From Candidatus Galloscillospira excrementipullorum (GTDB lineage Bacteria; Bacillota; Clostridia; Oscillospirales; Feifaniaceae): a DNA stretch of 64,000 nt. A program made the translations under genes and the position numbers. The notes under the pieces were generated by a model that was not told where the DNA came from, ran no database searches, and saw only the letters and a program-made list of their open reading frames with translations. Below, one piece after another: positions 1 to 64,000 of this stretch (its first letter is position 1; each line of letters opens with the position of its first letter). The stretch lies in NCBI GenBank assembly GCA_018714125.1, contig DVNV01000070.1, forward strand, positions 1 through 64,000, read 5' to 3'.

Positions 1-89
1 CCAGTTTTTTGGCAGTCCCCTTGCGCGTCTTTTTTGAAAAAACCCATGCGCAAGTGCTCCGTCTTTTTTTAAGCGCGCCCTTCTTTTTC

Positions 90-1463
90 CTACTGGGCAA
101 TGGTCACATAGGGCATGGCCTGCTCCAGCTCCTCCTGTGTCGCAATGCAGTAGAGATAATAGCACGACGTGCCGTAGCCAAGGTCAGAGGTCACGCCGAA
201 GTTTGCCTTGCGCAGGTCGGTTTCCTCCACAATCACGTCGCGCAGCCAGGTCATATCCTTGGTGGTCTCTCCCGAGCTGATGACCAGCAGGCGCGCGCCC
301 TCCTCGTCGAGCTGCTCCATGATTTCCACGGCCTGCGCCGTTTCCGCAGCGCCGCCCAGCGCATACACCGTGCTGCGGCCGTCGCCCATGTCCAGCACAT
401 TAAAGGCAATCCCGCAGTTTTCCAGCATCTGCTTCATCTCTTCGGGGCTGACGTTTGACAGCAGGTAAGGCTGCGCCTGGATGGTCGAGCCCTTGGCGGA
501 CAAATCGGCATTGCCCTCCACGTCAAAGGCGGCGGCGATGCGCTTGAGCGCCGTGATGGTGTCCTCCGGCCCGGTCAGATAGACCACGGCTTCGTTATGC
601 ACGTCGTCAACCACACCGGCGCGCACGCCGAACTTTTCGGCCAGCGTGAGAAACTGCCGGCCCGTGATGTAGCGCAGCTCCATGGGCTCCAAAATGAGCT
701 CCGGCGCCGTGTCGGCATTGATGAAGTTCTGCTCCAAATCCAGCGCCTCCACCAGCAGCAGCAGATGCGCCAGATTGTGAGGCGTCGCCGACATGTGGAC
801 GCCGCCCTCCACCGGCTCAATAAAGGCGTATTCAATCTCCTGCACGTCGGCCAGGGCGCGCAAATCCTCCACGGTCAGATAGCTGAGCCGCTTTGTCACG
901 CCGACCTCGGTATAAAGGAAGGTGTTTGTCACCACCGACTGCGGCCCCACCACAATCACGTCTTCGTCGAGCATGTAGGTCAGGTCGCTGTCTGCAGCTT
1001 CCAACGTCATCTCCAGCGCCTTCATGGGCGTCACCACGCCGGCCTGCACCGTCACCTTGACAGGCTCCCCGAAATACAGCACATGCCGGCCGTCCACCTT
1101 GCCGATGCGGGCAATGAGCTCGCGGATGTCCACATTCTTATAGTCCAGGGAGATAAATTCATCCACTTCGGGCATCAGCTTGATGACGGCCTCGGAACGG
1201 TAGGTGGTGGAACCCAGCAGCTCCTCCGTGCTCCAGCTGCGCTCGTCTTCCGTCGGGGTGTAGGGGTTTCTCTGCACCAGCGTCGCATCGGTTGGCGGCG
1301 CCAGCGTGGGGTATTCGGCAAAAGCCCCCGTGGTCTGCTCCTCCGTCTGTTCGGCCTGCTCGGCCTGCTCCTCTTCGGCCTGCTCGTCGGCCGCTGCCAC
1401 CATACAGAAAAGGCCTGTCAGCAGCCCGAGTGCCAGCAGCGCCGCAATCCATTTTGCTCTCAT
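90..1463 (-). CDS. Secreted/anchored protein with secretin/TonB short N-terminal (STN)-like domain
   Basis: ORF with signal peptide (MRAKWIAALLALGLLTGLFCMVAAA) and an STN-like stretch (ISLDYKNVDIRELIARIGKVDGRHVLYFGEPVKVTVQAGVVTPMKALEMTL). Confidence 0.6.
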   Translation of the reverse strand: MRAKWIAALLALGLLTGLFCMVAAADEQAEEEQAEQAEQTEEQTTGAFAEYPTLAPPTDATLVQRNPYTPTEDERSWSTEELLGSTTYRSEAVIKLMPEVDEFISLDYKNVDIRELIARIGKVDGRHVLYFGEPVKVTVQAGVVTPMKALEMTLEAADSDLTYMLDEDVIVVGPQSVVTNTFLYTEVGVTKRLSYLTVEDLRALADVQEIEYAFIEPVEGGVHMSATPHNLAHLLLLVEALDLEQNFINADTAPELILEPMELRYITGRQFLTLAEKFGVRAGVVDDVHNEAVVYLTGPEDTITALKRIAAAFDVEGNADLSAKGSTIQAQPYLLSNVSPEEMKQMLENCGIAFNVLDMGDGRSTVYALGGAAETAQAVEIMEQLDEEGARLLVISSGETTKDMTWLRDVIVEETDLRKANFGVTSDLGYGTSCYYLYCIATQEELEQAMPYVTIAQ

Positions 1464-1467
1464 GCCG

Positions 1468-1935
1468 TCACTCCTCCTCGTCTGTGATGTCCAGCTTGTT
1501 TTCGGTCATGGTCAGCGTAATCTTCTCGCCGTCCTTGCGCAGCGTGACTCCTTCCGAGGTGATATCGTAAATCTGATAGCCTCCCACATAGTCGTCCTCC
1601 ACCATGGTGGCCGTCACGCCGTCCACCGAGAAGGTGGCGTAGCTGTCTCCCGTCTGCTGAATAAAAATGCCGTCAAGCCGGATGCTGGACACCGTTTCGG
1701 GCAGCATGGGTGCCTTGGTAAAGCTGTCGAGCAGTTGCGCCTGCCCGCTCTCCATAACCAGTGCCGACTGGTCGCCGGGGTCGTCCGAGAGGACCTCGGG
1801 ATGTCGGAAAAGCGCCGTAATCAAAATGACCAGCGCCGCAAATAAAATCAGCAAAAAGGCCGACAGCGCCATCTGTGCTTTTGTCTTGGGATGCCGGATG
1901 GTTTTCAAAAACCCTTCCATTTTCTTTGACGCCAT
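1468..1935 (-). CDS. Hypothetical single-pass membrane protein
   Basis: C-terminal part of ORF 1468..2229; start MASKKMEGF at 1935 preceded by GGAGGTGC; one TM segment; directly upstream of the STN protein. Confidence 0.6.
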   Translation of the reverse strand: MASKKMEGFLKTIRHPKTKAQMALSAFLLILFAALVILITALFRHPEVLSDDPGDQSALVMESGQAQLLDSFTKAPMLPETVSSIRLDGIFIQQTGDSYATFSVDGVTATMVEDDYVGGYQIYDITSEGVTLRKDGEKITLTMTENKLDITDEEE

Positions 1936-2282
1936 ATGCAGCACCTCCTTTTTTTCTGCCGTTTTCGTCTGTGCGAAGGGGGCGGATTTGGCGCGAATTG
2001 TCCCGCACCGCCGCACCCTTTGCTGAAAATTGCCAAAAGGGCCAGTCTTTATTCTAAAATCGCAGCGCGGGATTGTCAACCGATATTGCGTGAACATTGT
2101 GTGTGGAGCCTGCCGCGACATGCGGCGCCGTCTTTTGCCGCAAGGCCTGCCGGGTGGGCTCCCGCGCCGGCGCCAAAAGGGGGAAATGTCCTCCCGGAGT
2201 GCACAGGGCCGGGCGCTTTCGGCCTTCAAACGTCTTGAATGGACGGCGGAAGATGTGGTATGATAACTTGTAAGAAATTTTT

Positions 2283-2321
2283 AAGACGTCGGAGACTCCG
2301 GCTTTGCCCGACCGTCTTTTT
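2283..2321 (+). terminator. Intrinsic terminator-like hairpin in the leader of the FemX-like gene
   Basis: AAGACGTCGG ... CCGACCGTCTT then TTTT; candidate promoter just upstream. Confidence 0.5.
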
Positions 2322-2385
2322 CTCCCTCACGCGGCAGTGGGGGCTTTTGCCGGCACAACCCTTTTGAGAAAGAGAGACATCTCCC

Positions 2386-3462
2386 ATGATTGAATTTTTG
2401 AACAAGGACAACCCCGAGGCGCTGCGGGAATACGAAGCCTTCAACATGTCCCATCCCAAGGGGCATTTCTGCCAGAGCGTCATTTGGGCGGGCGTGAAAA
2501 ACGAGTGGGACTGGCAGGTCGTGCTGGTGCGCGGGGAGGACGGGGCCATCGTCGGCAGCATGGCCATTCTCATCCGCCGCATGCCCGGCATGCCCTACAC
2601 CATGCTCTATTCCCCGCGCGGCCCGGTGTGCGACTCGCACGACGAGGTGACGCTGGCGTCGCTCATGCAGGGGGCGCGCCGGCTGGCCAAGGAGCGGCGC
2701 GGCTTTACCTTTAAGCTCGACCCCGACATCAAGAGCGACGATGTGCGCTTTTGCGACATCATGAAAAAGCTTGGCTTTGTGCTGCATGCCGAGGGAAAGA
2801 ATTTTGAGGGCATCCAGCCGCGCTACGTCTTCCGCCTGCCGGTGAAGGGCAAAACCGAAGAGGAGCTGCTCAACAGCTTTGAAAGCAAGTGGCGCTACAA
2901 CATCCGCCTTGCCGTGCGCAAGGGGGTGACGGTGCGTATCTGCGGGCCCGAAATGCTGGAAGATTTTTACCGCATCATGGTGGAAACCGGCATGCGCGAC
3001 AATTTTGTCACGCGCCCCCTCTCCTACTTCCGCCGCATGATGGACAGCATGGGCGAGCACCTGCGGCTGTATATGGCCTTTTATGAAGACAAGCCCATAG
3101 CCGGCACGCTGGCCATCCACTACGGAGACAAGGTCTGGTACCTCTACGGTGCCTCCTCCAACTCCTACCGCAACGTCATGCCCAACTACCTGCTGCAGTG
3201 GGAGATGATGCGCTGGGCGCTGGCCGAGGGCTGCACCCTGTATGACTTTCGCGGTGTTTCGGGCGATTTGTCTCCCGACAACCCGCTTTACGGACTCTAC
3301 CGCTTCAAAAAGGGCTTTGGCGGGGAATTCACCGAATTCTGCGGGGAATTTGAGCTGTGCCTGAAGCCGGGAGTGAGCAGGAGCATCGAGCTGCTGCGCA
3401 AAGTTTACAACAAGACCATGAGCGCCGCCTACCGCTTCAAGAACCGCGGCGCCCGGGCCTGA
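2386..3462 (+). CDS. FemAB/FemX-like peptidoglycan bridge aminoacyltransferase
   Basis: 358 aa; FemABX-type GNAT features (KWRYNIRLAVRKGVTV..., GDKVWYLYGASSNSYRNVMPNYLLQWEMMRWALAEGCTLYDFRGV). Confidence 0.85.
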   Translation: MIEFLNKDNPEALREYEAFNMSHPKGHFCQSVIWAGVKNEWDWQVVLVRGEDGAIVGSMAILIRRMPGMPYTMLYSPRGPVCDSHDEVTLASLMQGARRLAKERRGFTFKLDPDIKSDDVRFCDIMKKLGFVLHAEGKNFEGIQPRYVFRLPVKGKTEEELLNSFESKWRYNIRLAVRKGVTVRICGPEMLEDFYRIMVETGMRDNFVTRPLSYFRRMMDSMGEHLRLYMAFYEDKPIAGTLAIHYGDKVWYLYGASSNSYRNVMPNYLLQWEMMRWALAEGCTLYDFRGVSGDLSPDNPLYGLYRFKKGFGGEFTEFCGEFELCLKPGVSRSIELLRKVYNKTMSAAYRFKNRGARA

Positions 3463-3483
3463 CGGAAAGGAGGGGCATCGGCC

Positions 3484-4605
3484 ATGCGCAATCTGGTTGT
3501 CGACCTTGGCGCGCTGCGCCAAAACGTGCGCACGCTGACGGCCGCCATGGGGGACGTCCCCATTTACGGTGTCTGCAAGGGCAACGGCTTTGGCATGGGA
3601 CTTGTCCCCTTTGCCCAGACACTGCTGGAGGAGGGCATCGAGACGCTGGCCGTTGCCAGCATCGACGATGCCGCCGCGCTGCGGCAGGCGGGCATTTCCT
3701 GCGACATCCTCATGCTTTCCTCCACCTCGCTGCCCGCAGAGGTGCAGCGCATCCTGGAGCTTGACCTCATCGCTTCGCTGGGCTCGGTGTCGGCCGTTGA
3801 GCTGCTGGAAGAGGCCGCCGCGCGTGCCGGGCGCCCGGTGCGCGCCCACATCAAGCTCGACACCGGCTTTGGCCGCTTCGGATTCCTCCCGGGGCAGGAG
3901 GTGCTGTGCGCCAGGGCGCTGTGCGGCGCGCCCCACATTGAAATTGAGGGCGTGTTTTCCCATTTTTCACGCTCTTTTTCCAACGCCTCCACCACCGCCG
4001 ACCAGCTTGCCCTCTTCTCCCGCATGACGGGGGCCCTCGAGCGGGAAGGACTGTTTCTGGGCACGCAGCACATCGCCAATTCCTGCGGCGCGCTGCTGCA
4101 CCCCCAAACCCGGCTGGACGCCGTGCGCATCGGCAGCGCCTTCGTGGGGCGGCTTCCCATGCCCTCCCCCGTGCCGCTCACCCGCATCGGCAGCTTTGAG
4201 TGTGAGGTCGCCGAGCTGCACGAGCTGCCGCGCGGGCACAACGTGGGCTACACCAATGTCTATCACACGAGCCGGCCCACCCGCACCGCCATCCTGACGG
4301 CCGGCGTGGCCGACGGGCTGGGGCACACGCGCGGCAAAGACGCCTTTCGCCCCATCGACCGCATCCGATACCTGTGGCACGGCGTCAAGGGCCTGTTTGG
4401 CAACCAGGCGCTGCGCTGCACCATCCGTGGCCGCTCGGTGCCCACCATCGGCCGCATCGGCATGACCAACACCATTGTCGACGTCACCGATTTGCCGCAG
4501 GTCGCGGTGGGCGACATCGCGGTGTTTGACATCAATCCCCTGTTTGTCGACAGTGCGGTGCCGCGCCGCTACATCGACGAGCCCAAAAAGGAGGCCGGGC
4601 AATGA
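3484..4605 (+). CDS. alr: Alanine racemase
   Basis: 373 aa, Alr-like (GVCKGNGFGMG PLP-lysine region, HIKLDTGFGRFGF, RIGMTNTIVDVTDLP). Confidence 0.85.
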   Translation: MRNLVVDLGALRQNVRTLTAAMGDVPIYGVCKGNGFGMGLVPFAQTLLEEGIETLAVASIDDAAALRQAGISCDILMLSSTSLPAEVQRILELDLIASLGSVSAVELLEEAAARAGRPVRAHIKLDTGFGRFGFLPGQEVLCARALCGAPHIEIEGVFSHFSRSFSNASTTADQLALFSRMTGALEREGLFLGTQHIANSCGALLHPQTRLDAVRIGSAFVGRLPMPSPVPLTRIGSFECEVAELHELPRGHNVGYTNVYHTSRPTRTAILTAGVADGLGHTRGKDAFRPIDRIRYLWHGVKGLFGNQALRCTIRGRSVPTIGRIGMTNTIVDVTDLPQVAVGDIAVFDINPLFVDSAVPRRYIDEPKKEAGQ

Positions 4606-5405
4606 CGCTGCCCGAGGCGCTGGGCCGTCTGCTGGAGGCGGGCAGGCTGCCCCACGCCGTACTGCTGCAGGGCGCGCAGCCGCAGGCGCTGCACGACACG
4701 GCCCTTTTTATTGCAAAGCGCCTGCTGTGCGCCAATCCGCAGGGAGCAAGCCCCTGCGGCGTCTGCCGCGTCTGCACCAGCTTTGACGCAGGCTCCAACC
4801 CCGACCTCTCGGTGACCTCGCCCGACGGCGCCTTTGTCAAGGTCGATCAGATTCGTGCCCTGCGCGATGCCGCCATGCTCTCTTCCCTGGGGCGCCTTGG
4901 CCGGGTCTTTGTCATCGAGAGCGCCGACCTCATGACGGTGCAGGCGCAAAACGCGCTGCTCAAGCTGCTGGAAGAGCCGCCGCCCGGCGTCACCCTTTTG
5001 CTCACGGCGGCCCAGCCGGGCGCGCTGCTGCCCACCGTGCTGTCGCGCGTTTCGCTGTTTCGTCTGGAGCAGGAGGCCTGCGCCCCAAAGGAGGCACTGG
5101 CGCAGGAGCTGGTCGAGCGCCTGTGCGAGCACGACTACTACGGCCTGATGAAGCTGCAGCCCGCCCTTTGCGCCCGCCGCGAGGACTTTGTGGCCCACTG
5201 CGACGCGCTGTGCCTTGTGTGCCATCGCCTGCTGTGTGAAAAGGCGGGGCCTTCGCCCTCACCGCTTGCTGCCCGCATGCCCGCCGCGCTGGCCGCCGCC
5301 CTGCCGCCCATTGCGCTGGCCTGCAGAGACCGCGCCCAGAAAAACGCGTCGCTTTCCATCCTCGGCGCGGCCATGCTCATTGAATGTTGGGAGGTACTAC
5401 ATTGA
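4602..5405 (+). CDS. holB: DNA polymerase III delta' subunit
   Basis: 267 aa; AAA+ clamp-loader features (CGVCRVCTSFDAGSNPDL, NALLKLLEEPPPGVTLLLT); overlaps alr stop. Confidence 0.85.
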   Translation: MTLPEALGRLLEAGRLPHAVLLQGAQPQALHDTALFIAKRLLCANPQGASPCGVCRVCTSFDAGSNPDLSVTSPDGAFVKVDQIRALRDAAMLSSLGRLGRVFVIESADLMTVQAQNALLKLLEEPPPGVTLLLTAAQPGALLPTVLSRVSLFRLEQEACAPKEALAQELVERLCEHDYYGLMKLQPALCARREDFVAHCDALCLVCHRLLCEKAGPSPSPLAARMPAALAAALPPIALACRDRAQKNASLSILGAAMLIECWEVLH

Positions 5406-6253
5406 CAACCGTTTGCGGAGTTCGATTCAAGGACGTTGGAAAAGTCTATTATTTCGACCCCGGCGAGGCCGCCTTCGCCGTGGGCGATCATGTCATCGTC
5501 GAGACCACCAGAGGGCTCGAATACGGAGAGGTCCTGCTGGCCAACACCGAGGTGGAGGACAGCGAGGTCGTCTCCCCTTTGAAAAAAGTCGTCCGGGCGG
5601 CCACCGAAAAGGACGAAAAAATCGTGGCCGAAAACAGGGAGCGGGAAAAATCCGCCTTTTCCATCTGCCTCGAGAAAATCGCCGCCCATAAGCTCGAGAT
5701 GAAGCTGGTCGACGTGGAATACACCTTCGAGCGCAGCAAAATTCTCTTTTACTTTACGGCCGACGGCAGGGTGGACTTCCGCGACCTGGTCAAGGACCTC
5801 GCCTCGGTGTTTCGCACCCGCATTGAGCTGCGTCAAATCGGGGTGCGCGACGAGGCCAAGATGCTGGGCGGCCTTGGCATCTGCGGACGGCCCTTTTGCT
5901 GCTCCTCCTACATGGACGAGTTTCGCCCCGTCTCCATTAAAATGGCCAAGGAGCAGGGGCTCTCGCTCAACCCCACCAAGATTTCCGGCACCTGCGGCCG
6001 CCTGATGTGCTGCCTCAAATACGAGCAGGAGGCCTATGAGTCGCTGCTCTCCACCACGCCGCGCCAGGGTGCCCTGGTCGACACCAAACAGGGCCGGGGC
6101 TATGTCACGGCAGTCAACCTGCTGCGCGGCATTCTCACCGTGCGGCTCATCGATGAGGACACCGTGGTCGACTTCCCCAAAGAGGAGGTTGTGCTGCTGC
6201 GCGACGGCGGCAAGAAAGGCACACCTGCCGTTTTGGAGGAGGAGCCCCAGTAA
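5384..6253 (+). CDS. ricT: PSP1 domain protein, RicT/YaaT family
   Basis: PSP1 motif (GLEYGEVLLAN...VEYTFERSKILFYFTADGRVDFRDLVKDLA, GGLGICGRPFCCSSY); start could instead be TTG at 5402 after GGGAGGT. Confidence 0.85.
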   Translation: MLGGTTLTTVCGVRFKDVGKVYYFDPGEAAFAVGDHVIVETTRGLEYGEVLLANTEVEDSEVVSPLKKVVRAATEKDEKIVAENREREKSAFSICLEKIAAHKLEMKLVDVEYTFERSKILFYFTADGRVDFRDLVKDLASVFRTRIELRQIGVRDEAKMLGGLGICGRPFCCSSYMDEFRPVSIKMAKEQGLSLNPTKISGTCGRLMCCLKYEQEAYESLLSTTPRQGALVDTKQGRGYVTAVNLLRGILTVRLIDEDTVVDFPKEEVVLLRDGGKKGTPAVLEEEPQ

Positions 6254-6384
6254 CCCCCTCCCTCTTTTGCAAAAGGCGGGGCACTTTGGCGCTCCCTTCT
6301 CCCCGCTTTGGCACTTCCTTGTTTTTTTGCTCCGCCGCAGCCCCCCCTTTTTTGCGCTGCGGACGGCCTTCCCAAGACAAAGCC

Positions 6385-6427
6385 GGGGAGGGGGCCTTTG
6401 CAGCAAAGCTGCAAAGGCCCCCTCCCC
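6385..6427. terminator. 20-bp perfect inverted repeat between convergent genes (bidirectional terminator-like)
   Basis: GGGGAGGGGGCCTTTGCAGC-aaa-GCTGCAAAGGCCCCCTCCCC. Confidence 0.6.
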
Positions 6428-6475
6428 GAAGCATGTTGCCCCGCAGGCCTGCTGCGGAAAGCACTTTGACCGGTT

Positions 6476-7186
6476 TTATTCCTTGACGATGGCTTCCACC
6501 GCCTCCTGAATCACCTTGCAAGCGGCCTCGTCAAGCTCATACACCGTGGAACAGTTAAAATCCTGCACCAGCTCGCGCGCCAGCGTCAGGCCGGCGAAGG
6601 TGGGCCTGCCCATGTCAAGACGGCTGGGAAGCCCAAGCACCGAGGCCCCTGTCATGGTGCGCAGCAGCGTGCAGGCAATCAGGTAGGAGCCGACGGGCGA
6701 AGCGTGTTCCCCATCGTGATAGTAGAGCTCGATTTCGGGATGTCCGTGGCGCACCTTGTCCCACACCAGGCCGACGGGCGCCCACTGCATGCCGGGGTAT
6801 CTGGCCAGCAGCGCCTCGTGGGCCTGCACGATAACGGCCTGCCCGTCGGGATTGTTTTTCTCGCTCCAGGGCAGGTAGAGCAGGGGCTTGCTGTCCGAAT
6901 GCTGCACATAGGGCATCAGCTTTGCCGCACTCTCAATGAGGTTGTCCTGCCCGGGGAAGGGGTGGGCGATGTGCTGCAGCACAATGAAATCATAGCCGCC
7001 ATAGAGCACGTTAAAGCGGACATCGAGCTGATTTGCCTGCCAGTCAAGCCCCTTTCCTCCCGACGTATTTTGCACCACGTCAATGTCGATGCCGCGCTCG
7101 GCACCGAGCAGCCGGAGCATGTAGGGCATATCGTTGAAAAACGTATGGCTGTTGCCGACAAACAGAACTTTCACTGGGTAGAGCAC
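6476..7186 (-). CDS. SGNH/GDSL-like hydrolase family protein
   Basis: VLFVGNSHTFFNDMP block I-like and late DGEHASPVGSYLIA block V-like. Confidence 0.65.
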   Translation of the reverse strand: MLYPVKVLFVGNSHTFFNDMPYMLRLLGAERGIDIDVVQNTSGGKGLDWQANQLDVRFNVLYGGYDFIVLQHIAHPFPGQDNLIESAAKLMPYVQHSDSKPLLYLPWSEKNNPDGQAVIVQAHEALLARYPGMQWAPVGLVWDKVRHGHPEIELYYHDGEHASPVGSYLIACTLLRTMTGASVLGLPSRLDMGRPTFAGLTLARELVQDFNCSTVYELDEAACKVIQEAVEAIVKE

Positions 7187-7404
7187 CTCTTTCCTCTGGT
7201 TTGTTCTTTTTATATTATACCGCAGCTTTTTCTCCCGGAAAACCCCTTTGCGCCAAAAATTCCCCCTTTCGATTTTGGGAATTTTGTGGTATCATATCCA
7301 CATGTGAGCATATTCCAGGATTATCCGGAATTTCCGGTTCCTGCCCCCCTGGTTGCTGCCGTCCCTTCCGTGCGCGGCCAACCGATTCAAAGAAGGAGAC
7401 GGTC

Positions 7405-8643
7405 ATGAAAAAAATCCTTTCCCTTGTTTTGGCGCTGTCGGTTGCTCTGTCCTGCCTGCTGCTGCCGGCGTCTGCTGCCAGCAGCTATGAGACCCTCATC
7501 GCCGAGGGCCTCATCGAGTCCTACGACGCGGGACGCGGCCTGACGCTGGATGCCGCGGCCAACTGGAGCGCCGACCTTTCCACCATCCTGACGCTGGTTA
7601 CGGCCGTTGTCCCCCGCAATTTCGAGCTGTCGCAGGAGGGGGACAGCCGCTACGTCACCTATTTCGGCATCTACCCCGAATCGGTGGACGACGCCGCACT
7701 GCAGACGGCGGCCGAGGCGGTGCTTGCCCGCATCATCCGCAACGGTATGACCGACGCCGAAAAGGTCACGGCCATTCACGACTGGGTGATTCAGACCACC
7801 ACCTACGGCGGGAGCGGCCTTGCCGCCCACTCCCCCGTGGGTGTCTTTGAGGACGGGGTCGCCATGTGCGACGGGTATGCACGCACGGTGCTGCTGCTGT
7901 GCCGTCTGTCGCACATCCCCTGCCTGTTCCTGGCCTCCACCTCCATGAACCACTCTTACAACGCCGTGTATATCGACGGGGAGTGGCTGCTGGTCGATGC
8001 CACCTGGGACGACCCCGACCAGGGCTCGGCAGCGGGGAGCGACTACCTTCTCAAGCCCTTCACCGAGGCGCCCGAGCATGTGGTGGACGGCGGCGGCGTG
8101 ACGCGCGACGAGCTCTTTTCCTTTGGCAAAAACTATTATTCCTATTTGATTGGGGACGAAAGCTCCGCAGAGATGACCCAAACCGAAATGGCCGACCTGC
8201 TCTATGAAAAAGGGCTCTTTCTCGGCACCGATTTGGGCTATGAGCTCGACCGCGCCCCCACCAGGGCCGAGGCCGCCGTGCTCTTCGTACGCGTGCTGGG
8301 ACGCGAGGACGAGGCACTGGCGGGCGACGGCACCTCCCCCTTTACCGACGTGCCCGCCTGGGCGGCAAAGCACATTGCGCTGCTCTATCGCGAGGGCCTG
8401 ACGGTCGGCCAGAGCGAAACCCTCTTTGGCTCGGATTCCACCACCTCGGCGCGCGACTATGCCACCTTCCTGCTGCGCGCAATGGGTTACACCGACGGGG
8501 TGGACTTCCAGTGGGAAACCGCCATGGACACGGCGGCAGAGCTTGGCTTTGCCCCCGTCAACTGGAACGGCTTTACCTTCACCCGGGGTGACGCCGTGGA
8601 AATGACGGCGCGGGCGCTGGGCTTTGTGCCGGCTCTCTCTTAA
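7405..8643 (+). CDS. Secreted transglutaminase-like protein with S-layer homology (SLH) repeats
   Basis: Signal peptide; GVFEDGVAMCDGYARTVLLLCRL ... MNHSYNAVYIDGEWLLVDATWDDP (Cys/His/Asp triad); SLH-like FTDVPAWAAKHIALLYREGLTVG; RBS AAGGAG. Confidence 0.8.
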   Translation: MKKILSLVLALSVALSCLLLPASAASSYETLIAEGLIESYDAGRGLTLDAAANWSADLSTILTLVTAVVPRNFELSQEGDSRYVTYFGIYPESVDDAALQTAAEAVLARIIRNGMTDAEKVTAIHDWVIQTTTYGGSGLAAHSPVGVFEDGVAMCDGYARTVLLLCRLSHIPCLFLASTSMNHSYNAVYIDGEWLLVDATWDDPDQGSAAGSDYLLKPFTEAPEHVVDGGGVTRDELFSFGKNYYSYLIGDESSAEMTQTEMADLLYEKGLFLGTDLGYELDRAPTRAEAAVLFVRVLGREDEALAGDGTSPFTDVPAWAAKHIALLYREGLTVGQSETLFGSDSTTSARDYATFLLRAMGYTDGVDFQWETAMDTAAELGFAPVNWNGFTFTRGDAVEMTARALGFVPALS

Positions 8644-8654
8644 AAGACTCTTTT

Positions 8655-8691
8655 CCCTCTGCGGGGCGCCTGCCTCGCAGAGGGCTTTTTT
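8655..8691 (+). terminator. Intrinsic terminator after the transglutaminase gene
   Basis: CCCTCTGCG...CGCAGAGGGCTTTTTTG. Confidence 0.75.
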
Positions 8692-8702
8692 GTCCGGGGA
8701 GA

Positions 8703-8759
8703 GCGGCGGCGCGGGAAAGAGGGGGTGAAACCGGAACCCCCTCTTTCCCGCGCCGCCGC
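8703..8759. repeat. 24-bp perfect inverted repeat, 9-nt loop
   Basis: GCGGCGGCGCGGGAAAGAGGGGGT-gaaaccgga-ACCCCCTCTTTCCCGCGCCGCCGC. Confidence 0.9.
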
Positions 8760-8885
8760 CATGGCCCTGCCATACCCTTTGGCCAAGCAGACACATCCGG
8801 CCTTCTTCCCCCATTTGCCTTGCTCTTGTCCGGCATGCTATAATGGGGCATGACATCATAAAAACATCCGCAGGAGGGGCTTCCC

Positions 8886-10298
8886 ATGGCGCCTGAAAAA
8901 AATCAATGCTGCACGCTGTCCATCACCGGCCTGTCGCACGACGGGGCCGGCGTGGGCCGCACCGAGCAGGGCTACGTTCTTTTCGTGCCGCACACGGCGC
9001 CGGGCGACCTGTGCGAGGTGCGGGTGGTCAAGGCGCTCAAGCACTACGGCTACGGCCGTCTGGAACGGCTGCTCTCCCCCTCCCCCGACCGGTGCGAGCC
9101 TGCTTGTCCCGTCTTCGGGCGCTGCGGCGGCTGCGTTTATCAGCACATCACCTACGAAGCCGAGTGCCGCACAAAGCAGCAGCAGGTGGAGATGGCGCTG
9201 CAAAAAGAGCTCTCCGGCCCGCAGCCGGTGGCGCCCATTGTCCCCTCCCCCGCCGTGCTGCGTTACCGCAACAAGGTGCAGCTTCCGGTGGGCCTGCAGG
9301 ACGGACATGCCGTAACCGGATTTTTCCGCAGCCGCAGCCATCAGGTCATCCCCTGTGAAGACTGCCTGCTGCAGCCCCGCGAGGCCTTTGTGGCCGCACG
9401 CCTGCTGTGCAGCCACATCGACGCCTTCGGCATCCCGGTCTACGACGAGCGCACCCACCGAGGCCTGGTACGCACGCTCTTTGTTCGCGTGGGCGCCGTC
9501 ACGGGGCAGGTCATGGTGGTTGTGGTCATCAACGGCCAGCTCCTGCCGCATGCGCAGGAGCTGGTCTCCTCCCTGCGGGAACATCTGCCCGGGCTGGCCA
9601 GTATGCAGCTCTGCCACAACACCCGCCAGACCAATGTCATCCTGGGGGATTCCTATACGACGCTGTGGGGCGCCCCCACCATTGAAGACAGCATCCTGGG
9701 CGTCCCTTTTTCCATCTCGGCCGCCTCCTTTTACCAGGTCAACCATGCCCAGTGTGAGGCGCTCTACCGCACGGCCGCGCAGCTTGCGGAGCTTGACGGC
9801 ACGCAAAAGCTGCTTGACCTGTACTGCGGCATCGGCTCCATCGGCCTGTCCATGGCGCACCTGTGCAGTGAGCTGGTGGGCGTTGAAGTCGTGCCGCAGG
9901 CCGTGGCCGACGCCGACGCCTGCGCCCGCGCCGCCGGCATTGACAACGCCCGCTTCCTGTGCGCCGACGCCGCGCAGGCCGCCGCAGCCCTTGCGGCCGA
10001 GGGCTTTCGCCCCGACGTGGTCATTGTCGACCCACCGCGCAAGGGCTGTGAGCCCTCCCTGCTGCAGACCATTGCCGACATGGCGCCTTTCCGCGTTGTC
10101 TATGTCAGTTGCAACCCCGCCACCTTGGCGCGCGATTTGCGCATCCTGCGCACCCTGGGCTATGAACTCGTGCAGGCCCGCCCCTTTGACTTCTTCCCCA
10201 GAACCGCTCATGTGGAGACGGTTGCCGGCCTGGTCCGAAAAGCCCCTGATGATTTTTCCCGCGCAAACCGGGAGCCTGCCGGCAGCGCCGGCTTGTAA
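8886..10298 (+). CDS. rlmD: TRAM-domain class I SAM-dependent RNA methyltransferase (RlmD/RumA family, 23S rRNA uridine-C5)
   Basis: 470 aa; CPVFGRCGGCVYQHI Fe-S motif, LLDLYCGIGSIGL, DPPRKGCEPSLL, YVSCNPATLARDL. Confidence 0.85.
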   Translation: MAPEKNQCCTLSITGLSHDGAGVGRTEQGYVLFVPHTAPGDLCEVRVVKALKHYGYGRLERLLSPSPDRCEPACPVFGRCGGCVYQHITYEAECRTKQQQVEMALQKELSGPQPVAPIVPSPAVLRYRNKVQLPVGLQDGHAVTGFFRSRSHQVIPCEDCLLQPREAFVAARLLCSHIDAFGIPVYDERTHRGLVRTLFVRVGAVTGQVMVVVVINGQLLPHAQELVSSLREHLPGLASMQLCHNTRQTNVILGDSYTTLWGAPTIEDSILGVPFSISAASFYQVNHAQCEALYRTAAQLAELDGTQKLLDLYCGIGSIGLSMAHLCSELVGVEVVPQAVADADACARAAGIDNARFLCADAAQAAAALAAEGFRPDVVIVDPPRKGCEPSLLQTIADMAPFRVVYVSCNPATLARDLRILRTLGYELVQARPFDFFPRTAHVETVAGLVRKAPDDFSRANREPAGSAGL

Positions 10299-10420
10299 TG
10301 CGCCCTTTAAGGCCGGCCGGAACGGCACAGCAACGGTCGCCCTCCCCCATCCGACAAAGGGGTCTCCAAATTGGAAAGCCCCGCAGAAAAAAGATGCCGG
10401 CCCACACGGCAAAAACCAAA

Positions 10421-10460
10421 GGGGCGGCAGGGAGCTTTGGCTTCCCTGCCGCCCCTTTTT
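10421..10460 (+). terminator. Intrinsic terminator
   Basis: GGGGCGGCAGGGA ... TCCCTGCCGCCCCTTTTTC. Confidence 0.7.
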
Positions 10461-10721
10461 CTTAATTTTTTACCTTGTTTTCCGAGCCGTTATCAGGGAA
10501 ATGCGGCCGCCCATCCGGCGCCCCTCCACCCTGTGCGCCACTTCTTTCGGGAAGGCCTCTATTCTTCCCGGCACCTGCTCTTTTTGCGAGAGGCCCGCAC
10601 CGCTTCAAAGCTGCGGCCTCCGGCAGCAGCGTCCGGGCCTTTCCCGCCCCTCCCGTGCCTCTTGCCAAAAGCTCCCTTAAAAAGCTTTGGGGCGGTTTCT
10701 TTGCCTCTTAAACACCCTTCG

Positions 10722-11426
10722 TTACGACAGGATTTTCCCATTGACGGATATGGTCACAACCTGCACAGGAATCTGCCTGCCGCTTGCCTGCAGCGCCCTT
10801 GTCACAGCCTTTTCCATCCCGCCGCAGCAGGGCACCTCCATGCGCACCACCGTGACACTGCGGATGTCGTTTTCCCTGAAGATGGCGGTCAGCTTTTCTG
10901 CGTAATCGACGTCGTCGAGCTTGGGACAGCCGATGAGCGTCACACGCCCTTGGATGAATTTTTCATGAAAATTTCCAAAGGCATAGGCCGTGCAGTCGGC
11001 GGCCACCAGAAGGTTTGCGCCGTCAAAATAGGGGGCATTGCCCGCAACCAGCCTGATTTGCACCGGCCACTGCGAAAGGCGGCTCTCGGCCTCCCTCCCT
11101 CCGGCGCAGTCGCAGCAAGCGCACTGCTCCCGGCGGATGGCCCTCCCCTGCGTGCCGGGACACCCGCAGGGAAGCGCATCGGGCTCTGCCTTCTTTTTTG
11201 CCGCGAGCACTGCCGCCCGGTCATAGGCGGGCGCCTCGCGCACCTCAAAGGAAATGGCTCCCGTCGGGCACGCCGGCAGGCAGTCACCCAGCCCGTCACA
11301 GTAGTCCTCTCTCACGAGTCTGGCCTTGCCCCCTGTCATGGCAATGGCGCCCTCATGGCAGGCGGCGGCACACGCACCACACCCGTTACACTTTTCCTTG
11401 TCAATTTTAATCATTTTTCTTTTCAC
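10722..11426 (-). CDS. 4Fe-4S dicluster ferredoxin-type protein
   Basis: CNGCGACAAACHEGA and CDGLGDCLPACPTGA cluster motifs. Confidence 0.8.
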   Translation of the reverse strand: MKRKMIKIDKEKCNGCGACAAACHEGAIAMTGGKARLVREDYCDGLGDCLPACPTGAISFEVREAPAYDRAAVLAAKKKAEPDALPCGCPGTQGRAIRREQCACCDCAGGREAESRLSQWPVQIRLVAGNAPYFDGANLLVAADCTAYAFGNFHEKFIQGRVTLIGCPKLDDVDYAEKLTAIFRENDIRSVTVVRMEVPCCGGMEKAVTRALQASGRQIPVQVVTISVNGKILS

Positions 11427-11474
11427 TTTTCTATCCCCTTTCCTTCCCGCGTCGGCTGCTTTCCCTGCTTTTAG

Positions 11475-11502
11475 TTGACTTTTTTCTTTATTGTACTATA
11501 AT
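11475..11502 (+). promoter_or_regulatory. Candidate sigma-A promoter upstream of the cas operon
   Basis: TTGACT-N16-TATAAT. Confidence 0.55.
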
Positions 11503-11816
11503 ACTGGCAGAAAAACCGTTGTTTTTACAACAAAAAGAGTCGAAATGGTCAAAATCCCGCCCTTTTTAGGGAAGGCCTCGGTGCCCGTGGAGACGTGAGA
11601 TGTCTTGAAATCAGGCGGCAGGGACGGCGGCGGTAAAATCTCGGGCTTTGGGCTTGCCTGTCCCGGTGCCTATGGAAAGAGCAAGAGGGGGCAGTTCTTC
11701 CCTCTTGCTGTCCTAACAAAGTGCCGCAGCCGCAGATTATTTTTCACATTTCTTCTAAAGAGAGATAAAAGTTTGGAGAGCATCTTGCGTAAAAACTCTC
11801 GCTGGCCGAGCCACAG

Positions 11817-11844
11817 GTAGATGTGGAAGTGTAGATGTGGAAGT
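11817..11844 (+). repeat. Perfect 14-bp tandem direct repeat upstream of cas3
   Basis: GTAGATGTGGAAGT x2. Confidence 0.9.
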
Positions 11845-11953
11845 ATATATTTTTCAATCCCCGGCCAAGCCATAATTGGCTTGCTCGGCACTTCTGCCTT
11901 ATCGCACTGGACATCCATTGCATTTACACGTCTCAAATATGGGAGGGAACAGC

Positions 11954-14344
11954 ATGCTTTATCCAGCGCACTTCCGTCAAGCTCTAGATGGCTCCACCAT
12001 GGAAATCCAGACTCTGTCGGAACACAGCCGGAATACGGCCGAGCTTTCCTCGGAACGGCTACACTCTGTCCGTCTCACCAAAGCAGGGTATCTGGCGGGT
12101 CTCATCCACGATTTGGGAAAGGGGCAAGAGGCTTTTCGGTTGTATATGGAAACCATCATGGCCGGCCATCCGGCGCAGCGTGGCTCTGTCATTCACACCT
12201 ATGCCGCAGCTCGTTTTTTACTGGAACACTTCCACACCGCTGACGACCCGTACCGGGATATGACTGCGGAGCTGCTGGCCTTTGCCGCCGGCGCCCACCA
12301 CGGATTGTTCGACTGTGTGGATGAAAAACACCATCTTGGCTTTTCCCGCCGTCTTCAGTGGGATGATGACTCCTACCAAGAAGCCACTGCGGCCTTTCTG
12401 GAACAGTGTGCCGGGATGGATGAGTTGGAGGCGCTGTTCGACCAGGCGGAACAAGAACTGATACCCGTCTTTGATCGGATCAACACACGCGACAGCAACG
12501 AGGAAATCTTCTTTCATCTGGGTCTTCTGGCCCGCCTGCTGCTCTCTGCTGTTATCGAGGGGGACCGCTATGATACCGCACGGTATGCACGCCGCACCAT
12601 ACCTCCAGCCTTCCCAACCCATCAGGAGGAGTTCTGGCTCCAGTTGATGGCCCGCGTGGAGAAAAAACTGGACAAGCTCCCCCACGACACCCCCATTCAG
12701 CGGGCCCGGCGTGAGATCTCCCGCAGGTGCCGGGAGGCGACGAACCAGCCAGGAGGTATTTATCGCTTGAATGTCCCAACTGGCGGTGGCAAAACCCTCG
12801 CTTCTCTCCGATTCGCTCTGGCCCACGCCGCAGCCAACAAAAAATCCCGGGTGATTTTTACTTCGCCTCTGCTGAGCATCCTTGACCAGAACGCCCAGGT
12901 CCTGCGGGACTATATCGGGGACGATAGTCTTATTTTGGAACATCACTCCAACGTGGTCCGGCAGAGTCCAGAGGCAGGTCCGGACGAGTTGGATCCCAGG
13001 GAACTGTTGGCCGAAAACTGGAATGCTCCCATTATTATCACCACCCTTGTTCAACTGCTGAATACCCTCTTCGACGGCCGGACAACCTGCATTCGCCGTT
13101 TCCAGGCTCTGTGCAACTGCGTTCTGGTCATTGACGAGGTTCAGACGGTGCCGCCCCGGATGCTGACGCTGTTCAATCTGGCCATAAATTTTCTCGCCGA
13201 CTTCTGCGGCGCAACGGTTGTGCTCTGTTCCGCCACTCAGCCTTGTCTGGAAGAGGCAGACCACCCCATGGAGGGGAATTTGAAAAGCCTGGTGCCCTAT
13301 GACCCGGAGCTCTGGGCCCCTTTCCGGCGGACCCGGATCGTGGATGCCGGGGCACGGCGGCTGGAAGAGATCCCCGATTTTGTCCAGGATGTGCTGGAGC
13401 AAGCCGCCAGCCTGCTGGTGGTGTGCAACACAAAAAAGCAGGCTCAGTTCCTGTATGAACGGATGACGCTAGAACATGTGGTTTGCTTCCATCTCTCTGC
13501 TGCCATGTGTCAGGCACACCGAAAAGCGGTGCTTTCCCAGATAGCAACCGCCCTGGAAGAGAATCATCGGGGCGGTTCCAAGGTTCTGTGTATTTCTACC
13601 CAGGTCATCGAGGCTGGCGTGGACATCTCCTTTGGAGCAGTCATCCGCTTGACTGCCGGTATGGACAATGCGGTACAGACTGCCGGGCGCTGCAATCGAA
13701 ACGGGGAGTCCGACAAACCGGCACCGGCCTATTTGATCACCTGCAGCGATGAGAACCTGCGTGTACTTCCAGAAATCCAAAACGCCAAGACCGCCACATT
13801 GCAACTTCTCTCTGCCTTCCAGCGCAACCCTGCACAATTTGACGGCGATCTGGCCTCAGACGCTTCCATCGCCTGCTATTACAGAAACCTGTATCACGGT
13901 ATGAGAGATGGGGCGCAGGACTATCCCCTGAAAAATCGTCGAACCCTCTTTGACCTGCTCTCTGTCAACGACGCCTATGCCGCCGGCTGGCCTGGCATGG
14001 AAGAGTTTGGGCTCCGCCAAGCTTTCCAAGAGGCGGGGCGTGCATTCCGGGTCTTTGACCAGGAGACGACCGATGTGCTGGTCCCCTATGAGAATGGCGC
14101 TGCGATCATCGAGGCGCTGGGCTCATCTGCCGTTCAAAAGGACTGGAAACGGCAACAGAAGCTGCTGGAACAGGCAAAACCCTATACTGTCTCCCTCTAC
14201 CAATATCAGAAAAAGCTGCTGGAAAAGCAGCATGGCCTGATAGCGTATCTGGATGGCAGTGTTTTGGTGCTGTCCCCTGAATTTTATCATAGAGAAACCG
14301 GCTTGACCCTGGAGTCAGGCAATCTGGAACTGTTGGAGGTGTAA
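11954..14344 (+). CDS. cas3: CRISPR-associated helicase/nuclease Cas3 (HD + DExD/H), type I-C
   Basis: GLIHDLGKGQEAF and AAGAHHG (HD), NVPTGGGKTLASLRFAL (Walker A), VIDEVQTV (DExx box); start MLYPAHFRQ after GGGAGG. Confidence 0.93.
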   Translation: MLYPAHFRQALDGSTMEIQTLSEHSRNTAELSSERLHSVRLTKAGYLAGLIHDLGKGQEAFRLYMETIMAGHPAQRGSVIHTYAAARFLLEHFHTADDPYRDMTAELLAFAAGAHHGLFDCVDEKHHLGFSRRLQWDDDSYQEATAAFLEQCAGMDELEALFDQAEQELIPVFDRINTRDSNEEIFFHLGLLARLLLSAVIEGDRYDTARYARRTIPPAFPTHQEEFWLQLMARVEKKLDKLPHDTPIQRARREISRRCREATNQPGGIYRLNVPTGGGKTLASLRFALAHAAANKKSRVIFTSPLLSILDQNAQVLRDYIGDDSLILEHHSNVVRQSPEAGPDELDPRELLAENWNAPIIITTLVQLLNTLFDGRTTCIRRFQALCNCVLVIDEVQTVPPRMLTLFNLAINFLADFCGATVVLCSATQPCLEEADHPMEGNLKSLVPYDPELWAPFRRTRIVDAGARRLEEIPDFVQDVLEQAASLLVVCNTKKQAQFLYERMTLEHVVCFHLSAAMCQAHRKAVLSQIATALEENHRGGSKVLCISTQVIEAGVDISFGAVIRLTAGMDNAVQTAGRCNRNGESDKPAPAYLITCSDENLRVLPEIQNAKTATLQLLSAFQRNPAQFDGDLASDASIACYYRNLYHGMRDGAQDYPLKNRRTLFDLLSVNDAYAAGWPGMEEFGLRQAFQEAGRAFRVFDQETTDVLVPYENGAAIIEALGSSAVQKDWKRQQKLLEQAKPYTVSLYQYQKKLLEKQHGLIAYLDGSVLVLSPEFYHRETGLTLESGNLELLEV

Positions 14345-14347
14345 TGT

Positions 14348-15082
14348 ATGTCAAACCCCATCCATCGCAACCTGGTGGAATTCCAGGTCACCGGAGACTA
14401 TGCTCTGTTCAGCGACCCCATCACCCGCGTGGGGGGTGAAAAATGTACTTATCAGGTACCCACTTATGAGGCGCTGAAGGGCATCTTATCTTCTGTATAC
14501 TGGAAGCCCACCATTGTCTGGTACATTGATGCAGTCCGGGTCATGGAGCCCATTCAAACAGAGGTCAAAGGCATTCGGCCCATCAAATATCATGGCGGCA
14601 ACGAGTTGGCCTACTATACCTACCTCAAGCACGCCCGCTACCAAGTGCGGGCTCACTTTGAGTGGAATGACAATCGGCCGGAGCTGGCAGGTGACCGCAA
14701 CGAGAACAAGCATCACTGCATTGCCCGGCGTATGATTGAAAAGGGCGGCCGGCGGGATATCTTTCTGGGTACTAGAGAGTGCCAGGGCTATGTGGAGCCC
14801 TGTGCCTTCGGGGAGGGCCCCGGGGCCTACGACGCCATCCCGGAACTGAGTTTCGGCCTCATGTACCACGGCCTCACCTATCCGGACGAGGCCTACTCCC
14901 CAGAAACCAAAGGCCTGATAACTGCTCATTTTTGGTACCCTGTGATGAAAGCGGGCGTTGTCACCTTTCCACGGCCAGAGGAATGTCCGCTCCACAAGCC
15001 CCTGCGCAAGATGGAGATGAAGGTTTTTGACCGATCTCTGGACAACTTTACCGGCCTTGCGGAGTTCGGGGAGGTGATGTGA
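14348..15082 (+). CDS. cas5c: Cas5, type I-C (Cas5d/Cas5c)
   Basis: FQVTGDYALFSDPITRVGGEKCTYQVPTYEALKGIL...; operon position. Confidence 0.92.
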   Translation: MSNPIHRNLVEFQVTGDYALFSDPITRVGGEKCTYQVPTYEALKGILSSVYWKPTIVWYIDAVRVMEPIQTEVKGIRPIKYHGGNELAYYTYLKHARYQVRAHFEWNDNRPELAGDRNENKHHCIARRMIEKGGRRDIFLGTRECQGYVEPCAFGEGPGAYDAIPELSFGLMYHGLTYPDEAYSPETKGLITAHFWYPVMKAGVVTFPRPEECPLHKPLRKMEMKVFDRSLDNFTGLAEFGEVM

Positions 15083-16896
15083 TGGGACTGCTGCAAAAAG
15101 CGGTGGAAACCTACCAGGCCCACAGCGTTTTCGTTGGGGTAGAGCGCGAGGAACACCAGGTCCTTCTCCCGGTCTCCCACATCCTAGCCCGGGCTGACCT
15201 GGAAATTACCTTGGAACCGGAGGGAACCTTCTCCTCTGCCCGGCTGGTGGACAAGAGCGAGCCCAAAATCCCCATCCCTGCTACAGAGGAGTCCGCCGGG
15301 CGCACCAGTGGGACCTGTGCTCATCCTCTTTGTGATCAACTTTGCTATCTGGCTCCCTACAACGAGGAAAAACACCGCCTTTACATTGAGCAGTTGACCG
15401 CATGGGCGGAATCATCCCACGGCCACCCCATGCTCCGACCCATCCTGACCTACGTCCAGGGCGGTACCATCCTCTCCGACCTGGTGCAGGCCTGCCAGCT
15501 TGAACTGGACGAAAAAGGCATCCCCAAAGACGAAAAACTGATGGTCCGTTGGCGGGTCCACGGTATCGGAGCACCGAAGGACGGATGCTGGCAGCAGCCC
15601 TCCCTCTTTCAGGCATTTCAGGCCTGGTACGCCAGTTTGCAGCCGGAGGATACTGCGCTCTGTATGATTACCGGCCAGTATGCCGTCGCCGCCAAGCAGC
15701 ACCAAAAGGGAATCATCCCCATCAGTGGTAATGCCAAGCTGATTTCCGCCAACGATACCAGCAACTTTACCTTCCGGGGACGGTTTACCGATGACAGCCA
15801 GGCCGCCACCATCAGTTACGAGGCCTCCCAAAAAGCCCACAATGCCCTGCGGTGGATTGCGGCGGAGCAGGGCGCCCGGGCCATCTTCGGCGGACGGACT
15901 TTTTTATGCTGGAACCCCCAGGGGCTCCAGGTCTGCCATGTCACCGCTGGCTTTGGAAACCGGAATCAGGTCAAGACCATTCCCAGCGACTACCGCCGGG
16001 AACTGAAGAACACCCTGGACGGGATGCGCAGCCAGCTGCCCTCGCAGAGCGGGGTCGTGATCGCAGCTTTTGATGCGGCCACCACCGGGCGGCTGTCGGT
16101 GACCTACTACAACGAACTCCAGAACAGCGACTATCTCCAACGGCTCTGTGACTGGGACGAGCACTGCTGCTGGTATTTCGGCTGGGACAAATTTGGAGTA
16201 AATTCTGCCATCCAGTCTCCGCTCCTGCGCCGGATCGTGGACTGCTCCTTCGGGGTGCCGACCTCAGAAAAAGGCCATGTGCAGCTGAAGACGGATGAGC
16301 GGATCATGGGCCAGCAGATGCAGCGCCTAGTGGCCTGCCGGGTGGATCGGGGACACATCCCTCTGGACATTGTGAAGGCCCTGTCCCACCGCGCCTCCAA
16401 CCCCCAGCGATTCAGCAGCCCTGCGGTGCGGGAGGAGATCCTCGCCACCGCCTGTGCCGTGATCCGGAAATACCGCTATGACGTTTACAAGGAGGAATGT
16501 GCCATGGAATTTGATCCAAGCAAAGACGATATCAGCTTTCAGTTTGGCCGCCTGCTGGCCGTGCTGGAGAAGGTGGAACGGGACACCTACGATAACGGTG
16601 AGACCCGGGAGCCCAATGCCATCCGACTGCAGTCCATCTACTGCCAACGTCCGTTGCATACGGCGGGCATGCTTGAAAAGCAATTAGAGCGCGCCTATTT
16701 TCCACGCCTGGCAAAGCCGGCCTTCCGCGCCTACTACAAAAATCTGATAGGCGAGATCATGGAAAAGATCTATGCTAAACCGAAAGAGAGCTGGAATGCC
16801 CCCCTAAAAGAAACCTACCTGATGGGTTACTATCTCCAGCGCAAGGACCTGTATACAAAGAAAGAGAAGTCTGAGGAGAACAAGGAGGAAAACTGA
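15079..16896 (+). CDS. cas8c: Cas8c/Csd1, type I-C large subunit
   Basis: 605 aa, Csd1-like; overlaps the cas5 stop; starts GTG/ATG. Confidence 0.92.
   Translation: MMGLLQKAVETYQAHSVFVGVEREEHQVLLPVSHILARADLEITLEPEGTFSSARLVDKSEPKIPIPATEESAGRTSGTCAHPLCDQLCYLAPYNEEKHRLYIEQLTAWAESSHGHPMLRPILTYVQGGTILSDLVQACQLELDEKGIPKDEKLMVRWRVHGIGAPKDGCWQQPSLFQAFQAWYASLQPEDTALCMITGQYAVAAKQHQKGIIPISGNAKLISANDTSNFTFRGRFTDDSQAATISYEASQKAHNALRWIAAEQGARAIFGGRTFLCWNPQGLQVCHVTAGFGNRNQVKTIPSDYRRELKNTLDGMRSQLPSQSGVVIAAFDAATTGRLSVTYYNELQNSDYLQRLCDWDEHCCWYFGWDKFGVNSAIQSPLLRRIVDCSFGVPTSEKGHVQLKTDERIMGQQMQRLVACRVDRGHIPLDIVKALSHRASNPQRFSSPAVREEILATACAVIRKYRYDVYKEECAMEFDPSKDDISFQFGRLLAVLEKVERDTYDNGETREPNAIRLQSIYCQRPLHTAGMLEKQLERAYFPRLAKPAFRAYYKNLIGEIMEKIYAKPKESWNAPLKETYLMGYYLQRKDLYTKKEKSEENKEEN
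16504..16896 (+). CDS. cas11c: Putative internally initiated small subunit Cas11c (C-terminus of Cas8c)
   Basis: In-frame ATG at 16504 preceded by AAGGAGG (16489-16495) at 8-nt spacing; product MEFDPSKDDISFQFGRLLAVLEKVE... Confidence 0.75.
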   Translation: MEFDPSKDDISFQFGRLLAVLEKVERDTYDNGETREPNAIRLQSIYCQRPLHTAGMLEKQLERAYFPRLAKPAFRAYYKNLIGEIMEKIYAKPKESWNAPLKETYLMGYYLQRKDLYTKKEKSEENKEEN

Positions 16897-16898
16897 TC

Positions 16899-17759
16899 AT
16901 GAACATCCTGCAGCATAAAATCGACTTCGTGGCCCTGGTTAGTGTCACCATGGCCAACAGCAACGGCGACCCGCTCAACGGCAACCGTCCTCGCACCGAC
17001 TACAACGGCTACGGCGAGATCTCCGACGTATGCATCAAACGAAAGATCCGCAACCGGATGCAGGATATGGGCCACAAGATTTTTGTCCAATCTGACAGCA
17101 GATGTGACGACGGGTTTGGCAGCCTCAGCGAACGGGCCTCCGCTGTGATGAATGGGGAAAAGGACCGGGACGCCTATGCCAAAAAAGCCTGTGAGACCTG
17201 GCTGGATGTGCGCACCTTTGGTCAAGTCTTTGCCTTCAAGGATACCAAGGGTGTCTCCGTTGGGGTCCGTGGTCCGGTCTCCATCCACCAGGCGGTGAGC
17301 CTCTCGCCGGTGGAGGTGGAGTCTCTCCAGATCACCAAGAGCGTCAACGGTGAAAAGAAGGACAAAAAGAGCGGTGACGACGCCGGAATGAGCTCCGACC
17401 GGATGGGCATGAAACATATGGTCCGCTTCGGACTGTATGAGCTCAAGGGTTCCATCAACGCCCAGCTTTCAGAGAAAACGGGCTTTTCCGAGGAGGATGC
17501 CCAGGTGGTGAAGGAGTGCCTGCGCACCCTCTTCGTCAACGACGCATCCTCTGCCCGTCCAGATGGATCCATGGAAGTCGTGAAACTCTTTTGGTGGGAA
17601 CACAACTGCAAGGACGGCCAATACTCCTCCGCCAAGGTTCAGCGGTCCGTAAAGGCCGTTCTGAAGCCCGATGTAGACGTCCCTTCCAGCGTGAAAGACT
17701 ATAACATCTCCATTGAACCATTGGAAGGCCTGGACCCCGAAATCCTGGAGGGACTTTGA
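16899..17759 (+). CDS. cas7c: Cas7, type I-C (Csd2)
   Basis: VSVTMANSNGDPLNGNRPRTDYNGYGEISDVCIKRKIRNRMQ, typical Csd2 N-terminus. Confidence 0.93.
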   Translation: MNILQHKIDFVALVSVTMANSNGDPLNGNRPRTDYNGYGEISDVCIKRKIRNRMQDMGHKIFVQSDSRCDDGFGSLSERASAVMNGEKDRDAYAKKACETWLDVRTFGQVFAFKDTKGVSVGVRGPVSIHQAVSLSPVEVESLQITKSVNGEKKDKKSGDDAGMSSDRMGMKHMVRFGLYELKGSINAQLSEKTGFSEEDAQVVKECLRTLFVNDASSARPDGSMEVVKLFWWEHNCKDGQYSSAKVQRSVKAVLKPDVDVPSSVKDYNISIEPLEGLDPEILEGL

Positions 17760-17775
17760 TCAGAAACGCAAGGAG

Positions 17776-18453
17776 ATGGATTTTATGGCTCCCTATTGCG
17801 ATGAGGACCTCCTCCAGCTTTCTGGCTTGCAGCACTTCGCCTTCTGCCGTCGACAGTGGGCCTTGATTTATTTGGAGCAGCAGTGGGCCGAAAATCTATA
17901 CACCGTGGAGGGAAGGCTGCTCCATCACCGTGCCCACGATGAGGCCGCTCGGGAGCGTCGGGGCAGCACCCTGATTCTTAGGGGCCTGCCTATTGTATCC
18001 CACTCCTTGGGGCTCTCTGGCCAGTGCGACGTCGTGGAGTTCCTCCTAGTCCCGAACGGCGTCCCTCTTCATGGCGAGGAGGGGTTGTGGCAGCCTTACC
18101 CCGTAGAGTATAAGCGGGGCAAGCCAAAAAGCCATCAGGCTGACGAACTCCAGTTGTGCGCCCAGGCCATGTGCTTGGAGGAGATGCTCTGCTGTGAGAT
18201 TCCCGAGGGAGCCCTGTTCTATGGAGAACCCCGACGCCGGACCGTGGTGGCATTTACAGAAGAGTTAAGGCAGACTGTCAGAAACTTTACCGAAGAGATG
18301 CACCAATATGCCAAAAGAAACTACACGCCAAAAGCGAAGACTAGCCGATCCTGTAACGCTTGTTCCCTGAAAGAGCGTTGTATCCCCCAACTCACCCGGC
18401 GGGGCAGCGTGTCGGATTACCTGAAGCAGGCGATGGAGGAGACACTGCCATGA
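17776..18453 (+). CDS. cas4: CRISPR-associated exonuclease Cas4
   Basis: LSGLQHFAFCRRQWALIYLEQQWAEN ... CNACSLKERCIP (Cys cluster); RBS AAGGAG; start MDFMAPY. Confidence 0.9.
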   Translation: MDFMAPYCDEDLLQLSGLQHFAFCRRQWALIYLEQQWAENLYTVEGRLLHHRAHDEAARERRGSTLILRGLPIVSHSLGLSGQCDVVEFLLVPNGVPLHGEEGLWQPYPVEYKRGKPKSHQADELQLCAQAMCLEEMLCCEIPEGALFYGEPRRRTVVAFTEELRQTVRNFTEEMHQYAKRNYTPKAKTSRSCNACSLKERCIPQLTRRGSVSDYLKQAMEETLP

Positions 18454-19481
18454 GACATCTGCTAAATACTTTGTTTATCACCAGCGAGGACATCTATCTA
18501 TCTCTAGACGGGGAAAATGTGGTGGCAAACCGGGGGCAGCAGTCGGTGGCCCGCTATCCGCTCCATATCCTATCTAGTATTGTCTCCTTCTCCTACGCTG
18601 GGGCATCCCCCGCCCTCATGGGTGCCTGTGCGCAACGGAACATCTCCCTTGCCTTCTGTACGCCACGGGGCCGCTTTCTAGCCAGAGTGACCGGGGAAAG
18701 CTCCGGGAATGTACTGCTGCGCCGGGCCCAATACCGGGCGGCGGACGAGCCTGACTCCTGCTGCCGCCTGGCCCGGAACATGATTTTCGGAAAGGTCTAC
18801 AATGCCCGGTGGAGCCTGGAGCGAACCCGGCGGGATCATGGACTGCGAGTCGATGACAACGCGCTGAGCAACGCATCTTCCCAACTGCAGGAGCTGCTGC
18901 CTCAAATTGAAGCCGAGACCTCTTTAGAGCATTTGCGAGGCTTGGAGGGCGCGGGCGCCACGGCCTATTTCCGTGTCTTTGATCAGTCAATTTTGAGTGG
19001 GAAACCTTTTTTCGCCTTTGAATCAAGAAATCGACGGCCGCCCACAGATCCGGTAAATGCCCTGCTGTCCTTTGCCTACAGCCTTCTGGCCAATGACTGC
19101 GCCTCAGCCCTGGAGAGTGTTGGGTTGGATGCCTATGTGGGATTTCTCCACCGGGACCGGCCTGGGCGAACTTCCCTTGCCCTCGATCTGATGGAGGAAC
19201 TGCGTCCCTGCCTGGCTGACCGGTTTGTCCTGACTCTTATCAACAACCGAATGGTGAGCCAGGAGGACTTTGAGTTTCGGGGGACCGGAGCTGTATCCCT
19301 GTGCGATTCTGGACGGAAAGTATTTTTACAGCATTGGCAGAACAGGAGAAAAACGGAGTTAACCCACCCCTATTTGCAAGAAAAGATCCCGTGGGGGCTG
19401 GTCCCCTATATACAGGCATTGCTCCTGTCCCGCACCCTGCGAGGAGATCTGGATAGCTACCCGCCCTTTTTGTGGAAGTGA
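18450..19481 (+). CDS. cas1: CRISPR integrase Cas1, type I-C
   Basis: MRHLLNTLFITSEDIYLSLDGENVVAN..., DPVNALLSFAYSLLANDC; ATGA overlap with cas4. Confidence 0.95.
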   Translation: MRHLLNTLFITSEDIYLSLDGENVVANRGQQSVARYPLHILSSIVSFSYAGASPALMGACAQRNISLAFCTPRGRFLARVTGESSGNVLLRRAQYRAADEPDSCCRLARNMIFGKVYNARWSLERTRRDHGLRVDDNALSNASSQLQELLPQIEAETSLEHLRGLEGAGATAYFRVFDQSILSGKPFFAFESRNRRPPTDPVNALLSFAYSLLANDCASALESVGLDAYVGFLHRDRPGRTSLALDLMEELRPCLADRFVLTLINNRMVSQEDFEFRGTGAVSLCDSGRKVFLQHWQNRRKTELTHPYLQEKIPWGLVPYIQALLLSRTLRGDLDSYPPFLWK

Positions 19482-19488
19482 GAGGCCT

Positions 19489-19779
19489 ATGTTTGTATTG
19501 ATTACCTATGATATAAACACTGAAGATGCCTCTGGTCGAAAACGTCTGCGGCAGATTGCCAAGCAGTGCGTCAACTACGGCCAGAGGGTGCAGAACTCTG
19601 TCTTTGAGTGTATGCTTGATAGCGCCCAGTGCAAGCTGCTCCAGACAAAACTTCTATCTATTATGGATGAGACCAAAGACAGCCTCCGGTTTTATTATCT
19701 TGGCAAGCGGTATGAGAACAAGGTCGAACATTTTGGTGCCAGGCAAACTTATTTGCCTGAAGAGCCTCTGCTTCTCTAG
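19489..19779 (+). CDS. cas2: CRISPR-associated endoribonuclease-fold Cas2
   Basis: 96 aa, MFVLITYDINTEDASGRKRLRQIAKQCVNYGQRVQNSVFECML. Confidence 0.95.
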   Translation: MFVLITYDINTEDASGRKRLRQIAKQCVNYGQRVQNSVFECMLDSAQCKLLQTKLLSIMDETKDSLRFYYLGKRYENKVEHFGARQTYLPEEPLLL

Positions 19780-19898
19780 GTGCGAACGCCAAGTACCCAT
19801 GGATTTCCAGGCCGGTTCGCACCGACTTGTAGAAATGTTCTCTGGTATAACCTCTTTTTACCATCTGGGAATACGATTCATTTTCCCTTTGTTTTAAC

Positions 19899-19951
19899 GC
19901 AAAACTGTACAACTTTCACAAATAATGTATTCTTGCGCTGTGCAGTTTTGC
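19899..19951. promoter_or_regulatory. Inverted repeat at the leader/array junction
   Basis: GCAAAACTGTACA (19899-19911) vs TGTGCAGTTTTGC (19939-19951): 12/13 complementary; right arm ends 1 nt before repeat 1. Confidence 0.7.
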
Positions 19952-19952
19952 T

Positions 19953-21471
19953 GTCGTCCCCCTCGCGGGGGACGTGGATTGAAATTAATCCCATTTCCGC
20001 ACTTGCTTCCATTCTTTCGGTCGTCCCCCTCGCGGGGGACGTGGATTGAAATACTGAGCACGGTTACATTATCGGTGTTATGTGCGCGTCGTCCCCCTCG
20101 CGGGGGACGTGGATTGAAATATCTTTCGCCTGAGAAGTTATGCGCGAACAGCAAGTCGTCCCCCTCGCGGGGGACGTGGATTGAAATGTAACCCGGTACA
20201 CGCAGCCCGTCCAGGTCTGGCAGGTCGTCCCCCTCGCGGGGGACGTGGATTGAAATGCGCAATCTTCGACCTGATTTCTCCGGATGCTCAAAGTCGTCCC
20301 CCTCGCGGGGGACGTGGATTGAAATATGGGGCAAAATTCGAGCAATCCCGTTGTCCAACGTCGTCCCCCTCGCGGGGGACGTGGATTGAAATGTGTGGTT
20401 CGTTCTGGGGTTCTCTGGGCCCCGGCGTCGTCCCCCTCGCGGGGGACGTGGATTGAAATAGGTGGTGCTACCGCCCGGACAGCGCCGGGAAATGGGTCGT
20501 CCCCCTCGCGGGGGACGTGGATTGAAATTTGAGCCTCTTGCCATTTACGCAGCGAGGCAGCCGTCGTCCCCCCCGCGGGGGACGTGGATTGAAATAGCGT
20601 GATTGCAATTGTCACCGGGGAGCTTGTTGCGTCGTCCCCCTCGCGGGGGACGTGGATTGAAATGACCCTTTGAAGTAGTGCATCAGACCATGCCCGTCTC
20701 GTCGTCCCCCTCGCGGGGGACGTGGATTGAAATGTCGTCCCTTACTGCCAAGAAAACGGATACACCTGTCGTCCCCCTCGCGGGGGACGTGGATTGAAAT
20801 TGCACCGATGAGAGAATAAATACGCTCTCTTCATGTCGTCCCCCTCGCGGGGGACGTGGATTGAAATTGCATCTGTCGGAAAGATGTTGGAAAAGGCCAA
20901 GGGTCGTCCCCCTCGCGGGGGACGTGGATTGAAATCAACCTTGCTGACCTGCCCACGTATTCGGACGGGTCGTCCCCCTCGCGGGGGACGTGGATTGAAA
21001 TGGCTACCAGGAAGCCTGGGCGGAGTACAGATACAGTCGTCCCCCTCGCGGGGGACGTGGATTGAAATTGCGCGCAAGGTTAATTCCACCGCCGGCCAGC
21101 TGTCGTCCCCCTCGCGGGGGACGTGGATTGAAATGTCGATCCCGTTGTAATTGTTTATTTTCCCGACGTCGTCCCCCTCGCGGGGGACGTGGATTGAAAT
21201 CAGATAAAATTGTACGCCAAGAGGCAGAAATTGAGGTCGTCCCCCTCGCGGGGGACGTGGATTGAAATCAGAGAGCAAAGCGGATGAGGGCATGGCGGAG
21301 GTGGTCGTCCCCCTCGCGGGGGACGTGGATTGAAATATTGTGGCCAAGTATCACGACTATTTCACCAGCGGTCGTCCCCCTCGCGGGGGACGTGGATTGA
21401 AATTTCCTCTCTTACCTCCTCTTGCATCCACACATGCGGTCGTCCCCCTCGCGGGGGACGTGGATTGAAGT
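19953..21471 (+). CRISPR. Type I-C CRISPR array, 23 repeats / 22 spacers
   Basis: 33-bp repeat GTCGTCCCCCTCGCGGGGGACGTGGATTGAAAT; spacers about 33-37 nt; repeat 10 (20563) has T11>C; last repeat ends GAAGT. Confidence 0.98.
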
Positions 21472-21704
21472 TTGCCTATCCGCCTTGCAACTTTCTTGGA
21501 AATCAGATATCATAGTGCCAGAAAGGCGAGCGGGGAAAGGGCGTTCCCCTGTGAGCTCTTCCATTGGCACGACGGCCGCACCCGTGCGGCTGCCGCTTTT
21601 TGAAGCGCCCCTTTTCGCCTTCCAACAGGCCCGTCCGGCGGTGGCCGACGGGCTCCGAAAAAGCGCGGCGCTTTCACTTCCTTTCCGCAAAAGGAGGCCT
21701 GCTC

Positions 21705-22514
21705 ATGAATTATCTTCCTGCCGGCTTTCCCGACGGCGCGCCTCCCGACATTTTGGCCTGTCTGGAAGGGGCCCGCATCGAGGACCGCTCGAGCTCTCCC
21801 TGCGCCCGGGTTTTCTTTCTCAACAAAGGCAATGGGCTCTACTTAAAATACTCGGGCAAAGGACTGCTGGAAAAAGAAGCTCTTTTCACCCGCTATTTCT
21901 TCTCCAAGGGGCTTGGCCCCGAAGTGGTGTGCTATTACCGCGCCAGACACGACTGGCTTTTGACCTGTGCCCTGCCCGGGAAAAACGCCTCCCACCCGAT
22001 GTATCTGGAACATCCGGCACGCCTGTGCGACACGCTTGCGCTGGAGCTCCGGGCGCTGCACGAGGCCGACGTCACAGGCTGTCCCGTTGCAGACAGAACG
22101 GCAGACTACCTTGCGGCCGCGCAGGCCAACGCCCATGCGGGAAAGTTTTGCCCCTTTCCCCTTCCCGACAGCTTTGCCCGTCTCTCGGCGCCTCAGGCCA
22201 AAGCCCTGCTGGCGCAGGGGGCAGCCGCCCTGCAAAGCCGGGTTTTGCTGCACGGAGACTACTGCCTTCCCAACGTCATTTTGGACAACTGGGCGCTTTC
22301 CGGCTTCGTGGATCTTGGCTGCGGGGGCGTGGGAGACAGGCACATTGACCTTTTCTGGGGCGTGTGGTCGCTCTGGTTTAACCTGAAAACAAACCGCTAC
22401 TGCAGCCGTTTTCTCGATGCCTACGGCCGCGACCGGGCAGACGAGGACGTCCTACAGCTCATTGCCGCAGCAGAAGCCTTTGCCGCAGACCCGCCCAACA
22501 GCCCCCTCTTCTAA
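21705..22514 (+). CDS. Aminoglycoside/choline phosphotransferase (APH)-family kinase
   Basis: RVLLHGDYCLPNVILDNWALSGFVDLGCGGVGDRHIDLFWG (APH catalytic HGDxxxxN and D motifs). Confidence 0.8.
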   Translation: MNYLPAGFPDGAPPDILACLEGARIEDRSSSPCARVFFLNKGNGLYLKYSGKGLLEKEALFTRYFFSKGLGPEVVCYYRARHDWLLTCALPGKNASHPMYLEHPARLCDTLALELRALHEADVTGCPVADRTADYLAAAQANAHAGKFCPFPLPDSFARLSAPQAKALLAQGAAALQSRVLLHGDYCLPNVILDNWALSGFVDLGCGGVGDRHIDLFWGVWSLWFNLKTNRYCSRFLDAYGRDRADEDVLQLIAAAEAFAADPPNSPLF

Positions 22515-22567
22515 AAATCGCACAACATCCCCCATGTCTATTTTGAAATAACAAGGACGGTTTTTTT

Positions 22568-23602
22568 ATGAAAAAGAATCTTTCTCGCCTGGCGGTCGGC
22601 GCGGCCTGTGTGCTGGCGGTGTTTGGCCTGTTCAAAACAGCCTCCCTCAAGCAGGAAATTTCCCGCCTGCAATCGGACTTAAACAACCAAATCCGGGCTC
22701 TGAACAACAGCATCGATGCCATTTACGACAACGTCGACGCCATGCTGGAGGAGCAGAACAACCTCTTTTCGGTCAGCAACTGGGCCTACGGCGATATCGA
22801 CGTTGAGGCCAAGACGACGGAGGTCGTCTGCACCATCGTCCCCAAGGCCTACACCCCCGGGGTGACGCAGGCCGTCATGGTGTGCGGCGGGCAGGAATAT
22901 CCCATGAGCTATGCCGACAACCGCTACACCGCCACGCTGAGTCTCCCTCTCTTTGAGCCTGCCGGCGACTGGCAGGTCAGGCTGGCCGACAACGGCTCCC
23001 TGCGCACCCAGCGGCTCGACTGGTTTCTCGACCCCAAATCCGAAGCTCTGCTTTGCCCGCAGGTCTCCATTCAGGGCACCTCCACAGGGCGCCAGGGGGA
23101 AAAAGGGTATGACTGGACTCCCGCACCCATGGTGGTCATTGATATCGAGAAAAAGGGAGCGTTTCAGGTCCGGTCGGTGGAGCTGGTGGAGGTTCTGGAC
23201 GGCCAGGAAATCGGCCGCATTCCGGTTGACCTGACCGAGGAGGGCCAAAAGGCCTATGCAGAAGCCCTCTCCAAGCAAAGTTTTGCCATCCCCGAGCCGG
23301 TCTCCACCGTCTCCGCCAGCCCCGACTACCAGGGCCACGCCAACTTTCTCTACTGTCTCGACAAGCTGTATCTCATTCCCAGAGGCAGCCTGCTTGAGCT
23401 CTTTGTGGACGTCGTTGACCAAAACGGATTTCGCTACCGGTGCTCTACCGGCTTTAGCGGCTGCATGGCCGTCACCCTCGAGGGCGAGCGCGACGATGTC
23501 CGCATGAAGGAAATAGAACTGGATTTCTATGAAAATCCCATCCTGATTTTTGATAAGGACGGCAGCGTGATTTACGATGCGTCGGAGCCCTCCCTTTCCT
23601 GA
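22568..23602 (+). CDS. Membrane-anchored coiled-coil extracytoplasmic protein, unknown function
   Basis: N-terminal TM/signal anchor then heptad-like region (LKQEISRLQSDLNNQIRALNNSIDAIYDNVDAMLEEQ). Confidence 0.65.
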   Translation: MKKNLSRLAVGAACVLAVFGLFKTASLKQEISRLQSDLNNQIRALNNSIDAIYDNVDAMLEEQNNLFSVSNWAYGDIDVEAKTTEVVCTIVPKAYTPGVTQAVMVCGGQEYPMSYADNRYTATLSLPLFEPAGDWQVRLADNGSLRTQRLDWFLDPKSEALLCPQVSIQGTSTGRQGEKGYDWTPAPMVVIDIEKKGAFQVRSVELVEVLDGQEIGRIPVDLTEEGQKAYAEALSKQSFAIPEPVSTVSASPDYQGHANFLYCLDKLYLIPRGSLLELFVDVVDQNGFRYRCSTGFSGCMAVTLEGERDDVRMKEIELDFYENPILIFDKDGSVIYDASEPSLS

Positions 23603-23645
23603 CGGAACGTGCCGCTTTTCCCCCGCATCCCCCCCTTTTCTCCAT

Positions 23646-23685
23646 GCGCGCCCTCCCTGCAGCAGGCGGGGAGGGCGCGCTTTGC
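23646..23685 (+). terminator. Hairpin terminator-like
   Basis: GCGCGCCCTCCC ... GGGAGGGCGCGCTTTG. Confidence 0.5.
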
Positions 23686-23748
23686 CTGTCCAAACACGGC
23701 GGCAAAGGCCCCTTTCCCCAAAAAGTCCCCCTTTCCAGAGATTTCCTC

Positions 23749-23802
23749 TTGACTTTCTCTGTCTAACGGTGTAGACTATCCGCAGTGTCTAATACGGTAG
23801 AC
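23749..23802 (+). promoter_or_regulatory. Promoter with two BlaI-type operator dyads
   Basis: TTGACT-N17-TAGACT; GTCTAACGGTGTAGAC (23761-23776) and GTCTAATACGGTAGAC (23787-23802). Confidence 0.85.
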
Positions 23803-23821
23803 AAGAGGGGGGACTCTTTGC

Positions 23822-24193
23822 ATGGACATTCCGAAAATCCACGAAAGCGAATACCGGTTTTGCCTGATTTTGTGGGAAAACGAGCCCGTTTCGGCGCCGG
23901 AGCTTGTCCGGCTGTGTCAGGAGCGGCTGGGCTGGAAGCGAACCACGACCTACACCGTCATCAAGCGGCTGGGGCAGCGCGGCGTCTTGAAAAACGAGAA
24001 CGCCGTTGTCACCTCCCTTGTCTCCAAAGACCAGGTTCAGGCCTCCGAAATCGACGAGCTGGTGGAAAAGAAGTTTGGCGGCTCGCTGCCCGCCTTTGTG
24101 GCCGCCTTTGCCAAGCGTCAGGATTTGTCTGAGGCCGAGCTTAACGAGGTGCAGCACATGATTGACCGTATCCGAAAAGGCGGTGCGCGATGA
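23822..24193 (+). CDS. BlaI/MecI/CopY family transcriptional repressor
   Basis: Winged helix (YRFCLILWENEPVSAPELVRLCQERLGWKRTTTYTVIKRLGQRGVLKNE). Confidence 0.9.
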   Translation: MDIPKIHESEYRFCLILWENEPVSAPELVRLCQERLGWKRTTTYTVIKRLGQRGVLKNENAVVTSLVSKDQVQASEIDELVEKKFGGSLPAFVAAFAKRQDLSEAELNEVQHMIDRIRKGGAR

Positions 24194-26130
24194 GCAAGCA
24201 GTTTTTGACGGTGCTCAGCATGAGCCTTTCGGCAAGCTGGCTCATTGCACTGGTGCTGGTGCTGCGGCTTTTCCTGGGAAGGGCGCCCCGATGGGCCGGC
24301 CTGCTGCTGTGGGGCATGGTTGCCGCAAGACTGCTGTGCCCCGTTTTCCCCGCCAGCCCGCTCTCGCTGATTCCCTCTTCGGTTGAAGAGGGACGTCTTG
24401 TGTCGCAGTGGACGGACGGCTATGCCGGAGACATCCAAATCTATCACGACAATTTGGAGGCCTTTGACGCCGCAGTGGCCTCGGGGGCGGAGGTGGTCAC
24501 AACGCCGGAGGGCGGCCGCTACGCCGTGACCGGCGGCAGTGGCCGGGGCGCGCCCCCCACCGTCGCCGACAGGGTGGTTCCGGTTCTGAGTGCCGTCTGG
24601 GCCGCCGGCACGGCTGTTTTGGCGCTGCATGCCCTGCTGAGCTGGCGGCGGCTGCGCAGGGAGCTCTCGGCCGCCGTGCGGTATCGGGACAACATTTTTC
24701 AAAGCGAAAGGGTGCTTTCCCCCTTTGTCTTCGGCCTTTTCCGCCCGAAAATCTATCTGCCCTTTCATTTAAGCCGGCAGGAGCTGGCCTATGTCGTCGC
24801 CCACGAGCGGTCGCACCTTGCATACGGGGACCCCTGGTGGAAGCTGCTGGGCTTTGCCGTGCTGGCAATTCACTGGTTTAACCCCCTGGTGTGGCTGGCC
24901 TACGGCCTGCTGTGCCGCGACATCGAGCTGGCCTGTGACCAGCGCGTCATCCGGGAGCTGGACGATGCGCAGCGGGCCGACTACTCGCAGGCCCTTGTGG
25001 CCTGCAGCGTCGGCAGGCCGAGGCTTTCGGCCTGTCCCCTGGCCTTTGGCGAGGCGGGGGTGAAGGAGCGGGTGCGCTGCATTGCGCGCTACAAAAAGCC
25101 CTCCCGCCTTTCGGCGGCTGCGGCGGGGCTGGTCTGCGTTCTGACGGCGCTGTGCTTTTTGACTTCCCCCACGCAGGCGCAGCCCCCCTCCCCCTTTGGC
25201 GCGGACTACATGGCAGGCGCCACAGTCTATTCGGGTACAGGCAGCCCCTCCGATGCCGGGGCGCAGGAGCTGCTGCACTGCCGCCTGAGCCAGGAGCGGC
25301 ACCTGCTGATTTTGCAGGATACCGCCTCCGGCAACTGGCTTGACGCAGGAGCCCTCGAAGAAGTCACGCTGACAAAAGACAACTTTGACGCCTATTTTTA
25401 TGCCGACGACGGCTTTGAGGGCAGCTCGGCCGCCGCCCTGCGCCGCCGCAACGCCAGGGCCTGGCGGGTGCTGCTCTCCCCCGAGGCCTACCAGTCGGAA
25501 TTTTACTATCTGCTGCAGCAGCAGGACGGCTCGCTCTATCTCGCCTCGGGCCTTTACGACGTCGCCGAGGCAGACGACCCCGATTCCGACGATTCGGTCA
25601 TCCGGGAGGTCTTTTTGCTGGAGCCTCTTTTGACACAAAGCACCCCCCTTGTCTGGTTCGACTATCCGGACGGTCAGGCACTGCCGTGGGATGGCCGCCG
25701 CGAAATCAACCTTGACGCCTTTCCCGGCGTGACCTTTCGCTGGTCGCCCGAAAAGGTGGAGGCCGTGACCGACACCGGGATTCTCCCGCTCTACACCGGC
25801 ATGCCCATCTGGAACGTCTTTTTCACCGACCTGACGGGCGACGGCCTGCCCGAGCTGTGCTCCACGCTGAGCATCAGCTCGGGCGTCGCAAACACCTGCG
25901 TCATGGTGTATGACTACGCAAACGGCGCAAGCTACGCCCTGCAGGACCCCATGCAGCACGACTACAGCCTTTCGCTGCAGGACGGCCGCCTGGTCGTCAC
26001 CAAGCGGCGCTGCGCCGACGGGCAGGTGGTGCAGACGGCATATCTGGCCTATGTGCAAAACACCGTCAGCCTCATCCCGACCGACCCCGCCGGCGCTTCG
26101 CCCGAGCCCCTGCAAAGCCAGCCTTCCTGA
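24190..26130 (+). CDS. BlaR1/MecR1-like M56 family metallopeptidase with non-PBP sensor region
   Basis: VVAHERSHLAYGDPWWKLL (HExxH), multi-TM N-terminus; long extracytoplasmic C-terminus without an obvious SxxK/KTG set. Confidence 0.85.
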   Translation: MSKQFLTVLSMSLSASWLIALVLVLRLFLGRAPRWAGLLLWGMVAARLLCPVFPASPLSLIPSSVEEGRLVSQWTDGYAGDIQIYHDNLEAFDAAVASGAEVVTTPEGGRYAVTGGSGRGAPPTVADRVVPVLSAVWAAGTAVLALHALLSWRRLRRELSAAVRYRDNIFQSERVLSPFVFGLFRPKIYLPFHLSRQELAYVVAHERSHLAYGDPWWKLLGFAVLAIHWFNPLVWLAYGLLCRDIELACDQRVIRELDDAQRADYSQALVACSVGRPRLSACPLAFGEAGVKERVRCIARYKKPSRLSAAAAGLVCVLTALCFLTSPTQAQPPSPFGADYMAGATVYSGTGSPSDAGAQELLHCRLSQERHLLILQDTASGNWLDAGALEEVTLTKDNFDAYFYADDGFEGSSAAALRRRNARAWRVLLSPEAYQSEFYYLLQQQDGSLYLASGLYDVAEADDPDSDDSVIREVFLLEPLLTQSTPLVWFDYPDGQALPWDGRREINLDAFPGVTFRWSPEKVEAVTDTGILPLYTGMPIWNVFFTDLTGDGLPELCSTLSISSGVANTCVMVYDYANGASYALQDPMQHDYSLSLQDGRLVVTKRRCADGQVVQTAYLAYVQNTVSLIPTDPAGASPEPLQSQPS

Positions 26131-26163
26131 ATCCAGGCGGCAAAACCAATTTGAAAAACGACA

Positions 26164-26205
26164 GCCCCTGCCGTCCGGCAAACACACCGGACGGCAGGGG
26201 CTTTG
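26164..26205 (+). terminator. Intrinsic terminator
   Basis: GCCCCTGCCGTCCGG...CCGGACGGCAGGGGCTTT (15-bp perfect stem). Confidence 0.75.
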
Positions 26206-26419
26206 CCCTGAAATCCTTTTTCGATTCAAGGCCCCGCCAAATGCTGCCCCGCCCGCTGTCTACAGGATATCCCCCTTCAGGCAAAGACTTGAAAAAGACA
26301 CGAGTTGTCCTCTTTTGCTTGCAAAGGCTCTTTTGCCGGGATTATAATAGGGACAACAGACTGATTGCCCGGGCTTTGGCCGCAATCCAAGTCACATTGA
26401 AAAAGGAGCGTATGCAGTC

Positions 26420-29400
26420 ATGAGACAAAAGAAACTTCTCGCGATTGTGCTGTCCCTGGCACTGCTGGCCGGCACCATGCCGGCTGCGCTGGCCCAGGAA
26501 CAGACCTTTCTCGACGTTTCCCCCGACCACTGGGCCTATCCGGTCATTGAAAAGTGGTCTTCGGCCGCCTACGGCGTGCTGCAGGGCGACGGCGACGGCA
26601 CCTTTGCCCCCTCGAGAGGGCTGACGCTTGCCGAGCTGGCCGCCGTGCTTTCCAGAACTTTTGGGTATCAGGAGCGGCACGCCTGCGAGGTTTCGCCGGC
26701 CTGGGCCGACGCCGTGGTGGAGCAGGCCATGTCGGCCGGCGTCATTGACCCGGCCGACAGCTTTGACGCCGGCGTGGGCGTGACCCGCGAGCAGGCCGTG
26801 CGCTGCATTGCCATCGCCTACGGCGTGCAGCCCCTGGAGGGCGACACCGCCTTCCCCGACGACGACGCCATCGGCGCCGACTACAAGCCCTATGTCCATG
26901 CCCTGCAGGAAATGGGCGCCCTCTCGGGACGCGACACCGGCCTCTTTGACCCGCAGGCGCCCTACACCCGCGCCGAGGCCATGCAGGTCATCGACAACCT
27001 GACGGCCGACATCCTCGATGCCGGTGTGCAGGACCGGACCTATGACAACACCCTGATTCTGCGCAGCGACGATGTCACCCTCAAGGACACCACCGTCTCG
27101 GGCGACCTCATTGTTGCGCAGGGCGTGGGCGACGGCGACGTCACGCTGGACGGCGTGACCGTGACCGGCCGGCTGCTGGTTTACGGCGGCGGGCAAAACT
27201 CCATCACCATTTACGGCAACTGCAGCATCAAGACCGTCGTGCTCAACAAGACCTTTGGACAGCCCGTCCATCTGAAGGTGGGCGGCAATCCCGACTGGTC
27301 GGAGCAGGCGCTGCTCAGCCGCATTGAAAGCTGTGTCGTCGAGCCCGGCAGCCGCGCCATCCTCTCGGGCAACCACTCCATGCTGACGCTGGTGTGCGAG
27401 GCCGACGTTGACGTGGTGCTGACGAAAGGCTCCCAAATCAAATCGGTCGAAGTCGCGGGAGACGACGTCGTCTTCACGGTGGAGCAGGACGGAAAGGTCA
27501 GCTCGCTGACAATTGACGGCAAAAACGGCGAGATCAATGTCGAGAGCGGCGCCGTTGTGCCCTCTCCCACCGGCGACGGCACGACCAGCGTTGTCATCAC
27601 GGGCAACACCGGCACAAGCTCGGGCGGCAGCTCCGGTGGCAGCTCGGGCGGCAGTCCCGGCGGCAGCTCGCCGCGCCGCTATGACATCACGGTGGGCACT
27701 GCCGAGGGCGGCAGCGTGACGGCCGACAAGGAGAAGGCCTCGCGCGGCACCACCGTCATCCTCACCGCCACTCCCGAAGAGGGCTATGTCCTGCGCAGCC
27801 TGTCCGCCGTTAAAGAGGACGGCACCGCCCTGACAATCCAGCCGGCGCAGGAAGAGGGCACCTATACCTTTTCCATGCCCTCGGGCGACGTGACGGTGCA
27901 GGCCGTCTTCCAGCTCCAGTCGGAGGAGGCCCCCCTCTTTGGCGTCACGCTGGAGCAGGGTGACAACGGCACCCTCACCTCCGACAAGCTGTCGGCAGCC
28001 GAAAATGAGACTGTCACCCTCACTGTGACCCCGAAAAACAACTACCGCATCGGGCACCTCGACCTCTATCCCGATTCCGACGTTGAGGTGTCTCTGACCG
28101 AGGTCGACGCCACAACCTACACCTTCCCCATGCCGGCCTGCGGCGTCACGGTGAAGGTCTCCTTTGAACAGGTTTCGTCTGGCGGCTCCGACCAGCCCGG
28201 CGGCTCGGATCAGCCCGGCACTTCCGGCGAGAGGCACCGGGTCACCATCGAATCAAACGGCAACGGCAGCGTCAGCCTGGAAAACAACTCTCTCATGGCG
28301 GGCGAAACCGTCATCTTCTACGCCTGGCCCAACCAAAACGCCTATTTCAAAAACGCCTATGCCGTCGACGCCAACAACAACACCCTCCCCTGCGAATACG
28401 ACTCCCAGACGCAGCAGGGACAGCTCACCATGCCCGACTGCGACATCCGCATCATCGTTGAATTTTCCAGGCAGCCCGACTTCCCCGACCCCGTCAACCC
28501 CGTCTACAGTGTGGAGGAAATCAACCAGGCCATTGAAGACGGAAAGACCGTGATTTCGGTCGACGGCAATGTCACCATCGGAAAAGGCCAGAGCGTTGTG
28601 ATCCCCGAGGGCGTGGAGCTTGTCATCTACCGCACCACCCTTGAGGTGGACGGCGGAACGCTGACCGTCAACGGCGAGATTTCGGCCGTGGGCCTCACCA
28701 CCCCCATGGCCAGCATCAGCGGAAATCACTATGAGGCCGGCCTGACCATCGCAAACTATTCCTCTTCCTTTGGAGAAGACCGCAGCACCTTTGACGGCAC
28801 CGGCGAGCTCAACGGCGCCTTTTCCACCACCGACCCCGCTCTTATCTCTCCGGGAAGCTCCTTCTCCTTCTACTGGGATGAGGATCACTTCCGCCCGAGG
28901 CTGAGTATCGACAGCTTTGAAGACCTTGAAACCGCCGTGCAGCTCGACGCGGCCGAACTCAGTGTGGACGGTGAAATTGTCATCGCCGAGAACCTCGTCC
29001 TGCCCGACAGGCTGGAAATGGAAATTTATGGAAGCCGAGGATCCGTACGAGGATCCGTAACCGTGCAGGAGGGGGCCACGCTCACCCTGGGCGAATCCTC
29101 CAAGCTCTTTGCCATTTTCGGCCATAACAACAATCTGTCCTCCGCAGGCAGCCTGCTGATTAACGGCACCCTCGTCGGCGCAGACAACACCCACATCTAC
29201 TGCGACAACACCGACCTGTATCAGCTGGACGGCACCGTCAACGGCAACGTGACCGGCCTGCCCCAGGACGAGGGCTTTGAAACCTGGTACTGGGTGTGGC
29301 ACAACGGCGAATGGGTGCCGGCGGGGGTCAACGCCTGCACGGCAGAGGGCCTTGCAAAAGCCCTCACCCTTGAAACCATGGATACCATCGACGTGCCCGA

Positions 29401-29908
29401 GGGGACGGTCATCGACTTTTCCGGCTATTCCCTGACGGCAGACGATGTCGCCAATCCCGGCCTCTACCTGCGCGTTTTGGGCCGCGTGTCGGGCGCAGAT
29501 TCCCTGGGAATCTACGATACCGACATCGACATTGAATATGCCAACTACAGCAACAAGCCCATCTCCCACACCAACGCCCACATCCTGACGGCCGAGCAAT
29601 ATGCGCAGGCGCTGGAAATGGGTTTCGATTCCATCACCATGGACCGCAAAAGCGGCACCGACTACAACCGCAACCTGGAAGTCCCCGAAATTCGGGTGGA
29701 TGAGGGCAAGTCCCTCTACCTTTGCGGCACCGTCACCGTGACCGAGAAGCTCACCGTGCGCGGGGAGCTCTCGCGCTCGGGCTCTGCCACCCTCGTCATC
29801 GGCCCCGACGCCGTCATCGACGCGGTCGCTCCCTTTGACGCCCTGCAGCCCGGCAAGGCCTATACCTATTCGGGCGGCGCCTGGGTGGAGACCAGCGTCG
29901 AGCCCTGA
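26420..29908 (+). CDS. Large S-layer homology (SLH) surface protein with InlB B-repeat-like domains
   Basis: SLH motifs (FLDVSPDHWAYPVIEKW..., AFPDDDAIGADYKPYVHALQEMGAL); Gly/Ser-rich linker; repeated GGSVTADKEKASRGTTVILTATPEEGYVL-type modules. Confidence 0.85.
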   Translation: MRQKKLLAIVLSLALLAGTMPAALAQEQTFLDVSPDHWAYPVIEKWSSAAYGVLQGDGDGTFAPSRGLTLAELAAVLSRTFGYQERHACEVSPAWADAVVEQAMSAGVIDPADSFDAGVGVTREQAVRCIAIAYGVQPLEGDTAFPDDDAIGADYKPYVHALQEMGALSGRDTGLFDPQAPYTRAEAMQVIDNLTADILDAGVQDRTYDNTLILRSDDVTLKDTTVSGDLIVAQGVGDGDVTLDGVTVTGRLLVYGGGQNSITIYGNCSIKTVVLNKTFGQPVHLKVGGNPDWSEQALLSRIESCVVEPGSRAILSGNHSMLTLVCEADVDVVLTKGSQIKSVEVAGDDVVFTVEQDGKVSSLTIDGKNGEINVESGAVVPSPTGDGTTSVVITGNTGTSSGGSSGGSSGGSPGGSSPRRYDITVGTAEGGSVTADKEKASRGTTVILTATPEEGYVLRSLSAVKEDGTALTIQPAQEEGTYTFSMPSGDVTVQAVFQLQSEEAPLFGVTLEQGDNGTLTSDKLSAAENETVTLTVTPKNNYRIGHLDLYPDSDVEVSLTEVDATTYTFPMPACGVTVKVSFEQVSSGGSDQPGGSDQPGTSGERHRVTIESNGNGSVSLENNSLMAGETVIFYAWPNQNAYFKNAYAVDANNNTLPCEYDSQTQQGQLTMPDCDIRIIVEFSRQPDFPDPVNPVYSVEEINQAIEDGKTVISVDGNVTIGKGQSVVIPEGVELVIYRTTLEVDGGTLTVNGEISAVGLTTPMASISGNHYEAGLTIANYSSSFGEDRSTFDGTGELNGAFSTTDPALISPGSSFSFYWDEDHFRPRLSIDSFEDLETAVQLDAAELSVDGEIVIAENLVLPDRLEMEIYGSRGSVRGSVTVQEGATLTLGESSKLFAIFGHNNNLSSAGSLLINGTLVGADNTHIYCDNTDLYQLDGTVNGNVTGLPQDEGFETWYWVWHNGEWVPAGVNACTAEGLAKALTLETMDTIDVPEGTVIDFSGYSLTADDVANPGLYLRVLGRVSGADSLGIYDTDIDIEYANYSNKPISHTNAHILTAEQYAQALEMGFDSITMDRKSGTDYNRNLEVPEIRVDEGKSLYLCGTVTVTEKLTVRGELSRSGSATLVIGPDAVIDAVAPFDALQPGKAYTYSGGAWVETSVEP

Positions 29909-29950
29909 CCCGCGCAGCCTCCTCAAAGGGCAGTTCCCCCGCTAAAATCC

Positions 29951-29992
29951 GGCACCGTCCCGGCCGCTTTCGGCCGGGACGGTGCCTTCTTT
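29951..29992 (+). terminator. Intrinsic terminator
   Basis: GGCACCGTCCCGGCCG-cttt-CGGCCGGGACGGTGCCTTCTTTT. Confidence 0.85.
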
Positions 29993-30199
29993 TGACCCTC
30001 TTCTGCGGCCCGGCGTTTTCCCTCCCCCATGCAAAAACATCCCTTGAAGGCCGTGACGTTTGGTTGTATGATAAGAAAAGCCGGTGCGTCGGCCGCAGAA
30101 AAGGGGCCGCCGCACCGCATCTCCCCTGCATCCGGGGCCTTTGCGCCGGGCCAGGGGTTCCAAGAAAGCCCCTTTGGGGCGGGAAAGGAGCATTTCTCC

Positions 30200-31108
30200 A
30201 TGGCCCGGGCCTATCTCAAATATCTTTTGTCGCTTCTCATTTTCGGGACAAACGGCATCGTGGCAAATCATATCTCCCTGAGCAGCCGTCAGATTGTCTT
30301 CATGCGCACCCTCATCGGCGGCCTGTTTTTGGGGCTTGTCTTTTTCCTGTCCAAGGGGCGGCTGCGCGCATTGTCGGACAGGCGCTGCCTGCTCTTCCTG
30401 CTGGGCTCCGGCGTCTGCATGGGCACGAGCTGGATGTGCCTGTTTGAGGCCTACCGGCTGGTGGGCGTCAGCGTGGCCACCCTCATTTACTACTGCGGCC
30501 CCGCGCTGGTGCTGCTGGCCTCGCCGCTTGTCTTCCACGAACGCCTGACCCTCTTTAAGGTGCTGGGCATCGTGCTGGCGCTGGCCGGCATGACGCTGGT
30601 GGGCGGCGTCAACCTGCAGCAGGACGGCCTGTCGGCCGGGCTGCTGTGCGCCGTGCTGTCGGCCGTGCTCTACGCCCTGATGGTGGTGTTTAACAAAAAG
30701 GCGCAAGGGGTTTCGGGTCTGGAAAATACCCTGTGGCAACTTGTCTTCGCCTTTGTCACCATCGGCGGGCTGCTGCTCTTTTCGGGCGATTTGCCCCGCA
30801 CCATCCCCGCCGCCGACCTGCCTGCCGTGGCGGTGCTGGGCATTGTCAACACCGGCCTTGCCTGCTACCTCTATTTTTCCTCCATTCAGGTGCTGCCGGC
30901 TCAGTCGGTCTCCATCTGCGGCTACCTTGACCCCCTTTCGGCACTCTTCTTCTCGGCCCTGTTTCTCAAGGAACGACTGACTGCGGCACAGCTTGTCGGT
31001 GCCCTGCTCATCCTGGGCGGCGCCGCCGTGGCCGAAGGGCTGGAGCGCTGTGTGCAGCGCCGCCGCGCCGAGGCCCCCAAGCAGGAAGACACGGGCGCGC
31101 CCCTGTGA
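30200..31108 (+). CDS. EamA/DMT family transporter
   Basis: Ten-TM-like DMT pattern; start MARAYLKYLL after AAAGGAG. Confidence 0.85.
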   Translation: MARAYLKYLLSLLIFGTNGIVANHISLSSRQIVFMRTLIGGLFLGLVFFLSKGRLRALSDRRCLLFLLGSGVCMGTSWMCLFEAYRLVGVSVATLIYYCGPALVLLASPLVFHERLTLFKVLGIVLALAGMTLVGGVNLQQDGLSAGLLCAVLSAVLYALMVVFNKKAQGVSGLENTLWQLVFAFVTIGGLLLFSGDLPRTIPAADLPAVAVLGIVNTGLACYLYFSSIQVLPAQSVSICGYLDPLSALFFSALFLKERLTAAQLVGALLILGGAAVAEGLERCVQRRRAEAPKQEDTGAPL

Positions 31109-31235
31109 CCCTTTTCTCACACATCCTGCCACCCTCTTTTACGGGGAATCCAGGCCTTTTTCTCCTCTTTTTCCGCCGCAAAAGGCGCCGCGCCGGCCGC
31201 GCCCTCTCCATCATTTTTTCAAAGGAGCTCCTGCC

Positions 31236-32624
31236 ATGCCTGTCAATTCCTTTGACGACTACCCCATGAGCTGGCGCCCCGTGCTGCAGCGCACGGGGCC
31301 GCTTTCGCTCGAGCTCGCCGCGCAGCTTGAGGCCGACATCAAAAGCGGCGCGCTGCTGCCGGGAACCCGTCTGCCGCCCCAGCGCGAGCTGGCGGATTTC
31401 CTCGACGTCAATCTCTCCACCGTCTCGCGCGCCTTTCGCCTGTGTACCCAAAAAGGGCTGCTCAGCGCAACCGTGGGCAGTGGCACCTTCGTGGCCTACG
31501 ACGCCCTGGCCAGCCTCAGCCTGCTGCCCCATCCCGACAAGCCCTCCCTCATCGAGCTGGGCTCGCTGCTGCCCGACGACGCCTCCTACCGCGAGGTGGC
31601 CCAAATGCTGCGCGAGGTGGCCTCGGAGAGCGACGTGGAGCGCCTGTTCGGCTACGGCAGCATGACCGCAACGCTCTGGCAGAGGGAGGCCGCCGCAAAA
31701 TACATCCAAAAAGCCGGCTACTCCACCACGGCCGACCACCTGCTGACCTCCAACGGCAGCCAAAACGCCCTTGCCGCCATTTTGGCCGGCCTTTTTTCCC
31801 CGGGAGACTGCATCGGCACCGACCCGCTCACCTATCCCGGCATCAAGAGCGCGGCCCGCATGCTGGGCGTGCGCCTCGTTCCCCTGCGCCAGAAGGGCGG
31901 GCAGCTCTCGCCCGACGGGCTGGACTTCGCCTGCCGCCACGAGCACATCAAGGGGCTGTATCTCATGCCCGACTTTCAAAACCCCACGGCGCAGACCATG
32001 GGCGTCGACCTGCGCCGCGCCGTGGCCCGCACCGCCCAAAAGTACAACCTGCTCATCATCGAAGACAGCATCCACACGCTGCTGCGCCCCACCCCCCTGC
32101 CCGCCATTGCCTCCTTCGCCCCGGAGCACACCGTCTATATCGCCAGCCTCTCCAAAACCATCTCCCCGGGGCTGCGTCTCTCCTACCTCGCCGCCCCCGG
32201 CCACTGCCGCGACGCCTTGGCCGAGGCGCTCTACAACATCAACCTCACCGTCTCCCCCTTTCTCCTCGAGCTGGCCTCGCGCATCATGGCCTCCGACAAG
32301 GCCGAGGCCCTGCTTGAAACCCATCGCGCCCGGGCCAGACAGAGGGGCGCCCTTGCCGACAGCCTGCTGGACGGCTTTTGCCTTCAGGGCCCTGCCGAAA
32401 GCCTCTTTCGCTGGCTGGTGCTGCCAGAGGGCTGGAGCGCCGAGGGCTTTGAACAGGCCGCCCTGCGCGACGGCGTCCAGGTCTACGGCGCCCACCGCTT
32501 TGCCGTCGGCATCAAGCCCCCTGCCGCAGCCCGCCTGGCCATTGCCTCCCCTCCCGACATGGAGCAGCTTCGCACCGGCCTGCTGCGGCTGCGCGCCCTG
32601 CTGGAACAGGGCCCTCAAAAATAA
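31236..32624 (+). CDS. MocR-type (GntR HTH + class I aminotransferase) PLP-dependent regulator
   Basis: GntR wHTH (LEADIKSGALLPGTRLPPQRELADFLDVNLSTVSRAF) fused to aminotransferase fold (SLSKTISPGLRLSYLAAP). Confidence 0.9.
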   Translation: MPVNSFDDYPMSWRPVLQRTGPLSLELAAQLEADIKSGALLPGTRLPPQRELADFLDVNLSTVSRAFRLCTQKGLLSATVGSGTFVAYDALASLSLLPHPDKPSLIELGSLLPDDASYREVAQMLREVASESDVERLFGYGSMTATLWQREAAAKYIQKAGYSTTADHLLTSNGSQNALAAILAGLFSPGDCIGTDPLTYPGIKSAARMLGVRLVPLRQKGGQLSPDGLDFACRHEHIKGLYLMPDFQNPTAQTMGVDLRRAVARTAQKYNLLIIEDSIHTLLRPTPLPAIASFAPEHTVYIASLSKTISPGLRLSYLAAPGHCRDALAEALYNINLTVSPFLLELASRIMASDKAEALLETHRARARQRGALADSLLDGFCLQGPAESLFRWLVLPEGWSAEGFEQAALRDGVQVYGAHRFAVGIKPPAAARLAIASPPDMEQLRTGLLRLRALLEQGPQK

Positions 32625-32880
32625 CAAAATTGTGCTGCATACAATTTTTCTATTGTGTGCAGCACATTTCTTTGCTATACTGAGTGCGTCAAAAAGCGGG
32701 GCTGCCGCAGGCAGATTTTGCCTGCCGTTCCCGGCCGGACTGTTTTCTTTTGCCGGTTTGTGTGGTATAATCATTCAATCAACCGTCTGCGTGACAGCGC
32801 CGGCGGCAGACCACGCACCCGCACATCAGGGCAAACGTTTTTGCGGTCCCTGTGCGGAGAAAACGGCAGGAGGAGACACC

Positions 32881-34098
32881 ATGCAATCTCTCACCGAGCT
32901 CTACAAGGCGGGACGCGGCCCTTCGAGCTCTCACACCATGGGCCCCGACCGCGCGGCGCGGCGCTTTCTCGCCGCGTATCCCACGGCCGACGCCTTTGCC
33001 GTAACGCTGTATGGCTCTCTGGCAAAAACCGGCCGGGGCCACGGCACCGACCGTGTGCTGCAGGAGGCCTTCGCCCCCCTCCCGCTCTCCCTCTCCTTCG
33101 ACGAGGTGACGGCCGACCTCCCCCATCCCAACACGATGGATTTGACGGCACTGCGCAAGGGGGAGGTGTTGGGCCGATGGCGCGTCATGAGCGTGGGCGG
33201 CGGAACCATTGAAGTGGAGGGGCAGCCCGCCGCCACGCCGCCAGACATCTATCCCCACAGCACCTTTGCCGACATCGCGGCCCACTGCAAAACGCACGAA
33301 CTGCGCCTGTGGGAGTATGTGGCACAGGTGGAGGGGGAGGGCATCTGGGACTTTCTCTTTGAAATCTGGCAGACCATGCAAAACTGCATCAAACAGGGCC
33401 TGCTCTCCATGGGCACGCTGCCCGGCGGGCTTGACATTGAGCGCCGCGCCTATTCCCTCTACCACGGCGGCCACATGGACGAATCGGCCGCCACGCGCGA
33501 AAACCGCCTCATCTGCGCCTATGCCTTTGCCGCCGGCGAGCAAAACGCCGGCGGCGGGACGGTGGTCACGGCGCCGACCTGCGGCGCCTGCGGCGTACTG
33601 CCTGCCGTTTTGCTGTATACGCAGCAGACGCGGGGCACCAGCGACAGCCAGGTGCTGCGTGCGCTGGCCACCGGCGGGCTGATGGGCAACCTCATCAAGA
33701 CAAACGCCTCCATCAGTGGGGCCGAGTGCGGCTGCCAGGCCGAGATCGGCTCTGCCTGCTCCATGGCGGCGGCCGCCCTTGCCGAATTTTACGACATGTC
33801 GCTCGACCAGATTGAATACTCGGCCGAAATTGCCATGGAACACCATCTCGGCCTGACCTGCGACCCCATCTGGGGCCTTGTGCAGATTCCCTGTATCGAG
33901 CGAAACGCCGTGGCCGCCATGCGCGCGCTCAACGCCGTTCGGCTTGCAAACTTTCTCACCAATTCCAGAAAAATCTCCTTTGACATGGTTGTGGAAACCA
34001 TGTATCAGACCGGCCTTGACATGTCTCACCAATACAAGGAGACCTCCGAAGGCGGTCTTGCCAAGCTCTACCCCCGGCCTCCCGTGCCGGGCAGGTGA
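32881..34098 (+). CDS. sdaA: L-serine ammonia-lyase (Fe-S type), fused beta/alpha-like
   Basis: GPSSSHTMGP motif; Cys-containing TCGACGVLPA, CGCQAEIGSACSMAAA, CDPIWGLVQIPC. Confidence 0.9.
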   Translation: MQSLTELYKAGRGPSSSHTMGPDRAARRFLAAYPTADAFAVTLYGSLAKTGRGHGTDRVLQEAFAPLPLSLSFDEVTADLPHPNTMDLTALRKGEVLGRWRVMSVGGGTIEVEGQPAATPPDIYPHSTFADIAAHCKTHELRLWEYVAQVEGEGIWDFLFEIWQTMQNCIKQGLLSMGTLPGGLDIERRAYSLYHGGHMDESAATRENRLICAYAFAAGEQNAGGGTVVTAPTCGACGVLPAVLLYTQQTRGTSDSQVLRALATGGLMGNLIKTNASISGAECGCQAEIGSACSMAAAALAEFYDMSLDQIEYSAEIAMEHHLGLTCDPIWGLVQIPCIERNAVAAMRALNAVRLANFLTNSRKISFDMVVETMYQTGLDMSHQYKETSEGGLAKLYPRPPVPGR

Positions 34099-34155
34099 CG
34101 CACCCGTCCCTTACGGCTTTTTCAAAGCCCCAAGACTTTTGAAAGGAGATTTCCC

Positions 34156-35091
34156 ATGTCACAACACATCGTCAAACCGGTTTCGGTGCGTCAAGGCACC
34201 CTTTGCGTCGTCGCGGCCTCGCTGCTCTTTTCCCTGGGCGGGCTGGGCATCAAGCTCATCCCCTGGCAGCCGCTCTCCATCAACGGCGCGCGCAATCTCA
34301 TCTCCATTGTCATGATTGCCTTTTATATGAAGAAAACCGGCCACAAGCTGATTGTCAACAAGGGCGTGCTTACGGGGGCGTTTTGCATGTGCGCCACCAC
34401 CACCCTCTATGTCATCGCCAACAAGCTGACCACGGCGGCAAACGCCATCGTGCTGCAGTTTACGGCCCCCGTCTTTCTCATTTTCATCATGGCCATCTTT
34501 TTCCACGAAAAGCCCACCCGGCTCGACATTGCCACCTGCGTGGTGGTGCTGGCCGGCATCGTTTGCTTTTTTGTCGACAGCCTCACGAGCGGCGGCGGGC
34601 TGGGCAACCTGCTGGCGCTGCTGTCCGGCGTGACCTATGCCGGCGTCTTCATGCTCAACACCTTCCCCGGCGCCGACTCACTCTCCTCCATTTTGATTGG
34701 GCAGATTGTGAGCGGCGTCATCGGCTTCCCCTTCCTGCTGCAGGAGCGCGACTTCTCGGGCCCGGTGCTGGGTGCCGTCTTCATGCTGGGCTTTTTCCAG
34801 CTCGGCCTTGCCTACATCTTCTTCTCACGCGGCCTTGAGGCCGTCCCCCCGGTCACCGCTTCGCTGACTTCGGGGCTGGAGCCTGTGCTCAACCCCGTCT
34901 GGGTGGCCATTTTCTACAAGGAGACCATCTCCCAAATTGCCCTTGTGGGCGCCGTCATCGTGGTGGGCGCCATCGTATGCTATAATCTCAAGAAGGCGAT
35001 CAGCCAGCAAAAACAGCCGCCTGCCGCATCCGAGCCCCTGCCGGCCGCAAGCGCGGCGGCAGACAAGACAGAAAAGGAGGAACTGTCATGA
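34156..35091 (+). CDS. EamA/DMT family transporter
   Basis: Multi-TM DMT pattern with duplicated EamA-like halves. Confidence 0.85.
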   Translation: MSQHIVKPVSVRQGTLCVVAASLLFSLGGLGIKLIPWQPLSINGARNLISIVMIAFYMKKTGHKLIVNKGVLTGAFCMCATTTLYVIANKLTTAANAIVLQFTAPVFLIFIMAIFFHEKPTRLDIATCVVVLAGIVCFFVDSLTSGGGLGNLLALLSGVTYAGVFMLNTFPGADSLSSILIGQIVSGVIGFPFLLQERDFSGPVLGAVFMLGFFQLGLAYIFFSRGLEAVPPVTASLTSGLEPVLNPVWVAIFYKETISQIALVGAVIVVGAIVCYNLKKAISQQKQPPAASEPLPAASAAADKTEKEELS

Positions 35092-35756
35092 GCAAGCAGA
35101 TGTGGAAGGGCAGCACTCTCATGGCGCCGGTGCCGGTCATGCTTGTCACCTGCGGCGACTTCCAGAAGCCCAATATCATGACGGCGGCCTGGACCGGCAT
35201 CGTGTGCAGCGACCCGCCCATGGCCTATGTCTCGGTGCGCCGCGAGCGCCTCTCCCACGCACTGATTTCACGCACCGGCACCTTTGCCCTCAACCTCACC
35301 ACAAAGGAACTGGTCAAGGCCGCCGATTTCTGCGGCGTCAAGTCGGGCAGGGAGGTCGACAAAATCAAACATCTTGGCCTTTCGGTTTCGCTGGGCTCCA
35401 ATTTGTGCCCCCTTCTCGACCAGAGTCCCGTCTCGCTCGAGTGCTGCGTGGTGAAAAAGCTCGAGCTGGGGGTGCACGACATGTTCCTGGCCGAAATCGT
35501 GGCCGTGCACGCCGAGGCCGACCTGCTGGACGAGGACGGCAAGCTGCACCTCGAGCGCGCCGGCCTCATCGCCTATTCCCACGGGGACTATGTGGAGCTC
35601 GGCAAAACGCTGGGCACCTTCGGATATTCGGTGCGCAAAAAAGAGCGCAAGAAAGAGTGTAAGAAAGAGCACGAGAAAGAAGAAAAGCCCGTCCGCCGCG
35701 CCGCCGCCCGCAGACCTCTTTCCAAAAAACGCCGCACTCCAAAGTCAGGCCGTTGA
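35088..35756 (+). CDS. Flavin reductase family (FMN-binding split-barrel) protein with basic C-terminal tail
   Basis: PVMLVTCGDFQKPNIMTAAWTGIVCSDPPMAYVSVRRERLSHALI; Lys/Arg-rich tail. Confidence 0.85.
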   Translation: MSKQMWKGSTLMAPVPVMLVTCGDFQKPNIMTAAWTGIVCSDPPMAYVSVRRERLSHALISRTGTFALNLTTKELVKAADFCGVKSGREVDKIKHLGLSVSLGSNLCPLLDQSPVSLECCVVKKLELGVHDMFLAEIVAVHAEADLLDEDGKLHLERAGLIAYSHGDYVELGKTLGTFGYSVRKKERKKECKKEHEKEEKPVRRAAARRPLSKKRRTPKSGR

Positions 35757-35900
35757 TTTCCCCGCCGCCCTTATCCGACATGCGTCAGGCCTCTTCTCCT
35801 CTTGGCGGCGCTTTTCCGTATGGCAGAGGGCTTTTCCTCTGCAAAACCCGGCAGACCGTCGGAGCATCGGCGCGCCCGCCCAGACACAAGGAGGTTCCCC

Positions 35901-36419
35901 ATGCTGGAAAACAAAGACAAAACTCAACGAATGGTCTTCACCGCCCTCTTCGGTGCGCTGTCCTGCGTTGCCACCTGGGTTATTCGCATCCCCTCCCCTT
36001 TGGGCGGATACCTTAACCTGGGAGACGGCCTTGTCCTGCTGTGCGGCTTTTGCCTGGGCGGCTGGTACGGCGTTTCGGCCGCCGGCATCGGCTCGATGAT
36101 GGCCGACTTTTTCGGCGGCTACCTGCACTACATGCCCGCCACCCTGCTCATCAAGGCCTTTATGGCCGCCACCGCAGGGGTGCTCTATCAGGTCATCCGC
36201 AAGGGGCAAAAGTCGCGCACCCTGCTTGCCGCAACCGTCTCGGGCATTGTGGCCGAGCTTTTCATGATCCTTGGCTACTATCTCTTTGCCCTGATCTTCC
36301 TGAGAGAGGGAACGGCGGCGGCGCTGACCATTCCCGGAAATGCCATCCAGGGCTGCGCCGGCATCGTGCTCGGTGTGGCGCTGCTGATGGCCCTGCAAAA
36401 AGCCGGTGTGGCAGACTAG
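35901..36419 (+). CDS. ECF transporter S component
   Basis: TALFGALSCVATWVIRIPSPLGGYLNLGDGLVLLCGFCLGGWYGVSAAGIGSMMADFF. Confidence 0.8.
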   Translation: MLENKDKTQRMVFTALFGALSCVATWVIRIPSPLGGYLNLGDGLVLLCGFCLGGWYGVSAAGIGSMMADFFGGYLHYMPATLLIKAFMAATAGVLYQVIRKGQKSRTLLAATVSGIVAELFMILGYYLFALIFLREGTAAALTIPGNAIQGCAGIVLGVALLMALQKAGVAD

Positions 36420-36451
36420 CCCCCTTGCTTTTACCCACATCCCAACGACAA

Positions 36452-36487
36452 AAAAGAGCCGGTCTTTTGACCGGCTCTTTTGATTTT
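36452..36487 (+). terminator. Intrinsic terminator
   Basis: AAAAGAGCCGGTC-tttt-GACCGGCTCTTTTGATTTT. Confidence 0.85.
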
Positions 36488-36501
36488 ACCTGATGAGGAG
36501 G

Positions 36502-36972
36502 CTATCCCTTGTCCCCGGACGCCTGGCGCGGCTGTGTCAGGCCAAAATAAAACATCACGCCCAGCAGCACAAACAAATACGAGTCGCTTTGCACCAGATT
36601 CTGATAGGGCTGCCCAAAGGCGGCAAGCATTCCCTGCACGCCCGACGGCACCTTCAGCCAAAAGCTGGCATTCCAAACCTCATACACCAGCAGCAGTGCA
36701 AGGCTTGTCACCCGCATCCAGGAGGCGGCCTTTTTCCCAAGCGCAACGCTTGTGCCGGCCGCCCGCATCATCAGCCATACAAAGCAGTCGCCCAGCAAAA
36801 AGAGAAATACCGGCCTCACCGCCGTCTGCAGCAGCAGATGCGGCGTCGTGTTGTAGCTTTCCTGCGCGTAGCGGTAGGCCCACGGCATCCCGACATACAC
36901 TGCCACTCCCAGCACAATCATCAGCACAAACAATATTTTCTGCATTCCCGAGCAATTGTTTTGTTCCACCAT
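36502..36972 (-). CDS. Hypothetical multi-pass membrane protein
   Basis: Several hydrophobic segments; start MVEQNNCSGMQ preceded by an AGGAGAGG-like RBS region. Confidence 0.6.
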   Translation of the reverse strand: MVEQNNCSGMQKILFVLMIVLGVAVYVGMPWAYRYAQESYNTTPHLLLQTAVRPVFLFLLGDCFVWLMMRAAGTSVALGKKAASWMRVTSLALLLVYEVWNASFWLKVPSGVQGMLAAFGQPYQNLVQSDSYLFVLLGVMFYFGLTQPRQASGDKG

Positions 36973-37504
36973 GTGCGCCTCTCCTTTCTCAAAACCCACA
37001 CCGCAAAAGAGCCTTTGCAGGGGCAGTCCCTGCCCGCCTTCGCGGCACCGGCAAGGTTTTCATGGCCCCGGACCGCAGCAAACAAATCCGCCCGCGCTGA
37101 AAAACCGCCTTCCAAAAAGGGCTTTTCCTGCGGCGTGCGGCCTGCCGCCCAAAAAGCGGACTGCTTTTGGGGCCTTTTATTTCCCGGCGCGGCTCATACG
37201 CCGGCATTTTTCCAAAAAGAGCGCTGCTCCCTGCAAAGCCCCTTGCCCCGGAGTTTTTCAAAAAGGCCCTCAGTCTGCCTGCTGTTTCCTGCCCACGGGA
37301 ATCTCCTTCTTTCCTTTTTTAATACTTTACCACGTATTTTTCCCTTCGTCAATGCAAAAGAAGCTCTTTTTCATGTTTTTCTGAATTTTTTGAAAAGAAC
37401 AAAATGATTTTTTTGGAAAACAAATATTTTTGTGAAATTCCAAAGGCCGTGGGTTCATTTCTTGCGCACAGGCTGCCGCCGTGCGTCAAAGCGGCCCACA
37501 AGAA

Positions 37505-37580
37505 AAGGGCATGACCTGCGGTCATGCCCTTTGCGGCCGGGCAGCTTCGCTGCCCGGCCGCCCCTTCCCCAAAAAGGGGC
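37505..37580. repeat. Three consecutive hairpins downstream of the ABC operon
   Basis: AGGGCATGACC-tgc-GGTCATGCCCT; GCGGCCGGGCAGC-ttc-GCTGCCCGGCCGC; GCCCCTT...AAGGGGC. Confidence 0.85.
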
Positions 37581-37627
37581 TTTTTTCAAAAATCAAACTG
37601 TCGCCGGCCCTGCCGGAAGACAGGACA

Positions 37628-38422
37628 TCAGGCCAGCAGCGCCTTGTCGTCGTCGAAGGTCTCGCCCGACACGCGCGCAAACCGGGCCAGCAGGCCCTCC
37701 ACCGTAAGACGCTTTTTCTCCTCACCCGAGATGTCGAGCACGACGCGTCCCTCGTGCATCATAATCAGGCGGTTGCCGGTGGCAATGGCGTCGCGCATGT
37801 TGTGCGTCACCATCATGGCCGTCAGCCCCTCTTCCTCCACAATCTGCCGCGACAGGGCCAGCACGCGCTCGGCCGTACGGGGGTCGAGGGCGGCGGTGTG
37901 CTCGTCGAGCAGCAGCAGGTGCGGGCGCTGCATGGTGGCCATGAGAAGCGTAAGCGCCTGGCGCTGTCCGCCGCTCAGAAGGCCCACCTTGGTGGTCAGC
38001 CGGTCTTCCAGACCCAAGTCAAGGGCGGCAAGGCGCTCCATGAAGAGCTGACGCTCCGCACGCGTCACGCCGCGCCGCAGGCCGCGGTGTTTGCCGCGAC
38101 GGCAGGCCAGCGCCAGATTTTCCTCAATGGTCATGTCGGCAGCGGTGCCGCGCATGGGGTCCTGGAAAACCCGGCCCAGCATGGAGGCTCTGCGGTACTC
38201 GGGCATGGTGGTGAGCTCCACGCCGTCGAGCTCGATGGAGCCGCAGTCTGCCGGGAATACCCCGGCAATCAGGTTGAGCACCGTCGACTTTCCGGCGCCG
38301 TTTCCGCCAATCACCGTGACGAAATCCCCGTCGGCAAAGGTGAGCTCCACGCCCTTGATGGCTTTTTTCTCATGGACAGTGCCCGGATAAAAGGTCTTCT
38401 TGAGCCCTTTGATTTTCAACAT
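37628..38422 (-). CDS. ABC transporter ATP-binding protein (TrpXYZ/ABC_sub_bind-type operon)
   Basis: GGNGAGKSTVLNLI Walker A, LLSGGQRQALTLLMA signature, LLLLDEHTAALDP; start MLKIKGLKKTF. Confidence 0.9.
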   Translation of the reverse strand: MLKIKGLKKTFYPGTVHEKKAIKGVELTFADGDFVTVIGGNGAGKSTVLNLIAGVFPADCGSIELDGVELTTMPEYRRASMLGRVFQDPMRGTAADMTIEENLALACRRGKHRGLRRGVTRAERQLFMERLAALDLGLEDRLTTKVGLLSGGQRQALTLLMATMQRPHLLLLDEHTAALDPRTAERVLALSRQIVEEEGLTAMMVTHNMRDAIATGNRLIMMHEGRVVLDISGEEKKRLTVEGLLARFARVSGETFDDDKALLA

Positions 38423-38423
38423 G

Positions 38424-39356
38424 TTAAACCGTCTCCTTCCTTTGCCCGTCCTGTCCCACGCGAAGCGCGGATTTGGCAAGACGTTTTGCTGCGGCCTTCT
38501 GCCGCAGATTGGGGATTCCCAGTGCCAGCGCCACAACGGCGGCCGAGAAGAGCTTGAGGTCGTTGGTGTCAAGGCCTGCCTGCAGCACCAGCGTAATGAC
38601 AAGATAGTAAATCACGCCGCCCACTACTGAGGCGATGAGCCTCAGGGAGAAGCGGGAGCGTAAAAAGGGGATGGCCTCTCCCAGAATCACGGACGCAAGT
38701 CCGATGACGATGGCGCCGCGCCCCATATTGACGTCGGCATACCCCTGATACTGGGAGAGCAGCCCCCCGGCCAGTCCCACGAGGCCATTGGAAATCATGA
38801 GTGCGAGCACGGTGGTGGCAGCCGTATTGATGCCCTGTGCCCGCGCCATGCCGCCATTGCTTCCGGTGGCCCGGATGGCATATCCTCTCTCGGTGGTGAA
38901 AAACCAGGTGAGAAACGCCACCATTGCAAGGGCGAAAATCCCCCCCACTATAATGGCCGTTGCAGGACTTCTCAGCGTCAGAAGGGTCTCCACCTTGAGC
39001 AAGGGCAGGTTGGAGCGCCCCAGAATGCGCATGTTGATGGAATATAGAGCCAGCTGCGACAGGATTCCCGACAGGATGGCCGGAATCCCAAGCTGCGTAT
39101 GCAGCAGCCCCGTCAGCAGTCCCGCAGCCATACCCACTACGGTGGCCGCCGCCAGCGCCGCTATCGGGTGAACCCCCGCCAGCAGCAAAACCGCATTGAC
39201 GGCGGCGCCGGTACACAGGCTGCTGTCCACCGTCAAATCGGCATAATCCAAAATGCGGTAGGTCACTGCGACGCCCAGCGCCATAATGCCCCATAGAATG
39301 CCCTGTGAAACCGCGCCGGGGCAGGCGCCGAGAAAGGACTCCAGCAATTGACTCAT
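38424..39356 (-). CDS. ABC transporter permease (branched-chain/TrpY-like)
   Basis: Multi-TM; LGVAVTYRILDYADLTVDSSLCTGAAVNAVLL; adjacent to SBP and ATPase. Confidence 0.88.
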   Translation of the reverse strand: MSQLLESFLGACPGAVSQGILWGIMALGVAVTYRILDYADLTVDSSLCTGAAVNAVLLLAGVHPIAALAAATVVGMAAGLLTGLLHTQLGIPAILSGILSQLALYSINMRILGRSNLPLLKVETLLTLRSPATAIIVGGIFALAMVAFLTWFFTTERGYAIRATGSNGGMARAQGINTAATTVLALMISNGLVGLAGGLLSQYQGYADVNMGRGAIVIGLASVILGEAIPFLRSRFSLRLIASVVGGVIYYLVITLVLQAGLDTNDLKLFSAAVVALALGIPNLRQKAAAKRLAKSALRVGQDGQRKETV

Positions 39357-39506
39357 GAAGACGTTGCTCCTTTGATTTGGAAATGTCCGGGGCCAAAGGG
39401 CGCCCTGCCGGCGCTCCCTCCCGTTGCAAAAGCATCGCTCTTTCGCCCGGCGTCAGGCGCGCCGGAGGCCGGCGCGCCTGACCGCCTGGGCATACGGAGC
39501 AGGAAT

Positions 39507-40523
39507 TTACTGCATCAGATCAGCCGGGATTTCAATACCCAGCTCGGCGGCAACCTCATCATTGACGATGAGCTCAAGCTCGCCCTCGTAGAAGCCGATG
39601 GGCATGGTGCTGATGTCGGCGCCGTCCTTGAGGATGGACACGGCCTGAGCCGCAGTCTGACGTCCCAGTTCTTCGTAGCTGAAGCCGTAGGTGGCAAGGC
39701 TGCCGTTGTTGACCATGTTGCCCTCTCCGCAGATGGTGGGGATGCCTTCGGGGGTCAGCACCATGCTGATGGTGGCCATGGTGTCGGCCATGAGGTTGTC
39801 GGTGGGGATGTAGACGGCGTCAACCTTGCCGACCATGGACTGCGCAACCGACTGGACCTGGCTGCTGTCGGAAGCGGTGAAGTGCTCCACGGCAATGTTC
39901 TTGGCGGTGAGAATTTCCTCGGCAAGATTTGCCTGCAGGATGGAATTGTCTTCGCCGGCATTGTAGAGCAGGCCGACCGTCTTGGTCTCGGGAACCAAGG
40001 TGAGCAGCAGCTCGATCTGATCTTCCACGGGGTTCATGTCGGAGGTACCGGAGACGTTTCCGCCGGGAGCGTCATTGCTCTCGACCAGGCCGGCGTAGGC
40101 GGGATCGGTCACGGCAGTGACCAGAATCGGAATGGTGTCGGTCGCCTGGGCCACAGCCTGGGCGGCGGGCGTGGCGATGGCCAGAATCAAATCCACCTGG
40201 TCATTGACCAGCTTGGTGGCCAGCGTGGGGCAGTTGGCCTGCTCGCCGGCAGCGTTGAGCACTTCAATTTCATAGCTCAGGCCTGCCTCGTCAAGTCCCG
40301 CGACAAAGCCTTCGCGGGCTGCGTCGAGCGCCGGGTGGGAGGCAAGCTGAATCACACCGATGCTGAATTCGGCAGTAGAGGTCTCGCCGTTGTTTTCCAC
40401 ATTCTCGTTGTTCTCGGTGCCTTCGTTGCCTTCGGTGTTCTCATCAGTGGTGTTGCAGGCGGCCAGCGCGAAAAGCAGAGTGAGCGCCAGCAGGATAGAG
40501 AGCAGCTTCTTCATCTTTTTCAT
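39507..40523 (-). CDS. ABC transporter substrate-binding lipoprotein (ABC_sub_bind/TrpX-like)
   Basis: Lipobox LLFALAACNTT; FSIGVIQLASHPALDAAREGFVAGL; start MKKMKKLLS with AAAGGAGA. Confidence 0.9.
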   Translation of the reverse strand: MKKMKKLLSILLALTLLFALAACNTTDENTEGNEGTENNENVENNGETSTAEFSIGVIQLASHPALDAAREGFVAGLDEAGLSYEIEVLNAAGEQANCPTLATKLVNDQVDLILAIATPAAQAVAQATDTIPILVTAVTDPAYAGLVESNDAPGGNVSGTSDMNPVEDQIELLLTLVPETKTVGLLYNAGEDNSILQANLAEEILTAKNIAVEHFTASDSSQVQSVAQSMVGKVDAVYIPTDNLMADTMATISMVLTPEGIPTICGEGNMVNNGSLATYGFSYEELGRQTAAQAVSILKDGADISTMPIGFYEGELELIVNDEVAAELGIEIPADLMQ

Positions 40524-40639
40524 TGAAAAAATCTCCTTTTTCCTGATATCGTTTTGGGGACGGCTTCCGGCACGCAGTGGCCGCCGCGTCCTGGAAGCCT
40601 GTAAAGCACACCTTCTGGCCGGGAGGGTATGCACACAAA

Positions 40640-40674
40640 AAAGCGGCTCCCGTCGAACAGACGAGAGCCGCTTT
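40640..40674 (-). terminator. Attenuator-type intrinsic terminator upstream of the ABC operon
   Basis: Minus strand AAAGCGGCTCTCGTC-tgttc-GACGGGAGCCGCTTTTTTG: 15-bp stem with one mismatch plus T-run. Confidence 0.88.
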
Positions 40675-40686
40675 GATGTCAACATT

Positions 40687-40875
40687 TCATCCGCGTTCTG
40701 CTCGGGTTCGATGGGCTGAATTGTAGCTGGTAAAGTAATAATACGCAAAATAAAAAGCGCCCGCAAAAAAGCGGACGAAGCTAAAGTACACGCTATTGAG
40801 GGCAGCACAAGCGCGCAGAGCCGAAATGCACTCTGCGGCATTACACATGGCGGTTTTTCTCATGGCACAGGTCAT
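40687..40875 (-). CDS. Phe/Tyr-rich leader peptide (62 aa), candidate attenuation leader
   Basis: MTCAMRKTAMCNAAECISALRACAALNSVYFSFVRFFAGAFYFAYYYFTSYNSAHRTRAERG; RBS GGAGGAG; stop 12 nt before the terminator stem. Confidence 0.8.
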   Translation of the reverse strand: MTCAMRKTAMCNAAECISALRACAALNSVYFSFVRFFAGAFYFAYYYFTSYNSAHRTRAERG

Positions 40876-40942
40876 GTTCGGCTCCTCCTTTGCTTGTGAT
40901 GCTGCTGCAGAACACATCCCGTGCCCTGCAACCTTGGTTGTC

Positions 40943-40971
40943 ATTATACGACTGCATTTTCCCAAAGTCAA
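40943..40971 (-). promoter_or_regulatory. Sigma-A promoter for the leader peptide/ABC operon
   Basis: Minus strand TTGACT-N17-TATAAT. Confidence 0.8.
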
Positions 40972-41111
40972 TTGTCAAAAACAACCCAAGAAAAAGAGCC
41001 CGCCGTGTCAATCTTTCGTAACATTTCACAAAGGCGTCAGCCGCCTTTTCCATGGCCTTTTGCACGAATACGCCGCACTTTTTTCGGCATTTCCCATGTT
41101 TTCCTAAATGG

Positions 41112-41140
41112 TTGTATTTTTACGAGGTATATGATACAAT
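41112..41140 (+). promoter_or_regulatory. Candidate sigma-A promoter
   Basis: TTGTAT-N17-TACAAT. Confidence 0.5.
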
Positions 41141-41465
41141 AAACGAAAATCTTTCTGTTTTTGGAGGGGATTCCCATGGGTCAGGCCGCAGCCTGAGGAG
41201 CTGCCGCATACCGCACTTCCCAAAAGAGGGCGCACCCTGCGCCGCCGCGCGCCGCCCCCCTGACGGGCGATGCGCCCGGGCGGGGCGCCGCAAAAGCATG
41301 GGCCAAGTGCACCGCAAAATCATTGGAAGGGCTCCGGCCGCGCACCTTTTCCGGAAAAAGGCGCCCCGCAGGCGCGCCGCAGGCGCGCGCAGGGGGGCGG
41401 GACGCGGCGGCCGGGAGACAGCCCTTTCAAACTGATTTCAAACAATCACAGGAGGTGCTCCAAAC

Positions 41466-41990
41466 ATGAACTCTTCCAAAAAAAGCAGTCTGCCCGCCCT
41501 TTGCGCCGGCGTTTTCCTGATTTCGCTGGCCTATGTCCTGGTCGTCACGCTGTGGGGGGACTTTTTTGTCGACATCTATTTCCCCTGGCCGCGCTACCTG
41601 TGCAGCGCCCTTGCCTGGCCGCTCTGCTACCTGAGCGGGACGCTGCTGCCCATACTGCTGCTCAAGGAGCAAATCGTGCTGTCCGGCTCGCTGCGCACCG
41701 CCTTAGGCGTTGCAGGCGCCGCCGCGCTGCTCTTCTTCCTTCTGGCCTACTGGGTTCCGACCACGGGAAGCTCCACCTTCTTTTTCTCGGTGTATGCCAC
41801 CCTGCTGGCCGACACACCGGCCCTGCTCTTCCCGCCCTGCGTGCTGCTCTGCCTGGCCTTTGCCGGCACGAGCCGGCAGAAAAGCCCCTCCAAACTCCCG
41901 CAGAGCCCCGCAGCAGACGGCGACGCAGGCCTTCCGGGAGGCGGCGCCTCCTTCCCGGTTTCGGACGGCTCCGCCGGCTCCGCCCTGTAA
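41466..41990 (+). CDS. Hypothetical four-TM membrane protein, paralog of 44864..45331
   Basis: Shared pattern AWPLCxLSGxxLPxLLxKExxxLxGxLR; RBS GGAGGTG. Confidence 0.7.
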   Translation: MNSSKKSSLPALCAGVFLISLAYVLVVTLWGDFFVDIYFPWPRYLCSALAWPLCYLSGTLLPILLLKEQIVLSGSLRTALGVAGAAALLFFLLAYWVPTTGSSTFFFSVYATLLADTPALLFPPCVLLCLAFAGTSRQKSPSKLPQSPAADGDAGLPGGGASFPVSDGSAGSAL

Positions 41991-42027
41991 TGCACAAAAC
42001 CTCCGGCGCTCCTCTCCTGCCGATGCA

Positions 42028-42066
42028 GCCCCCGCCCTTTGCAAACAAACGGGCGGGGGCTTTTCT
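42028..42066 (+). terminator. Intrinsic terminator
   Basis: GCCCCCGCCC...GGGCGGGGGCTTTTCTTTTT. Confidence 0.85.
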
Positions 42067-42239
42067 TTTTGCCGCAGACGTCGCCGTTTTCCCCCTCTGC
42101 GGCCCCGCCTTCTTCCCTATCATATGATGCGATGCGCCGCCCGGCGCCCATCCTGTACCTTTTGCCCGCCCGGCATGCCGCCTGCAGGAGCTTTGCGGGC
42201 GCCGGCAACGGGCCTTTTTCAAAAAAGGGTTTTTCCCTT

Positions 42240-44147
42240 TTACGAGGCGGCGCCCCACACAGCCTCCTCCCCGGGTAGCCCCACATCAAAGAAAAACTCC
42301 ATTTGATAATAGGTCTGCCGGAAGCTGTCAAACCCGCCGCGCACGGTGTAGTGCGCACTGTAGGGCGCCAGAGGCAGCACGCCATCCTCGAGCTCCGAGC
42401 TCTGCACCGTGTAGCTGAGGCTTCTGTCCCAGTTTTCCACCGTCACCGTGTAATCCCTTGGCTCAGGCTCAAACTCAAGGCGCACCTGCGTAACCGCCAG
42501 CCCGAAGACACCGCCCACCCCAAAGTCCTCTTGCTCCGGCACGCGGATGCCCTCGGCATCCCTGACAAACAGGGTGCGGCTTTGGGCCGACAGGTGCTCC
42601 TGATTCGCCGTTTCGCAGCCCGAAAACCACAGGTCCAGTACGGGCGTCCGGGGATCGGGGTCGGGGTCGGGCGCCTCAAAGTCGAGCATCGCGTCAAGGG
42701 CCTGCCAGTCAATTTCTTCCTCCACGAGACAGGCAATCTCTCCCCTGCCGTCGTCCGGCAGATCCGCAATCAGCAGCCCGTCGCTGAGCGTAAGGCGGAT
42801 CAGGCCCTCCTGCCCGGGGATTTCATAGTCGATGTCAAGGCAGCGCGTGCCGAAGGGCTGCTCACGGCCCTGCGCCCCGGCATAGATTTCCCGGATGCGC
42901 AGCGAACCCAAAAACCCGGTCAGCGCAGCCTCGTCATAGCCGAACACCTTGCGGGAAAGGCGCATGTCCTCCCGCCAGCCCGAGACAAACACGCGCTGCA
43001 CGCAAGGCGTCTGCGTCTGCCCTTCAAACAGCAGTTCCCGCGCCGGCCTTGCGGCGTCGGCCAGCGCCAGCGTGCCCGCCGTTGCGGTGAGGGCAAAGGC
43101 GGCGGCTCCCACCAGCAGCCCGCCCGACAGGCGTTTTGCCGGCTTCATGACGTGGGAAAGCCGGTAACGCAGCGTTTGGGCGGCGCCCGACAGGCAGGTC
43201 GTGCAGCCGCGTCCGCTTGCGCCGTGCTGCAGCAGGAGTTCGGCATAGCGGCGGCGGGTTGCCTCGTCGGCATCCTCCAGCACGGCTTCGTCACAGCTCA
43301 GCTCCAAATCGTCCGACGCCCTGCGCCGGGCAATCCAGCACAGGGGATTGAACCAGCACAGCGCCGTGCAAAAGCCCAAAAAGAGCTTGGTACGGGTGTC
43401 GCGCCGCACGATGTGGCGCAGCTCGTGGCAGAAAATCAGCTCCAGCTCCTCCCTGCTGTAGTGCCGGCCCGGCAGCACCAGCCGCATGGTGCGCAAAAAG
43501 CAGCCCACCGTGAGCGGCGTGCTCACCTGCCGCGAGACCACCACCGGGATGTCGCGCCGGACGCCGTGGCGCCGCAGCTCTGCATGCCACTGCTCCAGCA
43601 GCGCCGCATCCCGCTCCGGGACGGCGTCCCTCAGCAACAGCCGGCGAAACTGCAGATGGGAGACCATCTGCCACACCAAAAGGCCCAAAAAGCCCAAAAG
43701 CCACACCGCAAACATCGGCTCAAACAGGGCCTTGGGCAGCGTGAGCACCGCAAGCGGCCTGCTGTCGTCGTCCATCACAATCCACACCAGAAAATACAGC
43801 AGCCCCGGCACCAGCCACAGCGCCGCGCAGGCCCTGGCGCTCACCGCCCTGCGCAACGGGGCCAGCACGAGCAGCAGCAGGGCGTAATACACCCCAATCT
43901 GAAAAAACAGCAGCCACAGATTTGCCGCAAAGCGGCCCAGCGCCTGCACCCCGCCCCACAGCAAAAAGAAGGCCATTCCCATCGCCAGCGCCACCGGCAG
44001 CAGCATCGGCTCAATGAGGCAGACCTGCCGCCCGGGCTTTAGGCTTTCAATGCGCAGCTTGTCCTCCTCCCTGCCCCGGAGGGAGAACATATCCGCCGTA
44101 AGCGCCCCCAAAATCAGCGCCATGACAAACCGAAGTCCAAAACTCAT
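42240..44147 (-). CDS. BlaR1/MecR1-like M56 family metallopeptidase (second copy)
   Basis: LIFCHELRHIVRRDTRTKLFLGF (HExxH), GCFLRTMRLVLPGRHYSREELEL. Confidence 0.88.
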   Translation of the reverse strand: MSFGLRFVMALILGALTADMFSLRGREEDKLRIESLKPGRQVCLIEPMLLPVALAMGMAFFLLWGGVQALGRFAANLWLLFFQIGVYYALLLLVLAPLRRAVSARACAALWLVPGLLYFLVWIVMDDDSRPLAVLTLPKALFEPMFAVWLLGFLGLLVWQMVSHLQFRRLLLRDAVPERDAALLEQWHAELRRHGVRRDIPVVVSRQVSTPLTVGCFLRTMRLVLPGRHYSREELELIFCHELRHIVRRDTRTKLFLGFCTALCWFNPLCWIARRRASDDLELSCDEAVLEDADEATRRRYAELLLQHGASGRGCTTCLSGAAQTLRYRLSHVMKPAKRLSGGLLVGAAAFALTATAGTLALADAARPARELLFEGQTQTPCVQRVFVSGWREDMRLSRKVFGYDEAALTGFLGSLRIREIYAGAQGREQPFGTRCLDIDYEIPGQEGLIRLTLSDGLLIADLPDDGRGEIACLVEEEIDWQALDAMLDFEAPDPDPDPRTPVLDLWFSGCETANQEHLSAQSRTLFVRDAEGIRVPEQEDFGVGGVFGLAVTQVRLEFEPEPRDYTVTVENWDRSLSYTVQSSELEDGVLPLAPYSAHYTVRGGFDSFRQTYYQMEFFFDVGLPGEEAVWGAAS

Positions 44148-44524
44148 AGACCGTCTTCCTCCAGCAGGCGGCGCAGCTCCTCCACCTCTTCACGGCTCAG
44201 CCCGCCCTCGCACAGCGCCGTGGCAAACAACCGCACATCCCCCCGGCACAGCTTGCTCAGAAAGCGGCTGCCCTGCGAGGCCACATACTGCCCGCGCGAA
44301 AAGGCCGGCGTATACACCTTGCTCTTGCCCCGCTTTTGGGCCTGCAGTACCCCCTTTTGGGTCAGACGTCCCAGCAGCGTCAGCAGCGTCGTGGTCGCCA
44401 TGGGGTGCCTGCTCTCAAGCAGGGGCTCGATGTCCGCCCGCGAAACGGGCGGCTCGCAGTCCCAGATTGCCTGCATGACTTCAAGCTCCGCATCGGGCAG
44501 CCTCTCTATCGTTTGTCCGCTCAT
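44144..44524 (-). CDS. BlaI/MecI/CopY family repressor (second copy)
   Basis: LPDAELEVMQAIWDCEPPVSRADIEPLLESRHPMATTTLLTLLGRLTQKGVLQAQKRGKSKVYTP. Confidence 0.92.
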   Translation of the reverse strand: MSGQTIERLPDAELEVMQAIWDCEPPVSRADIEPLLESRHPMATTTLLTLLGRLTQKGVLQAQKRGKSKVYTPAFSRGQYVASQGSRFLSKLCRGDVRLFATALCEGGLSREEVEELRRLLEEDGL

Positions 44525-44535
44525 ACCATCATCCT

Positions 44536-44585
44536 CTACAGTTGTAGTATGTTGATATTCTACAACTGTAGAATATATTTGTCAA
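44536..44585 (-). promoter_or_regulatory. Promoter with BlaI-type operators
   Basis: Minus strand TTGACA-N17-TAGAAT; CTACAGTTGTAG (44536-44547) and CTACAACTGTAG (44560-44571) are exact reverse complements. Confidence 0.85.
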
Positions 44586-44863
44586 GAGGGACCTCCCCTT
44601 CGGGCGGGGCCGGCGCGCGGCAGCTTGCTTCCTTTTTCTCTTTTTGTCGAATTTTGAGGTTTTGTTTTTATTTTTTCTGCGGACAGAGCGTTGTCCTAAA
44701 GCCTTTGGGAGCTTTCCCTGTTTTTCAAAAATGTTTTTACTTTTTTTCGTTTTGTTTCGTTGACAATTCGTTTCTTTTTGGTGTATGCTGAAGATGTCCT
44801 TTCAGGCTGGGCCTCCGTCTTTCTGTTTCGAATGCCGCCCTTTTTGTCATGTGAGGTGTCTTT

Positions 44864-45331
44864 ATGAATCAGAACCGCGTTTTCAAAACGGCCTCCCTTG
44901 TTTGTCTGATTGTTTTTGTGCTCTCTGTCGCCTACATGCTGGCCATCGTGAGGCTGCGCTATCACTTTGAATCGACCTGGAATATCCTCCCCGTCACCTA
45001 TGCCCACTGCGTCGCATGGCCTTTGTGCGCGCTGAGCGGCATTGCTCTGCCCCTGCTGCTGTCCAAGGGGGAGGTCTGCCTGCCGGGCTGGCTGCGCATT
45101 CTTCTGGCTGCCGCAGGCGGGGTGCTCATGGTCATTGTCTTCTGGGCGGCCTTTGGGCGCAACCACATCCTGCCCGGCACCGGCTTTGGCCATTTCATGT
45201 ATCTGCTCTCGGCCGAGCTCTACCGCATGGAGGGCCTGATGTTCATCCCCTGCGTGCCTTTCGTCTCGGCCCTTGCGGTGTCCACCAGAGAAAAGCCGCA
45301 GAGCGCCGCCGGGCAGGAGACGCCCGACTGA
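44864..45331 (+). CDS. Hypothetical four-TM membrane protein, paralog of 41466..41990
   Basis: HCVAWPLCALSGIALPLLLSKGEVCLPGWLRILL shared with the other paralog. Confidence 0.75.
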   Translation: MNQNRVFKTASLVCLIVFVLSVAYMLAIVRLRYHFESTWNILPVTYAHCVAWPLCALSGIALPLLLSKGEVCLPGWLRILLAAAGGVLMVIVFWAAFGRNHILPGTGFGHFMYLLSAELYRMEGLMFIPCVPFVSALAVSTREKPQSAAGQETPD

Positions 45332-45423
45332 GCCGGAAGGCCCTCCCAAGACTTCCGATTTGGCAAAACAGCCCGCTCAAGCAAAGGCTGCGGCAAAAGA
45401 AAATACCAATTTTTACGCAAACG

Positions 45424-45464
45424 GGGGGGTGTGCGGTTTTGGCTGCACACCCCCGTTTTATTCC
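45424..45464. terminator. Intrinsic terminator
   Basis: CGGGGGGGTGTGC...GCACACCCCCGTTTTATT. Confidence 0.8.
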
Positions 45465-45595
45465 CTTTTTCCAAAAACGCCGCCCCTTCCGCCCTGCACA
45501 TTGCGCAAGCCCCCCCGTCGTGCTATACTGACTTTAGCTGCAACATCCCGCTGCAACGCAGAGGTCTTTTCAAAATCAAGCAAGGAGGATTTTTT

Positions 45596-46378
45596 ATGAC
45601 TCTTTCCTTTGTCGGCATGGGCAACATGGCCTATGCCATTGCCAGAGGGCTGCTGGAAGCCGGCGCCCTCAAGGGGGAGCAGGTGTCGGCCTACGACCCC
45701 AACCCGCAAAAGGCGCGCACGCTTGAGCAGGATTTCGGCGTCCGCTGTCTGGAAGAGCTCGGGCAGGCGGCAAAGGCCGACCTTGTGGTGCTGGCCGTCA
45801 AGCCCAACGTCATTGAGCAGGTGGTCGGCGAGCTCAAAAGCCTGCTGGAGGGCAAGGCCGTTTTGTGTATTGCCCTCGGCTGGCGCTTCAAAGAGCTCGA
45901 CGCCGTTTTGCCGGCTTCGGCGCGTCATCTCTCGGTCATGCCCAACACCCCCATGCAGGTCGGCGAGGGCATGTGCATTTTCGAAAAAAAGCACACGCTG
46001 ACACAAAACGAGCACGACGCCGTGCGCGCCCTGTTTGAAGCCATCGGCAGCGTGGAGGAGCTTGAGACAAAGCTCATGAGCTCGGCCGGCACCGTGACCG
46101 GCTGCGGACCGGCTTTTGTCTACATGGTCATCGAGGCGCTGGCCGACGCCGCCGTCTATCACGGCGTGCCCCGCGCCGACGCTTACCGTCTTGTGGCGCA
46201 GACCGTGCTGGGCGCCGGAAAAATGGCCCTTTGCACCGGGCTGCACCCCGGCCAGCTCAAGGACAACGTCTGCTCGCCGGGCGGCACCACCATCCGTGGC
46301 GTGGCCAAACTCGAGGAAAAAGGCCTGCGCAGCGCGCTCATTGAGGCCATCCGGGAAATCGAGGGCACCAACCGATAG
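45596..46378 (+). CDS. proC: Pyrroline-5-carboxylate reductase
   Basis: FVGMGNMAYAIARGLLEAG, MPNTPMQVGEGM, SPGGTTIRGVAKLEEKGLRSALIEAI. Confidence 0.92.
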   Translation: MTLSFVGMGNMAYAIARGLLEAGALKGEQVSAYDPNPQKARTLEQDFGVRCLEELGQAAKADLVVLAVKPNVIEQVVGELKSLLEGKAVLCIALGWRFKELDAVLPASARHLSVMPNTPMQVGEGMCIFEKKHTLTQNEHDAVRALFEAIGSVEELETKLMSSAGTVTGCGPAFVYMVIEALADAAVYHGVPRADAYRLVAQTVLGAGKMALCTGLHPGQLKDNVCSPGGTTIRGVAKLEEKGLRSALIEAIREIEGTNR

Positions 46379-46603
46379 GCCCGTCCCCTTTTGCCCCCCA
46401 TCTGCAGCACAGCAGGCGGGCTGCGCCGCTTTGCTTGACAAAAAGGGGGCCCTCTTTCTTTCAAAAATTTCCGTGCTGCAATTTCAAAATTTTTGTCATT
46501 TTTTCAGCAATTGGCGGGCTCCAAACGAGCCCGCCTTGTTTTTTTCCAGTGGTACTTTGATGAAAACTGCGCATAATGAGCATGCGAAAGGAGTGATAGT
46601 CGC

Positions 46604-46834
46604 ATGAAAACACCGTATCTTCGAAAAAATCTTCCAAACGGCGAGTCGGTGCACGTCAAGGCGCAGGACGTCGTCGATGCCGGCATTGTGCTGCCTGAGT
46701 ACGAGGACGTCCGCCGGCCGGGATATAACTATATGGATCCCCATGCGCCGGCCCATGTCGGCGAGCCCAAGCGCTTTCCCGAGATTTCCGACGCAGCCTA
46801 TCAGTTCCCCGGCGAGACCGACATTGTCGAATAA
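46604..46834 (+). CDS. Small hypothetical protein (76 aa)
   Basis: RBS AAAGGAG at appropriate distance; terminator directly downstream. Confidence 0.6.
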   Translation: MKTPYLRKNLPNGESVHVKAQDVVDAGIVLPEYEDVRRPGYNYMDPHAPAHVGEPKRFPEISDAAYQFPGETDIVE

Positions 46835-46847
46835 GTCCTGACGCATG

Positions 46848-46885
46848 AAAAAGCAGGCGAAAACGGTTGTTTTCGCCTGCTTTTT
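46848..46885. terminator. Bidirectional intrinsic terminator
   Basis: AAAAAGCAGGCGAAAAC-ggtt-GTTTTCGCCTGCTTTTT, 17-bp perfect. Confidence 0.9.
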
Positions 46886-46900
46886 CCCTGTTTTTACTTT

Positions 46901-48016
46901 TTACAGGGCCGCATCGTCTATCACGCCGCCGCCCAGCACCATATCGCCGTCGTAAAACACCGCCGACTGCCCCGGCGCCCCCCGTCGCACGGGCCGGTCG
47001 AACAGGACCAGCGCGCCCCGCTCTCCGAGGGGCTGCACCCTGGCCGCATGCTCCCTTGGCCCAAGCCGCAGCTTGACCGTGGCGCATACCGGCTGCTTGG
47101 GCGCTTCCCCCGACGTCCACACCACATCGGAGAGGGCAAGCCGGGAACAGAGCAATGCCTCGCTGCCCTGCAGCGTGACCCTGCGGGTGAGGGCGTCAAT
47201 TTTCGTGACAAAGAGGCGCCGGTCGGCCGAAACGCCAAGCCCTTTTCTCTGTCCCACGGTGTAGCGCGCAATTCCCTCGTGCCGCCCCAGGACGCGGCCT
47301 TCCCCGTCGACAAAATCCCCCGGCGCCATAGGCACGCCCAGCCGCTCAAGCACCGCCGCATAGTCGCCCTGCGGCACAAAGCAGATGTCCTGGCTGTCGC
47401 GCTTTTGCGCCACGGGAAGCGCCCACTCGCGTGCCAGCTCGCGCACGGAGGCCTTGCCCATCTGCTGCAAAGGTAGCAGCAGGCGCCCAAGCTGGCTCTG
47501 GGGCAGGCGGTAGAGCATATAGCTTTGGTCTTTGCCGCTTGCATGGCGCAGCAGCTCGGCACGGCCTGCCGCGGTGCGCACCCCGGCATAGTGCCCGCTT
47601 GCCACAAAGGGCGCCCCCAGCTCATCGGCCAGCTCGCACAGCGCCGCAAACTTGACGCCGGGATTGCAGACGATGCAGGGGTTGGGCGTGCGGGCGCCCG
47701 CATACTCGCGCGCAAAATTGCGCAGCACGATGCGCTCAAAGGCCTCCCCCACGTCGAGCTCAAAAAGCGGGATGTCTGCCGCCTGCGCCACGGCCAGCGC
47801 GTCCTCTCTGGGACAGTCGGCCCCAGGGATGCGCAGCAGCGCGCCGCACACCGAATATCCCTGCCGCACCAGCAGCTCCGCCGCCACCCCCGAGTCCACC
47901 CCGCCCGACAGGCCCAGCACCACGTCGGGCGCACGACGGCAAACGGCCTCTGTCTGCCGCAGCAAAACAGAGGCCGAAATTACGCCGGTGAGTTTTTGTC
48001 CGCTCCTGTCAGGCAT
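46901..48016 (-). CDS. mnmA: tRNA-specific 2-thiouridylase MnmA
   Basis: VVLGLSGGVDSGVAAELLVRQGY, NPCIVCNPGVKF, DSQDICFVPQGDY. Confidence 0.92.
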   Translation of the reverse strand: MPDRSGQKLTGVISASVLLRQTEAVCRRAPDVVLGLSGGVDSGVAAELLVRQGYSVCGALLRIPGADCPREDALAVAQAADIPLFELDVGEAFERIVLRNFAREYAGARTPNPCIVCNPGVKFAALCELADELGAPFVASGHYAGVRTAAGRAELLRHASGKDQSYMLYRLPQSQLGRLLLPLQQMGKASVRELAREWALPVAQKRDSQDICFVPQGDYAAVLERLGVPMAPGDFVDGEGRVLGRHEGIARYTVGQRKGLGVSADRRLFVTKIDALTRRVTLQGSEALLCSRLALSDVVWTSGEAPKQPVCATVKLRLGPREHAARVQPLGERGALVLFDRPVRRGAPGQSAVFYDGDMVLGGGVIDDAAL

Positions 48017-48464
48017 GCTGGCAGGCCTCATGCAGGTCGCCATGGCAACATTCCATCTCGGCAACGCTGTCAAACCCGACGATGGGCTTGGGGTCAATGC
48101 CCTGCCTCTTGTAGTAGTCGATGAGCGCCGCCTTGATGGCGTCTTCCGCCAGCACGGAGCAGTGCATCTTGATGGGGGGCAGCCCGTCGAGCGCCTCCGC
48201 CACAGCCTTGTTGGTCAGGGCCAGCGCCTCGGCAATGGTCTTGCCCTTGACCATCTCGGTGGCCATGGAGCTGGTGGCCACCGCCGCACCGCAGCCAAAG
48301 GTCTTGAACTTGACGTCGGTGATGACGCCGTCTTCAATCTTCATATAAATCCGCATGATGTCGCCGCAGGTGGGATTGCCCACCTCGCCCACGGCATTGG
48401 CGTCGGCAATCTCGCCCACGTTGCGCGGATTGGTGAAATGATCCATGACTTTTTCGCTGTACAT
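48009..48464 (-). CDS. iscU: Fe-S cluster assembly scaffold IscU/NifU-like
   Basis: MYSEKVMDHFTNPRNVGEIADANAVGEVGNPTCGDIMRIY. Confidence 0.93.
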   Translation of the reverse strand: MYSEKVMDHFTNPRNVGEIADANAVGEVGNPTCGDIMRIYMKIEDGVITDVKFKTFGCGAAVATSSMATEMVKGKTIAEALALTNKAVAEALDGLPPIKMHCSVLAEDAIKAALIDYYKRQGIDPKPIVGFDSVAEMECCHGDLHEACQHA

Positions 48465-48572
48465 ATGCGTTCTCCTTTTTTCCACGTTCTCCGTTTTCAA
48501 AATCCCCGGGAGCTCTCCCCGGCAGCACGCCTTGCTGCGTCTGGAAGCTCCCGCCTTGTATCCTTCAAAAAG

Positions 48573-49736
48573 TTATTTTGCCAAAGGCGACATGGCCCGC
48601 AGCTTTTCCACAATGGGCGGCAGCACCTCAAGGATATAGTCGATATCCTCCTGGGTGGAGTAGTCGGCAAAGCTAAACCGCAGCGAGCCGTGAGCCGTGG
48701 CGTGGTCAAGGCCGATGGCCATGAGCACATGGGAGGGGTCGAGCGAGCCCGAGGTGCAGGCCGAGCCCGAGGCGGCGCACACGCCCTGCATGTCGAGCAT
48801 CATGAGCAGCGACTCGCCCTCGACATACTTGATGGAGACGTTGACGTTGCCCGGCAGGCGGTTCTCGCGGTCGCCGTTGATTTTAATGTCGGGAATGCGC
48901 TCGAGCAGCCCGTCCATGAGGCGGTCGCGCAGTGCCGCCACGCGCTTTGACTCCTCGGGCAGCTTTTGCGTGGCAATCTCAATGGCCTTGCCCAGCCCCA
49001 CAATATACGGGACGTTCTCGGTGCCGGCGCGGCGCTTCTTCTCCTGCCCGCCGCCATCCATGAAGTTGGGGATGCCGACGCCCTTTCTCAGATACATGGC
49101 GCCGATGCCCTTGGGCGCATGGAACTTGTGCCCCGAAAGCGAGAGCATGTCGATGTTCATGGCCTGCACGTCGACCGGGACATGGCCGATGGCCTGCACC
49201 GCGTCGGTGTGGAAGAGGATGCCGCGCTCACGGCAGACGGCGCCAATCTCGGCGATGGGCTGGATGGTGCCAATCTCGTTGTTGGCAAACATGACCGAAA
49301 CCAAAATGGTGTCGGGACGGATGGCGGCCTTGAGGTCTTCCACCTTCACGCGGCCGTTGTCGTACACCGGCAGATAGGTCACTTCAAAGCCCTCTTTTTC
49401 CAGCGTGTTAAGCGAGTGCAAAATCGCATGGTGCTCAAAGGGCGTCGAGATGATGTGGCGGCCCTTTTCGGCCAGCATGCGCGCCGTCCCCTTGAGGGCC
49501 CAGTTGTCGGCCTCGGTGCCGCAGGACACAAAGTAGATTTCACCGGGCGTGGCGCCCAGCGCCGCAGCCACCTGCGCGCGCGCATTCTCAATGGCGGTCT
49601 TTGCCTTGCCGGCAAACCCATAAACCGCCGAGGGGTTTCCGTAGTATTCAGTGAAGTAGGGCAGCATGGCCGCGACCACTTCGTCAGACACACGCGTCGT
49701 CGCCGCATTGTCGGCATATACAAAGCGCTTTTCCAT
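48573..49736 (-). CDS. iscS: Cysteine desulfurase NifS/IscS
   Basis: [61 protein letters not shown]. Confidence 0.93.
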
Positions 49737-49867
49737 GGACAATCTCTCCTTATAAAATGGTGTGTGGACTCATCAACAACTTTTCCAAAAGCTAAAAGGG
49801 GCTTTTTACCATTATAGCGGCCACGCCGCTTTTTTGACTTACTCTTTCTCTGCCCGGATGCTCCGCC

Positions 49868-50341
49868 TTAAGATTCCGGTTGGCCGTCATACCCCTCGTC
49901 GGCCTGCGTCGCACAGGCCGACGCCGCCACCGCCAGCTCGTCGCACCGGTTGTTGAGCGCATTGTCGGCATGCCCTTTTACCCAGACCGGCGTCACACGG
50001 TGGCGGGCCAGCTGCTCGAGCAGCTCCCTCCAAAGGTCGGGGTTGAGCACCGGTTTCCCGTCGGCCTTGCGGAATCCGCGCCGCTTCCAGTTTTCCAGCC
50101 ATCCCAGACGAAGCGCATCGACCAGATACTTGCTGTCGCTGTAAAGCGTGACCTCGCAGGGCTCCTTCAGGGCCCGCAGCCCCTCAACGGCAGCCATCAG
50201 CTCCATGCGGTTGTTGGTGGTCAGCCGGTATCCCCCCGACAGCTCCAGCCGGTGCGGCCCGTAGCACAACACAATCCCATATCCCCCTTTTCCGGGGTTC
50301 CCACTGCATGCGCCGTCGGTATAGAGCTCCACTTGCTTCAT
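49868..50341 (-). CDS. rnhA: Ribonuclease HI
   Basis: [54 protein letters not shown]. Confidence 0.93.
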
Positions 50342-50439
50342 CAAAGATAACCTCAAACTCTACTGTTTTTGTGTGAATTCGTATAAAGCATACCACATAG
50401 GTAGACTTTTTTCAACCCTGTTTTGAGGGAAATTTTGAA

Positions 50440-50542
50440 GGCCTGCCGCCCGTTGGGCGGCAGGCCGGTGGCGCCGCATGCGGCTTGCCCCGCGCAGCGC
50501 ACCCATGCGCGCCGCCGCCCGGCCTGTCGGCAGACAGGCCGG
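50440..50542. repeat. GC-rich hairpin cluster
   Basis: GGCCTGCCGCCC-gtt-GGGCGGCAGGCC; CCGGCCTGTC-ggca-GACAGGCCGG. Confidence 0.75.
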
Positions 50543-50853
50543 CGCCCGCAGGGACATTTTCCCCAAAGGCCGGCGGCTTGAAAAAATCTTCCAAAATCTG
50601 CCATGCCGCCGTGCCCCGGGCTGCGGGCGCCAGGCAAAGCCTCCGGCTTTGCGGGCGGCGGCGCGCAGGGTTCTAAAGCGGGTGGATTGTGCGTCAGACA
50701 TTGCAAAAAAAGCCGTGGTATGCCATAATCAATATGAAGCGGCAAGGGGTCTGTCGTCGTGATTTTTTCTTTTCTGCGCGGCGGCCCTGCCCAAACAAAG
50801 GGCGTCGAGCCCCTGCTGCCTTACAAACTCTTTCAAACAAAGGAGGTGCCTGC

Positions 50854-51885
50854 ATGCGCCGTGTCCTTTCGCTTGTGATAACCGTCCTGTTTGCCGTCCA
50901 GCTTTTGCTGCTGTCCGCAAGCGGGCAGGTCTACCCTGAGCAGACGGTGTCGGACGGCCTGTGGCGCTTTGTGGTGGACGACGCCGTCACCTACCCCGAC
51001 GACCGGTCCTTGCCTGTTGTTCAGGAGGAGCGGCTGTTTTTCCCGGTGGATTTGATTTTGCCGCCGCTTGGCGCCGACTGGCAGATTGACGAGGCCACCC
51101 GCACGCTGAGCATCTACCGGGGCGAGCAGATTGTCGCCATCAACCTGCTGACGGGGCAGGCCATCACGTCGGACGGGCGCTTTCTGATCACAAGGGCTTT
51201 TTATCTCAACGGAACCTATTATATTGTTGCATCACTGGCACTTGAGGAGTTTGGCGGAAAGCTGACGCTGCTGTCCAACGACGTCTATCGTCTGACCACC
51301 GGCAGCCAGGCCCTGACCGACGATGAGGTGGTCGCCCTCATGGACAGCATGCCCTCCTTTCGCCCCGAGGTCGTCAACCAGCCGACCGTCTACCTGCTTT
51401 TCCACGGCACGGGCGGCGGCATCTCGAGCATCCTGACGCAGCTCTCGCAGCACGACATGCGTGCCGCCTTCTTTTTCTCGGCTTCCGACATTGCAAACAG
51501 CCCGGCGACGGTGCGCCGCATTTATATCGCGGGACACCGCATCGGCATCTGGGCGCCGGGCGGCTCGGCCGCGGAGGTGGTGCGCGCCAACGATTTGCTG
51601 CAAAAGGTGCTCAAGCTGCGCACCAATCTGGTGATGGCCCCCTCTATCTCCACCGCCGCGCTTGAGCGGGCGGGCTACCTGGTGTGGAACGCCAGCTTTT
51701 CCACCGCCTCGGAGACCGAAACGCTGTCGCTCTCGCCCGTGCTGTCCACGGTCGGATGGCCCACCTCGGTGTGGTTTGACGGGTCTTCCGCATCGGCGCA
51801 GTCGCTTGAAAAAATTTTCTCCTCCATTTCGGAGCTGCGTCTGCGGGTGGCCTCCGAGACGCTGCGCCCCTTCCAGAGCCCATAA
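50854..51885 (+). CDS. Secreted protein: copper-amine-oxidase-N-like domain plus degenerate polysaccharide-deacetylase-like domain
   Basis: Signal peptide; YRGEQIVAINLLTGQAITSDGRFLITRAFYLNGTYYIVASLALEEFG; VYLLFHGTGGGISSILTQLSQHDMRAAFFFSASDI...AGHRIGIWAPGG. Confidence 0.55.
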   Translation: MRRVLSLVITVLFAVQLLLLSASGQVYPEQTVSDGLWRFVVDDAVTYPDDRSLPVVQEERLFFPVDLILPPLGADWQIDEATRTLSIYRGEQIVAINLLTGQAITSDGRFLITRAFYLNGTYYIVASLALEEFGGKLTLLSNDVYRLTTGSQALTDDEVVALMDSMPSFRPEVVNQPTVYLLFHGTGGGISSILTQLSQHDMRAAFFFSASDIANSPATVRRIYIAGHRIGIWAPGGSAAEVVRANDLLQKVLKLRTNLVMAPSISTAALERAGYLVWNASFSTASETETLSLSPVLSTVGWPTSVWFDGSSASAQSLEKIFSSISELRLRVASETLRPFQSP

Positions 51886-51990
51886 AAAATCCCCGTTGCC
51901 CCGTGCAGCTTTCTTGTGCTTTTGGCATACCTATGATATAATGATTTTTCCATCAAACACCGCGGGAGCCTTCCCGCGAAAGGAGCTGCT

Positions 51991-52806
51991 ATGGACAGTC
52001 GCGCCATTGGCGTTTTTGATTCGGGGCTGGGCGGGCTGACGGCCGTCTCCGCCCTGCGGGAACTTCTGCCGGGGGAAGACGTCGTCTATTTCGGGGACAC
52101 CGGCCGCGTGCCCTACGGCACGCGCAGCGCCGAAACCATCTTTCGTTATGCCGCACAGGACGTGCGTTTCCTGCTGGGCCACGAGCTCAAGTGCATCGTG
52201 GTGGCCTGCGGCACCGTGAGCTCCGTGGCGCTGCCCCGGCTGCTGGAGATGACCGACATCCCCATTTTGGGGGTGATTGAGCCGGCGGTGCGCGCGGCGG
52301 TGCGAGCCACCAAAAACGGCCGCATCGGGGTGGTTGGCACCAGCGCCACCATCCGAAGCGGGACCTACCGCGAGGGGCTTTTGGCCGCAAATCCGGGCCT
52401 TGAGATTATTTCAAAGCCCTGCCCCCTGCTTGTCCCCCTGGTGGAGGACGGGCGCTTTTCGGAGGGCTGCACCGTCACCGAGCTGCTGGTGGAGGAATAC
52501 GTCTCCCCCCTGCTCAAGCAAAATATCGACACCCTCATCCTGGGCTGCACGCACTATCCTCTGTTGACCGGCATCTTCTCCAAGCTGTGCGGGCCGGACG
52601 TTGCGCTCATCAACCCCGGCTATGAAGCTGTGTCCGCCCTGCGGGAGCTGCTCTCGGAAAACGACGCCCTGCGCGGCGGCGGCCCCGCCTGCGGCGAGCA
52701 CTACTACGTCAGCGATTCGGAGCAGCAGTTTTTGCAGTATGCCGAGATGTTTCTGCGCGGCCCCGTCCACGGGCAGGTGCAGCGCATCGACATTGAAAAT
52801 TATTGA
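51991..52806 (+). CDS. murI: Glutamate racemase
   Basis: IGVFDSGLGGLTAVSAL, VVACGTVSSVAL, LILGCTHYPLL. Confidence 0.95.
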   Translation: MDSRAIGVFDSGLGGLTAVSALRELLPGEDVVYFGDTGRVPYGTRSAETIFRYAAQDVRFLLGHELKCIVVACGTVSSVALPRLLEMTDIPILGVIEPAVRAAVRATKNGRIGVVGTSATIRSGTYREGLLAANPGLEIISKPCPLLVPLVEDGRFSEGCTVTELLVEEYVSPLLKQNIDTLILGCTHYPLLTGIFSKLCGPDVALINPGYEAVSALRELLSENDALRGGGPACGEHYYVSDSEQQFLQYAEMFLRGPVHGQVQRIDIENY

Positions 52807-52875
52807 GGTTAAAAACTTTTGAAATATTTTTTCCCGGCGCGAGGGCGCCGGTTTTGGGGAAAGGAGGCCGTTTTT

Positions 52876-53400
52876 ATGAAGCCCATCACCGTGAAGCGAC
52901 GAGAAAACAATGCCGTGATTTCCATTCGGGGCCGGCAGTATTACGACGAGGACACCTCCGACAGCATCGAGCTCACCACCGACGGCAGCTTTGAAAAGCA
53001 GGGAGACGCCTATCTCATCTCCTACGACGAGACCGCCGTCACGGGGCTTGACGGAACGCGCACCACCATTCTGGTGGAGCCCTGCAACCGCATCACACTC
53101 ACCCGCATCGGCGACGTCAGCCAGTCGCTCATCTTCGAGCCCGGCACCCGCAGCAACGGCCACTACACCATCGAGGACAACGACATGACCCTGACCATCG
53201 ACGCAGGGCGCGTCATCAACCGCCTCAACGACAAGGGCGGCTCGCTGTTTGTCGACTATCAGCTGGAAATCAACAGCCAGCTCATGAGCAAAAACAACTT
53301 CTTAATTAAAATAAGGGAAGCCGGAACGCCCCTTTGCCGCACCCGGTCCGAGGGCCGGCAATCCGAATCCGGCTGCAATGGAGGACGAGAACATGCCTAA
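52876..53400 (+). CDS. DUF1934 (YwiB-like) beta-barrel protein
   Basis: KPITVKRRENNAVISIRGRQYYDEDTSDSIELTTDGSFEKQGDAYLISYDET; upstream of argS, as ywiB is in Bacillus. Confidence 0.75.
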   Translation: MKPITVKRRENNAVISIRGRQYYDEDTSDSIELTTDGSFEKQGDAYLISYDETAVTGLDGTRTTILVEPCNRITLTRIGDVSQSLIFEPGTRSNGHYTIEDNDMTLTIDAGRVINRLNDKGGSLFVDYQLEINSQLMSKNNFLIKIREAGTPLCRTRSEGRQSESGCNGGREHA

Positions 53401-55084
53401 CAATCCCGCCCAAACGGCTGCCGACGCCGTTCGCAAGACCATTTTGGATGCCTATCACAAAGCCGTGCAGGCCGGGACTCTGCCGGCCGGCGCGCCCGAG
53501 GGCTTTGACGTCAGCGAGCCGCGCGAAAAAAATCATGGGGACCTTGCGGCAAATTTTGCGATGATGTGGGCCAAGCCCCTGGGCATGCCCCCGCGCAAAA
53601 TCGCCGAGGCGGTGGTCTCCCTCGCCGACAAGGGGGACGACATCGAGGTGCTGGACATCGCCGGCCCCGGCTTTGTCAATGTCACGCTTTCGCCGGCCTG
53701 GTACGCCCAAACGCTGCGTGCCATCGACGAGGCCGGCGACGACTACGGCAAGACCGAGGGCAATGCCGGCAAAAAAATCCAGGTGGAATTTGTCTCGGCC
53801 AACCCCACGGGGCCCATGCACCTGGGCAACGCACGCGGCGGCGTGCTGGGGGATACGCTGGCCTCCATCCTGTCCTGGACGGGCGCCGACGTGGAGCGTG
53901 AATTTTACTTAAACGACACCGGCAACCAGGTCGATTTGCTGGGCCGCTCGCTCGAGAGCCGCTATTTTGAGCTCTTTGGCGACACCACGACCTACCCCTT
54001 CCCCGAGGACGGCTACCACGGGGACGACGTGATGCAGCACGCCAAGGATTTTGCCGCGCTGCACGGGGACAGGCTGCTGCATGAGGACGAAGCGCAGCGC
54101 CGCTCGGAGCTTGTCGACTTTGCGCTGGCCCGAAACGTCAAAAAAATGGAGGAGGACCTCAAGCGCTACCGCATTGTCTACGACGTGTGGTTCCGCGAAT
54201 CCTCCCTGTATCCCGACGATGTCGATGAGGCGCTGGCACTCATGGAGAAAAACGGCGCGCTTTACGAAAAGGACGGGGCGCTGTGGTTTGCCGCCACCAG
54301 GTTCGGCGTGGAAAAGGACGACGTGCTGCGCCGCGCCAACGGCTTTTACACCTACTACATGGGCGACATCGCCTACCACCGCAACAAATTCCTCGCCCGT
54401 GGCTTTGACGAGGTCATCGACGTCTGGGGCGCCGACCACCACGGCCACGCCGTGCGCTTTGCCTCGGCCATGCGGGCGCTGGGGCTCGACCCCTCGCGGC
54501 TGCGCTTTGTGCTCATGCAGCTCGTGCGCCTCATGCAGGGCGGCGAGGTGGTGCGCATGAGCAAGCGCACGGGCAAGGCCATTGCGCTCTCCGACCTGCT
54601 CGACGAAATTTCGGTGGACGCCGCGCGCTTTTTCTTCTGTTCGCGCCAGAGCGACACCCAGATGGAGTTTGACCTTGACCTTGCCGTCCGCCAGGACAGC
54701 GACAACCCGGTCTACTACGTCCAGTATGCCCATGCGCGCATCTGCTCCATCCTCAAGAACCTGGCGGCCGAGGGCGTCACCCCGAAGCCCGCCTGCGACA
54801 TCGACTTCTCGCTGCTCTCGACCGACGAGGAAAAGGAGCTCATCCGCCATCTGGCGGCGCTGCCAAACCAAATCATCCTGGCGGCGCGCGACCTCGACCC
54901 CTCGCGCATGACCAAATACGTCACCGAGGCCGCCACCAGCTTCCACAAGTTTTACAACGCCTGCCGCGTGCGCGGCGAAGAGGAGCCGCTCATGCAGGCG
55001 CGTCTGGCGCTGTGCCGTCTGACGGGGCAGGTCATCCGCAACGTGCTGGGCATCCTCAAGGTGTCGTGCCCCGAGAGGATGTGA
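53393..55084 (+). CDS. argS: Arginyl-tRNA synthetase
   Basis: VEFVSANPTGPMHLGNARGGVLGDTLA (HIGH region), MSKRTGKAIALSDLLDEI; start could be 53378 or 53393. Confidence 0.95.
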   Translation: MPNNPAQTAADAVRKTILDAYHKAVQAGTLPAGAPEGFDVSEPREKNHGDLAANFAMMWAKPLGMPPRKIAEAVVSLADKGDDIEVLDIAGPGFVNVTLSPAWYAQTLRAIDEAGDDYGKTEGNAGKKIQVEFVSANPTGPMHLGNARGGVLGDTLASILSWTGADVEREFYLNDTGNQVDLLGRSLESRYFELFGDTTTYPFPEDGYHGDDVMQHAKDFAALHGDRLLHEDEAQRRSELVDFALARNVKKMEEDLKRYRIVYDVWFRESSLYPDDVDEALALMEKNGALYEKDGALWFAATRFGVEKDDVLRRANGFYTYYMGDIAYHRNKFLARGFDEVIDVWGADHHGHAVRFASAMRALGLDPSRLRFVLMQLVRLMQGGEVVRMSKRTGKAIALSDLLDEISVDAARFFFCSRQSDTQMEFDLDLAVRQDSDNPVYYVQYAHARICSILKNLAAEGVTPKPACDIDFSLLSTDEEKELIRHLAALPNQIILAARDLDPSRMTKYVTEAATSFHKFYNACRVRGEEEPLMQARLALCRLTGQVIRNVLGILKVSCPERM

Positions 55085-55224
55085 GCGTCTGGCGGCGCTC
55101 TTTGGGCGGCAGCCGGCGGGTGCGCCGGCCTCTCCCCTTTTGAAAAAAGGGCCCTGACTCCCTTTTTCCGGGGTGCGCGGGCCCTTTTCACCCTTGTTTT
55201 TCCCAAAAAAGAAAAGGAGCCATC

Positions 55225-56685
55225 ATGAAACAGACTGTTTTGAAGCTGCTGTCGGGCCTTCTCTGCCTGTGCCTTCTCTTTGGCAGCGCCACGCTGCCCG
55301 CGCTTGCAGACGAGGTGCGCGACTACTCCAAGTTTGAAGAGGTCTACGAGCTTTATAAGGAATACTTCTACGTGGAAAAGGACGAAGAAGCCATTTTGCT
55401 CGACACCCTCAAAACCCTGCTGGAAAACGACCCCGAGCTTTTCGGGCAGGTCATGGACGCCCTCATGAAGAGCGGCGACCCCTACAGCCGCTATTCCCCG
55501 CCCGAGACCGTGCAGGCCGAGCAGACCGCCAAGCAGTATGGCGGCGTGGGCATGACGGTGCAGCCGCAGGACGACGGGCGCATCCTCGTGGTGGAGCTCA
55601 ACCCCGGCGGCGCCGCCGAGACGGCCGGCATCCAGATTGGCGACCAAATCACCGCCATTGACGGGGTGAGCGTGCTCAATCTGACGCCCGAGGCCGCCGT
55701 GGAGCTTGGCCGTGGCGAAGTGGGCACCAACGTGACCTACAGCATGTACCGCGCCTCCACCGGCGAGATGCTCTCCTTCACCATGGTGCGCGAGCAGCTC
55801 ACCACCGTCACCGTCAGCTATGAATTTATCACCGACGAGCAGAGCGGGGAGACCTACGCCTACTGCCGCATCAACGACTTTTTGGGCATGCTGACCTACG
55901 TTGAGTTTGTGCAGTTTATCAAGGACCTGCAAAACAACGGGGTCGACCGCATCCTCTTTGACATCCGCAACAACCCGGGCGGCGACCTCAACATCGTGCT
56001 CGACCTCATCAACTACCTGATTCCGGGCGAGGGGCACCTCATCACCACCGTTGTCCCGCGCGACGAGAGCCAGACGCAGGAGTTTGTCACCACCGGGCGA
56101 GGCATTGAAACCGAACGCATGGTCATCCTGATTGACGAGACCACCGCCTCTGCGGCCGAGCTTTTTGCCATCGCCCTGCAGGAGTACGACATCGCCGAGC
56201 TGGTGGGCAAGAAGACTTACGGCAAGGCCATCGGCCAGCAGTATTTCGAGCTGGAAGACGGCAGCGAGGCCATCATCACGGCCATTCAGGTCACCTCGCC
56301 CAAGGGGGTTAAGTACAACGGCGTGGGCGTCACGCCCGACTACGAGGTCGACAACACCGAGGTGCCCCGCGAGCTGCCCGACTTCATCGTCTTTTCGCAC
56401 GCCAACTACCAGCAGGCCGTGTTCGGGGCCGACAACGAGGTGGTTGAGGCGCTGGAGCAGCGCCTGGTGCTGCTGGGCGTGATGCGCGAGGCCGACAGCG
56501 TCTTTGACCAGGACACCGCGCAGGCGCTTGCCATCTACCAGAAAAACATGGGGCTGGAGCAGACGGGCGAACTCGACCTTCTGACCTTCCAGTCCATCAC
56601 CGATTTGGTCAACGCCGTCAAAAACGTGCGCTATGTGCACGACGACCAGCTCGACAAGGCCGTTGAGCTCATCACGGCCCCGTGA
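55225..56685 (+). CDS. S41 family C-terminal processing peptidase with PDZ and peptidoglycan-binding-like domains
   Basis: GGVGMTVQPQDDGRILVVELNPGGAAETAGIQIGD (PDZ), TTASAAELFAIALQEYDIAELVGKKTYGKAIGQ (Ser-Lys). Confidence 0.9.
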   Translation: MKQTVLKLLSGLLCLCLLFGSATLPALADEVRDYSKFEEVYELYKEYFYVEKDEEAILLDTLKTLLENDPELFGQVMDALMKSGDPYSRYSPPETVQAEQTAKQYGGVGMTVQPQDDGRILVVELNPGGAAETAGIQIGDQITAIDGVSVLNLTPEAAVELGRGEVGTNVTYSMYRASTGEMLSFTMVREQLTTVTVSYEFITDEQSGETYAYCRINDFLGMLTYVEFVQFIKDLQNNGVDRILFDIRNNPGGDLNIVLDLINYLIPGEGHLITTVVPRDESQTQEFVTTGRGIETERMVILIDETTASAAELFAIALQEYDIAELVGKKTYGKAIGQQYFELEDGSEAIITAIQVTSPKGVKYNGVGVTPDYEVDNTEVPRELPDFIVFSHANYQQAVFGADNEVVEALEQRLVLLGVMREADSVFDQDTAQALAIYQKNMGLEQTGELDLLTFQSITDLVNAVKNVRYVHDDQLDKAVELITAP

Positions 56686-56734
56686 CCTTTATCCGCCGCA
56701 TGGCCGGCTGAGATTTTCCCCGCAGCCATCCTTC

Positions 56735-56771
56735 AAAGGCAAAAGAAGCGGTTTGCTTCTTTTGCCTTTTT
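56735..56771 (+). terminator. Intrinsic terminator
   Basis: AAAGGCAAAAGAAGC...GCTTCTTTTGCCTTTTTT. Confidence 0.9.
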
Positions 56772-56999
56772 TATGCCGCTTTCCCCCCGCGTTTTTCTGT
56801 CCCCTTTTGCTCCCCGTGCGCAGCAAGGCCCCCCTCCCGGCCCGGCCCCCTTTTCCCTTCCCTTCTGCAAAGGGCGGGTGGCTGTCCCAAATTTCCCCGT
56901 GCCTTCATGCTTTTTCTCTTGATTTTTCGGCGCTCAGCGATTACAATGAAACTAGCCAGCCGGCCTTTTGGCGGCAAACTTTTCAAGGAGGTGCTTTTC

Positions 57000-57170
57000 A
57001 TGGCATATGTGATCAGCAGCGACTGCATCGCTTGCGGCGCCTGTGAGGGCGAGTGCCCCGTCGGCGCGATTTCCAACGGCGGAGACAAGTACGTTATCAA
57101 CCCCGATCTGTGCATCGAGTGCGGTGCATGCGCCGGCGTCTGTCCCATGGGCGCTCCCGTCAAGGAGTAA
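57000..57170 (+). CDS. 2[4Fe-4S] ferredoxin
   Basis: MAYVISSDCIACGACEGECPVGAI...CIECGACAGVCPMGA. Confidence 0.95.
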   Translation: MAYVISSDCIACGACEGECPVGAISNGGDKYVINPDLCIECGACAGVCPMGAPVKE

Positions 57171-57189
57171 GACGCTGCCATTTCCAAAG

Positions 57190-57222
57190 CCAAAAGAGCC
57201 TGTGCGCAGCGCACAGGCTCTT
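57190..57222 (+). terminator. Intrinsic terminator
   Basis: AAAGAGCCTGTGCGC...GCGCACAGGCTCTTT. Confidence 0.8.
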
Positions 57223-57248
57223 TGCTTATATTCTTCAAGGAGGACGCT

Positions 57249-58097
57249 ATGACCATCACACCCGGCACCCTCTACCTGGTGGGCACCCCCATCGGCAACC
57301 TGGGAGACCTCTCCCCGCGCGCTCTGGAGACACTCTCCAAGGTGGATTTTATCGCGGCGGAGGACACCCGCGTCACGGGGGCGCTGCTGGCGCACCACGG
57401 CATCAAAAAGCCGCTTGTCAGCTACTATGAGCACAACCTGCGCCAGCGCGGGGAGCAGATTCTCGCCCGCCTGAAGGCCGGCGAGAGCTGCGCCCTGTGC
57501 ACCGATGCCGGCATGCCCGCCATCTCCGACCCCGGCTGCGACATCGTGCGTCTGTGCCACGAGGCCGGCGTGCCGGTGGCCGCGGTGCCGGGACCTTCGG
57601 CCGTCACCACGGCGCTGGCCCTCTCGGGGCTGGACACCGGACGGTTTGTCTTCGACGGGTTTTTGTCCACCAGCCGCAAGAGCCGCTTTGAACACCTGGC
57701 CGCCCTGAAGAACGAACCGCGAACCATCGTCTTATACGAGGCCCCCCACAAGCTGCGGCGCACGCTGGATGACCTGTTTGAAGCACTGGGAGAGCGCCAG
57801 ATTGCGCTGTGCCGCGAGATGACCAAGCTGCACGAGGAGGTGCTGCGCACCACCCTGTCCGCAGCCATCGCCCACTTTGCGCAGACCGAGCCGCGCGGCG
57901 AGTTCGTGCTGGTGCTTGAGGGCGCGGCACCCGCCCTGCAGCAGGAGCCCTGCGGCAGGGACGTGGAGCAGGCGCTGCGTCAGGCGCTTGACGAGGGCCT
58001 GACGGGACGCGACGCCGTCAAGCGCGTGTCGGAGCAGTGCAGGCTGCCAAAAAACCAGGTCTATGCCTGCTATACCAGCCTCATTGAAACAGACTAG
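57249..58097 (+). CDS. rsmI: 16S rRNA (cytidine-2'-O)-methyltransferase RsmI
   Basis: GTLYLVGTPIGNLGDLSPRALETL, AAEDTRVT, DAGMPAISDPG. Confidence 0.95.
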   Translation: MTITPGTLYLVGTPIGNLGDLSPRALETLSKVDFIAAEDTRVTGALLAHHGIKKPLVSYYEHNLRQRGEQILARLKAGESCALCTDAGMPAISDPGCDIVRLCHEAGVPVAAVPGPSAVTTALALSGLDTGRFVFDGFLSTSRKSRFEHLAALKNEPRTIVLYEAPHKLRRTLDDLFEALGERQIALCREMTKLHEEVLRTTLSAAIAHFAQTEPRGEFVLVLEGAAPALQQEPCGRDVEQALRQALDEGLTGRDAVKRVSEQCRLPKNQVYACYTSLIETD

Positions 58098-58301
58098 CCC
58101 CTCCTTCCCCGAGAGCGGGGAAAGGAGGGCGCTGTGCCCTTGGCTTGTGCCGGCCCCGTTTTTTGCAAAGGGCGCCTTTTGCAAAACACGGGGTTTTATT
58201 TGAAGGGCGCATCGTGTATAATGGAGTTGCTCAAGACATCATTTCCTGCAGCCGCCGTCCCGGCATGGCGGCTGCATCTGAATTTGAAAAGGAGACCCCC
58301 C

Positions 58302-59135
58302 ATGACCACGTTAAAAGCCATTATTTTGGGTGCCGTGCAGGGCTTTGCGGAATTTCTGCCCATTTCCAGCTCGGGCCATCTTGTCATTTTCAACCACCTG
58401 CTGGCCTCGCAGGGCAGCTCGGATTTGCTCTTTGACGTGCTGGTGCACCTGGGCACCTTCCTGGCCGTGCTCGTCGCCTTTTGGCGCGACGTGCTGCGCC
58501 TGCTTGTGGAATGCTTTTCTTTCCTGGGCGACCTCTTCAAAGGGCGCCTGCGGGGCGGCCGCACCACGCCGTCGCGCAATTTTCTATACATGCTGGTCTT
58601 GTCGCTGCTCCCCTTGTTTTTGGTGCTGCCCGTCAAGGGCTTTATCGAGTCCCTTTTCCAAAATCCCGTCTTTGTGGGCTTTGCGCTGCTTGTCACGGGC
58701 TGTATCCTGATGCTCTCCTCGCGCTTTTCCGAGGGGCGCATCGGGGCGGCAAGCGTACGGGCCAGGCAGGCTCTTGTCGTGGGCTTTACCCAGCTCATCG
58801 CCATCATTCCCGGCGTCTCGCGTTCGGGCTCGACCATCACCGCAGGGCTTGCCTGCGGCTTTAAGCGTGACTTTGCCGTGCGCTACTCCTTTTTGCTCTC
58901 TCTGCCCACCACGCTGGCCGCCGTCTTTTTGGAGTTTTACGACGTCATCAAGGAAGGGGCCCTGCCCGAAAACTGGACGCCCTACCTCGTCGGCATGGTT
59001 GCCGCCGCCGTGACGGGCTACGCCGCCATCGGCCTTGTGCGCCTTCTCATCAAGGACAACAAATTTTCCGCATTCTCCTACTATTGCTTTGTCGTGGGCT
59101 GCGCCACCATCATCTACTTCGGCTTTATCCGTTGA
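58302..59135 (+). CDS. uppP: Undecaprenyl-diphosphatase
   Basis: AIILGAVQGFAEFLPISSSGHLVIF, IIPGVSRSGSTITAGL. Confidence 0.95.
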   Translation: MTTLKAIILGAVQGFAEFLPISSSGHLVIFNHLLASQGSSDLLFDVLVHLGTFLAVLVAFWRDVLRLLVECFSFLGDLFKGRLRGGRTTPSRNFLYMLVLSLLPLFLVLPVKGFIESLFQNPVFVGFALLVTGCILMLSSRFSEGRIGAASVRARQALVVGFTQLIAIIPGVSRSGSTITAGLACGFKRDFAVRYSFLLSLPTTLAAVFLEFYDVIKEGALPENWTPYLVGMVAAAVTGYAAIGLVRLLIKDNKFSAFSYYCFVVGCATIIYFGFIR

Positions 59136-59231
59136 CCCAAAACCCCGGCGCAACGCCCTGCGCGCGCCGGCCCGCTCTTTTAAGCGCGCTGCCCGCCCCC
59201 CTCAACCCCGAGAAAGGAGCTCCATTGCAAT

Positions 59232-61754
59232 ATGGCGCAACAAAAACAAAAATCCACCGCAGAAAGCAAGGCGAAAGCCGCCGCCACGCGCGCGCAAAAC
59301 AAGCGCAGGGCGGAATTTCACCGTCAGCTGCGTGCCGTCACGCAGCTGCTGTTTGGCGTCTTCTTGCTGTGCTGCATGATTGCGGGGCTTATCGCCCCTG
59401 AAAGGCCCATCGGCGGCGCCGTGGGCGAATGGATCCGGGCGCTCTTGCTGGGCCTGTTCGGCCTGTCGGCCTTCCTGCTGCCCTGCGCCCTCATTTACGC
59501 CGGGCTGCTCAACGCCTTTGGCAAAAAGGACAAGTCCTACGGCGCAAAAAAAACCGCTGCCTTCGTGCTGACCATTGCGCTTTCGGGCGCCGTTCACCTG
59601 CTCGCGCCCGACGTACAGGGCACGGGCTGGGCCATGGTGGAGGAGCTCTTTGCCCAGGGCCAGCAGGCGCTGGGCTCGGGCGGCGTTGTCGGCGGCCTGC
59701 TGAGCGGCGCGCTGGTTCCCATGTGCGGCACCTTCGGCGCTCTCATGGTTTATCTGGCCTGCATGATTTTGTGCGCCGTGGTGCTGTGGGGCATCACGGT
59801 GGAGGGTATTTTGCGCTCCCTCTTCCCCGAGCATGAACACAGAAAAGCCGAGCGCGCCGAGCGGCGCGAGCAAAAGGAGACCGAACGCGAGCGGCGCAGG
59901 AAGGAGCGCGAATGGGAGCGCGAGGAAAGGGCCGAGCGGGCGGCGCAGGAAAAGCTGCAGCGGCACCGTCCGCAGGATCTCTCCATTGACGGGGAGGAAT
60001 CCTCGCCCGCCCCCCAAAAAGACGAGCTGCCCACGCCGCCCACCTTCATGCCCCGCCGGGCCAAAAAGTCCGCCGGGGAAGAGGCCCCGGCCTGCGGCGA
60101 CGCCGTGCAGGAGCCCCTGGGCGAGGCCCCGGCGCCTGCGCAGCATGAGGCGGAGCGTGAGCCCCTTCCCGAGTCCGGGACAGGCTCCGACCTGCCCGGC
60201 CAGCCCGTCTCGATGAGCAGCCAGGAGCTGGCGGAGGAAATTGCCAATGTCGAGCAGCAGGCGCAAGACGATTCCAAAGTGGGCGTCTACCGCGTGCCGC
60301 CGCTCTCGCTTTTGACGCGCGACCCTGGCACCAACGCCTCCATCGGGCGCGAGGAGGTCATCGCCTCCTCCGCCAAAATTATCGAGACCCTGCACAGCTT
60401 CGGCGTGGAAGCCACGCTGCTGGGCACGTCGCGCGGGCCCGCCGTGACACGCTATGAGCTCACGCCGGCCGCCGGCGTCAAAATCAGCAAAATTACCAAC
60501 CTCGCCGACGACATTGCCCTCTCGCTGGCTGCCGTCGGGGTGCGCATCGAAGCCCCCATCCCCGGCAAGGCCGCCATCGGCATCGAGGTGCCCAACAAAA
60601 CGGTGTCCACCGTGTACCTGCGCTCCATTTTGGAGTCCGACCAGTTCCGCCGCGCCTCAAGCCCGCTCACCTTCTGCCTGGGACGCGACATCGCCGGCCT
60701 GCCCGTGGTGGGCGACATCTCGCGCATGCCCCACGTTCTCATCGCCGGCGCCACCGGCTCGGGAAAATCCGTTTGCATCAACTCGCTGATTATCTCGCTG
60801 CTCTATAAGGCCAAGCCCGAAGAGGTGCGCATGATTCTGGTCGACCCCAAGGTGGTCGAGCTGGGAGGCTACAACGGCATCCCCCACCTGATGATCCCCG
60901 TGGTCACCGACCCCAAAAAGGCGGCCGGGGCCCTCTCGTGGGCCGTGGGCGAAATGCAAAAGCGCTATCAGATGTTCGCGGCGCGCGGCGTCAAGGACAT
61001 CGCCGGATACAACGCCCTGGCCGTGGGCGACGAGGAAATCACCCCCCTGCCGCGCATCGTCATCGTCATCGACGAGCTGGCCGACCTCATGATGACGGCG
61101 CCGGGCGAGGTGGAGGACTCCATCATGCGCCTGGCGCAGATGGCGCGCGCCGCCGGCATGCATCTTGTCATTGCCACGCAGCGCCCCACCGTCAACGTCA
61201 TCACCGGCACCATCAAGGCCAACATCCCCTCGCGCATTGCCTTTGCCGTCTCCTCGCAAATCGACTCGCGCACCATTCTGGACGCGGCGGGTGCCGAAAA
61301 GCTCATCGGCAAGGGCGACATGCTCTATTACCCGCTCGGCGCCATCAAACCCCTGCGTGTCCAGGGCTGCCTTGTCACCGACAAGGAGGTTGAGGCCATC
61401 GTGGCCGACATCAAGGGGCAAAACGTGGGGCATGACTACGACGAGGTCGTGATGGAGCAAATCGAGCGCGAAAGCGAAAAGAGCGGACAGGCCGGCGCTT
61501 CGGGTTCCGGCGAGGACGAGGAGGACGATATGCTGCTGCCCGCCATCGACGCCGTGCTGGAGTCCGGGAACGCCTCGGTCTCCTTTTTGCAGCGCCGCCT
61601 CAAGCTGGGCTATGCCCGCGCCGCCCGCCTGGTCGACGAGATGGAGGCGCGCGGCATTGTGGGGCCCTCCGAGGGCAGCAAGCCCCGCCAAATCCGCATC
61701 TCCAAGCAGGAGTGGCAGGAAATGCGCCTGCGCCGCATGGATTTGGACGACTAG
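59232..61754 (+). CDS. ftsK: FtsK/SpoIIIE family DNA translocase
   Basis: N-terminal TMs; HVLIAGATGSGKSVCINSLI, VIDELADLMMTAPGEVED, C-terminal gamma/winged helix. Confidence 0.93.
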   Translation: MAQQKQKSTAESKAKAAATRAQNKRRAEFHRQLRAVTQLLFGVFLLCCMIAGLIAPERPIGGAVGEWIRALLLGLFGLSAFLLPCALIYAGLLNAFGKKDKSYGAKKTAAFVLTIALSGAVHLLAPDVQGTGWAMVEELFAQGQQALGSGGVVGGLLSGALVPMCGTFGALMVYLACMILCAVVLWGITVEGILRSLFPEHEHRKAERAERREQKETERERRRKEREWEREERAERAAQEKLQRHRPQDLSIDGEESSPAPQKDELPTPPTFMPRRAKKSAGEEAPACGDAVQEPLGEAPAPAQHEAEREPLPESGTGSDLPGQPVSMSSQELAEEIANVEQQAQDDSKVGVYRVPPLSLLTRDPGTNASIGREEVIASSAKIIETLHSFGVEATLLGTSRGPAVTRYELTPAAGVKISKITNLADDIALSLAAVGVRIEAPIPGKAAIGIEVPNKTVSTVYLRSILESDQFRRASSPLTFCLGRDIAGLPVVGDISRMPHVLIAGATGSGKSVCINSLIISLLYKAKPEEVRMILVDPKVVELGGYNGIPHLMIPVVTDPKKAAGALSWAVGEMQKRYQMFAARGVKDIAGYNALAVGDEEITPLPRIVIVIDELADLMMTAPGEVEDSIMRLAQMARAAGMHLVIATQRPTVNVITGTIKANIPSRIAFAVSSQIDSRTILDAAGAEKLIGKGDMLYYPLGAIKPLRVQGCLVTDKEVEAIVADIKGQNVGHDYDEVVMEQIERESEKSGQAGASGSGEDEEDDMLLPAIDAVLESGNASVSFLQRRLKLGYARAARLVDEMEARGIVGPSEGSKPRQIRISKQEWQEMRLRRMDLDD

Positions 61755-61866
61755 ACTTCCCCCCCTGCGCGCGTCTTCCCACCCCTTCTGCCGGGAGAGG
61801 ATTTTCCCGCACCGCACCCATCCGACCCGCATTGAGCAGGAGCCCCCTGCCCAGAAAGGATATCCC

Positions 61867-63774
61867 ATGCCTGATTTTCTTCCCGTCTCCCGCGAGGACA
61901 TGGAGCGCCGAGGCATCGAGCAGCTTGACTTTGTCCTTGTCACGGGAGACGCCTACGTTGACCATCCCAGCTTCGGCACCGCCATCATCGGCCGCGTGCT
62001 GGAGGACGCAGGCTTTTCCGTCGGCATCATCTCCCAGCCCGACTGGCGCAGCGCAAAAGACTTTTTGCGGCTGGGCCTGCCCCGTTATGCCTTTTTGTGC
62101 AACTCCGGCAACATCGACTCCATGGTCAACCACTACACCGCAGCCAAAAAGCGCCGCAGCCAGGACGCCTACACCCCGGGCGGTGCGGCGGGAAAGCGGC
62201 CCGACCGTGCCGTTATCGTCTATTCGGGCCGCATCCGTGAAGCGGCGCCCGGGGTGCCGCTCCTGATTGGCGGCATCGAGGCCTCTTTGCGCCGCTTTGC
62301 CCACTACGACTACTGGGACGACGCCGTGCGCCGCTCCATCCTGGTGGACTCGGGGGCCGATTTGCTCATGTATGGCATGGGGGAGCTGTCGGTGGTCGAG
62401 ATTGCGCGCCGCCTGGCGGCCGGAGAGCCCATCTCCTCCATCACCGACGTGCGCGGCACCTGCGTGATGGTGGACAGCCCCGAGGGCGACGGTATCCTGC
62501 TGCCCGACTTTGAGACGCTGCGCCGCAACAAAAAGGCCTATGCCTCCGCCACCGCCACCCAGTACCGCGAGCAGGACGCCGTGCGCGGACGGCCCCTGTA
62601 CCAGCAGCACGGCCTGCACTTTGTCAAGCAGAACCCGCCCATGCGTCCGCTCACCACGGAAGAGTTTGACCACGTTTACGAGCTGCCCTACTGCAACGCA
62701 CCCCACCCCTCCTACGACGCCCTGGGCGGCGTGCCGGCCATCGCGGAGGTGGAGTTTTCCATCATCCACAACAGGGGCTGCTTCGGCGCCTGCAACTTCT
62801 GTGCCCTCACGCTGCACCAGAGCCGCACCGTCACCAGCCGCTCCAAGCAGTCCATCCTGCGCGAGGCGCGCCGGCTGACGCAGTCGCCCCGCTTCAAGGG
62901 ATACATCCACGACATCGGCGGCCCCACCGCCAACTTCCGGCACCCCGCCTGTCAAAAGCAGCTTGCCTGCGGCGCCTGTCCCGACCGGCGCTGCCTGGCG
63001 CCGGACCCCTGCCCAAACCTCGAGGTCGACCACACGGAATACCTCGACATCCTGCGCGAGGTGCGCGCCCTGCCCGGCGTGAAAAAGGTCTTCGTGCGCA
63101 GTGGCCTGCGCTTTGACTACATGCTGCTCGACAAAGACCCCTCCTTCTTTGAAGAGCTGGTAAAATACCATGTGAGCGGGCAGCTCAAGGTGGCGCCCGA
63201 GCACATCTCCGACAACGTGCTGCGCTGCATGGGCAAGCCCTCGCAGGCCGTGTTCGACGCCTTTTGCGAGCAGTATGCCGCGCTCAACCGAAAGTGGGGC
63301 TTAAAGCAATATCTGGTGCCCTACCTCATGAGCTCCCACCCCGGCAGCCGTTTGGAGGACGCCGTGGCGCTGGCCTGTTACCTCAAGAGCCACCGCCTGC
63401 ACCCCGAGCAGGTGCAGGACTTTTATCCCACGCCCGGCACCATCTCGACCGCCATGTATTATACCGGGATTGACCCCGTCTCGGGCAAGCCGGTATATGT
63501 GGCGCGCTCTCCCGAGGAAAAGGCCCAGCAGCGCGCCCTGCTGCAGTTTTTCCGCCCGCAAAATTACGAGAAGGTGCGCGCCGCCCTGCTGGCGGCCGGC
63601 CGTCCTGACCTCATCGGCTCGGGCCCCGAATGCCTGGTGCCGGCGGCGCCCGGCGGGCAGCGCCCCGCCGCAGGCAAGCCGGCCTCGCGCTCCAAAAAGA
63701 CCGAGCTGCGCGCACAGCGCAATGCCTCGCGCCCGCCCAAGCACGGCGGACGCCCCACCCCCAGAAAGCCCTAG
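61867..63774 (+). CDS. YgiQ-family radical SAM protein
   Basis: NRGCFGACNFCAL (CxxxCxxC), FLPVSREDMERRGIEQLDFVLVTGDAYVDHPSFG. Confidence 0.92.
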   Translation: MPDFLPVSREDMERRGIEQLDFVLVTGDAYVDHPSFGTAIIGRVLEDAGFSVGIISQPDWRSAKDFLRLGLPRYAFLCNSGNIDSMVNHYTAAKKRRSQDAYTPGGAAGKRPDRAVIVYSGRIREAAPGVPLLIGGIEASLRRFAHYDYWDDAVRRSILVDSGADLLMYGMGELSVVEIARRLAAGEPISSITDVRGTCVMVDSPEGDGILLPDFETLRRNKKAYASATATQYREQDAVRGRPLYQQHGLHFVKQNPPMRPLTTEEFDHVYELPYCNAPHPSYDALGGVPAIAEVEFSIIHNRGCFGACNFCALTLHQSRTVTSRSKQSILREARRLTQSPRFKGYIHDIGGPTANFRHPACQKQLACGACPDRRCLAPDPCPNLEVDHTEYLDILREVRALPGVKKVFVRSGLRFDYMLLDKDPSFFEELVKYHVSGQLKVAPEHISDNVLRCMGKPSQAVFDAFCEQYAALNRKWGLKQYLVPYLMSSHPGSRLEDAVALACYLKSHRLHPEQVQDFYPTPGTISTAMYYTGIDPVSGKPVYVARSPEEKAQQRALLQFFRPQNYEKVRAALLAAGRPDLIGSGPECLVPAAPGGQRPAAGKPASRSKKTELRAQRNASRPPKHGGRPTPRKP

Positions 63775-63783
63775 GAGGCCGTC

Positions 63784-64000
63784 ATGAAGCAAACCCTTCA
63801 CACTCTTGTCCAAAAAATCGGGGCCGACAAAAAAACGACCCTTAAATTTGTCCTGCTGGTCGTCGTGGCCTCCTTCCTGGGCCTCTTCGGCCTGCTCTAC
63901 GGCGGAGAAATCACCGACTGGCTGCGCCACCCCGACCAGGTGCGCGACACCCTGCTGGGCTTTGGCGCCTGGGGCGTCGCCGGATACGTCGGCCTTGAAA
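63784..64000 (+). CDS. Probable TVP38/TMEM64 (VTT)-family membrane protein, truncated by window end
   Basis: MKQTLHTLVQKIGADKKTTLKFVLLVVVASFLGLFGLLYGG..., no stop before 64000. Confidence 0.5.
   Translation, partial: MKQTLHTLVQKIGADKKTTLKFVLLVVVASFLGLFGLLYGGEITDWLRHPDQVRDTLLGFGAWGVAGYVGLE

Follow-up and report, generated by a model that had tools for sequence, protein, structure and literature searches.

The Cas11c protein of the D. vulgaris type I-C system was reportedly first described by McBride 2020. A separate 14-kDa subunit corresponding to Cas8c residues 489-612 was isolated from this system, and the composition of the Cascade complex was established as Cas7(7)Cas8c(1)Cas5c(1)SSU(2), with the small subunit present twice per complex (O'Brien 2020, PMC7684278). 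That the D. vulgaris Cascade has two Cas11c copies, needed for assembly or the R-loop, is known from PMC7684278 and reportedly from Tan 2022, as cited in PMC11899642. The Cse2/Cas11 protein of type I-E systems is treated as the canonical small subunit (PMC7684278). Since translation of the small subunit from within the gene for the large one has been published for types I-B, I-C and I-D (PMC7684278, PMC11899642), this kind of gene-within-gene is already described, and the initial annotation rightly regarded separate translation of Cas11c from within type I-C cas8c as established (PMC7684278).

The cas8c locus and its probable internal start site

The window, i.e., the whole 64-kb stretch of DNA analysed here, contains a complete type I-C operon in the order cas3-cas5c-cas8c-cas7c-cas4-cas1c-cas2, followed by a CRISPR array (Table 1). 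The identity of the genes was confirmed with NCBIfam, cas3, cas4 and cas2 by general models and the others by I-C models, and cas8c is present in the genome in one copy.

Table 1. Features of the type I-C locus, with positions in the window
Feature	Position	Strand	Evidence
cas3 (helicase and HD domain)	11954..14344	+	TIGR01587, TIGR01596
cas5c	14348..15082	+	TIGR01876
cas8c/csd1, 604 aa; GTG 15079 is an alternative start	15082..16896	+	TIGR01863, 272 bits (cut-off 218.65); PF09709, E 2e-101
Internal Shine-Dalgarno sequence AAGGAGG (predicted)	16489..16495	+	Sequence; Shine-Dalgarno and start in 191/198 related cas8c frames
Internal ATG start (predicted), Met475 of Cas8c counted from ATG 15082	16504..16506	+	Same column as the D. 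vulgaris Cas11c GTG
cas11c (predicted), 130 aa, ~15 kDa, in frame within the 3' end of cas8c	16504..16896	+	phmmer, TIGR01863, Foldseek
cas7c/csd2, own Shine-Dalgarno AAGGAGGA	16899..17759	+	TIGR02589; leader sequence
cas4	17785..18453	+	TIGR00372
cas1c	18450..19481	+	TIGR03640
cas2	19489..19779	+	TIGR01573
CRISPR array, 23 repeats GTCGTCCCCCTCGCGGGGGACGTGGATTGAAAT	19953..21471	+	Repeat count

Within cas8c, the AAGGAGG motif is separated by an 8-nt spacer, AATGTGCC, from ATG 16504, and the local reading is gac gtt tac AAG GAG GAa tgt gcc ATG gaa ttt gat. This ATG shares the cas8c reading frame; the ATG of cas8c itself lies 474 codons upstream, and the frame closes with the TGA at 16894-16896, which gives a C-terminal product of 130 aa (MEFDPSKDDISFQFGRLLAVLEKVE...). 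The motif, the spacing, the in-frame ATG and the length of the product had all been put forward in the initial annotation, and they are correct to the base. Within the operon, cas8c (GGGGAGGTGAT) and cas7c (AAGGAGGAAAACTGATC) have leaders that resemble the internal one. Another ATG, at 16497, was considered as a start and set aside, as its position 1 nt after the Shine-Dalgarno sequence is too close for the intended start; it is out of frame and opens a 5-codon peptide, MCHGI, followed by a stop, and this frame is probably meaningless.

The product and 7kha_K, the solved chain of the experimentally isolated D. vulgaris Cas11c, align without offset (residues 2-123 of each, phmmer E 8.6e-7); the product also aligns to the C-terminus of D. 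vulgaris Cas8c, and it matches positions 466-587 of TIGR01863 (E 1.8e-24). The in-frame start and its ribosome-binding site are placed where the C-terminal domain of Cas8c begins, at the position that is homologous to residue 489 in D. vulgaris. On the DP4 plasmid of D. vulgaris the same alignment column is occupied by GTG (CTG GAG GTG CCC GTG TCT CTC GAC CCC), the start codon of Cas11c, preceded by GGAGG. An AlphaFold2 model of the product, based on an alignment of 6 sequences, is all helical (pLDDT 77), and the top 8 Foldseek matches in the PDB are all Cas8 or Cas11 from type I-C Cascades (probability 1.00); both point to a helical-bundle fold. The Foldseek E-values are weak (0.02-0.1, i.e., above 1e-3), probably because of the only 6 sequences in the alignment.

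Given these data and the conservation described below, AAGGAGG and ATG 16504 are almost certainly a functional translation start of Cas11c. Ribosomes would bind AAGGAGG within the cas8c mRNA and initiate at ATG 16504, and the outcome would be a separate 130-aa copy of the C-terminal helical domain of Cas8c. By analogy with D. vulgaris, the type I-C Cascade may have a belly made of the C-terminal domain of a single Cas8c with two Cas11c copies in line behind it, and this belly would keep the non-target DNA strand in place within the R-loop. The motif, frame, homology and conservation are observed here, whereas translation of the site in this bacterium, a 1:2 stoichiometry and involvement in interference are extrapolated from D. 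vulgaris.

Conservation of the start signals in related cas8c genes

There are 13 copies of the AAGGAGG-N5-9-ATG pattern in the 64-kb window versus 0.78 expected, so in this genome the pattern mostly marks genuine starts. Besides the gene's own start, ATG 16504 is the only in-frame start codon within cas8c with a Shine-Dalgarno match of at least 5 nt; three other Shine-Dalgarno matches within the gene are out of frame. The site could still be a coincidence, the linker before the C-terminal domain of Cas8c simply reading Lys-Glu-Glu...Met and only full-length Cas8c being made. An AAGGAGG-like string arises easily from these residues: a match of at least 7 nt is retained in 31% of synonymous shuffles of the window cas8c, because Lys-Glu-Glu is readily written AAG GAG GA. 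The Shine-Dalgarno motif in the window gene alone is weak evidence, and as the single-gene statistics are too weak the decision was moved to comparative data.

The cas8c frames were gathered from the same order, class and phylum; a single-protein scan of contigs provided only 5 close relatives, and the remainder came from whole-genome searches by family. Among the first 137 frames, the codon at the aligned column was ATG in 65, GTG in 46, TTG in 9 and another one in 17, mostly in frames with the start displaced by one or two codons. Val at this column was encoded by GTG in 46/46 cases (background 31%, p 4.5e-24) and Leu by TTG in 9/9 (background 17%, p 1e-7), these binomial p-values assuming an independence that the sequences do not fully have, a problem which counting on representatives reduces and does not remove. 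In the enlarged set, 191 of 198 frames possess a Shine-Dalgarno match of at least 5 nt and a start codon at most 4 codons from the column. L035, which is closely related to the window gene, has Met replaced by Leu, written TTG, after AAGGAGG. When representatives below 60% identity were considered, a match of at least 6 nt with a start was found in 117 of 134, versus 22.4 +/- 3.8 in synonymous shuffles (n=200, maximum 31). The mRNA near the start is less structured than the rest of the gene (mean z +1.17 for 127 genes, +1.0 for the window gene), the site being A-rich and z uncorrected for composition.

The comparative data across the 198 frames are decisive and exclude chance. A coincidence is very improbable, as the start is kept as ATG, GTG or TTG even where the residue is Val (GTG in 66/67) or Leu (TTG in 11/11), the Shine-Dalgarno sequences of the relatives far exceed those of the synonymous shuffles, and the site falls exactly at the beginning of the experimentally isolated D. 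vulgaris Cas11c. There is even less to be said for a Shine-Dalgarno-like stretch acting as a ribosome pause site that aids stepwise folding of the Cas8c domains, with no initiation. Its location at a domain boundary, where the matched Cas11c domain begins, would suit such a function, but pausing needs no downstream start codon, yet GTG and TTG are kept over other Val and Leu codons, and the spacing to the start is nearly fixed (8 nt in 133 of the 191 frames). That a separate Cas11c comes from Cas8c proteolysis or from another start is hardly credible: a short type I-B Cas8b fragment was initially interpreted as fragmentation, but the archaeal type I-B product was abolished when the internal Met was changed (PMC11899642), and no in-frame start codon of cas8c other than ATG 16504 and the gene's own start is preceded by a Shine-Dalgarno match of at least 5 nt. 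The identification of the site as the Cas11c start, made in the initial annotation, is supported by position, frame, product and homology as well as by a nucleotide-level conservation of the start signals that exceeds the needs of the protein.

Seven of the 198 frames fail the test for a Shine-Dalgarno sequence with a start. In two of them (L065 and L067) an ATG follows AAGGAGG at a distance of about 14 nt, just beyond the spacing limit used, two (L148 and L186) are weak, and L133 and L151 are the fused variants discussed below. In the seventh, L060 (G143), cas8c is split into frames of 469 aa and 189 aa, the two family matches lying about 1.3 kb apart, and the second fragment retains the internal Shine-Dalgarno-GTG of Cas11c.

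A separate observation, made by eye, concerns L143 (G422), where an intact 121-aa Cas11c frame with a Shine-Dalgarno-GTG (10016-10381) is followed by cas7, cas4, cas1 and cas2. This cas operon begins at Cas11c, without adjoining cas3, cas5c or the large part of cas8c.

Fused cas8c variants outside the window

Two cas8c frames from genomes of different families contain three tandem Cas11 domains. The frame in L151 (5612-8344, G1050) encodes 919 aa from stop to stop, with domains 65-68% mutually identical, and that in L133 (the same as L153:1061-3736, G660) encodes 902 aa from stop to stop, with domains 30-38% mutually identical. Both are located between cas5c and cas7c in otherwise normal type I-C operons. 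At the Cas11c position L151 lacks the internal start and reads GAAGGGGTA ATA AAT ATT; L191, which is 80% identical to L151, reads GAGGAGGAG ATA AGT ATG there. No start codon was found at the Cas11c column of L133, and a weak candidate start is present ahead of its third domain (GTG codon 777, with AAAGGA 11 nt upstream). Additionally, L044 (G272) and L116 (G583), which belong to one genus, have two tandem Cas11-like domains in their cas8c frames, which are 784 and 779 aa long. As both retain the internal Shine-Dalgarno-GTG ahead of the first Cas11-like domain, initiation there would yield an internal product with two domains.

It seems probable that some type I-C systems replace internal translation by gene fusion, with two cases known. 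If so, the Cascade belly would be formed from a single polypeptide, its stoichiometry would be fixed, and internal initiation would have become dispensable. The fusions in L151 and L133, with their own C-terminal domain plus two Cas11 domains, reproduce the one-plus-two count of the D. vulgaris complex. A search of plasmid records found no further triple fusion, the matches being three query domains on one subject domain, and no description of such fusions was found in open-licence papers judged by title and abstract. The rare triple fusions without an internal start are a natural negative control and a test of why the start exists, and the fused variants are a more interesting lead than the window site.

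Significance and comparison with known small subunits

With the locus in the window, one more type I-C system would follow the rule of two proteins per cas8c gene, a rule overlooked by annotation. The claim of the initial annotation that cas11c is missed is true of the plasmid record of D. vulgaris, where cas8c is in the gene table and cas11c is not, the table being incomplete by its own description. Transfer of such a system to another host, or its recoding, must take the two proteins of cas8c into account. The rule is quantified at the nucleotide level by the comparative set, Val being nearly always GTG and Leu always TTG.

The predicted Cas11c shares with the Cse2/Cas11 protein of type I-E the character of a helical-bundle small subunit in the Cascade belly; unlike Cas11c, the type I-E protein is encoded by a separate gene. 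Cas11b, encoded within cas8b of the Haloferax type I-B system (PMC11899642), and Cas11d of type I-D likewise are small subunits whose translation begins inside the gene for the large subunit. They differ from the window Cas11c in subtype, and the I-B complex has three Cas11 copies (PMC11899642). The closest counterpart is the Cas11c of D. vulgaris (PDB 7kha and others), with which the window site shares an internal start that is in frame with cas8c and occupies the same alignment column, a Shine-Dalgarno sequence just upstream, and a product of about 124-130 aa that equals the C-terminal domain of Cas8c. The two differ in the start codon, ATG in the window and GTG in D. vulgaris, and in the Shine-Dalgarno sequence, which in the window is stronger and better spaced (AAGGAGG, 8 nt); they come from different phyla and their overall sequence identity is low.
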